Below are positions 1 to 64,000 of a stretch of 64,000 nt of DNA, piece by piece. The stretch lies in assembly GCF_901000735.1 (NCBI RefSeq), contig NC_081541.1, forward strand, positions 40,641,021 to 40,705,020. Reading direction: 5' to 3'. This DNA comes from Corylus avellana (Eukaryota > Streptophyta > Magnoliopsida > Fagales > Betulaceae). The position numbers and the translations under genes are program-made. Position 1 is the first letter of the stretch, and every line of letters begins with the position of its first letter. The notes below the pieces were generated by a model. The model worked only from the letters and a program-made list of their open reading frames with translations. It searched no databases and had not been told where the DNA came from.

Positions 1-1875
1 CATTTAGTGATGTATAACATAAAAACGATTTCGATCATATCCTGATGGGTAGTTCCATCAACGTCCCATATGGACTTGAGCCACACGAGATCTAGGTCCT
101 AAAAAATGATCCGTATTAAGTTTTTTACGATGACCGGATACCTCTTGTGATCTATCTCCTATTAAATTATCTATAACAACATAAGTACACATGTACAGGA
201 AAATAAATACTAAAATAAATTCGACGACTTAATAAGTATAAATGTATATAAAGTATACGTCATTAATCATGAACGCAATTGTTTATAAATAATATACAAT
301 ATTTTGAGATTACAGTTTTCAAGATGGTTGACCACCCTTTAGGGTGAGGGGTCGTCCGGCTACTATCAATTTTTATCTTTAAAATTGTCGGCCCTACAAA
401 TCAAAATCGTTTCACAATTGTTTTCAAAATATTTTTTCTATTTTTAAAAATGATAACAGTTTTCAGAAACTATTACTCAAAAAAAGTTTTCAAATGTGGT
501 CGCCATAACTATTACCCTAAACATAATGTAATCCTCTTTTTGTCCCTTCAACTTAATTTGATTAGACTTTTTGTTCAGAAAGTAGAAGAAGATTCTTTCA
601 TTTTTCTCATTTAAATCCGTAATCTTCTTTCACATTATTGTTTCAAACAATGCATGACACCCTTAAAAAATCTTGGTCCAAGAACTTGGGAACTTTCCAC
701 TTATAGCATAAATCTTTTAAAATTCAACTATTTGGCATTGGAAGATTATTGTTTAATGGTAATTTGTAGCAAGATTTGATTGATGTAAAATATATATATA
801 TATGTGAAAAAGTAAAATAAATAAATAAATTTTGTACTAATTTTTTTAAAAATTTTAAATTATAATAAAAAATAATTAATATAATATAAAAAAATAAAAA
901 CATTAAAAGTTAAATTTAAGATGAATAATATAATATAATATAATTTTTGTTTTTTTTTGTTTTTTTGGGGTCATAGGCAAACATAGCCCTAGATTTGTAG
1001 GTTATAATGCGATGAAGCCTTTTTACTTTTTATTTTCTTTTCTGTCTTTCTATCAAGTCATTCTGTCTTACTTTTTATCAAGTCATCGTGGAAAGGAGTT
1101 TGATATTGGCGTTTGTGATGGAAGTGACACCACTATAATTTCTATCTTAACAACAATTCCACTTTTAGTAAAAGCAACATAAAAATAAAAATAGTAATTA
1201 TAATCTAAATTTTTCTTTTTTTCTTTTTTTTTCTTTTCCCATTTTGTATAAAATTTACAATTACAACCCACAAAATTTTCCTTTTTAATCTTAAAAATAA
1301 TGTAATTTTAATTTAAAAATCATTGTTGAATCATATTTTTGTATTCAAATATTGTAATTATAATATTTTGATTCGATAATATTAATATGACTAATCCATT
1401 TGATATTTCTTGTGACATAGTTGATCAAAAGTAGGATTTTTTTTTTTTTTTTCTATAAAAGCAATTGTTACGGGTTTTATTAATGATATGCTATAAAAAA
1501 TGAAAATATTTGGAAAATAAACTAATTTATTTATATAGCTTAATATTCATAACATGCCAAATGGCATCTTCTCACTTTATTCTTTTAACACCTTTCAAAT
1601 TCTTTTATTTTTATGACAAATTTAGTTTAAAAGACCATTTCGAAATTGGTTTCGCCCGAAGCATCAGACCAATGATCACTCATGACTTCTGTGTACCACT
1701 AGTGCCACAAAGGTTTTTGGTGGTCTTATTGGCGCATATCACAGTAGGGTCTTCAACTGGGATGAAGTCATAACAAGATAACCGTAGGAGAATATGTGCC
1801 TGGATTGAATCATTCGCGATGGAAATGCCCTCTTCTCCCAACCCAACTAAGGGCAAGCACCCACTCGGCCTTTAT
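1..1875. other. AT-rich intergenic sequence
   Basis: There are T/A homopolymers and a short (TA)n at about 791. I see no gene or clear element. Confidence 0.6.
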
Positions 1876-2184
1876 GGCAGTGTTTGGTAATGGCCTGGGC
1901 TGGTACTGTGCCAAGCCCTCCCTCAATCCAAAAAAAAAAAATCTTTTCACCTCAAAATTAATCCTAACATCTCTACTTTTTATACCATATCAATCATTTT
2001 TTAAAAAAATTATTATTCAAATAAAAAAATCACTAAAAAAACAAATTTTTTACATTTTTTCATATAAAATATATTTTTTCCACAAAATATTTTCACTAAA
2101 ACCAATCAAATACATATTTCTAAAAAAATACTACAGTACCGGCAGGGTACAGTGCCATGGCCCAGGCCATTCCCAAACACTGCC
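1876..2184. mobile_element. MITE with GGCAGTGTTTGG terminal repeats
   Basis: Inverted repeats of about 35 bases (GGCAGTGTTTGGTAATGGCC against GGCCATTCCCAAACACTGCC) enclose an AT-rich core. A 3 bp TAT flanks both sides (1873-1875, 2185-2187), suggesting a PIF/Harbinger-type element. Confidence 0.75.
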
Positions 2185-2187
2185 TAT

Positions 2188-3526
2188 GAAATTGAAATCT
2201 TTGGCGGGGGGGCCTCACTTGTGTTGCAATACATTCAAGCCACTTTAAGGCTTTGGGAACGAATATTATTCCATGCACTTTTAACTGATCAAAAGAAGCT
2301 ATAGGATTTACGAAGAAAGTCTAATTCATTGTATCTTCCACCACTTTGATAATTCATATTGCTGATTTAACATTGAATAAAATTATAATTTTTTTTTTAA
2401 AAAAAAAAAAAAAATTCATACATTTTTGTATTTTCTTTGTAAGAGATTGAGTTTGAAAGACTCACCAAAATACTAGATAAACTCTCGGACAACCCGAGTC
2501 GGGTATATGAATTTGGGAGCCTATGATTCGGTTGGGGAATACATCAACACACAACCATTCCAAGCACCATCGCATAACCAATCTCATACTTTTCTTTATA
2601 GTTAATTTTTCTGCTAACTTAACCGTTCGAGAATTTTCCAATTAGAAAATCTCAACATGCCTCCGAATTGTTAATTTCCACTCTTGCATGCATGTGTCCG
2701 TTAGCTATGTTTGGCAGTGTGATCAACTGTATCATCACTCTCGTAATGTTATATTTTCTTTTCTATTTTTTAATGTGCTAGTAGTACTTACAAATTATAA
2801 TTACAATTACTTTAAAAAAAAAAAAAAAGGACATCCACATTTACACCAAATTTAGGACCTAATAAATTTGCTCAAAATATAATCAAAAAATTAAAATGGT
2901 CCCTCTAATATATCATCCAATAAAGTGATCAAACAAAACCTGAAAAAATGGTCCCCTCCTCCTCCCCATGCTGCTTCATCTCTTTTGCAATCTTCTTTGT
3001 GTTTCATTAAAAGAAACAACGTTTTCTTATTCTTCCCATGTCTCACAGTTACCGGCCGGCCCCTGCTCGGGTACGGGCAGGAGAATTTTGGAATCAACTT
3101 TGTTGATATACACGTGGCAAACACCCACATGACCAGTGGAAAGTGGGAGGTTTTTATTTCTTTTTTTTTCTTTTTATCTCTCTCTCTCTCCCTGCTTTTC
3201 AGGAACATAGGTTTGTTGGGTGAAATGCAAAATTATTAACCAAAAGGTCCCTGACCATGCACCACTAAATACCAATAAAGTGAACCCATAATGACCGTAC
3301 ACGTGGATATCAATTTTTTTAAAATCTCATTTATTCAATTGGGTCCCACTACTTTGGATACCCCCTACTTATCAGCAGCTGTGTCTTTTTAGCCATACAC
3401 GTATTTATGACAAACCAGATGTTCAGGACTTCGAAACATGTCTGGGTTTGTCTTAAAATTTACAACAACACCATTCACAACTGCCTTTGGCTTTACACTA
3501 TTCACCATGTACTTACAAAATGTTAT

Positions 3527-3557
<31 letters not shown>

Positions 3558-5424
3558 CATCTAAATAAATAAATAAAAAATAAAGAGAAGTTGAGCCACC
3601 TTAAGGCCGATCTGGGAGTAGCCAAACTACCTCAATAGTCAAAAAAATGGATGGCCGAACCACCCCTAAAACCCCCTTTGGCCTTGGGGGTGGTTCGGCC
3701 AAGCCCAAAGGGGCCATAGGGGGTGGCCACCCCCAAAAGCCTTGGGGGTGGTTTTGGTCACCCCCTTTTTGACCCTTGGGGTGGCCAAACCATCCCCTTT
3801 GGCCTTGGAGGTGGGTCGGCCACCCCAGACCGGCTTTGGGGGTCGTTCAACCACCCATAAGGTCAAACTGAGGGTGGCAGGCCACCTCTTGGAGTGGTTC
3901 GGCCATCCCTATAAAAGTTTAAATTTTTTTTATTTAAGGTTTATTGTTTTATATTATTATTATTATTTATTATTTTTAAAACATGTGTCGCGATATAAGA
4001 GCAAATAACGTGGACTGCCGTTAATTGGGATGGACGGAAATTAACGGAGGTGGTGATGCAGTCTTTTTCAAAATCTAAGGTACTAGATTTGTCATGTTTT
4101 AAAATCTATGAGAAAAAAAATAATAATAAAAACATTAAAACTCAGGTACCAAAAAAGTTATTAACTCAAAGTATTAATAATATGAGTCTTTACATGTAGA
4201 AAAATTTCAAAATAAAGGCATTAATATTGACATTGAGAGGAAGGGGGTGGGGGGTTAATTCTAGAAGTCCCTCAAAAAATAAGGTGGCTTTTAAAATCAT
4301 CATTTGATAAAAATTAATAGTGATAAATCATTAGCACAATGGTAATTTTAAGAGTCACATAATTTTTAGAGGAACACAAGAGTAACTTCTAACTTTACTA
4401 ATGAAAGGGGGTTGGGCGGATTCCGATATGTAATTTCCTCAATCATCACATTATTTTGCAACGCTTATGTGACATGGTTTTTAATTGATCAAATAAATAG
4501 TTTTCGTGTATGAAATACTATAATTACCCACGTCACACAAGCTTTAAAAAATAATAGGGGTGATGTATAATATTAGTCTTGAGAGTGTTAATAAAATTCT
4601 CTATATTTCAAGTGAGATGAAAACAAACTATTTCATAGTCATAATAATTTAACGTTGTGGTATTAAAGGGTGTAAATCAAGCTACGTCCAATTTTTTTTT
4701 AAAAAAAAACTAAATTCTTCTTGTCTTGGATAAGGATTCTCTTAATTTTATTTAAAATAAATAATATTTATTTTATGATCAGAATTTAAAGTTAAGTGCA
4801 TCTAAATATATTTAAACTCAAACCATAAAATAGAAACTTTTATCCAATTCCTCTTGTCGTAGCAGTGCATTGTAACACTTAATTACGGGAATACCTTACA
4901 TTTTTTCGACCATATATTCTGAGAATTCAAAAAAGAAGCCAAAGGAATATTTAAAATAATAATAAAATAAGTAAAAAATAAAATATTTAAAAAGAAGGCA
5001 AGGGAAAGAGTAGTCACAATCAGGCAATCTGGTCAATCTTTGCTGTATATGGGGGAATCAAAAAATGACAGGTGTTTGGCCTGCCCCAATTTAACACTGC
5101 ATCAAGCACTTTACAGTCTGTACATGTCGCTCACTTGAATTAAATGAAATATATATCACTCTGCATTTTCTTTTTACTTGAAATAATGATATAATTTATT
5201 AATTTATTTTAAGAAAACTATAAGAAACAAAGAAATAAGAGCAAAACATAAAGCTAAAATAGGTAGATCTTTTTCATTACAAATAGGGAAAGAGAGAATA
5301 TGGAGTAGGTGAGTGAGCATGCAGCCGAAGAAAACTCTCGCCGCGCCCAGAGTTTTCATAATGATATAATTTAGTAATTGTAGTAACTTATATACCAATA
5401 AGAAATATATTATAAATATAATCC

Positions 5425-5462
<38 letters not shown>

Positions 5463-5562
5463 CTTTTTCTTTTTACTTGAAATAATGAGAATCATAACTC
5501 ACATAGAATTCAGTTTATCAACAAAAAGATAAAATTGAATCATCTCCAATTCAATTCGATAA
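2188..5562. other. Intergenic, with a GC-rich palindromic block
   Basis: It is mostly AT-rich. At 3600-3910 lies a GC-rich block of repeated GGTGGCC/GGCCACC words, the core type seen in the hairpin element at 5572 and weakly at 8620-8760. Reading frames across it are by-products of the repeats. Confidence 0.5.
5425..5461. repeat. (AT)n(GT)n microsatellite
   Basis: Compound dinucleotide repeat of about 10 AT and 9 GT units. Confidence 0.95.
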
Positions 5563-5571
5563 TATTTAATT

Positions 5572-5966
5572 GGAGAAAATATATTTTACTCTCTTGAACT
5601 ATCAACTCATTTGTACTTTTAACCTCAATATTTAAAAAGTGACACTTTACCCCTCAAACTTCCAAATTGTTACAATTCGATCATTCTGACTTTTTTTTTC
5701 CCAAAATGCCCTCATCCCAAGTTAAAAAATAATAAAATAAAAAAAAATAAAATAAAAAATAAAATAAAATTAAGGGGTGGCCGGCCACCCATTAATTTTT
5801 ATTTATTTATTTTACTTGGGATGGGAGCATTTTGGGGGGAAAAAAAAAGTCAGAATGGTCGAATTACAACAATTTGGAAGTTTTGGGGTAAAGTGTCACT
5901 TTTTAAATATTAGGGTTAAAAGTGCAAATGAATGAATAATTCAAGGGGATAAATTATATTTTTTCC
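5572..5966. mobile_element. Large-hairpin MULE-like MITE with perfect 9-bp duplication
   Basis: This is a 395 bp near-palindrome. Arms of about 160 bases begin GGAGAAAATATATTTTACTC and end AAATTATATTTTTTCC, and the centre is GGTGGCCGGCCACC. TATTTAATT flanks both sides exactly (5563-5571 and 5967-5975). Confidence 0.9.
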
Positions 5967-6910
5967 TATTTAATTAGTTATATAGAGGAGTATTTTTGTC
6001 CCCTAAAATGTGAAAAAATAAAAATGCCATTCAAATGAACTAAAGAGAATCATATTCCCAAAAAGATGTATCTGTTCTTCCTTTCGTAGCGCATGACATG
6101 AGCTTCGGCTACAATTCTTAAATTCTTTTAACATGAAAAAAATATCAATGCATACCTTGATGTTAATGTTTGATGAATAGTTTTCTCAAGTGAAATATTA
6201 GGTTTATAATTTGATTTTCCTCTTGTTTTTCTGAATTGAAACATTAAGCTTATTGTTATCTTATTAGGAATTTTTTTTCTTCCTCTAAATTAGGTTATAA
6301 AAGTTTTATTCAATATTGATTAAACTAGCATCTATACAAAATGTTTGTAATTTTTATATACATTATTAAAAGAGTATGTGATTGTCGCATGCATTTTGAA
6401 CATATGCCAGTTAATAAGGAAAAAAAAATTATCCATCCTAATTTGGAACATTCTATAATAGAACCATTATAGCTGTCTTGAATCAAATTTGATTACGCAA
6501 GGAAAAGTAAGTACAAAATCAAGATCATAGCTTGCAACTCTTTTTAATTGCTTTTGTATATGATTCTATGAAGTTATTAGTCTAATGTATATTATTTTAT
6601 TTTTGTTAGGAAATAAGAGGAATGTTATTATTCACACTAATTTATCACATTAATTTTATACTCAGTGACTTGAATTGTTTGAAGTAGTTAAAAAATCAAC
6701 AAATCACTTATACCTTTTCATCTATTTAAATGTGTTTTTGGAACCACCCAAAATATATATAGAAAGATTAAAAAAAAAAACACAACGTTAATTTTTCAAT
6801 ATTTTATTTTATAATTGTTATATTTTTAAAAGAAAAAAAAGGCTTTTTAATAAAATTTATATCAACCCTGTTTTTGGTGATTCATATCACATCCAATAAA
6901 AAATAATTTT

Positions 6911-7901
6911 GGGAAAAATATAAAAAAGCCATCCAAACTATAAACCGTTTGAAATATAACCCATCAGTGTTTAAAAAATAAGGGAAAATACAGTTTACCC
7001 CCCTGAAGTTTCAGGGGTTTTTCAATTTTTACTCAAAAGTTTAAAAATTGGTAATTTAAACCTTCCGTTACTAATTTCCATTAAATTGGACGGAAATTTT
7101 TTTTTTTTTTTTAAAAAGCCTAGGGATAATGATGTAATTTCATAGATTTCCGTCCATTAGATGGAAAAATTAACGGGGGGGTTTAAATTGCCAATTTTTG
7201 AAACTTCAGGGGGGTAGATTGCCAATTTTTGAACTTCGGGATTAAAATTGAAAAACCCCTGAAACTTCAGGGGGTAAACTGCATTTTTCCCTAAAAAATA
7301 CTAAAGTAGCCCCCCAAACTATGTATAAAAAATACCATTTATTTTTTTATATTCTTATGATACCCCTATTCTTTTAACAAATAAAATAATAAAATACTTG
7401 TAAAAAAACCAAACAATTTTTTAAAAATACAAAAAAACCAATGGGCGAATAAAAAAAAAAAAAATTGGAATAAATAAATAATTAGTCATTGTAGTTGGCT
7501 TAAATTACAAATTGCTTCATTTCGTATTAAAGTAAAATCAATGGGCCAATAAAAACAAATTTTTAACAGAATTTGACTCCAGGGACTAAATTTTTTTTTT
7601 TTTTTTTAATATCTCAAGAACCATACATTTGATTTTACTTTAATACGACATGAAGCAATTTGTAATTTATGCCAACTATAGTGATTAATTATTTATTTAT
7701 TCCAAATTCTTTTTTTTGGTATTTATTTGCTCATTTAATTTTATTTGTTAAAATAATATGGGTATTATAGGAATATAAAAAAATAAGTGGCATTTTTGAT
7801 ACATTTTGGTAATTTGGGAGCTACCTTAGGACCTTTTGAATATTGGGGGGTTATATTGCAACTGACTGGTAGTTTGTGGGACTTTTTTTCATATTTTTCC
7901 C
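6911..7901. mobile_element. MULE-like MITE interrupted by a second MITE
   Basis: Ends GGGAAAAATATAAAAAAG and CTTTTTTTCATATTTTTCCC are inverted. Flanks AATAATTTT and AATAATTAT match at 8 of 9. Each arm is long (for example GAAGCAATTTGTAATTTATG against its inverse). The left arm is split by the element at 6981-7291. Confidence 0.8.
6981..7291. mobile_element. Inner MITE nested in the element at 6911-7901
   Basis: Ends AGGGAAAATACAGTTTACCC and GGGTAAACTGCATTTTTCCC are inverted. A perfect 9 bp duplication TAAAAAATA lies at 6972-6980 and 7292-7300. It is younger than its host element. Confidence 0.85.
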
Positions 7902-7910
7902 AATAATTAT

Positions 7911-10599
7911 GAAATCAACACACTCAATAAGGAGGTCAACAAATACAAATCCTTTTTTTATTCAACATTGAAAGATCAACGCTAATTATTTGTGGTGTCA
8001 TATTGAAGACAAGATCTCACTCTTACATGACATACATTAATAAGACCTTAAATAATATAAAGTATATATAACTTAAAATCGAAAACTAGGATACGTGTAC
8101 TAATTAATTTCTTATATAGTCCTTTTTTTTTACATAATCTGCACAAGGAAAAAGAAAGGAGGGATGAGAGAAATTCGAAGTAGTGATCTTCACTTCATGA
8201 AGCATGGCCTCATCCGATTGAGATATCTGTCATGTACATTATATGGTTGTACTTAGAACAACTTTTAGAAAAATCTTGAAGCACAAATAGTCTAGACATT
8301 TTTTACTTTATCTCTAAAAATACACTTAAATGTTAACAAAAAATGATATGGGATTATATAGTCCTAAAATTCTTTGAAATGAGGCATTATTTTTATTTAT
8401 TTTTGGTTCAAATCACTCTTTATTAAGGTTTCATGTTATCAAATTGGCCATTCCGCACGTCTACCTTCAGTTCAATTTTTAATGGTACTGTAAATCATAT
8501 CCAATTAGAAGGTGACACATGTTTCATTCAACTACTAAAAATAGAAAGAAAAATTAAAAGAAGAAATATAAATGTAAAAAACCAAAAGGTAGAAAGAAAA
8601 TATAAAAATAAATACCGAAGGTCAAGTGGCCTCGCTGACCACCCTAAACGTCGGGTTACTAGTTGCTCAGGCCAACTCAAGTATGGGGATGACTTGCGCG
8701 ACCACCCCTATTTGCTAATGTGGATGGATGCGCAGAGTGGCCTTGCTACTACCTTACGCTCAATTTTTTTAAATAGTTTTTTTTTTTTTAATGTAAAAAA
8801 AACACGTGTTATGTTATAATTAGATATGAAGGGACACTATTGTTATAAATTTAATTAAAAATAGTCAAAAATACTTTTTTGATAACACTTAAACCTTAAA
8901 AGAGTAAAACGACAAAGATTTGATAAGAAAAAATTGGAGCTAGTGAAGTCTAAAGAAATTTTGTACTCTTTTTTTTTTTTGGGTACATTAATAACTATAT
9001 GTACTTAATTAAACAATATTTTTCTGAGCAATAAGTATGTTGTATATATAATATAAGAGTTGGATGAAGATCCACTAGCTGTCGTTTCATTTGTCGGCCA
9101 ATGTACCTGAAAAGATTTGACTTCCCCGTGTTTTCACATTTTGTTACCATTCCCTTCCATTCAGGTCCATGTCCTTTCATGCACGACCAGCCGTTTCTGG
9201 TACTTTCCTAGCTTGTTTTGGTACCAACCCTTTTTCCTCTTTTCATTCTTTGTTCTTCCCCTTTACTTCCCCTTAAAGCCACATTAAATTTTTTTTTTTT
9301 TATTTTTTTTTTTTTTTTAAAAAACACATATTCTCACTTTGTTTCTTACATTCTCAAATGCACTTTTTGGCGTGACACTAAAAAATGTTATTTAATTTTT
9401 TAATGAATTGCTATTGAAATTAAAATTTAATAATAATTTTTAGTGATACGTCAGAGAATTTGAGAATGATAGTATCAAAAATTTTGTAATCCTTCCATTT
9501 ACTAATGTGAAAAAAATGCCATAGCATAATGGAAGGATTACCATAGTTAGTACACATACTCATTCTACACCCAACAAAAAGAAGAAAAATACCATAATAC
9601 AATCCTTGTTGGGTGAAAAATGAATATGTATTAGGATTACAAATAAAGGAAAAGCATAATTATCATTATAATAAAATAATAATTTTTTTTATCAATTTAA
9701 AATTTCGAGATAACTGGTAATATAATATAGTATCAGAGTCAAGTTCTAAGTTTGTACTTTATCTTTGCCATTCACTTTCTATTTTAATTAAATGCTTTAC
9801 ATATTAATCCGCATTTGGTAATGGGTAATTTGAGCCCATACATTAAAAAGAAAAGAAAAAAAGATTATAATATTAACTAAATAATATGAATGGTTTTTCT
9901 TATTAATTTTAAATATTTGGGATTTAAGATTTATAATTTCATAGTTTACAAACTTATGGATTGAAATTCATGATAATTTAGGTAGCTAATATGAGCGAGT
10001 ATATATGAAATTTGCCTGTTCAAATTAGTGGTCAAACAACTTAAAATTTATTTGAATGTAAGAATCTCATATATACTCTCTTACATTAATTATGCAAATT
10101 ACTCTAACATTCCAATAAGCATTTCAATATAAGCTATATTTAAATTAAATAGAGTTGTTCTCCAAACTGTGTAGTAGAAGAAAACCCTATCCATTTCGAC
10201 ATAAGCATATATAGTTTTTTACTTGTCCAAACAAAAGGAATTATTGGGGAGAAAGATTCAATGTAATAACCTTCACTTTTTGAGATATATTCTCTAATCG
10301 TTTGAGACGATATAAGCATTTTTCAAAGAGGAATACTATGTGCTGCTTCTCTGGTGTTTTTCTTGTTTTGGATGAATATTATTTTCTAAAAATAGAAAGT
10401 GAGAAATAAGAAAAACTTATTTATTTATTTATTTTATAAAAAAAATAATATCTACTTCAAACTAAAATAGCACGAGAAAAATACTTATAATTTCTGATTG
10501 CTTAAATATGCTCAAAACATTGTAATAATAACAGCAATAAAGTTAAAAATTCTGAACTAGACAGGGGATTCTATATGGATTTTGCATATATTTGAGGAA
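7911..10599. other. Intergenic upstream of the SPL gene
   Basis: This is AT-rich sequence with a GC-richer segment at 8620-8760 and the TRIM remnant at 9680. Nothing coding is recognised. Confidence 0.5.
9680..9850 (+). mobile_element. TRIM remnant
   Basis: The primer site TAGTATCAGAGTC at about 9727 follows an LTR-like end (GATAACTGGTAATATAATA). An inner part with GCCATTCACTTTCTATTTTAA follows, then a GGGTAATTTGAGCCCATAC polypurine side. Confidence 0.6.
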
Positions 10600-11177
10600 T
10601 ATGAGAGTCACGGCCGAAGAGAACGCGTCGAAGACACGCTCCCAAATCTTGCATGTTAAACCGTACGCGTGACGTCAAAACGGGAGGTTTGTACGCGAGT
10701 TTACGTGGGAAATGCATGCGGAATTAGCGACAACGGGGCAGTGAGGCACACGAGGTAGTGAAGTGCGCGTGGGGAAAGCGAGGGCATTGCGTCCATGATT
10801 GAAAAAGAGAAAAAAAGAGAGCAGAAGCCTCTCATCTCTCAGCCCACTGATATCTAACTGGTCTCTGACCCTATCGAGTCTTATCACTCCACCCCCTTCT
10901 CTCTTTAGAGGGATGGGTCCCACCTTTCGCTCTTTGCACGTGCCATACCTGCATCTCACGTGACACTGCTGCTGTCTTCCCCACACCCTCTATTAGTTGC
11001 TCTCTCCTCTCTGCACATTTGCAGCTTTTCTCTCAAGGGTTTTAACCCCATTGGAGTGGAACAAAGAAACCAGAGAGACTCTTCTGTCTGTCTGTCTCAA
11101 ACAAATATCTCTTCTTCTTCTTCTTCTTTCTTCTCTCTTCTTCTGCTTCAAAAAAAAAAAAAAAAAAAAACGGGAAA
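10600..11177 (+). promoter_or_regulatory. Promoter and 5' UTR region of the SPL gene
   Basis: This stretch is less AT-rich than its surroundings. Two G-box cores (CACGTG) lie at 10937-10942 and 10957-10962. From about 10980 it becomes CT-rich (repeated TCT and CTCT), like many plant 5' leaders. A run of about 20 A ends just before the ATG at 11178. I chose that ATG because it opens the only frame that runs through the SBP domain. An upstream overlapping reading frame starts at 10960 if transcription begins that far up. No transcription start can be fixed from sequence alone. Confidence 0.5.
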
Positions 11178-14100
11178 ATGGAGATTGGCGGGAACATGTT
11201 CGGTCAGAGCAACGGTAACAGGGGGCAGAATAGTAATAACGGGAATATTGGGTGGGATATCTGGGAGCTCAGTACTTCAAGGTTGGATTGGGGGGGGAAT
11301 AATAGTAGCAACACCCTGTACACGACGACAGCCACCACCGCCACCATCACGGCGGGGAGTTCCACCGCCACGCACGAGGAGGGTAGTGCGGCGCACGCGC
11401 CATTTTTATTTCACCACCACGGTGGCGGAGCAGATATTGGCGTGCACCACCAGCAATTGCACTACCAGCAGGAGCAGCAAGGCTCCCTCTACGGCGCCGC
11501 AGATGGGTCCCAGCGCCACCCTGACCCACACCTTATGTGCTTGAATCTGGGGAAGAGGCACTACTTTGAGGACGCTACCCCTCTGGGTGATCGCCACGTG
11601 TCTAGGTCATCATCTATAGGCAAGAGAGGCAAACCCTACACCACCCCCCCAATCCCCACCACCACTGATCATAGAGGTGGCGGTGGTGGGCCTTCCTCCT
11701 CTTCCTCGCCGTTGCCGGCGACGGTTCCGAGATGCCAGGTGGAGGGGTGCCACGTCCCACTTCTCAACGCCAAGGACTATCACCGGAGGCACAAGGTCTG
11801 TGAAATGCACTCAAAAGCTCCCAGGGTCGTCGTTTTAGGGTTAGAGCAGCGCTTCTGTCAGCAGTGTAGCAGGTATTATCAAATTAGACCCTCAACAATT
11901 ATCAATTACCCTACACCTGAAAGACGAGTCGGTTTTTTCCGACGCTAATTTTCACTTTCACGACATTTCATACGTGTACATTAATCTTACTGTTAGTGGG
12001 TCTGTTTTTATTTTTTTCTTTGTGTTTATTTCATGTGAAATGAATGCAGGTTTCATGCGGTGTCAGAATTCGACGATTCGAAGAGGAGCTGCAGGAGGAG
12101 ATTAGCGGGGCACAACGAGCGAAGAAGGAAGAGCGCTCATGATTCTGCTACAAGGAACACTTCTCAAGGTATATAGAGACATGTTTTAGTCAATTTTGTC
12201 CCCTTTTGGTTTTTTTATAAAAAAAAAATTAAAAAAAAGGTTCTTTTGATAGGATTGTACCATATATAATCATTCGACTCTAGCTAAATTTACATTTTGA
12301 TAGGAGTGGAAATCTGGAATGGGTTTTTTCAGAAAGATGCGTACCTTTGCATATTTAGATTTGTCTAGCTAGGGCAAAGTTTTTGCCTTGGGGGTGAATC
12401 CCAAGAAAAAAGCATCAGGGTTCAGACTTCACAGTTCTTATTATATATTCTCAGGCATACTGTCTATTTAAGGCCCAACAATATTCATCCATCAAGTTGC
12501 TGCTGAAATGAATCCCTTTTACATATTGGAGTGCTACACATACTGATTGCTCTCTATCGTGTCAGTGAAAATTACGATTAAATGTCGAATCTAACGGTGA
12601 TTTTCATAGCTATGTTAGAGATTGAGCACTAGAGAGTATGTGTACTATTTCTATTTATATAAGCGTGCATCATGTAGAAATTTAGTTATGAAGCTTGCCC
12701 ATCTAATTTTTTCACATGCATCTTAGTAATTTGTATGTGATTTTATGTTTCTTTTGTTACAAAAATTTATGTGGCACATTTTCAAGCCCATCTTGGAAAT
12801 ACAATAGTAGTATCTCAAAGTTCTAGCCAAGGACATATTTTGTGGGCAAAATTGAAAGTAACTTAATAACGCATCATTAATTCGATATGCATTATCTGAA
12901 AGAAGATGATAAGTTAATAGGAAAGAGTAAATGTAATAATTTAATTAAACACTTTAATACCCTCCTTTACGTGTGGGCTTAAATTTCCCTTAATAAGTGA
13001 GTCAAACACACAAAATATTTAATTGAAATGAGAAGTGAATAACAAAAACGAAGTTCAAACTCAAGATCTTTCCTTTGATAATATTTTAAATCACTATTTG
13101 TTCTAAAAGCTTATGTTTCGTTTATTCCTTCCAAGCGATCGGAAATTAGATTTAACAGATTATTCCTCATGTTGTTGACCTACTTATTTGATCATATGAA
13201 GAGACTAAACATAAATAGAATATTGCATATAATTATTCCACAATTCTAATTTAAGTAGGACTAGCAAAACGATAAAAGCACAGTTTTTAATAAATGAAAG
13301 AAATCATATCATTTTAAATATAAATTTTCTAGATTTCACAGGTACGTACCTAATTATTTTTAATTAAATAGTTCAAGTTTTGTCATCTCATCATGTGGTG
13401 GGATGCTTAATTTTCTTGCCAAACAGTAATCTCACTTGCCTAATTGTTAAAATGAAGAATAAGAATCTGTTAGTGATCCTATGATGCTTAGGGTTTGGAG
13501 TTCATTGAAGATCACATTTCTGCTTGTCTCTGGAGTCTATATTTTATAGCTCTCAAATATTTTAGTTTAGAGGGTTAGCACTTGTCAAATAAAGGTATCT
13601 TGGTTACAAAGGAAAGACCAGAAGAAAATTAACTTTGTTTGGCCAAAGAGATTTTTGTAATTAGACTGAATCATACAAATAAAGTAACCAAATAGCATTC
13701 CTCATAAAAATTCTTTGTTCGGCACTGTATTGACTTTTAAATTCTTTTTTGACACATATATGATACGTCTGAATAAAAGAGTAATACTACATATGACACT
13801 CTCAATTCACTTCCATCCTATTGAGTTGATATGGTAAGATCAACCGTTGTTAATGAACAAAATATTAAGGATTGGTGAGCACTATCACATCGGCCCATGT
13901 GTGGTATTTGTGACTCCCATTTTGCATATTTGTCATGTGCTTAACTCTAATGTTAGTATTCATGGTGCTTGTTATACAAATAGATTATTATTGCATGCCA
14001 CTAATCAGATCTATTTCTTTGGTATGATTCGTTTCATGCTTTTTTGTTTATAATTATGTTGTATAATCCATGTTGAGCTCTCGAATTCGTATTGATTATA

Positions 14101-16536
14101 ATAAGAAGATTGGATAGCAATTGGAACTTATTCCAAAAGCTCAAGTTTATAGGAAAATGGTTAATTTGATCATTTAATTTATATTCTAACAAAACGTTCT
14201 AAATCCGTTTTTATATGTGTTGCTTTAACCGTTCTTTTTCTGGCCAGTCGACGGAGTAGAAAGAACGCTTCCCTTTTCCTTTACACTGTATATTTGAAAA
14301 ATTTATTTATTTGTACTTTGTTGTGCTTATAAAGATGGACTATCACGTTAGTTTCTAAATGATTTTGCATTAAAAGTTATATACCTCAAGCATTTCTCAA
14401 TATTGTGACAATATTTAACTCTCCTCTTTTTCATCATGGAAACCTGTTCTGCACGTCAGTTTCTAAATGATTTAATTTCCACCACGTAGAAAGTTGATGA
14501 TTCACAGTGCTTTCACTGAGTATGTTTCTAAATGCTGGTAAAACTTTTAGGAGATTTGGATAGTTTTGACAAAGTTTGCAACCTTAATGGTTCTTCAACC
14601 AAACATTCATGTTTCAAATTATTCTTAAGTTGTAAAATTTGCTGCGACGCTCCTAATGCATTTGCTCAGACACTCCTAATGCATGTTTTTTTTTTCTTCT
14701 CCTTCAAATCTTAAACTAAATTCAGGATAGGGCATTGTTTTGTTAACATGGTTTGAGATTAAACACTTAACACATGGAGACATGGTGTGAAACTACTGAA
14801 CTAAACTGTACAGAGAAAGAAGCTTTGCTGATAACGTTTTCATGTACACATATAGCTGCATTTTGTGAATTCAATATCCAGTCCAGTAAACATTATTGAT
14901 ACAACACATATGTTTCCTAGACGTTGTAAACGTTATATATGCAATGAGTGCTACTAGGGATACTATAACTTTTGCTGCAAACTGATGCAACAATCCACGC
15001 CATTTCACCTTTTATGGACAGTCAAACGAGTTTGTATGAGAATTGTAGTAAAAGCTTTAGTATCCCGAGCATTTTCCATTCCTTATTCATATATTCCCTC
15101 TTAACGGGATACCTTGAACACAAACTTGTTATAAGATTATATACTTCATTGTTTCAAACTACAAAATTGCATTTGTGCCAAACATAGATCATGACTACTT
15201 AAATTTATCAATCATACCTACATAAATTTGAGGGAAATATATGATGCTTACTATTCCATTGAGTACCTAAATTGTTCTTATTTCCTAATGTGGCAGTGAA
15301 AATCACCATTGATATATCATACACAGGTTAACTCGTTCAAAATCTAATAGTGATTTTCACAGTCACATCAGAGAATAAGTGCTTGGGAGTAAGAGCTTGT
15401 TTGGGATTGCGTTTGAGAAATAGAGCTTTTAAGTTAAAAATAGCTTTTGGGCAAAAGTTCAAGTTGTAAGCTTTTGCCAAAAGTGCAGTTTGGCCATTTT
15501 TAGGCTTTTTGGACATTTAAAAGTGTTTTTAAATTTTTTACCAAACGAGTACTTTTTTCTTCTAACGGACTTTTTGAGTGTTAAAAGCACTTTTAAACTC
15601 TTCAAACTCAATTCCAAACAGGCCCCAAGTAGAATTTGGCGTGTTTGCAATAGGCAATGGAAAATGATGCCATGCATGCACCTACAAGTCATGCTAAGCT
15701 TCTTGCATGTGCACTTCTAACCTACTTATGCATCATATGTATTTGCAATAGTTGGGAGTTAACATGAATATGAATCATGTAATTGAAAATAAAGGTGAAC
15801 ATGATGTAAATTTGTTTATAGGTGGGGGATTTCCGTACTTATCATCACCGACAGGACGTGCTCTCTCTCTTCTGTCATCCAAGACCGATTCTTGGGTTTC
15901 TCCACCCGATATCTCCTCAAGATCTAGTGCAGCACTTCGTGAGTTGATAGCAGAGCATCGTGCAGCCATCATGGCGGGGCAGCTCATTTTGGATCGAGAC
16001 CGGTATTGTTAAATTACCATTCATCTTAAAAGCTTAAGCTTATAAAAAATAGTAAATTTAATTATTTAATCAATATTCTAATACTCCTCCTTACATGTGA
16101 GCTCAAATTGATCTCCCTGAGCTCAAAATGTAGAATCTTTAATGAAATAGGAGGTGAATGATAACGATAATGTTTTAATTCAAGACTTTTTGTTCTGATA
16201 CCATGTTAAATTATCATTTATTTCGAAAACTTAACAGAAAATAATAAATTTAATCATTTAATCAAATATTCTGACAGGTATACAGAAAGCCATGGAATGG
16301 AGGATCTAGGTGAGGCTCAACGACGATCAAACTGTGTCATGCCCAACCAGCACCAAATGTTTCCCGAGCCACATAGTTGGAATAGATACCATGAAAGTGA
16401 CACCCAGTTGACACTAGATCTCATGCAGGCTTCTAGCTCGGCATTTGGATTACTGTCTGTGAGGGGGAAGAGTAAGGAGGAGGAAGAAGAGTGTTCTGAT
16501 CTATGGAACTCCTTTCATGGAGCCCATGAAATCTGA
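11178..16536 (+). CDS. SPL: SBP-box (SPL) transcription factor, miR156-targeted, 417 aa
   Basis: This is a nuclear DNA-binding protein of the SQUAMOSA promoter-binding-like family, whose members bind GTAC-core sites. Coding exons are 11178-11872, 12050-12168, 15822-16002 and 16278-16536. All junctions are GT-AG and stay in frame, giving 417 aa. The SBP domain spans about residues 186-260. Zinc site 1 is C186, C191, C208 and H211; site 2 is C227, C230, H234 and C246. A bipartite NLS overlaps its end (K243/R244 and R256-K259). Intron 1 falls inside CQQCSR|FH, the conserved SBP-box intron position. The N-terminus is rich in Gly, Asn, His, Ser and Thr, and an LNLGKR motif lies near residue 122. 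Exon 3 holds the miR156 site, encoding RALSLLS. Exons 3 and 4 are split only by a TRIM element. It resembles SPLs with a [16 protein letters not shown] segment; I could not assign an Arabidopsis subclade. Confidence 0.93.
12888..13113 (-). mobile_element. Degenerate TRIM copy in SPL intron 2
   Basis: It follows the layout of the intact element at 16007: a first LTR ending ACTTTAATA near 12959, a CCCTCCTT polypurine complement, an inner part containing ATTTAATTGAAATGAGAAGTGAAT, then CTTTGATAATATTTTAAATCAC, where a decayed primer site meets the second LTR. The second LTR stops after about 30 bases. Confidence 0.6.
14111..14191 (-). mobile_element. Solo TRIM LTR in SPL intron 2
   Basis: The segment shares CCAAAAGCTCAAG, GGTTAATTTGATCATTTAAT and the terminal ATATTCTAACA with the TRIM LTRs elsewhere in the window. 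No primer site or polypurine tract is attached, so it reads as a solo LTR. Confidence 0.6.
15393..15624. mobile_element. Non-autonomous hAT-like MITE, copy 1
   Basis: Imperfect terminal inverted repeats begin GAGCTTGTTTGGGATTGCG and end AATTCCAAACAGGCCC. The inside is made of AAAAGCTTTT- and TTTTGCCAAAA-like runs. Three relatives lie at 46195-46435, 57579-57812 and 61194-61424. The superfamily is inferred from general appearance; no clear 8 bp duplication was found. Confidence 0.55.
15858..15877 (+). promoter_or_regulatory. miR156 target site in SPL exon 3
   Basis: The 20 bases GTGCTCTCTCTCTTCTGTCA are identical to the target sequence found in most miR156-regulated SPL genes. They encode residues R284 to S290, the usual RALSLLS peptide. 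Pairing with miR156 would silence the gene in the juvenile phase. The SPL8 gene in this window has no such site. Confidence 0.95.
16007..16276 (-). mobile_element. Complete TRIM-like retroelement that forms SPL intron 3
   Basis: The element is 270 bp and oriented on the - strand. Two related terminal repeats lie at 16007-16083 and 16204-16276; both start TGTTAAATTA and end near ATATTCTRAYA. The ten bases at 16194-16203 (TCTGATACCA) next to the second repeat match the 3' end of initiator-Met tRNA, so they form a primer-binding site on the - strand. A polypurine tract (AAGGAGGAG on -) lies at 16084-16092. A perfect 5 bp target duplication GGTAT flanks it at 16002-16006 and 16277-16281. The inner region of about 110 bp has no coding capacity, as expected of a TRIM. 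The spliced intron is 16003-16277. Confidence 0.92.
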
Positions 16537-16925
16537 TTTTTCTTTTTCTCTTTTTTTTTTTTTTAAATTTTATTTTCCCTCTTTTTAAGTAGTTATTTAA
16601 CTGTATCTTTCAGTGTGAGGACATATAGACTTGTAGGATGATAGTTTTTCAAGCTGTATAATTCATGTGATCATTTGTTTTGCTTCATAAGTTTCATAAT
16701 TTCATCAATCAGTTAGGATATTGTGTAAAGAATAATATCATTTATAATCCATTTGGAAGAAAGTCTCTTACTGCATAAACCCCATCTACTCATGCATGCA
16801 GCCACAACTATAAGATCGTATAAGAGAAGATGTGTTTGTATATTTAAGACTAAAAATGTGTACTTTTTGATTTCATTTTACACGATTGTTCATGGAGTTA
16901 AAGTTTGAAGTCAGGACGTTCTTTT

Positions 16926-17014
16926 TTATTATATCTTAAGTCATCATTTATTTGAAAAGCTTAAGCCGATAAAAAAATGGTTGATTTAATCATTATATAA
17001 TTAAATATTCTAAC
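16926..17014 (-). mobile_element. TRIM LTR fragment downstream of SPL
   Basis: The segment contains AAGTCATCATTTATTTGAAAA, then GCTTAAGC, ATGGTTGATTTAATCATT and ATATTCTAAC in the same order as the intact LTR. A degraded inner region precedes it. Confidence 0.6.
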
Positions 17015-17462
17015 CGTGTTCATGGCTTTTGGCCCTTTCGGGTGCTAAATAATGCATTCTTTTTGCTTTCTTCCTATGAACATTGCCATGAATTTGACAA
17101 ACAATACCAAGTATAATGCGACAGAACCCTACATCAGTAGATGTTTGTTTACTTTTGTGCAACACTTTCTAAAAGCACCTCCATGTGATGTCGTAGGTAT
17201 AAAACTTGACTAGTGCTTGTACTTTTTTTTTACCACCCTAGTAATTTAACCAGAAAGTAGAAGATGTTGGTAAATTTTTATAGCTCCCAATAGTGAGGAA
17301 GACTGCAGCAGAGATATTGGAATATTACTCAAAGCAAAGCATACTGAAAAGGAGGTAAAAAATTTACAATAATAGTTGGCTTAAACAAGAAAAAGAACAA
17401 CAGAAATCAGGAGGGAGGGAATTAAGTAGTCAAATCAGGAAGGTTGGTTGATTTTCTCATTT

Positions 17463-17493
<31 letters not shown>

Positions 17494-18499
17494 AGACAAA
17501 GAAAAATGAAATTATAAGAGTTAATGATTGAGCATCTTTGCAGGTCAAGTCACCATACAATGAAGTGCAGCATGTGAAAAGGCTCCTCAAAGTTACAAAG
17601 AAATGCTAAAGACAAAGCAAAGCTCTCATTATTTCAAAGTTTTGTGCCAGACAAGTTTCTTTCACTGGGTGCATGCCTCAAAAATGAGAGGAAAGTCCTT
17701 TGAAACAAATTTGGTAGAAGATTCCACTTCCGCCTTTATGATTGCAATAGACTTAGCTGTCTTGGTGTTCCCTTAGCTCCAAACCCTACGCAAAATTGTG
17801 AATGCTATAGGCCTGGAAAGTGGATACAGTTTTTTTTGCCAATGGATTGTACACACTCTCTCTCTCTCTCTCTCTCTCCCTCTCTCTCCAACAAAAGCCA
17901 GATTCTTATAGGGATTAGAATTAAATGACAAAATTTCTCATTGTGTAGAAATTTGTTATAAAGCAGAAGAATATTAAACAATGTGAGACACGTTTCTGTC
18001 AGGAGAATTAATATACCCCAAGGGAAGAAATAGGATTTTTTTTTTAAGGGTCACTTCTGCATAGTCATACCAAATTAGTTTTGGGGCCACTTCAAACGAA
18101 AATATCAACAGTAGAGGAGTTTTTAAAATTGGTGATGTCCTGGTGCTGACGTGAAGTTAGGGAACTAGATGAAAAACTGATTTGACAATATTTAATAATT
18201 ATAGGACAATGATTATGTGGAAATAGTATACGTGGTATAAGGTGATTGGACCAATTGACTTTTTTTTTTTTACACGTGGCAAAATGGCCTACTAATGAAA
18301 ATGAAAAGAAGAATTGATTTTAAACTATCATAAAATATAAGGACTAATTTTATCACTTCTAAAAATTCAAGGACTGACAGTCTAAAAGCGCATGGACCAC
18401 TTTTGTATTTAACCCTTTTGTTAAAGAGGAAAACTACACATATCAATTATTCATTTAACCCTTAATTTTTTTTGAGGGGGCTATAAAGTAGGTTGCCTC

Positions 18500-18526
18500 T
18501 ATATATATATATATATATATATATAT
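18500..18526. repeat. (AT)n microsatellite
   Basis: About 13 uninterrupted AT units. Confidence 0.95.
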
Positions 18527-21259
18527 GGTCCTAACATAGCCTTTATAAATTTTATGTAACTTCTCTAAACAGATCAAGTGGTATAGATTGGAAGAATACT
18601 TTCTAAACATCGAATTGTGAATGTTTTTAGGATAAATTTTTCCGAAATACATGATTTGAGTATAAATATATGGATAAAGTTTTCATTCAAAGTGGGTGGG
18701 AGGAATTAATCCAATTTATTAAACTAACATGTGTCTATAATGCCTTTATCTATGTTTGCTTAATAGACTAGGTTAGAAAATTTTGGAGGAAATATTTGTC
18801 AATGTATTTATACTCAAATCATTTAAACAGTTGTGGTTGTAGATAATCAAAGCAAATCATTTAAACATGGCTTGCGGATAATTATTAGCCTCCCTCCCCT
18901 TGTACGGATATGTAAACAAAAAAAAAAAAAGTCCTTATGTTTTCTCTAACGTATAAAATTGCTTTGGCAAGCAAAAAATACAAATAGGTCATTGCATCCA
19001 TATTTCATCCAAAATGTTGACGAAAACTGTTAAAGTGATACGTTAGCACCAATTATATTGTGATATGTCACCTATAATAAAATATATATATATATAAAAA
19101 AAAAAACATAAAATTTAAATATAAAAGAATTAATAGGGTGGTTGAATTACCTTATGACCATCAGATGTCGCTTATAGTTTGACAACTTCCAAATAGCCAA
19201 ATGAGACTGCAATCTAATCATTTGGAGTGGTCGAACCACTTCAATCAGGGTAGAACTAGCATTTATAATTTAGGGGGCAAAAGTAAAAAAATAAAAAAAT
19301 AAAAATTGGGGGGAGAAGGGCATATTCTAATTTTTTTTAAAAAAAATTATAAAAGTTTGGAGAAACATGGGGCTTGGGGGCTTCACCAAGCCCATATACA
19401 TAGTTCCGCCCCTGACCTCAATAAACATGATAAGAAATTGACAAATTGTGTCGGTCATGAGAAATGAGAAATATGTAGATTTGAGTTGATTGAAATTAGA
19501 GAAAAGTTGATTTCTCCTTTCAATCCAACTTCTCTAAAGAGGCTAGCTCCTTTTCAATCCATAATGATCAAAGGCTCAATAATGAATTGAAAACACCTCA
19601 AAGTTGATTGAAAATGTAAAATCTTCGAGGGTTTAAGCTAATGATTGTGAACTAAATATGATGTTGAAAAGGTGATAAGCAACTCTCCTTTCTTTAACAC
19701 AAAAACTTGTCCTTTCATATGACTTGGATCTTGAAAAGACCTCGTGGACTTATTCCTAATCCAATCATGGGATGGGACTCTCTAATAATGTTGTCTCTCA
19801 CTCTCTTTGTACAATTTTTATTGTAATTAAATTTATTTTATTTATTTCCTCATAATTTTCATGCAACTATGCGGCTTTGTATCTTTGTTCAATCATCATG
19901 TTACCTTAAGATACCTTTTGGCCTTGTCTTTCTCCCCCAAAATAATTTATTGTACTTTCTATGGTATCAATAATTGTCCCTTTTTGATATTCCACTTGTT
20001 CAGGTGAAAGTTCGTACATGCACCTTCACAACTAATAATATATCCCTCTGCTAATAATAATAATTATTATTATTATTTCCATGAAATAACCATTTATTTG
20101 AAGAGTTAAATGCTTTTTAGATAGCACCAAATAATCCATATTCATGAATTACCTTCGTTGAGGGTGCACCCTTTTATGTTTTACATATCTTGATACAAGT
20201 TGGGAGGCATCAACTTAACATTAATTATTTGCTTAAAGGTATAGCAACTAACACATATTTTTGTGCACAAATACTAATCTAATCATACCATTTTATTTTT
20301 CTAATCATACCATATTATATCACACATTGATCGTACTTCTGGCTTAGTCATTTTAAAACATCCAGTTTGAAAAGTTTAGTCTTGTTATCAAACATACTCA
20401 ATTGTTTGATAAAATCACAATCCGACCTCTAAATACACCCTTTTGCCTCTTGGGTGAAAATAACAGCTATATTTTATAAATACATTCCCAAACATGATAT
20501 ATGCTTGTGTTTAGTCAACAAAATCGAAAAATCGAACACACTTTAATACTTGGACAAAGTTGATGGGAATTAAAACGGGTCCCCACCTGGGAGCAGAGGG
20601 GGACTGTGATTTGGTAATTCACGTGCAGTGCACGTGAAGGTGCAGCAACATATCATTCCTGAATCAGATTGAGGGCCCACATATGAAGCTACTGACAAAC
20701 CAAAAGAAACCCTCCACGTGCAGGGTTTGAAAAGTAAGGTGAATGAATAGTGCCACAAGGATGGGGCCCATATCTATAATATACGTATATAGCCAATAAT
20801 ACAATATTATACCTATACCTAGGCTTTGGTATTGTATTGTATGGGATAAATTAATTATTTTTTAACCTTTCTTTTTATTAAATTAATTTAAGGGTTCATA
20901 TTGTGCCAACAATGTTTAAAAAAAGAAAAGAAAAGAGTTAGATAGTTTTGTGGGGTGGTCGATCCTCAACAAGGTATTTTGAAGCAGTGACAAAGTCACG
21001 TTGAGACGTGAAGATGACTGTAATCCTTTCAAATGTTTAAAAAAAAAAAAGACTTATTCGGAGAAACGATTGAATGAGAGGAGCATTTGTTCTAATGGCT
21101 CTCTCTCTCTCTCTATCTCTCTCATAAGTGGCAGTTAAAAATTTATTGCATCCCATGCAATACCAATCCCTCAAAGTTGGCCTTGGACTAATGAGGAGAA
21201 AATGATCCTCATGAGTGTTTTGGACCGATATATGGAATTGAGGTTTTGAGAGTTGAGCA

Positions 21260-21312
21260 TGTTAGAATATTAAATAAATGATTAAATTCATCATTTTCAA
21301 ATCAAAAGTCGT
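21260..21312 (+). mobile_element. TRIM LTR 5' fragment
   Basis: TGTTAGAATATTAAATAAAT followed by GATTAAATTCATCATTTTCA is the start of a sense-strand LTR, preceded by a G-rich GGTTTTGAGAGTTGAGCA. Confidence 0.5.
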
Positions 21313-22309
21313 TCTAGAGAGAGCGAGCGACAACTTATGTCTTGATTCCCCATTTTTCACTCAGAAAATGTCCCAACTTGTGTTTCTAACATTCTTATTG
21401 CTTCTCAAATTGTTTTTGTCTTTTGTATTTCGTATATTTCTTCTAAGAATTGCAATATTTTAGACACATGAAAAAATAGTTACAAGGAATAATGAACGAA
21501 AATAGTTTGAAATTACAATTCCCTCCATTTTAAACATAGGAATTGTTGTTACAATTAATTAAGCTTAAGAAACTTTTATTAATATATTTGTTCACCAATC
21601 AAACAAGGAGATCAAGCAAAAGCTAATCAACAACTAGCAATATATCCCTGCTTTAGTAGTCTCGATTTCAATTATAAAAACATGATCCCTCAAAAGCTTT
21701 TCAAGGGGGTATAAGAGCACTAATATTGGCTTTCTATTTTTGCTAAGGTTTTTTTAAATATACTCCGCATTTGATCATCTATTCTTTCTTTATTCAAAAG
21801 AGATCTAAAGAAAAAACGTTAGAGTGAGATACAATGATTCTCCAAATTTGAATAAGTGTGGTAGCTCTCAATGTTAGTTTAGATTGAGAATAGATAAGTC
21901 AATGTATATAGGCTCAATGGATTCTATCCAAATTTTAGATAGAAATGGAGAATAGAGAAGATTGAGATCCCCTCCAATTGGGGAGAAATTGGAGATTCTA
22001 CAATTGTTAATCGCAGCCCTTCATTTTAAATTTAATGGTCTATAAAATGCTAACTGCTTTTGTATAACCGAGACATTAAATGCTGGTTTTTGTTTTATTG
22101 AGATTTTAATGATTTTATAGACTATTAGATTTAAAATGAAGGGTCACGATTAACAATTAGAGAATCACTAATTTCTCCCCAATTGGAGGGATTCGGATCC
22201 AAATAGAGAAGCCAATGCTCGTGGTACAAGTACGAATATAATTAAGGAAACTAAACAAAAATTTACAAAAAAAGAAAAGAAAAAAAAAGAAAAAGAAAAA
22301 AAGTATAGT

Positions 22310-22760
22310 TATTATAGTTGGGCTTGACCATAGTAGCACTTGCTCACTGGGAGTCGCACGGGAGGGGCGTAGACAATGGGAAATACAAGCACTCATACAA
22401 CTTATACAAGTTTGACTAAGTCATAGCCTAACACAATCCTATCAGGGCATTCATAACTTGACCCAACCCCATAAGGGTATCAATAGGACTCAAAGCGGCT
22501 AATAGTAGCTAATAGGGCGTAGACAGTGGGAACCACATGTGCTCATGCACGTCTGACTAAGTCATATCCAAACTCAATCCTATCAGGGTATTCATAGCCT
22601 GACCCAATCTCATTAAGGCATCAATAGGACTCAAAAGCGACTAATATTAGCTAATATGATTGGGGATTCCCATTTCAGGAGTCGAACTCTAATCCTAATA
22701 TATGGTCAACCACTTTAAAAATTTCTTTGAGACTACTAAATCACCGCCACTAATAGTAAG
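22310..22760 (-). mobile_element. SINE-like repeat with internal duplication
   Basis: On - it has a B-box-like GAGTTCGACTCC (near 22683). The part GGGCGTAGACARTGGGAA ... CAATCCTATCAGGG ... ATCAATAGGACTCAAA is present twice (22366-22500 and 22517-22640). Relatives lie at 26760-27005 and 42300-42590. Confidence 0.5.
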
Positions 22761-23236
22761 AAGAAAAAAAAAAAAAAAAATTGATGGATTACTTAGACTT
22801 AGGTTGCCATTGCATGGGGGACAGAACATTGGGGCAAAGGGTGGAAGAAAGAGACACTTCTCCAAACATTTCTAGATTCGATAATGGGATTGTTTTGTTG
22901 GGTCACTTTCATAGTGCATTAAAAACAGAGGCACCGAAATATATACTTGCGTGACTCAGAAACATCAACACTTTACTTTGATTTTTAATTTTGTCGGTCA
23001 ACCGACATTAATCTTCCTAATCATCTAAAAACTTGAGAAATTGAGGGATCAATAAGACTACCCGTTTGAGCCTTGACGGTTTGACCCGATCCAAGGATCT
23101 AGACCCGGACAGGTGGCTGCTAGTGTAAGTCATGGGTGAAGTGGAGGCCCCACTGAGTCCATGAAATAGCCCACCATAGTCAAATTGCTTGGATAAAACC
23201 ATTTATTTTCTTTTCTTTTATTATTTTTGTTTTTTG

Positions 23237-23617
23237 GAAAAATATACTTTAGCTCCTTAAATTAACACATATTTTACAATTATGTCTATAAACTTTAAAA
23301 AGTGACATCCATGCCCCCACATATCATCTTTGCATGTCAAATTAGACATTTTTGCATTTTTCTCATCAAAATATACTTGAAGTTATTAATAAATAAAATT
23401 AAAAATAAAGGGCCACCCCTTTTTAGTGTTTTTTTTTTTAGTTTTTTTTGTTGTTGGTTTAATTTTTTGATACACTTAAGGGTATTTTGGAGATAAAAAT
23501 GCAAAAGTATTTAATTTGACACGGTAATATGGGAGGGCCTGATATCACTTTTTAAAATTTAGAGGTGTAAGTGCGAAATATGTGATAGTTTAGAGGGCAA
23601 AAATGTATTTTCCCCCC
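23237..23617. mobile_element. Large-hairpin MITE between the SPL genes
   Basis: Arms GGAAAAATATACTTTAGCTC and AGAGGGCAAAAATGTATTTTCC are inverted and continue as AAAAGTGACATCCATGCC against GGCCTGATATCACTTTTT. The layout matches the 5572-5966 element. Confidence 0.6.
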
Positions 23618-26600
23618 TTCTTTTTAGTTATTTTTTCAAAAGCTCAATGATTTCTCCTAGGGTGTCTTCTAGTTGTTGCTTGCATTCAACAAAGAAGTTG
23701 GCACTTGTTTCCGGTAGGTGTTGTCCTTCCCTCACTTTTCCCATATCGGCTTCAATTTTTTCTATTATTTCCTTTTTTGTAGCTATGCTATGCTATGATA
23801 CCAATTGATATGTCGTCGCAACCAAAGTAAATGAATTACAAGGGAGTAAACAATACAATAGTCTAGATAATCTTCACTTAGGGTGAAAATAACCACAATC
23901 CAAACACAAACTTTTTTCACCCCTTGCTCTCTTTGGGCAAGATCAACCGATTATAAAACCACAACAATTATTAACCGTTACTACCACTAATCGTACATTA
24001 CCCACATAACTATCCTCTCCAACTTCTATTACGACTATCTCCAACAAACCCAGCCACGTTCAAAACTTTTGCTCTGCTAACATGTTAAATAATTATTTAT
24101 TTTAAAAGCTTAAATATTTATATTTTATTAGTATAAACCAAAACGACTACTGTGTTATTTCAAGAATCAAAACGTACGATGAAATGAATAAAAATTAACC
24201 ACAAAAGAAGCCAAATTTTCTTGTTTGTTATTTAGTTTCTTCTTCCTGAGAACCAAACAAAGCCTAAGGATGCTTCCTTGGAAGCAAAAAACGACATTAA
24301 AAAAAAAAAAAAAAACACCAGTAAAGTGAAAAAGAGATGGCCCACAATAAGTTTCCTGGAAGGTGCATGGAGGCTTCCTAATCAAGAAAAGGAAGCTTAG
24401 TCACTAGCATCCATGATTTTCTGTGAACTAATCGACTGACAGCGATCAATATATAACAACAAAATAAACATCATATTTCACCATCATCAGCTTTTTAATT
24501 GTCGATTGATTATATGTCAAAATCATCTGATTTAGTTCAATAAAATTGCTTATTAATAAGAATAATTAAGGGAATTGAATGACTAACCTTCTTGTCATCA
24601 TTATGATTAATGCATGCTAAAGTAATTATAAGTCCTGTTTTATTTTTAGGGTCTGTTTGAAATTGTGATTTTAATATGTGGGTTTTTAAAAATTACATTT
24701 TTGAAATGACTGTTTTTTAAAATTGCAAAGGTGTATGATAAAACATGTTAAAAAGTAAATTTTTATTAAATATTTGTTATGAGTAATCGTGATTTTAGTT
24801 TAAATTCGTGCATTTTCAAATAAGCACCTCTAGCCTGCTTATAGAAATCACATTTTTTTTTTGTCGTATTTTAAATTAAGTGCTTTTTAAATTGTAATGC
24901 CAAACTTCTTACGTATTGTGATATCTTTTAAAAATGAGATTATTCTTGTGAAATTACAATCCCAAACGCACCTAAGAACAACCTAAAAAGGCAGAGCTAG
25001 ATTATATTATCTAAAAAAATAATTTAATAATAAATTGAGGTTTTTTTCCCACCCAAACGAACACTAATTGCAAATTATGATTATGGGTAAAAACATTAAC
25101 AAATAATTCAAAACATTTATTTTATTTATTTATTTTTAACTTTTGTATCATATTACAACCAAAAATAAAATAAAAACAGTCTAAAATTTTTTATTAAACA
25201 AACTCTCTTATTAATTGGTTATTAGCATAAAGGTGATAAACTGACAATGACTACTTGGCTACAAAAAAAAAAAAAAAACTCTTATTAATTAGTTATTAGC
25301 ATAAAGGTGATAATGATTAATGACTACTTTGCAAAAATAAAAAAATTAAAAATTAAAAAAAGAATTTTTTTTTTTTTTTTTAAAAAAAAAAAAGGGAAAG
25401 AAAGGAAAATGTCATCGTCATCAACATGAATGCATGATAAAGTGTAATTGATTTAGGGGTTGTGCAATGATTGTTATGTTCTTAGGCTTCATCATGAGTT
25501 ATTGTAATGTGTTTGTTTGTGCGCCATAAAAGTTACTCAATTATTCCCCCCCTCCCCAAAAAAAAAAAAAGAAGAGAAAAGAAAAAGAAAAAGAAAAAGA
25601 AAAAGGCTTTATCATGAGTTATTGTGTCACAATAGCTAGGGTTGCATAGCCTGCACAAAATTTTAGTGCATGGCATCCTGGAAAATCCAAATATAAATAT
25701 AAATTTTAGTAAATGACATCCTGGAAAATTCTGGAAAATCTTATTGTACAATTAAAATATAATCATCCTAGAAAATCCTAGTTAGGATGGAATGCAATAA
25801 ATAAGAGAAGAGATCCTAAGTCCTAAGGTGCTAGGGCAAGTTTCCCGACAAATTAGATGGCAGGTCCTATTTGCTCAAGTACCTTAAAATTTAAGGTTCC
25901 TTAATATCTTTTATTTGTTGTCTGAATTTTAATGAGGTGTCCCAACTCTGCTAGAGTGGTTGGGGCCTATTGGTAAGGTAAGGGGAAGTCCCTCTCCTAA
26001 GTCTAATTACTAGGCTGAGCATGCTGCTAGCCATTGAATTCTATTTGTTATGGCATGAAAAAAATATACTAGGAAATTTTGGTGCAAGCTCATTAGCCTA
26101 TCTAATGTTCTATGAGATTTTTTCTTAAGTAGAGTATTTAATTAAATGTATAGGTTTCAGAAGTCTTCTTATAAAGTGACTGGTTGGAGCTTGGAGCTTG
26201 TAGAAAAATTGTCATTTTGAGCAGATAGCCTAAGGTCATTTGTTTTCGGGTAAAAAAAGTAATTTGATGTGATATAAAGGTTAAAGCAGTTTCAAAGATT
26301 GTGTTTTAAGTGGATAGTTAATATTTTTGAAAAAAGTGAAAAATTTGGGCAAAATGTGTTGCCAAACGAACCTATGTTTTTTGTTTTTGTTTTTGTTTCA
26401 ATGAAAAAATAAAAACACCTACGGTGAAACTGACACGCTAAACAAAAAATTAGGCTTGTTTTTTTCACATTAACAAACAACTAGTGTGATTTTTTTCTTC
26501 TAAAAATTAAAAGCTGTTTTTATTTTATTTTATATCATATAAATAAATTTATTCCTCCTTTCTCCTATTATGAAGCCATGAAGGTGAGTAGTTGTTTGCA

Positions 26601-26759
26601 TGGACCCATCAGCCATGCAGTTAGAGAGCAAGAAGGTTGCACATGGTTGAGATCCAGTCCCACACCAAGCTTGTGCTTTTCTATTGCAGTTATTTACGTA
26701 CTTTGTGACACTTAATTAAATTTTTTATTTTTCTTTTTAATTCAAAAAAGTTGGAAGGG

Positions 26760-27005
26760 AAGACCAATTGTGGTTATTTTAGTTAGGCGTAATCATAATA
26801 GTACTAACTCATAGGAGACTACTCAGGAAGGACCTAAACAGCAAAAACCACATGCGCCGCCCAACCCACCAGGTCATCGATGAGACTCAAGGGGGATAAT
26901 ACAAATAAGCATGGAGGATTCCCATATTCGGGAGTTGAACTCATGCCCTTGCATTATCCAAACCTAGTGGGAATGCTCCTAAGACCATCGAACCACCGCC
27001 TTTGG
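26760..27005 (-). mobile_element. SINE-like repeat
   Basis: Read on -, it starts AGGCGGTGGTTCGATGGTCT (A-box-like), then a B-box-like GAGTTCAACTCCCG and a body shared with the copies at 22310 and 42300. Confidence 0.55.
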
Positions 27006-28628
27006 TGGTGTGACACCCAAAGTTAATACTTCCTTTTGGTCATGACTTTTATCTTCCTCAATATGCGTTTTTTTTAAATCTAAATTTTGTTTGTAGGGTA
27101 TGTTTTGAGACTATTTAATGTTCGATTTGAAAAGGTAAACATTTTTGTATTTTGAGTTGTTTGTTAATGTCTTTAACTTAGGAGTAATGTTGTTTAGTAA
27201 ACTTCTATACGACTGTTATATAATTAGGATAATATGACAATGAATATCAATTCTTTTTTTTTTTTTTTTTTTGCTGATTTTCATTGTTACATCATCAAAT
27301 TGTATGACAGTCGTATAAATCTACTAAGGTTTCATTTGGATTTACGATTTTAAAAAGTACAATTTGAAAACATGATTTTTAAAAACACAGTTAAGCATTT
27401 GGCAAAATCGTAATTTAGCCTTTAACATTGTGTGTTTTCAAAAAAGCGAAATGCTAAATACTACAGTACCCCTATCCCACATTCGTCCCATTGAGTTGAT
27501 GCGGTAGTATTTATCCGTCCTTGATCATATCAATCTAGTTAGATTAGGTAGCATTGCTCATAACATAAAACAAAGTCATCGGGCTTGTTTGCTATCTTTC
27601 CTTTTTTTTCTTTCCACCCAAAAAGTCAAAACATCATCAAACAACATTCCTCACAAAACACTTTAAAATAATTAAAAAAAAACCTCAAAGCTACTTTCGT
27701 CCTTTCCCTGCATCAAAACACTTTCTCAACTGAAACACAAAAAACTAATCTTAAAAAAGGTTACCAAACACCGCCATAATTAACAAACATTACCGTACAT
27801 TATCCATGCATATATAAAAGCTATTTATGAAAAAGAAAGATTAAAAACAAGATGTGAAGATCCATCCCCTTTCCTTTCTCTCATGCATTTAAAGTACAAA
27901 TCACAGTTTTTTTTTTTTTTTTTTTTGGTTGCCTGAAAGCAAGAGAAAGATCGATCATTGCAAGTTGCAGCAATCCATGCAATCTGCAAAGCAGATACTT
28001 TGTTCAATGTAGACCCCCCTCCAATGGGTCCCTTTTGAAAAATCCTCACACTTTTTTTTTCAACTCACAAAATAATACCCACACCGATCCCAATAATGTG
28101 TGTTTGTGAGATAGAGAGCGAGAGAGAGATTAGATTTATGAATGGGCCATCTCACTGATTTCGCTATTATATATGTTTATTTAGTACAGTCTCCATGTAG
28201 GAGACAGGTTGATGACGGCGTGAGCATTATTTTCCCCCTCAAATATTCCAAGAAAATTTTTACTGCTTTTTTCCGGGAAAATTCCAGTACAAGACAAAAG
28301 TGAATTATGCAATACCCAAAACGAAAGTAAACCTGCACACCCGTGCCTGTCACAACTTTACCTGCAACCAAACAGACACTATTGTGGGAAAAAATCCAAT
28401 CTTTCCCGGAAAAAAAAAAAAAAAAAAAAAGGAGAAAGAATTGAAACATGAAAAAACAACTTGGGAATCTGTTTTCCAGGGAAAATATATTAGATGTTAC
28501 AAACAGAAATCTAAGGGGAAATAGATCGAAGAAACCCAGAAAGAAAAATTAAAAGCTTTGTTATTGCTCAATATTAATTCGTCCTCCATTTCTACAACAG
28601 CACGTAAATTGGCAGTTTCAGGAAAATG

Positions 28629-30224
28629 TTAACCGCTTGGGAAAAAGAGTGAACTTGATGATGCGGAAGAAGCCGTTCCGCCTTGAAAAGGTCGCTGCCT
28701 AAAGCAGTCCAATGACATTCGCGGCGGCGACACCGCCACCGTCACCGACGATGTTGAGTGAGCTCCGGAGTCCGGCGGAGACCCTGTAAGGACAACAAGA
28801 AAACAATCATATATACCCCACAGCTCAAAATTCCGCTTAGTTGACAATTAATATATACAACTTACTTTCAGAGGAGGAATTGCGGGCATTGTCAGGCTGG
28901 GATTTCAGGTGTTCTTGATTTTGTTGGTGGGTCTTTCGCCGGCGGCGATTGTGGTCGGCCAATCTCTTCCGGCAGCTGCGTTTCCCGTTATCGAACTCCG
29001 AGAGAAGATGGAATCTGTGACAATTGTTTAGCGAATAATGCGATGATTAGAAACTATAAATCACTACAAATGCAATTTCGTAAATATTATTAATTAGCGT
29101 ACGTGAACGGAAAAAGTGTGGTGAAAAAAAGAAAAAGAAAAAAACAAACAGCGATGTGAAATTTCCGGACGCAAATGCCCTCGAAATCCCCACATGTACG
29201 GCAGCGCCAATCATTGGATCAATAACACATCTTCCAGGGGCATTTGCGTCTTCGTAAGTTGGTAAGCTACAACCATCTTTGGGACTGAGCTGACAGATAA
29301 AATGATTGTTCTAGTTGTACATTTCCCTTCCGGTGGGGACTGCCCCGTGCCGGGGGTCTTTCCGTCATTTCGCATCAAAATTAAACTTTCTTAATTAAAA
29401 TTAAGCTTCTTAATTGCCCGACTGAACAATCAATGCAATACGAAGAGCAAGAGGAAGAGGAAGAGGAAGAGGAAGAGTTTTTCCAGACGCAAATGCCCTC
29501 AGGATCGGAGAACAATCCACCGGGGGCGCTTTCGTCATTTGGCAAAAAAAGAGTGCATGGGAAGGGGGACGGCAAATCCGTCAAGTGGACACAACCTGCT
29601 GCACTGCTGGCAGAATCGCTGAGTCAACCCGGCGGCGATGACGGTGGAGGCTTTGGAGTGAAACTCGCAGACCTTGTGGCGCCGGTGGTAGTGCTTGGCG
29701 TGGGTGAGGTCAGCGTTGCACCCCTCGGCCTGGCACCTGGGTGAGTTCGCCGAGCCCGGCTCGGCCGGCCTGGTCCGCCGATAAAGCCGGTTCACGAACT
29801 CGTCCTCGGCCGAAGAGAAGTACGTCCGTCCTCCTAGGTTAAGCCCGAGCCGGGACACAAAGTCCACGGGCCGAGACACCGCCTCTTCGCTCTTCGGAAC
29901 CAACAGGTACCCGCCTCCGCTTCCGGCGCCGCCGTTAACGGGGTGGTCGAGGGAGAGCAGTTGGGTGGGATGGAACGACGACGCGCTGGGTGGTGCGTAG
30001 GCGCGTGGGTCGAACAGCGAGTGGTGGAGCTGGGAATGGGTTTGTTGAGGCGCGGCGTTGAAGTGAGAGAAAGCGGCCGTCGTCGGTTGAGGGTTGAAGC
30101 CGCTGTTGTTGAAGGTTTGGGTGTAAGGGTCGAAGATTTGCCGTGTCTGGTCCGGGTCCGGAGCGGGCTCTTCCTCGCCCGAGAGCATCATCGCGCCCGG
30201 GTTGCCCCATTCGTAGTCCAGCAT
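28629..30224 (-). CDS. SPL8: SPL8 orthologue, SBP-box transcription factor, 310 aa
   Basis: This is a nuclear SBP-domain protein. In Arabidopsis SPL8 acts in anther and pollen-sac development and gibberellin responses, and LIGULELESS1 is its grass counterpart. Coding exons on - are 30224-29596, 29014-28866 and 28783-28629, all GT-AG and in frame, giving 310 aa. Family hallmarks include the [10 protein letters not shown] start, LVPKSE, a [19 protein letters not shown] segment and RLYRRTRP. The SBP domain covers about residues 164-238 (CQAEGCNAD to NRRRRK). The C-terminal tail [11 protein letters not shown] then SSSLFFPSG is also typical of SPL8. No miR156 site is present, as known for this clade. 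Exon 1 and its surroundings are clearly GC-rich compared with the rest of the window. Confidence 0.95.
29015..29595 (-). other. SPL8 intron 1 with a repeated motif and GA repeat
   Basis: The intron splits CQQCSR|FH, as in the other SPL. It contains ACGCAAATGCCCTC at about 29170 and again at about 29487, and the inverted form GGGGCATTTGCGT near 29236. A (GGAAGA)n run lies at about 29451-29477. The first and inverted copies could pair as a stem with a loop of about 50 bases. Confidence 0.6.
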
Positions 30225-30245
30225 TTCGCTTTCCCGGCGTCGTTT

Positions 30246-30333
30246 CTGAGAGACAGCAAAAAAAGTGTCAGCTTTTAGAAGAGATGATGATTACCCAAAG
30301 AACGAAAGAAAGAAAAGAGATTTTCAAACTCAC
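30246..30333 (-). other. Probable 5' UTR intron of SPL8
   Basis: On the - strand a strong donor GAG|GTGAGT lies at 30334/30333. A pyrimidine-rich tract ends in CTCTCAG|AAACG at 30246/30245. Removing these 88 bases leaves a leader that joins 21 bases upstream of the ATG at 30224. The 5' UTR exon would begin somewhere before 30450. Confidence 0.55.
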
Positions 30334-30449
30334 CTCTGTGAAGCTCGCTCGCTACAATGGCGTGCACATCAAGTATCTCTCTCTGCAATCTCTCGGAAAG
30401 CGAACACCAGCTGTTTGTTGAAAAAGCCGAGCCTTTTGGGGCTATGAAT

Positions 30450-31000
30450 TTCTATTTCTTCCTTTCTCTCTAGCTGTAGGCTAGGGGAGGGGAGGCCTTT
30501 ATGAGGCGGCTTGTGCAGAGAGGAGTGGTGTGATTGGTGGGTATGTACTGTGGGCTGAGTGGGGAGAAGGGGTAGAGTGACCGATATACCCCAACGATGT
30601 GAACGTAATTGCGAGGGAAAGCCACTGCACTGAAATTAATAAGTAAATAGAAAGAAGGAGAAAGGGAGTCCAACTAGTTAGGAAGGAAGGACTAGAGAGT
30701 GTTTTGTGGGTTTGCGTGTGGTTACTCGGAGGAAATGCCACGCGGTGGGCTATTAATGCATGGGGCCCAGTATCTGTTTTGCCTTTGTCTAATTCGCTAG
30801 TTTGAGGCAGAGAGGAGGAATGGATCGTCTACGGCTCTTTCGTTTTACTTTGAAAGGGACTCCACTTTCACCATATTTCAAACGAGTGTTGCAACAAGAA
30901 AGAAACTTCCTCTTCCTTTTTTCTAACGTTTTTCAACACTTTTTAGTAAAAAAAAAAAAAATTTTAAAATGAAAAATTCGCATATATTTCCCATGGTTTT
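30450..31000 (-). promoter_or_regulatory. Likely SPL8 promoter
   Basis: Upstream of the presumed leader a TATA-like CATAAAGG occurs on - near 30496-30504, followed by CTCTCTCT-rich leader sequence. No further element can be assigned safely. Confidence 0.3.
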
Positions 31001-31269
31001 GTTAAAAAAAATTGTAATGTCGAGTCGCCATCTTTAAAGCTAGTCTTTTTTCTGTTTTAATAAAGGCTGGTTGGTACTAGCTACCACGTACATCAGTTAA
31101 ATGGAATAGAGTTAGATCAAAGTGTGGTATACAACTGTTTCACAATGCTCAGTCGCTAACGTGGCTATCTCGACCAACTTTTGGATAAATTTTGTTATAT
31201 ATAAAAAAAAAAGCTTAATAATTATTTGGGGTTGTCGTATTTAATTGAAATGTGGGTGAATGACTAAGA

Positions 31270-31511
31270 CAAGTTTAAACTTTGAACTCAAGATCTTTAG
31301 TTCTGATACTATATTAAATATTACTTGTCCTAAAAGCTACAAGAAGATAAATTTAAGAGAAATGTTATAGTTCTTCTTAGTGTTCTTCTAATCTTATGTA
31401 GATATTATTATTATTTTTTTACTTTTTTAGAAAACAATATTTAGGCATGATCAGGAAAATACAAAAAAACTATAATGTTTATCTAAATTTAATCATTTAA
31501 TCAATAATTTA
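31270..31511 (-). mobile_element. TRIM remnant whose LTR is split by a MITE
   Basis: The inner part (TTTGAACTCAAGATCTTTAG), primer complement TTCTGATACTA and LTR start TATTAAATATTACTTGTCCT precede the MITE. The LTR resumes after it as TTTAATCATTTAATCAATAA. Confidence 0.7.
31357..31483. mobile_element. 127-bp MITE inserted in a TRIM LTR
   Basis: Ends GAGAAATGTTATAG and CTATAATGTTTATC are imperfect inverted repeats. The 9 bp TAAATTTAA is duplicated at 31348-31356 and 31484-31492. Confidence 0.8.
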
Positions 31512-33303
31512 ACGATTGCATCTCTCATTTCAAACTCTCTACTGTTCCTTTCTTCTCATTTCAGTGCCTCGGTTTGGGTCAAGATAACTTATAAGGTTTG
31601 TGTAACGCATAGAAATCAATTGTGGTTAAAAAGATATTTTACTTTTTTTTTTTTTTTTCTTTTCAAAAAGATATTTTAACTTTTACTTTCTTTTATATAT
31701 ATATATATATTACACCATGCTCTTGTAATAGTTTTGTCCAACCAATTTTAATAAACAGAAAACCAACAATCAATAGAAACCCAATTTTACACACAAACAA
31801 ACACACACTATATAGACTGGATGTCTCCTATGCATCAACTGTTAGGCATCAGCATCAGCATTTCCAAAAATCTCCATGGACATCTCCTCCATTGATCCGA
31901 GCTCAACCGGAATCATTGTCCTCACTAAGATGCTTAAGTTCCACTTGCTTGTTGTCATGGATCCAACCTCCCGCAGCTCAACCAAAGACACTAGCTGCCT
32001 GACTATCGCCATGAAACCACTTGTTACGGTGGCTAGGGATGGAGGGAAGGGAGGATTGGCATAGGACATGGCTCCCCTAAATTCCTAAAAAAAATAAAAA
32101 AATAAAAAATTAGAAGGTAAAAAAAATTATAAAAATACTGGCCTCTAGCTAGTAGCAAATTTTTTTAGTCCTTGACCCCTGCCTATAATAATTTATGGCT
32201 CCGTCTTTGACGGGTGGCCCTTTTCTTGACCTATAAATTAAGGATATTTTTTTATCAAACTTTGGCCCATTTTCAACCATTTAACAGTACTATACAGGTT
32301 AGCTTAGGGGATCTATATGAGGCACTGACTTTTATTTATTTATTTTACTTGTATTTGCTTAGACCTCTATATTTATGTTTTAAAGCAAGAAATTTTTCAT
32401 GTAACCCTCAAAAAAGAAATAGCTCAATTGGCCAGAAAATGATCTCTTATTAAATGGTTATAATTGGTTTCAATTTTTAATCACTTTTCTAATGATCGTT
32501 CACTCATTTTTGTAATATAAAAAATCAGAGCAATACTATTTTTTACACTAATTTATTATGTCAATTTTACTCCACCTGATGTGGCGTGTTTGCAATTGCT
32601 GTTTTTTTTTTTTTTTTAAGGAGCTAACATGAGGAACCGCTAAAACACATCCCGTTAACCAGAAATGGATGTAAAAAATAGGATTACTCCATAAATCAAA
32701 CTTAATCTTTTAAAAATATAACATATATATTAATTTTGGTGCATATAAACAGTTCAATTGATTAAATGTTTTGTCATCATAATAGAAGTATGTGATTAAA
32801 ATTCCCTTTATATGAATAGAAAATGATAAAGTAATAGGAGATAAACAAATTTATTATGTAACCCATATAATCCAAGACTTCTAAGGAAAAAAAATATATA
32901 TATATATATATATAAATTTAAATCGTGAATCATGATTTTTTTTTTTTTGTTTAAAATGAAATGGATATAAATTCATTCCATGGTCTACTTACAAATTTAA
33001 TAATGTACATATTGCCACACCATTTAAATGTTTTAGGGAAAAGTACATGTATTCTTTAAATTACCATTTAATTGTTAATATTCATATTCAAATTACCAAA
33101 AAAATGTCAATTTCTCCTTAAAGGTAAGTAAAAAAACAAAAATATTATATAATATTTTAAATAAGACAAATATCTTATAAATTCGAAAAAAAAATACATA
33201 AAAACTTGGACAAGCCACCCCGTTGGTTTTTTTTTATTATTATTATTATTATTTTTATTTTATGAAGAGTATTTTTGTCATTGAAGAGACATTAACATTG
33301 TTT

Positions 33304-33416
33304 TATAGTTGTCTTTAAGAAGTAGTTCAATTGGTTGGAGACTACGTCATAAAGCGGGAGTTATTAGTTCGGATTTCTTTCTTTCTCATATGTCTAAAAA
33401 AAAAAAAAAAAAAAAA
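33304..33416 (+). mobile_element. Short tRNA-derived SINE
   Basis: An A-box-like TAGTTCAATTGGTTGGAG, a B-box-like AGTTCGGATTTC and a long poly-A are flanked by AACATTGTTT on both sides (33294-33303 and 33417-33426). Confidence 0.75.
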
Positions 33417-36340
33417 AACATTGTTTAATAATTTAAGAGAAACAATGACACAATTTATAATTTGAAAGAGATATGACAAGAAATGATAGTTGGATGATAT
33501 ATATATATATATAATCATTATTTATTTTATATAAAATCATTATTTATTTTATTAAACCTTCAAAGTAAAGGAGACGTGCAAGTGCAAAAGTGCAATTGGT
33601 TTTGATCACTGTCCAAACTGTCCCATCGGACCGTACAATTTCACTTGTTGAATTATTTTGAGCTCAGATCATAATTAATGGACGGTGCATGTGAGCTTTA
33701 TTATGTACAGGTCATTATTTTACAAATTCTCTTCTACATCTTAATCAATTTACTCACAAAGTACATACACCTTTGAAGATAAATGCTACACACATTCAAT
33801 TAAATTTTAAATATACTATTATAAAATTTTCAATTTAATTTAAAAATCTTTTTTTTTTTTTTTATTTTTTTTTTTTATGTGGCACGTTACATTTAGACGG
33901 TATGCATTTGGAAATGGATGTAGCATTTTTCTCGCAAAAATATCTTCTCGGCACGTTTGGCAAAGCCCTTTTCTATTTTAATTTTCTTGGAATGGTCATC
34001 AAAATTTATTTATGTAATATAAAGGTGAAACGAGTTTTTGAATGTATTTTTGAGAAAAAAGTGAAAGAAATGTTATTTGTTAAAGTTATAAAATCAATTT
34101 TTTTTTTTTTTTTTAAGAGAGAAATGAAAAAAGATGAGAGAAGGGCTTGCCAAAAACACCCATCATATGTAGCTTGATTTTATTTCAAAAAGACGTGTGA
34201 AACGAGTTACATATGTAACTACTATATTGTTCTTACTATTCTCCTACCAAGTTATATATGCATGCATGGGTGAAAAAAAAAAAAAAGAAAAAAAAAATTA
34301 GTGTGGAGGACAAAACAAAAAACAAAAAAAATTGGGGGGAGAGGAAATTAATTTTTGAGGGTGTACCTCATAAAATATATATTTTTGGAGAAGTTGAAGC
34401 TCCCACATGCCTGGTGCTAGGTCCTCCTATGTATGCATGCAATAAAGGAAAGTTGCCCATTTTCTTCCTTGTGGGCTCAATCCTTCATTTAAGAAAGCCA
34501 TATTGAATGATAGTGATGCAGTTGATCGCACGGCCAACTTCAAAGTATGAATGCCTACAAGAGAGATAAAGAATGAGATTACAGACTTGTCAAGAATGTC
34601 GGTCATGAATTTTTCCAATGGTTAAGTTAACAAAGGGTTTGATAGTCTTTCTTAAAAATAGTGATACTTTGGAGAAAAGTGTCTCGTAAAGATGACGAAA
34701 TATCGTTTGTGTATCTAGAATGATTGCTTTCTCTTTTTTATATATGCAAAGTTTTTTCTCCCATACTATTTCGGCGACCGGGTGTCACCCTTTGATAGGG
34801 CATAACACTGGTCAGGTGTGGTGTGAAACTCATGTCCTCTATTCACGTTCATGCTTTTCCACGTGACACAAGTTGGAGAGATACAATCCTAGCAAAGTAA
34901 TGGCATCAAATTTCAACACCACTAATGACGTTGTCATTGTGACAATCAATCAAGCATTGTTGCGCTGATCATGTACCTATAAAATCATTGGATTCAACGC
35001 CAAATAATAAACATAATCTTTTGATTATAGTGTATAAACCGTATAATAGTAGCTTGTGGTCTTCATCCGTACATGAAGCACCTTGTCATACGATACAATT
35101 AGTTATTGTCTTTTACATGTATGTATTTACAAGCTCTCATATTATATCATTACACTATTCACCACACAATTTCACAAAAGTAGAGTTCATATTCTAAAAT
35201 GTATTCCATGTGAGCTGTAATTAGTATGGATGTTTAATATCTAAAATAATCATTCTATGAAGGAATTAAAATAATAAGTATATATCCGTATGAGTTTTAC
35301 TCACATTTCTCATATGTTTCCTCCGGTTAATTCCCTTAATAGTCTCTTGTCTCCAAATCCATGAAAGGGTCCATTATTAGTCCGTAATCGTACGCTAAGA
35401 AGGTCCTAAACTTAAAACAGTTTTCAAAATTGGCGTACTCTTTAAATATATCGATCATTTGGTATGAGTCTCAAACATTCGTTGTCGAAAATTCGAAAAT
35501 CATATCGATTGATTGATTCCTGGCAGAATACCATTCCAATTCCAAAAGTCCTAACTAAACTGCAATTCAACACATTCCAATAATATAAGGTGGTGCTTTG
35601 GCCATATTGAATCAAATACTTATTGTTCTTTCTTTTTGGAGAAGAGGGGCCAAATGATTCTCTATGTTAATAATACTATTGCCTTATATTGGTTTGAGAA
35701 CACCACAAACAAACACAGAAGGAGCCGCAAATTTTACAAGGAGCCGCAAATTTTACAAGGACTGGGAAAACATGATTCTTTTCATATCAGATAGACATCC
35801 AATTTTCTGAATACATGTTGAATTAGCTTATTTATGGTCTTGACTTGCATGTTCCTTCTCTTTTGGATCATGATTCTCTTCATTTCATTCAAGTACAAGA
35901 AAAATACTTGGTTGTTGGTTTGTATAATTTAATAAATATTAGATCTGTCTCAGATTGTGCGACTATGAAAAGATAGTTTATGGAAATGATAATATATGAA
36001 ATAAATAATGTATTGAACATTGAATTGCTACTCTACATAGGTAGTGTAAAGCTCAAGTTATCGTCTGCGGGCGTGGCTTCAAAGAATTGTTTGTATTCAA
36101 CGAGAGTCGAACTTTAGATCTGATACTTTATGAGACATTAGGCCCAAATTAGTGACTTATCACCCCAACGAACCCCTCGAGATTACAATAGAATGATTTG
36201 ATGATAGAATACAAGCTACACTTCAGTTGTTGATGTTAAGATAAGATTGTTCGATTAGGATAACTCTTATCTCGAGGTTTCTTGTGCAATGACTTTGTTT
36301 GAGTTGATAGGAGTAACAATTGATCCAATAATTAGCAATA

Positions 36341-36503
36341 GTGGAATGCTACAGTTCTTCATAGTGTTTTCTTCATCTACTTGAATATAAAAAAACATAT
36401 ATATATGAGGGACTAGTGGGATAAGTTTTTTTTCTTCAAATTTTTCAGAAAACAATATCCACGTAAGATGAGGAAAACACTAGGAGGAACCGTAGCATTT
36501 CTC
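36341..36503. mobile_element. MITE of the GAGAAATGCTAC family
   Basis: Inverted ends of about 40 bases (GAATGCTACAGTTCTTC against GGAGGAACCGTAGCATTTCTC). Flanks TTAGCAATA and TTGGCAATA match at 8 of 9. Confidence 0.8.
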
Positions 36504-37025
36504 TTGGCAATACCCCTTAAATTTAATAAAATCCTAATTACGATTAATTGTGTCACAATAAAAATTAAATTAATTAAGCATATTATACATTAAGAATAAT
36601 ATATTAGCAAAACTTGAAAACACCAATTTCGTTAATAATTTTTCATCTTGAAATGTGAGAAGAACCATTTTTGATTGGATTTTTTTAAAAAATATTTTAC
36701 ATTTAATATAAAAAAAAATTATTATATAATTAGATGTGTCTCGTTTTAACCTTTTCCCTTAAACCTAAATTTATGTTGAACCGCCCGTATGGCCAAACCC
36801 AACCACCTATTTTAATTTGTTTGATCATTTATGGAACAAGGGAAGCAATGATAAAGATGATGTCTACTTAATGGCAATCGAAGTGGGTAGTCTTTTCAAC
36901 ATGCAACAACACCTTAATACTTGAGACATCAAATCCTCTTTCCTAAAAAATGTTCAAAATTTTGAGTATATTTATTAATGTGTTTGGGCTATTTTGTTTT
37001 GTTTTGTTTTTTTTTTTTTTTTTTT

Positions 37026-37198
37026 GAGAAATGCTATAAACACTTAGACATCCACACTTTCAAGTACATACTCTTTAGTTGTGACCGTAAAATTTATCAT
37101 TAGATCCAAAATCTAATAATTATCCATCTAATGATGATTTTTGACTCCCAATGCCAGGGAGTGTGTATTTGAGAGTAAGAATGTGTGTAACATTTCTC
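37026..37198. mobile_element. MITE of the GAGAAATGCTAT family
   Basis: Ends GAGAAATGCTATAAACACTT and GAATGTGTGTAACATTTCTC are inverted, with a palindromic interior around 37090-37140. No duplication is readable in the T-rich left flank. Confidence 0.6.
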
Positions 37199-39810
37199 TT
37201 CTGAATTTTAGTTTGAAAAAACATTATTTTAAAAAAAGAATGTGATCATCTTTCATTCATCGGTAAAAAAATAGAGCAAATTGCTCTAACAAAACAATAT
37301 CACAAATACAATGTGAAATTTCTTCCAGTCAAATATCATCAATGACTTATTTAATTGCGACATTTGGTAAACTATGAGCCGCAAAATTTGCTTCCATGTG
37401 GGTGTGTACAATCTTCAAAACTAGCTAATGTAGCAATTGTTGCTGTGAATTTGTTTTTGTATTTTTAAAAAATACTATGGATTATGAGTTATTTGTTAAT
37501 ATATTTATCTCAAAAATAAAAATACAAAAATAAAAAAAATTAAGTGACCAAGAAAATCTTACTGTCCAGAAAAAATAAAAAATAAAAATAAAACCATAAT
37601 GACCAAGAAGATCTTTTTCATCCTCATAATAGAAATATTATTTTGCATTCTTTCAGTATTTTCTCACCATACTTAGCTAGTTAGCTAACGTGACATGGTG
37701 AATACACCCTTAAATTTTTTATTTATTTTTTTAAAATTAAAATTTATCAATACATAAATTGAGTATGTCACTAAACAAAAAGTTATATATATATACACAC
37801 AAAACAGTGTTTCTCATTCTCATAACTCTCTTGCAAAAGTCTTGAAAAAGGAAGTGGATGGGACTGTACTAGATTTAATTCATGTGAGAAAAAAAAAAAA
37901 AAAAGTAAGAATGTTTTATATAAAAAAGTGAAAAATTTGTTTTGTAGTGATTTTTTATTTCAATAGTAATAAAAAGTAATTGATGTAATGTAAAAAATAT
38001 AATTGTTAAAGTTAATTTTAAGAAATGTTTTTTGAATTTTTGAGTCCGGTTCGATTCACTCCTTTTGCCGACCACACCCTGAGGTAAAAGTAAAAGAGAA
38101 AAAGGTAAAAAGAAAGATTCCCAGGTTAAAAAGTTGGTGCATGGTTGAGAGGTTTGAGCACAAACCCAAGAAGAAAGAAGCTGATGATATATCTGCAGAA
38201 TTTTGTTAACAGTACAAAAGAAAATGATGATGCGTATATATCATCCTTACAGTCTCCATTATTGCGATAAAACACAGTAAATGCCGGAAGCGGCGGGGTC
38301 CTGCTCTGCCGTCAATTGGGGTCCAACACAACTTATCAATTATTTCATTCATCCAACCTCAGACCCACACACCTTCAACTCTCTTCTTTTTATGTTTCTA
38401 ATTCTTTTCACACTAATTTTATATCCGTTGACACGACTTATTATAAGTGTTACTTTTCATATTAGTTACTTAAAATGAGTATGATAAATTAGTGTAAAGT
38501 TGAGTATTACTATTTATCTTATAACCAAGTTTTTCTTGTGTAGGAGAAAATAGAAAGAAAAAAAAAATCATGTCCGTCTATTAAACTAATATTTGTATTT
38601 AGAGTACTTGGTAATCATCATAACAAGGTGTTTACTGAATCCTATCATTTTATCATTTAGGGTAGTGTTCAGTAATCTTAAAGAAATCTTCAAAGCGTTT
38701 AGGTATATGTTAGGGCATGAGCTTAAATCTCTTAATCGAAATCTTTATATTGTGATTAGTGTAAACCATTATGAGTCCTACTGATACTTTGATGAGACTA
38801 AATCATATTATAACTCAATCAGATTTAAAGAAACACATGCAACTTTTGCCGTCTAAATTTCTCCTTTACGATTATGAGCAGATCACGAAACGGTGGCACC
38901 TGGGCATTTGGAGGATACAAACAAAAGCTAATTTAATAAGAAGAAATTGGATATGGTGGTCAAATTGAAGATTAGTCACTAATAGCAAAAACATAACACT
39001 AAAAATTAATATCTAACTAAACATGATTCTTGTATTGTATAAGGAACAAATTTATTTTCAATTATTTATTCAAACATAATTTTGAGTTTTTGTTTTCAAA
39101 AACCATTTTCGGTCAAAGTTTATTAAACACTTTTTCATTAAAAAAAAAAAAATGTTTCAATTTTTAAAGGGGTGAAAAAGTAAAGGAAAGATGGGCATAT
39201 TGTGCAAATAAAGAAAAAGTGGAGGTCAGGTAAAATAAAACCAGCAAAAGACAGAAAAAACGATGACCGTATCTACAACGTACGATGTGTTATCCGAGTC
39301 ATGCAAAGCCATCCATACTTGCGGATGCCAATTGGCTCAATTCTTACCGGGCTACTCGCTCAAGTTTTCCAAGCAAGATTTATTTTTAAATAAAATTTAT
39401 TTATATTAAAGGAAGACGATTGGGGTATTACAATTTTTATTTTTATTTGTTACAAATTCAATGTGTTTTTTTTTTTTTTTTTGAAAATGAGTGTCGCATA
39501 ATTATGTAAGACTTCACATTTTAATAATTGATGTGATAAATGTTATATAGACTGTCATGTGAAAGTTAACATTTTAGTAGATGATATAATAAATATCAAA
39601 TGAATTACTATGTCAGTTTGTAAGTGAGTTATAGTCAGAATTACTATCTCTCGCAACATTTTACATTAAAATAGGAAATGAGTAATGCTACACTTTACAC
39701 TCATTTATACTTTCATGTCACGTTAGTTAATATGGTATGTTTTAAGCATTGTACACTTTTATTTTCTAAAGTGATTGACATTGTAAGTCACTTAAAATAG
39801 GTAATGTCAG

Positions 39811-40463
39811 AATTCATCTCTTTCTTTTATTTTAGATAATACCAAAAAGAACTTCAAGAGGAGGGAAGATCTAGATCTTCCTTTCTCCCCTTTTACGGTA
39901 GCAATGCTCGGTGTCTTCTATGTAGGTTCCATTGGTTTCTGTTTCTAGCGGGTTGCTTTAGATCTAGTTTGTAGATCTATATCCAGATATAGTTTCTTCA
40001 ACTTTAGATCTGATTGTCTTCTTCAGTCAAGGTGTGTCTTTCGAAGGGATGTCTATGATGTCGTGCTCCTCCGCTTGTGGGGTTTTTGTTTTTTGTTTTG
40101 TTTTGTTTGTCCTGGCCTTCGGGTTGGTGATGGATTTGTTGTCCTAGCCTTCAGGTTAGGATATAGTAGATTGGTGTGGGGGCTTAACTCTTACGGCTAG
40201 ATTTTAGTTTCTAGTTGTTTTTTTATTTTTGTTTTGTATTTGGGCTATTCATGTCTTAGATTTAGTTTACACGAAGTAAATCTGTTCCTTAAATGTAATT
40301 ATACATGGGTTAGCGGAAGCTTGAAGTCATTTTTATGACTTTGTAACCTTCATACTTTTTGACTATGATTTTTCATAGTTGGATGCTCTATATTATAAGA
40401 GTTTTATGCTCCTGAAATTTCATTAATGGAAGTTTCATATTTTTCAAAAAAAAAAAAGAGAAA
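39811..40463 (+). mobile_element. Non-LTR element 3' end with poly-A
   Basis: A T/G-rich stretch ends ATTAATGGAAGTTTCATATT, then a poly-A of about 12. Near-identical AGGTAATGTCAG and AGGTAATGTTAG flank it near 39799 and 40464. I infer a truncated LINE; there is no coding sequence. Confidence 0.5.
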
Positions 40464-40672
40464 AGGTAATGTTAGTCAGTGCGACATAAATATGAGAAAT
40501 AAGTATAAAAAATAGCATTATTCATAACACAAACTCTATGCATAAATTTATAACTTTCAAATAATTAATAACTAGATGAGGAAGCATGAAATTTGGAGAA
40601 ATAAAAATTACTTATCTTAAAGAAATCTATGCAGATGATGCAAATTTGTTGTTCATATGGTAGTAATTTTTT

Positions 40673-41066
40673 GGGAAGATTTCATTTAATTCTCCCAAAC
40701 TTTCAGCGTTTTTGGAATCATCCCATAAACCTAAAAAAACTTTAAATTTAGTATATTTAGGTTTAAAAAGTTTGCAATGTCACCATTCTATTAGAATTTT
40801 CATATTTGGTCGTGGGTTCTATGGTTTTTCTTTGAATTTTAATTATTTAAAAATAATATAATTTCTCATGTATAGGGTTATAAAGGACATTTTACCTATA
40901 CTCAATCTGAATTAACCCTCCCTCAACTATAAGGTTCATAATGGTATGGTACCATAGAGGTGATATTGCAAGCTTTTAAAAACTAGTTAGAGAATTTTTT
41001 TAAGTTGAAGGAATGATCCTAAAAACATTGAAAACATTGAAAGTACAGGGAATTAAGTAAAGTTTC
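40673..41066. mobile_element. Large-hairpin MITE
   Basis: The left arm (GAAGATTTCATTTAATTCTC ... TTTTTGGAATCATCCC) is inverted in the right arm (GGAATGATCCTAAAAACATT ... GGAATTAAGTAAAGTTTC). Confidence 0.6.
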
Positions 41067-42299
41067 TTCTTTTTTTTACTTTTTGGAAAAGGAAACGTGT
41101 GAGTTGCGCCGAGCGAGTAGTGGGTTTTGTCTATTCGGGGCGGTGGGGAATGTATTGGGGTGACTGTCTCCAAAAAGTCAAGCATACCAGTCTGGTTGCA
41201 TTTGGTGGGAAAGGTTGACGTACCGTACGAAATGTTCATAACTTGGTCAGAGAGTTCAATTTTAATTAAAATATTAATTTCAATTATTATATAATATATA
41301 TCTCTAGGTGAGAGATTGAGTGGACTCAAATTGCAAATAAAAGATAAAAAAAATTTATAAATAAATAATTTCCAAGTCCTCTAAACTTTGCAGATTGAAT
41401 TTAGAGAAGGGAACCAGATCTCATTTGCAGATTGAATTTTATATTTATTTATAATTACTCCCAAATTCTTGAGATCAAACTTGGGTTGACATTTTTTGTT
41501 TATGGTTTTGGAAAATTGTTTTTTTTTAATGATCTGATTTGAAATCGTTTAATGGAATATAAAGTTAAGAAGTGTTTTCGACCGCATTCGAAAAGCTGTT
41601 TAATGTGAAAAATATTTAGGAAAGTTTTTTGGTAAACTTTTTGGAAAGTGTTGTCGGTTTTCAAAGAAGCAAATAATAAACATGCTTATTTTGAGAAAAC
41701 AAGGGTGTAAAGTTGACTTCTTACTTGTAAAAATTAATTTTTTTTAAGTAGTTGTACGGCTACCCTTAGCAAATGAAAAGGGCACTTACACGGTCTTGTA
41801 GCCACTCATGTTTTGTTGTGGTGGTCATATGACTACCTCTGAATAGATAGAGATGTTCATGTGGTTACCCTTTCTCCTCCGTTATGAGGGGTTGTGCCAC
41901 CATCTTTCTTCTTTGTTTTGATCTTTTTCAAAAAATTAAGTTTCCCTATCCCTTAAAAATTAAGGTGGAAAAATTTTCCTAAAAAGTGCATTGTTGGGTT
42001 TTATTTGTTGAAAAGTGTTTTAATGTTTTAGTTTTTGAAAAGTATTTTATGTTTTGAAAAGTGTTAAATATTAGGTTGTGTCCTAACAGCTACATGGTTC
42101 ATAGGTAACAGCCTAACAGGTTGTGCAAAAGTATTGTTTATTCATGTACAGTGGACACAATGATGTAAACTTTTCACATGTTACTACAAATATCTTTACC
42201 TGCTAGACATGTTGCAAACAAGTCTGCTACAAATTCATGGAGGGTTTTGTTTTTTTAAAAAAATTAATTAATTTTTTTAATTTAAAAAGGGTAGGTGAG

Positions 42300-42590
42300 A
42301 GAGATTAATTATGGCTAATATACTTGGGTGTGACTATTGTAGTACCTACTCACTAGAAGCCGCATAGGAGAGGTATAGACGATGGGAACCGTAGCTACTC
42401 TCTCAAATCCGACTGAATCATAATTTGACTCAACGCCATTAAGGCATTAATGAGAATTTAAGACGGCTAATACTCATTAGGCATATGTAAGAATTCTCCA
42501 CTACGGAGATTTGAAGCCACGCTCTAGTACATGGTTGGATTACTTAAAAAATTTTCTTATGCCATTGAACTACCACCATTGATAGTAAAT
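42300..42590 (-). mobile_element. SINE-like repeat
   Basis: On - it begins GGTGGTAGTTCAATGGCATA, carries GTGGCTTCAAATCTCC at the B-box position, and shares GTATAGACGATGGGAACC with the 22310 copy. Confidence 0.55.
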
Positions 42591-45500
42591 TTATGGAGGT
42601 CTTAAGGCCGTCTTTGGAGAGTTGCATTGTAATGGGTTTTCTTCGGGCAAATATGTGGAAGAGCTTCTAGCCTTTTCCATGCGTGTTTGACAAGCAAATG
42701 AAAGGGCTTTCGGGCGAATTATTAGGTCAAACTCAAAGCCCTTGAGCAACAAACAAGAGCATGAGATTGAGATGGATCTATACTCTCTCATGCTGAGCCA
42801 TATCTTATTGCTGCTCTCCTTGTGACTAGCTTGCTGATATGGGGAAAGTTTTGTTTACTAAAAGCCATGGCAAATAATAATAAAAATCTTATCGCTAAGA
42901 CATTAGATGACACCGCATTGCAAGCAAGAAAGTGCGTGTCGCACCATACCACCTTGCGACATAGAGTAACATGTGTCCGTTAAGAAACACCAAATACCTC
43001 GTTAATATTATGCCCAACGAAAACACGACACTTGGCAAGAGGTACACACAGCCTAGGGGTCGGTGACCAAACAATGCTCTTAATCATAGTATAATCCAAT
43101 AGTGGGCGAACACCTAATGGTACCTAAGCAGAGGAGAGAGAACCCACGAACGTAAAAAAACATAAGGTGTTGAGTGGTATGAATGTATTTTATTTTTTAT
43201 CCTCATTTTCATATGCACATATCTATTACTAACTTAAAAATCAGAAGTATTTTTTGCTGATACATCCGACAATCATCGGTGTTTATTTAACTCTTGATCA
43301 CAAATATTCGAAGGCTTGAGCTCGGACTCGGGACCGATCGTTTGTGTTGGCAGTTGGCACCGACTATTTAGATAATTAGAAAGCGCGAAAAACAAAAAGG
43401 AAAATGACGTCTATTATTTGGGTAATTTGATGGAGACAGATGGAGAATAAAAATCACTTCCATGATGTCCTCTTCTGTCATTTGGTTACTCTGGCAGTGC
43501 AAAAGCACTTTTAGGGTTTCAAACACGTAAACACAGCTATTTGACAGTAACTCTTCTTGCAAAAGCTAGCTCTATGATATACTGATCAAAATTTTACAGA
43601 CAAAAAGACAAAAGCTCCACTGTTTGCAGAAATATCAAACTGGATTTTTAGATGCTTTGGAGGAGATCATGACCTTCCAATTAATCTGACGGTTGACGAT
43701 TGGAAATTAATTTGATTGGGCCTCAAACTCTGAAACAATCTCAGCCGTTGAAAGTTGATTAGCTCACAGTCCACAATCCATATCTACCACAAATGAAAAT
43801 AAATACCACCACCCACCTAATTCCTGAGACCTCTCCTCCCCAACAAACTTTGTACAGTACCAGGAATTTTTCTCTGAATTTATTGAAATATTTATACAGT
43901 ACACTTTTTTTTTTCTTGGAGCAAAATGGGAAATGGGTGGGGGAGCTAGGGAAATCATAGACTACAACTTTCTATATGGGCTAACTAATTAATAGCATTT
44001 TACCTGTTGGGGGACCAATCATGAGGCCAACAATGTCGGAAATTCACATGGACTCTCTCGATACGGATCAAGCTAGAGCCTCACCAAGGGCATAGTGATA
44101 ATACGTCGCTGAATAAGGATTAATAGGCAAGAGTCTAGTCCTCTCACCAATTAATCTAATAAAATACAAGGATTTAACATGATTGTATTGGTCAATGAAT
44201 CCTACTAAAACATGCATATGTGATATGTGTGTGGCTGCATTCAAAGGCGGAATTAGGTTTATTTATTTTTTTTTTTGGGTGAGATTTGAACTCGTGTAAA
44301 TAAATAAAGATGCAATTAAATATAGTATCTCAATATGTGTATGCGCACAAGTTTTGTGGCATATATAGATAAATGAATCTTACATTTTGACATTTTGTCA
44401 ACTACTTCATCTTTTCGTGGTGTTTTCACAAAGAATGTGAGGGATCGAGGTCCCTCTATGGGATAAAGAAAGAGAGGGAAGAATCAGGACCTCATCGCAC
44501 CTTAATTAGCAACAAAAAATGAGAACTAGTAGAAAGCAGAAATCATCTTTGCAGGGGGGCACACTATAGAAAATCATATTTTTTTTAGGGATTATAAAAA
44601 ATTTTGGGGTAGCCAAAGACCCTACAACGATCACCGCCGCTGCCTACATTTGACATGCTATGAAGAAACTTGTTTTTTTGGACCTTTCTTTATATCTAAG
44701 TTCTTGTTTGCTAGGGGGTTTTCAGTTAACTTTATGTGATAACCTATATTTTCAGAACATCAATGAAAGTTCCCATCCTTGTGCATGTACCTGCGAAGTA
44801 ATTTATGTTTCTTTGTCTTATCCTAAGAAGGTTTGGACCACTGTCAAGTGCAACAACTACCTTGTGAGAAAAGTTTGTTCGAAAAATAAATTAAAAATAA
44901 TAATAATAATTAAATTGTGAGAAAAGTATTCCACCCACTAACTTAAGATAAGTCCCCCCTTTTGCTTACCATCCAACTGCTTGTTGGAGCTGCACCATCA
45001 AGAGGAGGGTATGTCTTCCTAGTTGGTGCCAGTTTGTCTGTCATTCTTCCCTAATTTATTCTGTTTCCAAACAACTTTTTGTGACTTCAAATAATCTTTC
45101 TCATGCAGTCCTTTTCTGGGTTCTATGTAATATACAATAATAAATATATGTGCACATCAAGAAGTTTCTTCCACTCGTTACCCAAACAAGAAAAAAGAAG
45201 AAAAAAAAGAGAGTAATTTGATCTTCCCCTAAAAATTGGCTCATGGATTAGGCCACTTTGTTTGGTTGTGCTACACTAATAATCTTTGAAATATGTTAAA
45301 TTTACAACTCTTTTATAATTTGTTGGCACGTCTCTCTCTCAACCTTTCCGATTGTTCGTATATGACACAAAACAAACATTTAACAAGTGAATCGTTTTTT
45401 TTTTTTAAAAAAAAGGACATAGTTAAAAATGCATATACGTGCTCTAGTGGTGTACATGCGGGTGGATATTAATCACCTGCACCCGCTATCCACACATGTG

Positions 45501-46194
45501 GATATAGATGCGAATAGCAATTTTAGGGTATGCGGATGTGGTGAATATATTTTTTATATTTAATAAATTTACCAAATCAACGTTGTTTTGTTGTTAAACA
45601 TCCAAACAACATTGTTTTAGGTTTTTTTTCTTCTTTACAATTTACTCATTCACATGGGCAAAAAAAGCAATACTAATGTGAAATTAATATATTTTCAAAA
45701 CATTAGGGCATAACAAAATTAAAACAACTCCAAAACATCAAATTAGCATTTTTTGAAATTGTTTAAAATATGTTGTAATAGAGGCCCAAATAAGACCCAT
45801 GAGACTAAAATAGGCCCATTACGTAAAATGTGGATAGCAGATAATAACTTTAATAACCGCACAGATGCAGTTGGATGTAAATACCTAAAAGTAATATCCG
45901 CATTTTGCGGATGCGGTTGCGAATATTGCAAATAACCGCATCCGCAAAATGCGGATATTAATATTGCAAATAACTGCATCCACATGTACACCCCTAATGT
46001 GCTCTAAGGATAAATTACTGTCAACTTATATAGGAGGAAATAACAAGGTAGCATGAATTCCTATCTTGTGACATTTTTATAGAAGATGAAGGAATTTATT
46101 TCTATCCATCACTTGATCTTGAAGTCTCAATTCATGTACAACAATAAGCCCATCATGCCAAATGTGGGTAAACATAAGCCAAACTCCAATTAAG

Positions 46195-46435
46195 AGTCTG
46201 TTTGAGTATGCGTTTGAATGACTTAAAAGTGCGTTTAATACTCAAAAATTCTGTTTTTGAAAGGAAAAAAAAAGTACCCGTTTTGTTAAAAAAATTGAAA
46301 ACGCTTTTAAGGGTTCAAAAAGCCTAAAAATGGTTAAAACACATTTTTGACAAAAGCTTCATTTTTAAGCTTTTCTCAAAAAGCGTATTTTTTACTTAAA
46401 AACTATATTTTTCAAACACAATCTCAAACATGCTA
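46195..46435. mobile_element. hAT-like MITE, intergenic copy
   Basis: Ends AGTCTGTTTGAGTATGCG and CACAATCTCAAACATGCT, with a TTTTGACAAAAGCTT-like interior, match the other three copies. Confidence 0.5.
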
Positions 46436-48967
46436 TAAGTCATGCATTAATTTATTATTATTATTATTATTATTATTTTTTTTTTTTTTTAAAAAAAAAC
46501 ATTTACTAATTATTAATAGTTCAAGGCAAATCAATTATTAATAGCAATAAAAAGTAAGAGTGAAAGAGGGGTAAAACAAAGAGAAAACAAAAGGAGAAAT
46601 AGAAAGGAAGTTTCCCATCAGCCTAGCCCTAGACCATGTCCAAAAACCTTTGCTTTAAGGGGCACAAAGAGCAAAGAACCAACAAGGATAATAGATTTAA
46701 ACTTTTTGTGGCGTCCCACGAAACTTCCACATTTTTATGAAAAAGTATAAAAATTATACATGGTCCCTCAACCTTGCACCAAACTTTTCTAACACTTCCC
46801 TTGAGTAGGGAGGAAAAAAGCATGACAAAACCAAATAAAGAAGCAAGCCAAAAGGTAATATGTGTGGCCTTACTAGCATACATCACATTCATACATAGGA
46901 GACTACCTCGGTTAAAAAAATAACGCCATCGGCCGAAAGGGCACGGTACATTAACCTTAAAGCCTCAGAAGTGCAAAGGTTATCTATTTAAAAATTTAGA
47001 ACACTTATAAATCACTATGATGCACGCTAGGAGAAAAATATTTTACGGAAGACGCTAAAATTTTCATAACATAATTTAAGTAGAGATATGTAGTGGTTTT
47101 CCATGCATGTCCTAAAGCAATTACTAATTAAAGTCATAATAAAGAAATATGGGATTGCAAATTTCCTCTTTATAAAGAGCCTAAGCATCCCGGCCTCCTA
47201 TCTCGGTCACCTTATAAAGAGTGAGCAAAAAGGCTTAACGAGCAACATTTCTAAGGGATTTAAAATAGTTAGTTTGAAAATATTTTAAGCGATTAGAAAA
47301 AAAGAAAATATTTTAAGCAAAGACTTAGAAATTTATATAATGTGCATATGACATATAACATAAACTTTTCTTGCTTAACACAGCATTTTTCTTAATCTTT
47401 CTTAACAAAACATGTGTCAAAAAAAAAAAAAATTATAAATCAACTTCTTTCATTAAACTTCTACATAATCTTGATTTTTGAACGAGTAAAAACTTATCTT
47501 TTCACTTGTTATATATAGCATCACATACTATTACACCATGTATGCATGGGGTTGTGCAATTTAATCTCCGAGGATCTGGTAACACCTGTGACCGCAGATG
47601 CGCTATGCCCAACTAATTAACTTTTAGGAGCACTTAGCATGGCAAACTTAGTGGTGGCCACACTGTCACGCAATTGTAACTCCAGTGTGGTGCGCTCTAT
47701 CTTAGTCTCAATACAACACTACTAGCTTTTCCTTAAGGCCAAATAGATACTTAATATAATTAAGGTTTAACCTAAACACATACTTATCCTTTACTTCTTG
47801 ATACTCTTTTTAATTAGATAATACTTTGCATGTGTAGATGATACCCTTCATTCAAGTATAAGAAATTTTGGAAAGTTTTCTAAAATTGAAACTTTCTAGA
47901 TTTGGAAAGTTTCTACTAGAAACTTTCATAATTTGAAAACTTCCTTTCATAATTAAGCATTGGTCATTGGTACCCACATTTGAATGATAACTTAGTTGTA
48001 AAACATTTTGATACATTGAGCAGTTAAAACACATGATAAAACTTGAAACATGAACTATTGACAACATGTAATAAGTGCAATGACAAGAATGAAACATTAA
48101 AACATTTTTAAGAGAAAACATGGTTTCATAATCATTGAGAATCAAATACATTCAGATGAGATAGGGATTAATTGCTTTCTGAATCATAAAACAAAACTTT
48201 GTAGGATAGTTAAACTCTTAGACTAATTTTTCATAAAATGCATAATCCAGAAGCAATAAACACTGAAATTAAAATGCATCATAAGATTTTAAATTCCTTG
48301 ATCCTCTATGTCATGTGTTATAATTAAACTATTAAATTATAGGTATCATTCGAGATGGAGTTGAATTTTTATTATTATTATTATTATTTAAACTCTTACG
48401 GTCTTCTTTAAAAGGCTTTGATCCAATTTTTACTAAGCTAACTATGCCCAATATCATTGGCTTACACAACCAAACCGAACAATTTGGGCCAATTCACATA
48501 CTAAGCCCACACCCTAAGGTGACCGGGTATGTGGCTAGACAGATAAGTCTCATATGGACTCTCTCATATTACTTGCCTAAATTACTAGCAATTTGAGCAA
48601 GTGATTTATGTAAATCTCAAAATGTGTCTGTGACATGCTGATCTCTAAGAACCATGTGTCCTCAATAAAAGAGTAACTGCAAAGTAGGACTCAAAAAAGA
48701 AGTATAACCACAAAGATCAAGATGGATCAAACATAGAACAACTTCTGGCTTTGTCATCATAACTAGTCCTCCCTCATATGGACTCAAATGCTGCAATGGG
48801 AAACCCCATGAGCACAAAATATTAGGAGGAAATGTAGCAACACTAGACTATACATAATTTTACACCAGTAAAATGTGAATACTAAAATCGTCAGCTAGAA
48901 AGAGAAGAGATGAAAGTTGAGGAGAAGTTACAGCCATGAGATAGAATACAACTTCCTCAATCAAAGC

Positions 48968-51900
48968 TTACTGTGGTTTGTCTGATAGGCTTAAGAGGGA
49001 TTTGAGTACACCTGGGCTGATCTTGTCAGCAAGGGCACCTTTTTCTGAAATCAAAAGGGCCTTCTCCTTCATCTGGCTCTGTAGTTGTTTTGCATCAAAG
49101 TCGAGTCGTGCTTGATCTGCATTACAAGGATAAAACCTGTTAAAGAAAATAAATAGTGGGTTTATATTATTTTCTCCCACATTACTGATATTTGAGTAAT
49201 GCTATATACCATATTTTTATCCCACAACTATCCCATAATGTTGAAGTGTTAACAAAGACCAATACAAGGGTTGGTAGCACGTGAGAAAAAAATGTGGTTC
49301 TTAGCATTATTTTTATTATTTATAAGAGGAATACAAGTCAAGATAGAGATAAATATTATGAATCTAAACAAACTGAACTACTACCAAACCAAGATAAGGA
49401 TAAATACGAGTATACCACTAACCTACAAAACTCAACTAGATAAATGATAAAGATAGAATCCTCTAACAATCCCCCTGGAGTTAGAGATTATAAAATAATC
49501 CCAACTTGGAACAAATAAATGTAGCACATCCATGAAAAAGGGCTTTTGCAGTAACAAAAACTACTTCACTCAAAAAAATGTCACGAACAAAATCAACAAA
49601 CCAAACAGGCTGTAAAAACAGCCTGACTCGACCAAGAAACAAACTGAATTGGCTGAAAAAAAAAAAAAAAAAAAAAAAAACAATTGACTGACTGAAAAAC
49701 CAACGAACTGATCAAAAAACCAACTGAATCAGCCAAAAACAAATGAAATTGGCTTAAAAACCAACTGAACCAGCTGAAAAAAAAAACATTCTGAATTGGC
49801 TGAAACCCAACAAAACATGGCAGAAAACAACTTGAACCAGCCGAAACAAGAATTGAACAGGCTGAAACTCCATAAACTCGACCAAAAACTATCAAAACAG
49901 GCCGAGCTACAATTAATCCAGTTGGAAAGACAACTGAACTTGCTGAACCTCATGATACTCAGCCGAAAACTTCCGTGAAAGACTGGACTCACACAAAACA
50001 CATCAGAAAGTAATGGAAACCAGTCACCGGATACAGTTTACATTACATGGCCACAAACAATTGATGCCCAACTACAGGAATGAGGTTGATGACAGAAAAA
50101 GCTGCCATCAACCTCCAACCACTAATCCCACAACACAAAGAAAACAAAGAACAAAGAGTTATTTCTCCAGTTTGTGTGATTCACTCATTTGAAAATTGTT
50201 CTAACAGTATTAGAGTAGAGGTAATGAGTTTAAACCCTGACTCCATAATTCACCTCCTATTTAAAATTATATATTTCACGTGTTGACATCATCTGTAAAA
50301 GGGAGTTTGAGCCCATACATGAGAGAGAGTATCAAAACATTAATTAAATGATTAAATTTACCCATTTCTATCAGCTTAAGCTTTTGGGACAAGCAATGAA
50401 CTCAACATTAATAACATTTCAAACCCCACATGTTCTCAGCTAAAACATGATAGAAGTAGGAAGTGAAAAGTCAAATAGCCTATTTATTTGATAAATCTAA
50501 ATGCACGGGGACAAAGAAGAGGGTATTGAACCTCCTAGGGACAATGAAGTACTACCACTACCAGAGTTTAACATTGAACATAATGGCATTTTTAGATAAA
50601 TTTTAAATATTAGAATGACATAAAATTGTATCTGGATATCAGCTTTTTAAATAAGAAAGATCAAGAACATGATTCTTTCATCCAACTATTATCAATCAAT
50701 ACCAGGAATTGATAAATCTAAATCCACGGGGACAAAGAGAAGAGGGTATTGAACCTCCTAGGGACAATGAAGTACTACCACTACCAGAGTTTAACATTTA
50801 ACATAATGGCATTTTTAGATAAATTTTAAATATTAGAATGACATAAAATTGCATTTGGATATCAGCTTTTTAAATAAGAAAGATCAAGAACATGATTCTT
50901 TCATCCAACTATTATCAATCAATACCAGGATCATTTGGCATGCATGTAGGGAGACCCACAACGCTTTTGCTAGCACAAATTGCAAACCATCCTAAAGTAA
51001 TTAAAAACTGCTACAAAGGCAAAGCATACACTTAGCCTTGGCAACAATTACAATGATTGAAATGAGGGCATGAAGTCCAACATATCTAGCCAATAATAAA
51101 ATCAAATTATCAGGGACGTTCAACACTTTAATAGATAAATCATCTATGAGTTCCTTTACTTGTAATTACTTATAGTGATCATCAGACAAGTTTATTTCTT
51201 GAAAGGGTCTTCCAACTTCCAAGGCATAGCTGTTGAGGAATTTAAAACAATCAATCAATCAATCAGGTCTATCACTGCATCAAAATAGGTTTTATTCTAT
51301 ATTTACAAATATCTCTACCACATCAAATAATCAACCCTTTTTCTATTGCATTTTACAAACAAATTTAAGACGTGATCATTTACATGAGAACAATTTTCCT
51401 TTTTATAAGTAATCAAAATTCATTAAAATCAAAGGGCACACCCACGTACATATGATGTATACAACACCTACCCAGAAAAAGAAAAACAAGCAAAAAAGTC
51501 ATGAAAACTAGAAATATGATAGCAATCATTAGCAGCCATATAAAGGAAAAGGGTATTATAGAAAAAGGCCTTTAATTCCGCCACCGTCCTCTCACTATCT
51601 TTAAAGCTTTGATCATTTATTTCTATCCAAATGCAGAATCATCGTCCAAACATCTTTGCTTTGAAGACTACCAAACTGCCCTCTCCAACAAGCAAAGAAG
51701 TCTCTTACTCGACAAGGCATGTCCCATGCTAAATTGAACAAGCCAAAGATAGAGTTCTATAAGGCAGTAGATGAAGTAACAAGTGGTCAAGGGTTTCCCC
51801 ACTCTTCTTACACAAGTAGCACCAATCTACTACAATGATGTGTCGCTTCCTCAAGTTATTCAAGGTGAGAATCTTACCTAAAACAGCAGACCAAGCAAAG

Positions 51901-54563
51901 AAATTCAAGGGAGCCTTACTTCGCCAAATAAACCTCCAAGGGAAAGAAGAGTTGTCATGGGGAATTAAGACAATATAGAACGATCTTACATCAAACAAGC
52001 CCTTCTTGAAGGGGTTCCAACAAAGCTTGTCTACACTGTCTTGTTTCAAACATATGGAATACAATTGATCAAAGAATGAAGTAAAGAATTCCAACTCCCA
52101 ATTTAGCATCATTCTTACGTACAAAATTATCATTCCACTGAGGAGAGCCATTAACAAATTGAAGAAGGTCTTTATGGAAGCACCCCTTAAGCAAATAATG
52201 TTGAACCTTAAGGGAAGCTCCCAACACCATACATCATTCCAAAAATTAATCTTAGAGCTGCCACCCACCACAAACCTACTAAATCTAGAAAACTCCTTCC
52301 AAACACTCCTAATGAATTTCCAGAGACCCATCCCATAAGAACCGTTGACTCCATTAGAACACCACCCACCCCACTAACTCCCATATTTATGATCCACTAC
52401 GACTTTCCACAAGGCCTCCCTCTCATAAGGGTAACACCATAACCACTTACCCATAAGAGCTCGGTTGAACACAAGCAACTTTCAAATCCCCAAAACCTCT
52501 CAAAAATCGAAGAACGCATCTTGCACCAGCTTACCAAATGAAATTTAACCTCATCACCCATACCTTCCCACAAGAAATCCTGTTGTAACTTCTCAATTTG
52601 GTTGGCAACGCTAGCCAGGATGGGAAATAGAGACATGAAGTAGGTAGGCACGCAAGTCGGACAGAGTGCTCTTGATTAGGGTAATCCTACCCCATTTGGA
52701 CAAGTACAGCTGCTTCCAACCAGTTAAACAACATTCAATCTTCTTAATAATGTCATCCTAAGTAGATTTGGCTTTAAAAGAAGCACCCAACGGAGGATCT
52801 AGGGCTATTGTTCAATCTTCTCAATCCAAAATTTAATTTGTGTATATGACCTAGAAGAGTTGTAATAGGCTATTGTTTACCTTGAGTTGAATAAGATAGA
52901 AAGAAGCTTAGCTTACATAGAGTAGCTTAGCTTTCATATGTATACGTATAGAAAACATATTTGCATACTCATCTACATATATGAATAAATAAGCATACAT
53001 TGATAATTACATTCATCACAAAAGGACATAACTACTGGAATGATCAAAAGCCCCATTTCCAATGCATGACAAATTTGTATTTCCACAACAAATCAAGACA
53101 CTCCCAAGTATTCCTTACTAAATCATTTCATTTGATAGGTAAAAAAAAATTATGTTGCTCATATTTATCATATTACAAACTAATTTAACCACCTAGCTGC
53201 ATTAAATAAGAAAAACCAGAGAAAAACCTGTTTCCAAGATGGTGTGAGCAGCATGAAACGGAATCCTAGAAAACATATCAGTCCCCGGGAACATCATCCA
53301 TGTATGCTCATTGAAGTCATGGTTGCCACATGTGGCACATACATCCTTCACCAAGGGCCGATGTTCAGGCCCCCCAATTTCCTTCATAATTGATTCAAAC
53401 GGAGACGGCACACTAGTCTTCGTTGTTCGAGCTCTCTTCCTCAGTGCAGTAAGTGCTTCCCTGGTCCCATTTCTCACTCTATCGTTTTCAACCAGCTACA
53501 ATTTCATCACAGAAATCAGTAACCCTCCAATTGTTCACAGAGAAACCTTGTGATGTGTGTGTTTCTCTCTATTATACGTGTACACACACATATAGGTTGA
53601 GTTCAAGCGTACACCTAATTTAACTCTTTCCTGTGTTACACCACTCAATAAATTTCAATCCAGATTAATATTTTGCTACTCTACTGTTAATATTTTGCTA
53701 CTCTACCTTGCATGCTAAATTTCACACCAAACCGATGTCATTTACTACCTAAACTAAAACTCATTTGTTTCATAGATTTTTAAGATGCTCCAACCACATG
53801 ACCGGTGATAAAGCGAAATTATTCGGTATGTCCGAATTTAAAGGAGGCAGAATCGTAGTGTCAGCTAACAACTCAATGCCACCAATCACTCACATCAACA
53901 ACACTGATTGTGACATGTTTTGGTCCTTGTGAAGTGCAACTGTAGAATCTATATCATGTGCCTGGTATGATAAAAAGAAGTTAATGTCAGTGTTCTAAAT
54001 GAGACAGTTCTCCATCTCCGATTGTCTTGATATTTGGTTAGCAAACTGAAAACCCAATGGTGGGTTCAGGATTATATTGATCAATATGAAAAATTATTAA
54101 GTGATTAACATTACAAAAGAGATAACTTAAAACTTAACCGTATACATACTTTCATATATAGAATTCACAAAATGTATATAGACAATGTTCACTTAATAAG
54201 TCAACCAAGCCAAATATTTGAATCAGAAAATTTTTCGTTTCTCAATTACCACATAACAAAAGATCTTTGGGTCTGTTTGTTATCGTAATTCACTTTCTTT
54301 TTCCTTCTTTCCTACCATTTGATCTACTTCCTGTTTGAGTGGCACATTTCTTCAGCATTCACTCCTCATACATGCATTAAAGAACCCAAATTTCAATTTC
54401 TGTTTATGTTTTCCCACTCTTTCTTAGCATCCAAAACAAAAACCTCAAAGTAGAAATTTGTGGGTATCGATAAATCTACCTGCTGCCGGGCTAATAGAAG
54501 ATACTCAGCTTCAGTTTCAAGCTCGATTAGGCGCTCCTGGAATCGCTTCATACCCTCATCCAT
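48968..54563 (-). CDS. PDRG1: PDRG1-like protein (p53 and DNA damage-regulated 1 family), 166 aa
   Basis: Exons on - are 54563-54480, 53495-53228 and 49116-48968. All junctions are GT-AG and in frame (501 nt, 166 aa). The N-terminus (residues 1-35) is a charged heptad-like helix ([20 protein letters not shown]). A conserved-looking core follows ([18 protein letters not shown], then C81-A-T-C84, [20 protein letters not shown]). The end is helical and charged ([17 protein letters not shown]). Plant proteins of this form are annotated as p53/DNA damage-regulated protein; animal PDRG1 is a prefoldin-like partner of the R2TP chaperone complex. That function is inference here. An earlier in-frame ATG at 54581 would add six residues; I chose 54563 by resemblance to the family. 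The gene is notable for its 4.1 kb TE-filled intron 2. Confidence 0.75.
49600..49985. repeat. Degenerate minisatellite in PDRG1-like intron 2
   Basis: Units of about 20-30 bases resembling AACTGAATTGGCTGAAAAACC recur many times with substitutions, interrupted by an A-run of about 26 bases near 49657. Translation on either strand is repetitive and resembles no known protein, so I treat it as non-coding. Confidence 0.65.
50206..50407 (+). mobile_element. TRIM remnant in PDRG1-like intron 2
   Basis: A decayed primer-binding site (GTATTAGAG near 50207) follows TTCTAACA. It is followed by an inner part (TTCACCTCCTATTTAAA), a GGGAGTTTGAGCCCATACAT polypurine side, and an LTR with TTAATTAAATGATTAAATTT, CAGCTTAAGCTTTTGGGA and a CTCAACA end. 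It is antisense to the host gene. Confidence 0.65.
50488..50930. repeat. 221-bp tandem duplication in PDRG1-like intron 2
   Basis: Copy 1 (50488-50708) and copy 2 (50709-50930) both start TTGATAAATCTAAAT and run to AATACCAGGA. They differ at only a few positions (for example TGCACGG against TCCACGG), so the duplication is recent. Confidence 0.9.
51398..52790 (-). mobile_element. 5'-truncated LINE (L1-type) fragment
   Basis: Two reading-frame blocks on - match the end of plant LINE ORF2. Block 52397-52651 has the [24 protein letters not shown] stretch after the reverse transcriptase. Block 51729-52331 has the zinc-binding RT tail ([29 protein letters not shown]). A frame break and stops separate and interrupt them, so it is dead. 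The 3' end at about 51400 reads on - as ...TTTGATTACTTATAAAAAGG, a familiar plant LINE terminus. It lies in the same sense as the host gene. Confidence 0.75.
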
Positions 54564-54829
54564 CTCCGATGAACAGAACAAAAAAGATTGAATGCTTTTT
54601 TATGCGATTAGCCAAACAAGTATCAATCGGCAAGGAGTCAAGAGAGCGAGTCTTCGGTTAGGTCGGCGTGAGAGCCGAGACGCTCTGCTCTTCAGCCGGG
54701 TCTTTCAGCTCCAACCAGACCTCCGAGGAATCAGAAAATCCTACGGTGGATTCGAATAATTGGGCTTGTGGGCTTGGGATCCAGAATCTTCTAATATCAC
54801 TAGAACAACATCATGCATTTGCCTTTATT

Positions 54830-55114
54830 ATCACAAGGGCGGTGGTTGAGTTGGTAGAAGAATTATTTTCATTCTAGTGGTCGCGTGTTCGAATCTGCTT
54901 GCGGTAGTAGATGCGTGAACCAGATGCTACTTTGAAGAGGCTCTACTGGCTCACACCTTTGTGGGGTTGTGGTGACGGGCTCGCCTTCCCAGGCAGTAGC
55001 TATGGCTCAAACCGGACATTCCACAGCGGGAGAGAACTCCGATGGTAACGCCTAAAGGGGGAAACTACACTGGTCGCCCCTTCCTACCTTTTCAATTAAA
55101 AAAAAAAAAAAAAA
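54830..55114 (+). mobile_element. tRNA-derived SINE upstream of the PDRG1-like gene
   Basis: This 285 bp element has an A-box-like GGTGGTTGAGTTGGTAGAAG near 54843, a B box GTGTTCGAATCTG near 54885, a unique body and a poly-A tail. A perfect 15 bp target duplication, GCATTTGCCTTTATT, flanks it at 54815-54829 and 55115-55129. It sits about 270 bp upstream of the start codon, on the opposite strand. Confidence 0.9.
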
Positions 55115-55919
55115 GCATTTGCCTTTATTTACTATGATATTATCAATTAACTCTTATTTTAAAAATGAAAAAATAGTGACACATCAGCCCTTGATTGACC
55201 CAATATTTTTATTTCTCATGGTCTCTTTAAATTTATAACTAGTGATTCATTATTTGAGATTATAGATTTCATTATAATTCATATTATGTTCTTGTACTTG
55301 ACTTATCAATTTGTAACATTAGTATCACTTAACAACAATTTCATTTTTGTCATTGATCTTGAAAAATCAACTACAAATATGGGAAAAAATGTGAAGTTTT
55401 TCAATTATATATATATTCATTGTGATATTTGTCAATCACCACTTTACCCTAAATTTTCCAGGATAAGAACTAAAAAAAAGTAAAGTTATTTAGTATATTG
55501 TTATATGATTTTTATATTACTGAAATGATGTGACAGTGAAAAATCAGCTCTTGATAATATATTTTGTTCACAAGTGTTAATTGAAAGGCAGATTTTTCAC
55601 TGATACATCATTACATTGTATAGCAATCATATAACAGTCTATTAAATAATGTTACTATGTAACTAATAGCGAAATGCATGGATTCATTATGTGCTAATCT
55701 TGTATTAAATCTATCACAAAAAACTTTAAAAATGAAAGAAAACAGATGAACAGAAGGTAGGAAGGTGCTTCATGATTCATGAATTCCTCTCCACTTTTGC
55801 CATGAAATAAATAAGATAAATAAACAAGAACGACAGATCTTGTATTGCCGTTCCAAAGCTTAGAAGTGACAGTAGTCATGCCCCATGAAAGGCTAGAATA
55901 GTAATTTGGAACTCCTTTT

Positions 55920-55940
55920 TTTATTTTTCATGGATTTATT
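55920..55940 (-). terminator. MDH polyadenylation signal candidates
   Basis: AATAAA occurs on - at 55940-55935 and 55925-55920, 45-65 bases past the stop codon. This fits a near-upstream poly-A element. Confidence 0.45.
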
Positions 55941-55984
55941 GAATCAACTCCTCTGTTATTCTCCTGGGAAAGATGGGTTCATTA

Positions 55985-62428
<6,444 letters not shown>

Positions 62429-62895
62429 TGTTGCAAAGAGTGGCTCTAAAGAGAGAAATTAGTCGTTCTTCTACAGGAAGAGATAGGCAGGGAGAGAAGG
62501 TGGTGATGATCATGAGTTGTTGAAATGTAAATATAGTGCCAATAGTGGTGAAATAAAGAGAGAGAGAAAATGCGCGGGCGAGGAAGCAGGATCGAAGTGT
62601 AACGGCAATCGAGGATCTTGATAAGAGTGATGATTATGATGATGATATGATTGCAACCTTTCAAGTTAAAAGAATGTGTCACCATGCAAAGGAATCTGCT
62701 GTGGAAAAGTTTGTTTGTTACTCTGTTTTCATATAATGTCCATGACATCTATATATATATATAATAGAAGCCTCATTTAACACTAAACTTTTAGTTAGTG
62801 ACACAAAGTCATATTGTTGTGTCAGCTTCAAAATTGAAATTAAAAAATAAAAAATATATGTATAAAAAAAGAAAAAGACAAAAATCAAAGGAATG

Positions 62896-63212
62896 ATTTT
62901 TGGCACAATTTTAGCCAAACCTTTTTCATTTGTAGTCATATAAAAAAAAATTAAAAATTAAAAAAAAAAAATTTTTTTGAAGCAATAATATGTGATTTTT
63001 TTATTTGGTAATTTTTTTTTTTAAAAAAAAAGGGTATTTTTCTTCATAAAAATTGTCATTATTATGAAGAAAAAGTCTATTTTTTTTAATAAAAAAAATA
63101 CCAAATAAAAAAATTGTCGTTATTGCTTAAGATTGATTTTTTTTATTTTTTATTTTTTTAAAAGAAAAGACCACGCAAGAGAAAATTTTGGTCAAAGTTG
63201 TGCTAAAAAGTT
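62896..63212. mobile_element. AT-rich nested hairpin, probable MITE
   Basis: Outer arms TTTTTGGCACAATTTTAGCC and its near-inverse (AAAGTTGTGCTAAAAAG) enclose an inner stem (AAGCAATAATATGTGATTTT against AAAATTGTCGTTATTGCTT). Confidence 0.5.
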
Positions 63213-63671
63213 GTGTTTATCATTTCTCAACATATGTCCAAAAAAACATTTAAAAAAAAAAAAAAAAATCACCAAGTAGATCGCTATTGAAAATAAATCT
63301 AAAGATAAAACAAAAAGAGAAAAGTTGGGGAGAGGACAGAGAAACGAATTCTTCGCTCCTTCTAGAATGATTCTCAGACAGCTATGATTCTTCACTTACT
63401 TTAGCATTGTCAACCAAATTTGATTAACTAAACCACTATTTGTCCAAACCAATATCGGGTGTCAGGCACAATGGCTAGTGCTAAGGAACTAAACAAATGA
63501 ATCTATAAAATTTACCAAATTAATGTGGCAATAGTTTTTAAATTAAAAAATGCAATTCTTTCTCTCTTGTTTGCTACTCACGGTCTGTCACATCAGTTTA
63601 GAAAATTTTCTAAATTCATTTATTTGGCTCCCTAGCAGTCCTCAGGCACACTTGTGGAGGAATATAGTTAA

Positions 63672-63841
63672 GGGAAATGTTATGTGTTCTTCTAGTATTC
63701 TCCTGGTATCCTCCCAACTGTGATGTAACTTTTAAAATTATCGTTGAATTTGAGATTATCATTATTGACTATTAATCTATTGGTAATTTTAAAAGTTACG
63801 TCTCAATTGGGAGGACACTAGGAGAACACCTAACATTTTCC
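63672..63841. mobile_element. MITE near the window end
   Basis: Ends GGGAAATGTTATGTGTTCTT and GAACACCTAACATTTTCC are inverted. Flanks TATAGTTAA and TATACTTAA match at 8 of 9. Confidence 0.8.
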
Positions 63842-64000
63842 TATACTTAATAAGTAGCTTTGTTGATTAATATATATATATATATAGGGTAATTGTACAA
63901 TAAGTCAATGAGTTAACCCTCCAAAATTTACTCCCTGGGTTAATCAAAATGACAATAAAATTTCTATTGTCAAAATTTTTTAATGGTCGTTAGTCCCAAC

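Follow-up and report, generated by a model that had tools for sequence, protein, structure and literature searches.

The third intron of an SPL gene in Corylus avellana is made up of a miniature LTR retroelement (TRIM) and one copy of its target-site duplication (TSD), and it is very probably a spliced intron that was born from this element. The locus lies in a stretch of 64,000 nucleotides, hereafter the window. The splice geometry, the restored frame, the empty sites, the break found in relatives and the conservation of the downstream exon can be read at the locus and in its homologues; splicing in Corylus, and its efficiency, we infer. Elsewhere in this genome a gene for a CHX antiporter is split in the same way, and it is probable that a single family of miniature LTR retroelements has twice given birth to an intron, with the same geometry each time. 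How introns originate has long been debated, and few clear births are known from flowering plants. For the SPL gene one can see together the element that gave the intron, its two duplications, the empty site and a break common to relatives, and the CHX gene reuses the same five letters. The event sits in a miR156-type developmental regulator, in which retention of the intron would give a protein without its tail.

The SPL gene and its third intron

The features of the gene and of the element within it are as follows, with window positions, strand and basis.

11178..11872, plus strand: SPL exon 1, from the start codon to the first part of the SBP domain (Pfam SBP, E=1e-17, profile positions 1-46 of 75)
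12050..12168, plus strand: SPL exon 2, second part of the SBP domain (read in sequence; full-length protein matches)
15822..16002, plus strand: SPL exon 3, up to the TRIM (sequence; homologous frames)
15858..15877, plus strand: miR156-type target sequence GTGCTCTCTCTCTTCTGTCA, upstream of the TRIM (read in sequence)
16002..16006, plus strand: upstream GGTAT copy of the TSD, with GTAT as donor (sequence)
16003..16277, plus strand: intron 3, 275 nt, phase 2, A+T 75.6% (GT...AG, frame restored)
16007..16276, minus strand: TRIM element, 270 bp, antisense to the SPL gene (repeats, boundaries, genomic relatives)
16007..16082, minus strand: 3' LTR of the element, adjoining exon 3, inner end approximate (direct-repeat alignment)
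16204..16276, minus strand: 5' LTR of the element, adjoining exon 4, whose terminal ACA gives the A of the AG acceptor (direct-repeat alignment)
16277..16281, plus strand: downstream GGTAT copy, whose first G completes the AG acceptor (sequence)
16278..16536, plus strand: SPL exon 4, C-terminal tail with a conserved 20-residue stretch (spliced frame; homologue comparison)

The spliced coding sequence of 1254 nt, with three introns, encodes a protein of 417 aa (45,878 Da, pI 7.16) which is 65-70% identical, over 99-100% of the query, to its four best full-length matches. Full-length matches in Fagales were Fagus (66%), Castanea (65%), Juglans (69%) and Carya (70%), one of them named SPL7-like. 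The gene has both an SBP domain and, within its coding sequence, GTGCTCTCTCTCTTCTGTCA, which by its complementarity we take to be a miR156 target site, and with that identity it belongs to the miR156-targeted SPL class. Among the exon-number groups of jujube, grape and poplar SPLs, in the portions of those sources consulted, there was none to which it could be assigned. A second SBP-box gene, SPL8-like by eye only, lies at 28840-30200 on the minus strand, about 12 kb past the end of the SPL gene and in opposite orientation.

With respect to the element, its ends read TGTTAAATT...ATTCTGACA (also read TGTTAAATT...TCTGACA), thus TG...CA, and it is flanked on either side by GGTAT. Its direct repeats align without gaps in a 31-nt block (81% identical) and a 28-nt block (93%), and its total of 270 bp with two LTRs of about 73-76 bp agrees with a class of elements of less than 1 kb without coding capacity. 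The minus strand adjoining the 5' LTR reads TGGTATCAGA, presumably a Met-tRNA-type primer-binding site, and a PPT-like purine tract, AGGAGGAG, precedes the 3' LTR. The LTR pair differs by a K2P distance of 0.18-0.21 with 3 gap openings. All of the differences are transitions (12 of 12 in one alignment, 11 of 11 in another), in contrast to the LTRs of the CHX copy (7 transitions, 8 transversions). Methylation-driven decay is a possible cause, and because the differences are all transitions the divergence may be inflated by methylation. Dating by a fixed clock was rejected, as a K2P of 0.206 gives anything from 8 to 103 My across rates of 1.3e-8 to 1e-9. Other TRIM-like stretches in the window lie at 9697-9805, 12908-13113, 16899-17014, 50245-50385 and 60435-60725; one is full-length-like and at least one lies inside intron 2 of the SPL gene.

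Intron 3 equals the whole TRIM plus one TSD copy, with no other sequence. The earlier note had proposed these boundaries, the GGTAT duplication and their sum, and all were confirmed base by base. Its division of the splice sites could likewise be read in the sequence: GTAT of the upstream copy forms the donor, ccg/GTATTG (slashes mark boundaries), and the ACA of the element with the first G of the downstream copy forms the acceptor, TCTGACAG/gta, or in longer form TTCTGACAG/gta. Removal of 16003-16277 restores GAC-CG/G-TAT-ACA exactly, as had been claimed, and the computed 417-aa frame runs across the junction, so that both the boundaries and the frame are those of a GT-AG intron. The intron is richer in A+T (75.6%) than the exons on either side of it (47.5% and 52.9%). 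All three SPL introns start with GTAT; as this includes the two older ones, the intron side of the TRIM donor is of a type which the gene already uses. The donor is without G at +5 and is not an ideal consensus.

Without splicing the frame ends ...DRDRYC followed by a stop, which gives 334 aa with the SBP domain and the miR156-type site intact. Translation bore out the earlier placement of this stop, after residue 334 with the miR156-type site kept (its miR156 identity again being assumed). The loss of the last 83 residues given with it needs correction: residue 334 is an LTR-encoded Cys, and therefore 84 native residues would be lost upon retention.

Homologous frames and the exon beyond the insertion

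For the state of the site in other plants, 48 frames were compared, comprising 47 of 86 homologue matches (ena, jgi and lgn sources) and a separate exon-4 frame, P0207. The choice among the 86 was made by hand, excluding records that bear a plant name and the majority of the weakest matches. The frames come from protein collections predicted on raw contigs and were used as genomic witnesses. The insertion site is uninterrupted in 44 of the 48; the 12 of these on contigs of at least 4 kb weigh most, because shorter contigs could be transcripts. P0121, on an 18,557-base contig and 77% identical, runs straight through the site, and begins MNKFI, resembling VNLFI of the SPL gene's own intron-2 tail. 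A continuous exon in relatives had been set beforehand as the test of intron gain, and it was found in these 44 frames, P0121 included; a TRIM-free intron at the same codon in distant orthologues, which had been named as evidence to the contrary, was present in none of the 48 frames compared. As far as predicted frames can tell, intron gain at the SPL site is supported.

The four frames which are broken at the site (P0132, P0160, P0162 and P0207) are the four closest to Corylus, at 88-98% identity, and among the 120 matches listed there was no full-length protein as close as these. P0132, on a 45-kb contig, opens with a 14-residue head which matches the end of the SPL TRIM in frame (BLOSUM score 51, against a best of 33 elsewhere in the window) and then continues RYTESHG... 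at 94% identity. The last residues of P0160, at query residue 62, are DRDRYC, the same ending as that of the unspliced Corylus frame. P0162 runs 19 residues beyond DRDRY, into LSNHHSFEKVKLIKIKRYI; this tail is only probably LTR, as it scores 40 against other family copies but up to 35 by chance in the window, and 9 against the SPL TRIM in an ungapped match. P0207, 92% identical, starts MEDLGG, a start that may be the gene caller's choice. The break point at the TRIM is thus common to several records and probably to several lineages.

The retained 334-aa frame, with its SBP domain and miR156-type site, and the donor short of the ideal consensus would also suit a version of the main reading in which retention is regulated and the TRIM intron acts as a switch between a full-length and a tail-less SPL, both under miR156. 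We consider such a switch rather unlikely: transcripts with a premature stop ahead of an intron that can be removed might just as well be degraded, and the retained frame is not fixed in relatives, P0162 reading on for 19 residues where the Corylus frame stops after one.

Whether or not there is such a switch, the reading of intron 3 as a TRIM-born, spliced intron leads to the exon beyond it. All 85 residues of exon 4 are intact despite the LTR divergence (K2P 0.18-0.21), and the exon is kept at 94% identity in P0132 and 92% in P0207. In neutral simulations exon 4 survived without a stop or indel with P about 0.002 on the element's own LTR clock and P=0.15 at conservative rates, and under the conservative clock this frame-survival test alone is weak. 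Relative-rate tests (Tajima-type) on exon 4, using 11 of the 120 listed proteins, gave no significant excess of change in the Corylus lineage in 11 of 12 comparisons; the single significant one (Fagus, with Liquidambar as outgroup; 9 vs 2, chi2 4.45) placed an excess in the Corylus lineage. By these measures the SPL tail appears not clearly relaxed. Judged from the comparisons above, the SPL insertion is old and shared, yet exon 4 is conserved.

Material from a related genus also bears on splicing. BlSPL16 of Betula luminifera, as described in the part of the source consulted, has a cloned and sequence-verified CDS, three CDS introns and a miR156 site in its coding region, and is the only member of group IX among the SPLs of that species, in which the other two three-intron SPL genes encode 480 and 468 aa (PMC5945835). 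Its values are 1245 bp, 414 aa, Mw 45,549.83 and pI 7.77 (PMC5945835), against 1254 nt, 417 aa, 45,878 Da and pI 7.16 in Corylus, with three introns in each. From size, mass and intron number BlSPL16 is probably the ortholog of the Corylus gene; its cDNA supports splicing of the SPL intron only if it is.

These results weigh on a second alternative, a disabling insertion, in which the TRIM is hardly spliced or not at all, the gene yields only the SPL of 334 aa that lacks its tail, and what was once exon 4 survives as a relic. The in-frame stop is real, splicing in Corylus is deduced from sequence, an intact 85-residue tail is not especially unlikely under the conservative clock and the one significant relative-rate comparison suggests acceleration. 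We nevertheless hold a disabling insertion to be improbable, given that the tail is intact in P0207 and in the clearly TRIM-bearing P0132, that survival on the element's own clock is so low and, if BlSPL16 is the ortholog, that a full-length, cDNA-verified three-intron gene exists in Betula.

A second exonic copy and the family across the genome

As with the SPL gene, an exon of a CHX antiporter gene is split by a copy of the family flanked by GGTAT. Two features define this case.

G000:C10:21674595-21674987: second exonic TRIM (locus L075), the intron in the CHX exon (GGTAT duplication, joined frame)
L076:999-1976: tandem CHX paralogue with uninterrupted exon, about 5 kb upstream of the TRIM-split copy

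This TRIM is 388 bp long and gives, with one TSD copy, an intron of 393 nt bounded by atg/GTATTGTT...ACTTTAACAG/gta. The joined frame of L075 has 385 aa, the first 300 of which match Pfam Na_H_Exchanger, and a further exon of the gene matches Pfam CHX17_C and CHX17_2nd; the unspliced frame stops at GALWYC. The tandem paralogue is 87% identical over 326 residues and at the site reads GCACTCTGGTACATGGTA, against the joined GCACTATGGTATATGATA of the TRIM-split copy. Between the two, dN/dS was 0.294 before the TRIM and 0.147, 0.27 and 0.234 in three stretches after it, without gaps, although such pairwise values do not isolate the TRIM-bearing branch because they span both copies and the time before insertion. 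The pairwise dS is uneven (0.219 before the TRIM, 0.537 just after it in the same exon, then 0.354 and 0.342), for which a conversion tract is one possible cause. The LTRs (K2P 0.237, 7 gap openings) are old, like those of the SPL TRIM. Neutral survival of the 538 codons beyond the TRIM has P about 1e-5 at conservative rates and about 1e-36 on the element's own LTR clock, which argues against a disabling insertion at this gene too. The CHX split is, from its geometry and frame, a probable second intron birth by the same family, with splicing presumed.

An ancient intron later overwritten by the TRIM and lost elsewhere is practically negligible as an explanation: genes and their surroundings commonly harbour TRIMs, for which introns may be a frequent target, according to the part of one survey consulted (PMC4717578), but insertion into a pre-existing intron was rejected on the boundaries, between which there is nothing besides the element and one TSD copy, and 44 spanning frames have no intron at the site and the CHX empty site is present in the tandem neighbour.

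The SPL element has 46 matches in the genome at E<=6e-4, from 40 scored of 2386 candidates, one of them itself and some overlapping, and the 15-mer at its inner LTR junction has 688 exact copies. The TRIM is thus a dispersed repeat and, because of its many relatives, not a chance resemblance. A genome-wide search for GGT sites with the pattern CTGATACCATGTTAN{45,75}RACAGGT, which may miss further exonic copies because it needs an exact 14-mer and set spacing, found four places, the SPL site and three others, with a matching upstream duplication in all four. Two of these, SPL and CHX, are exonic; L073 (GGTTT) and L074 (GGTTC) lie in no long frame and give joined frames of 38 and 30 aa. Copies with other clean duplications lay in a long open frame in none of nine cases, the largest joined frame being 123 aa. 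These nine were tested out of 11 non-SPL copies with exact duplication and good score, among 38 loci examined, two apparent duplicates being omitted. Two of four against none of nine is suggestive and does not amount to a measured enrichment. A random-point control did not discriminate at either exonic locus (the 95th percentile was the frame itself, and in L075 so was the median), because random points in a joined locus often hit the same long frame.

In minus orientation the GGTNN pattern had three matches, none with an exact upstream duplication, and one 1-mismatch copy had a joined frame of 47 aa. The NNAGG pattern had four matches. L084, with a joined frame of 67 aa, was the one whose duplication is exact; the remaining three were 1-mismatch assignments only, with joined frames of 61, 113 and 56 aa. 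One of these three, L082 (G000:C3:14657368-14657458), is a TRIM with a near-identical NNAGG duplication that is not exonic, a probable coding exon beginning some 90 bp downstream of it. With respect to introners, in which one family makes introns at several loci, the Corylus family has intron geometry at two, SPL and CHX, with splicing deduced at both. Its copies are not mostly introns, judging by two of four GGT copies and none of nine others, which cover a small part of the 688.

Proposed course of events and known systems

In the course of events that we propose, an antisense TRIM would have landed at G/GTAT in the third coding exon, at that time the last, of an SPL gene of the miR156 type. 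The 5-bp duplication would have placed a GTAT copy ahead of the TRIM to serve as 5' splice site. At the other end, the ...CA in which LTRs universally terminate and the first G of the second GGTAT copy would have formed CAG, the 3' splice site, and the A+T-rich TRIM sequence would act as intron body. The spliceosome would then remove the TRIM and one duplication exactly, leaving the SPL protein unchanged, and any retained transcripts would encode the 334-aa protein without tail. The same course may have been run at the CHX antiporter gene of this genome.

By geometric deduction, any LTR element on GGTNN would build such a splice pair in either orientation, because its ends are TG...CA on both strands. 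We lean, with some reserve, towards a wider reading in which LTR-type elements are latent introners: TG...CA ends on a proto-splice GGTNN (or AGGTN, NAGGT or NNAGG) would yield a precise intron in either orientation, and in this plant lineage the TRIM family would have made one on at least two occasions, in SPL and in CHX, each time on GGTAT. Long-lived exonic copies would be almost confined to such sites, so that a selection filter, and not a special element, would make introns in flowering plants. The rule that this suggests for any genome is that an exonic LTR element with TG...CA ends on GGTNN should be cleanly removable.

Introns made by transposable elements are already known. Maize Ds can act as a de novo intron, a TSD-flanked exonic element being spliced out as here; it differs in being a DNA transposon known from single recent alleles. 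The earlier note had likened the SPL case to introner-like elements; the likeness holds in part, for with two exonic cases found this LTR retroelement has not multiplied chiefly in the form of introns. As with the Corylus TRIM, introners are exonic mobile elements removed as introns, and in some of them the TSD or the neighbouring exon supplies both splice sites, entirely or in part, as described in the part of the 2022 survey by Gozashti et al. consulted (PMC9860276). According to the same part, most introner families look like products of DNA transposition, genes contain more of them than expected, and the survey did not find them in land plants (PMC9860276). The Corylus element, by contrast, belongs to the LTR retroelements, and two exonic cases were found against 688 exact copies of its junction.

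ONSEN of Arabidopsis is, like the Corylus element, an LTR retrotransposon, and one full-length exonic copy among new insertions is reported to be spliced as an intron in long cDNA reads (PMC12112155). In the portion of that report consulted, this single exonic case was fresh and experimentally induced and was attributed to LTR splice sites or context, its gene is named differently in Results and Discussion, and neither a TSD-built splice pair nor long-term retention is described (PMC12112155). Among rice duplicates, two of five gained introns resemble transposable elements, one of them Ty1-copia-like and recurring in a duplicate annotated as sodium/hydrogen exchanger (Lin et al. 2006, PMC1779517); the terms 'target site' and 'direct repeat' are absent from the main text, and the part consulted describes neither a TSD nor splice-site geometry. 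TRIM/SMART elements share with the SPL element its size, direct LTRs, 5-bp TSD and association with genes (PMC4717578, PMC3281118). The parts of these surveys consulted include exonized TRIMs, altered gene structures and TRIMs that 'served as exons or introns', a phrase which may mean TRIMs sitting within introns, and describe no whole TRIM turned into a precise new intron in a former exon (PMC4717578, PMC3281118). Our literature search, with most subscription literature and all supplements outside its reach, returned no account of the SPL locus and none of a TRIM that turned part of a one-time exon into a precise intron. Set beside these systems, a TRIM-born exact intron with a splice pair built from the TSD is a new form of the introns that transposable elements make.
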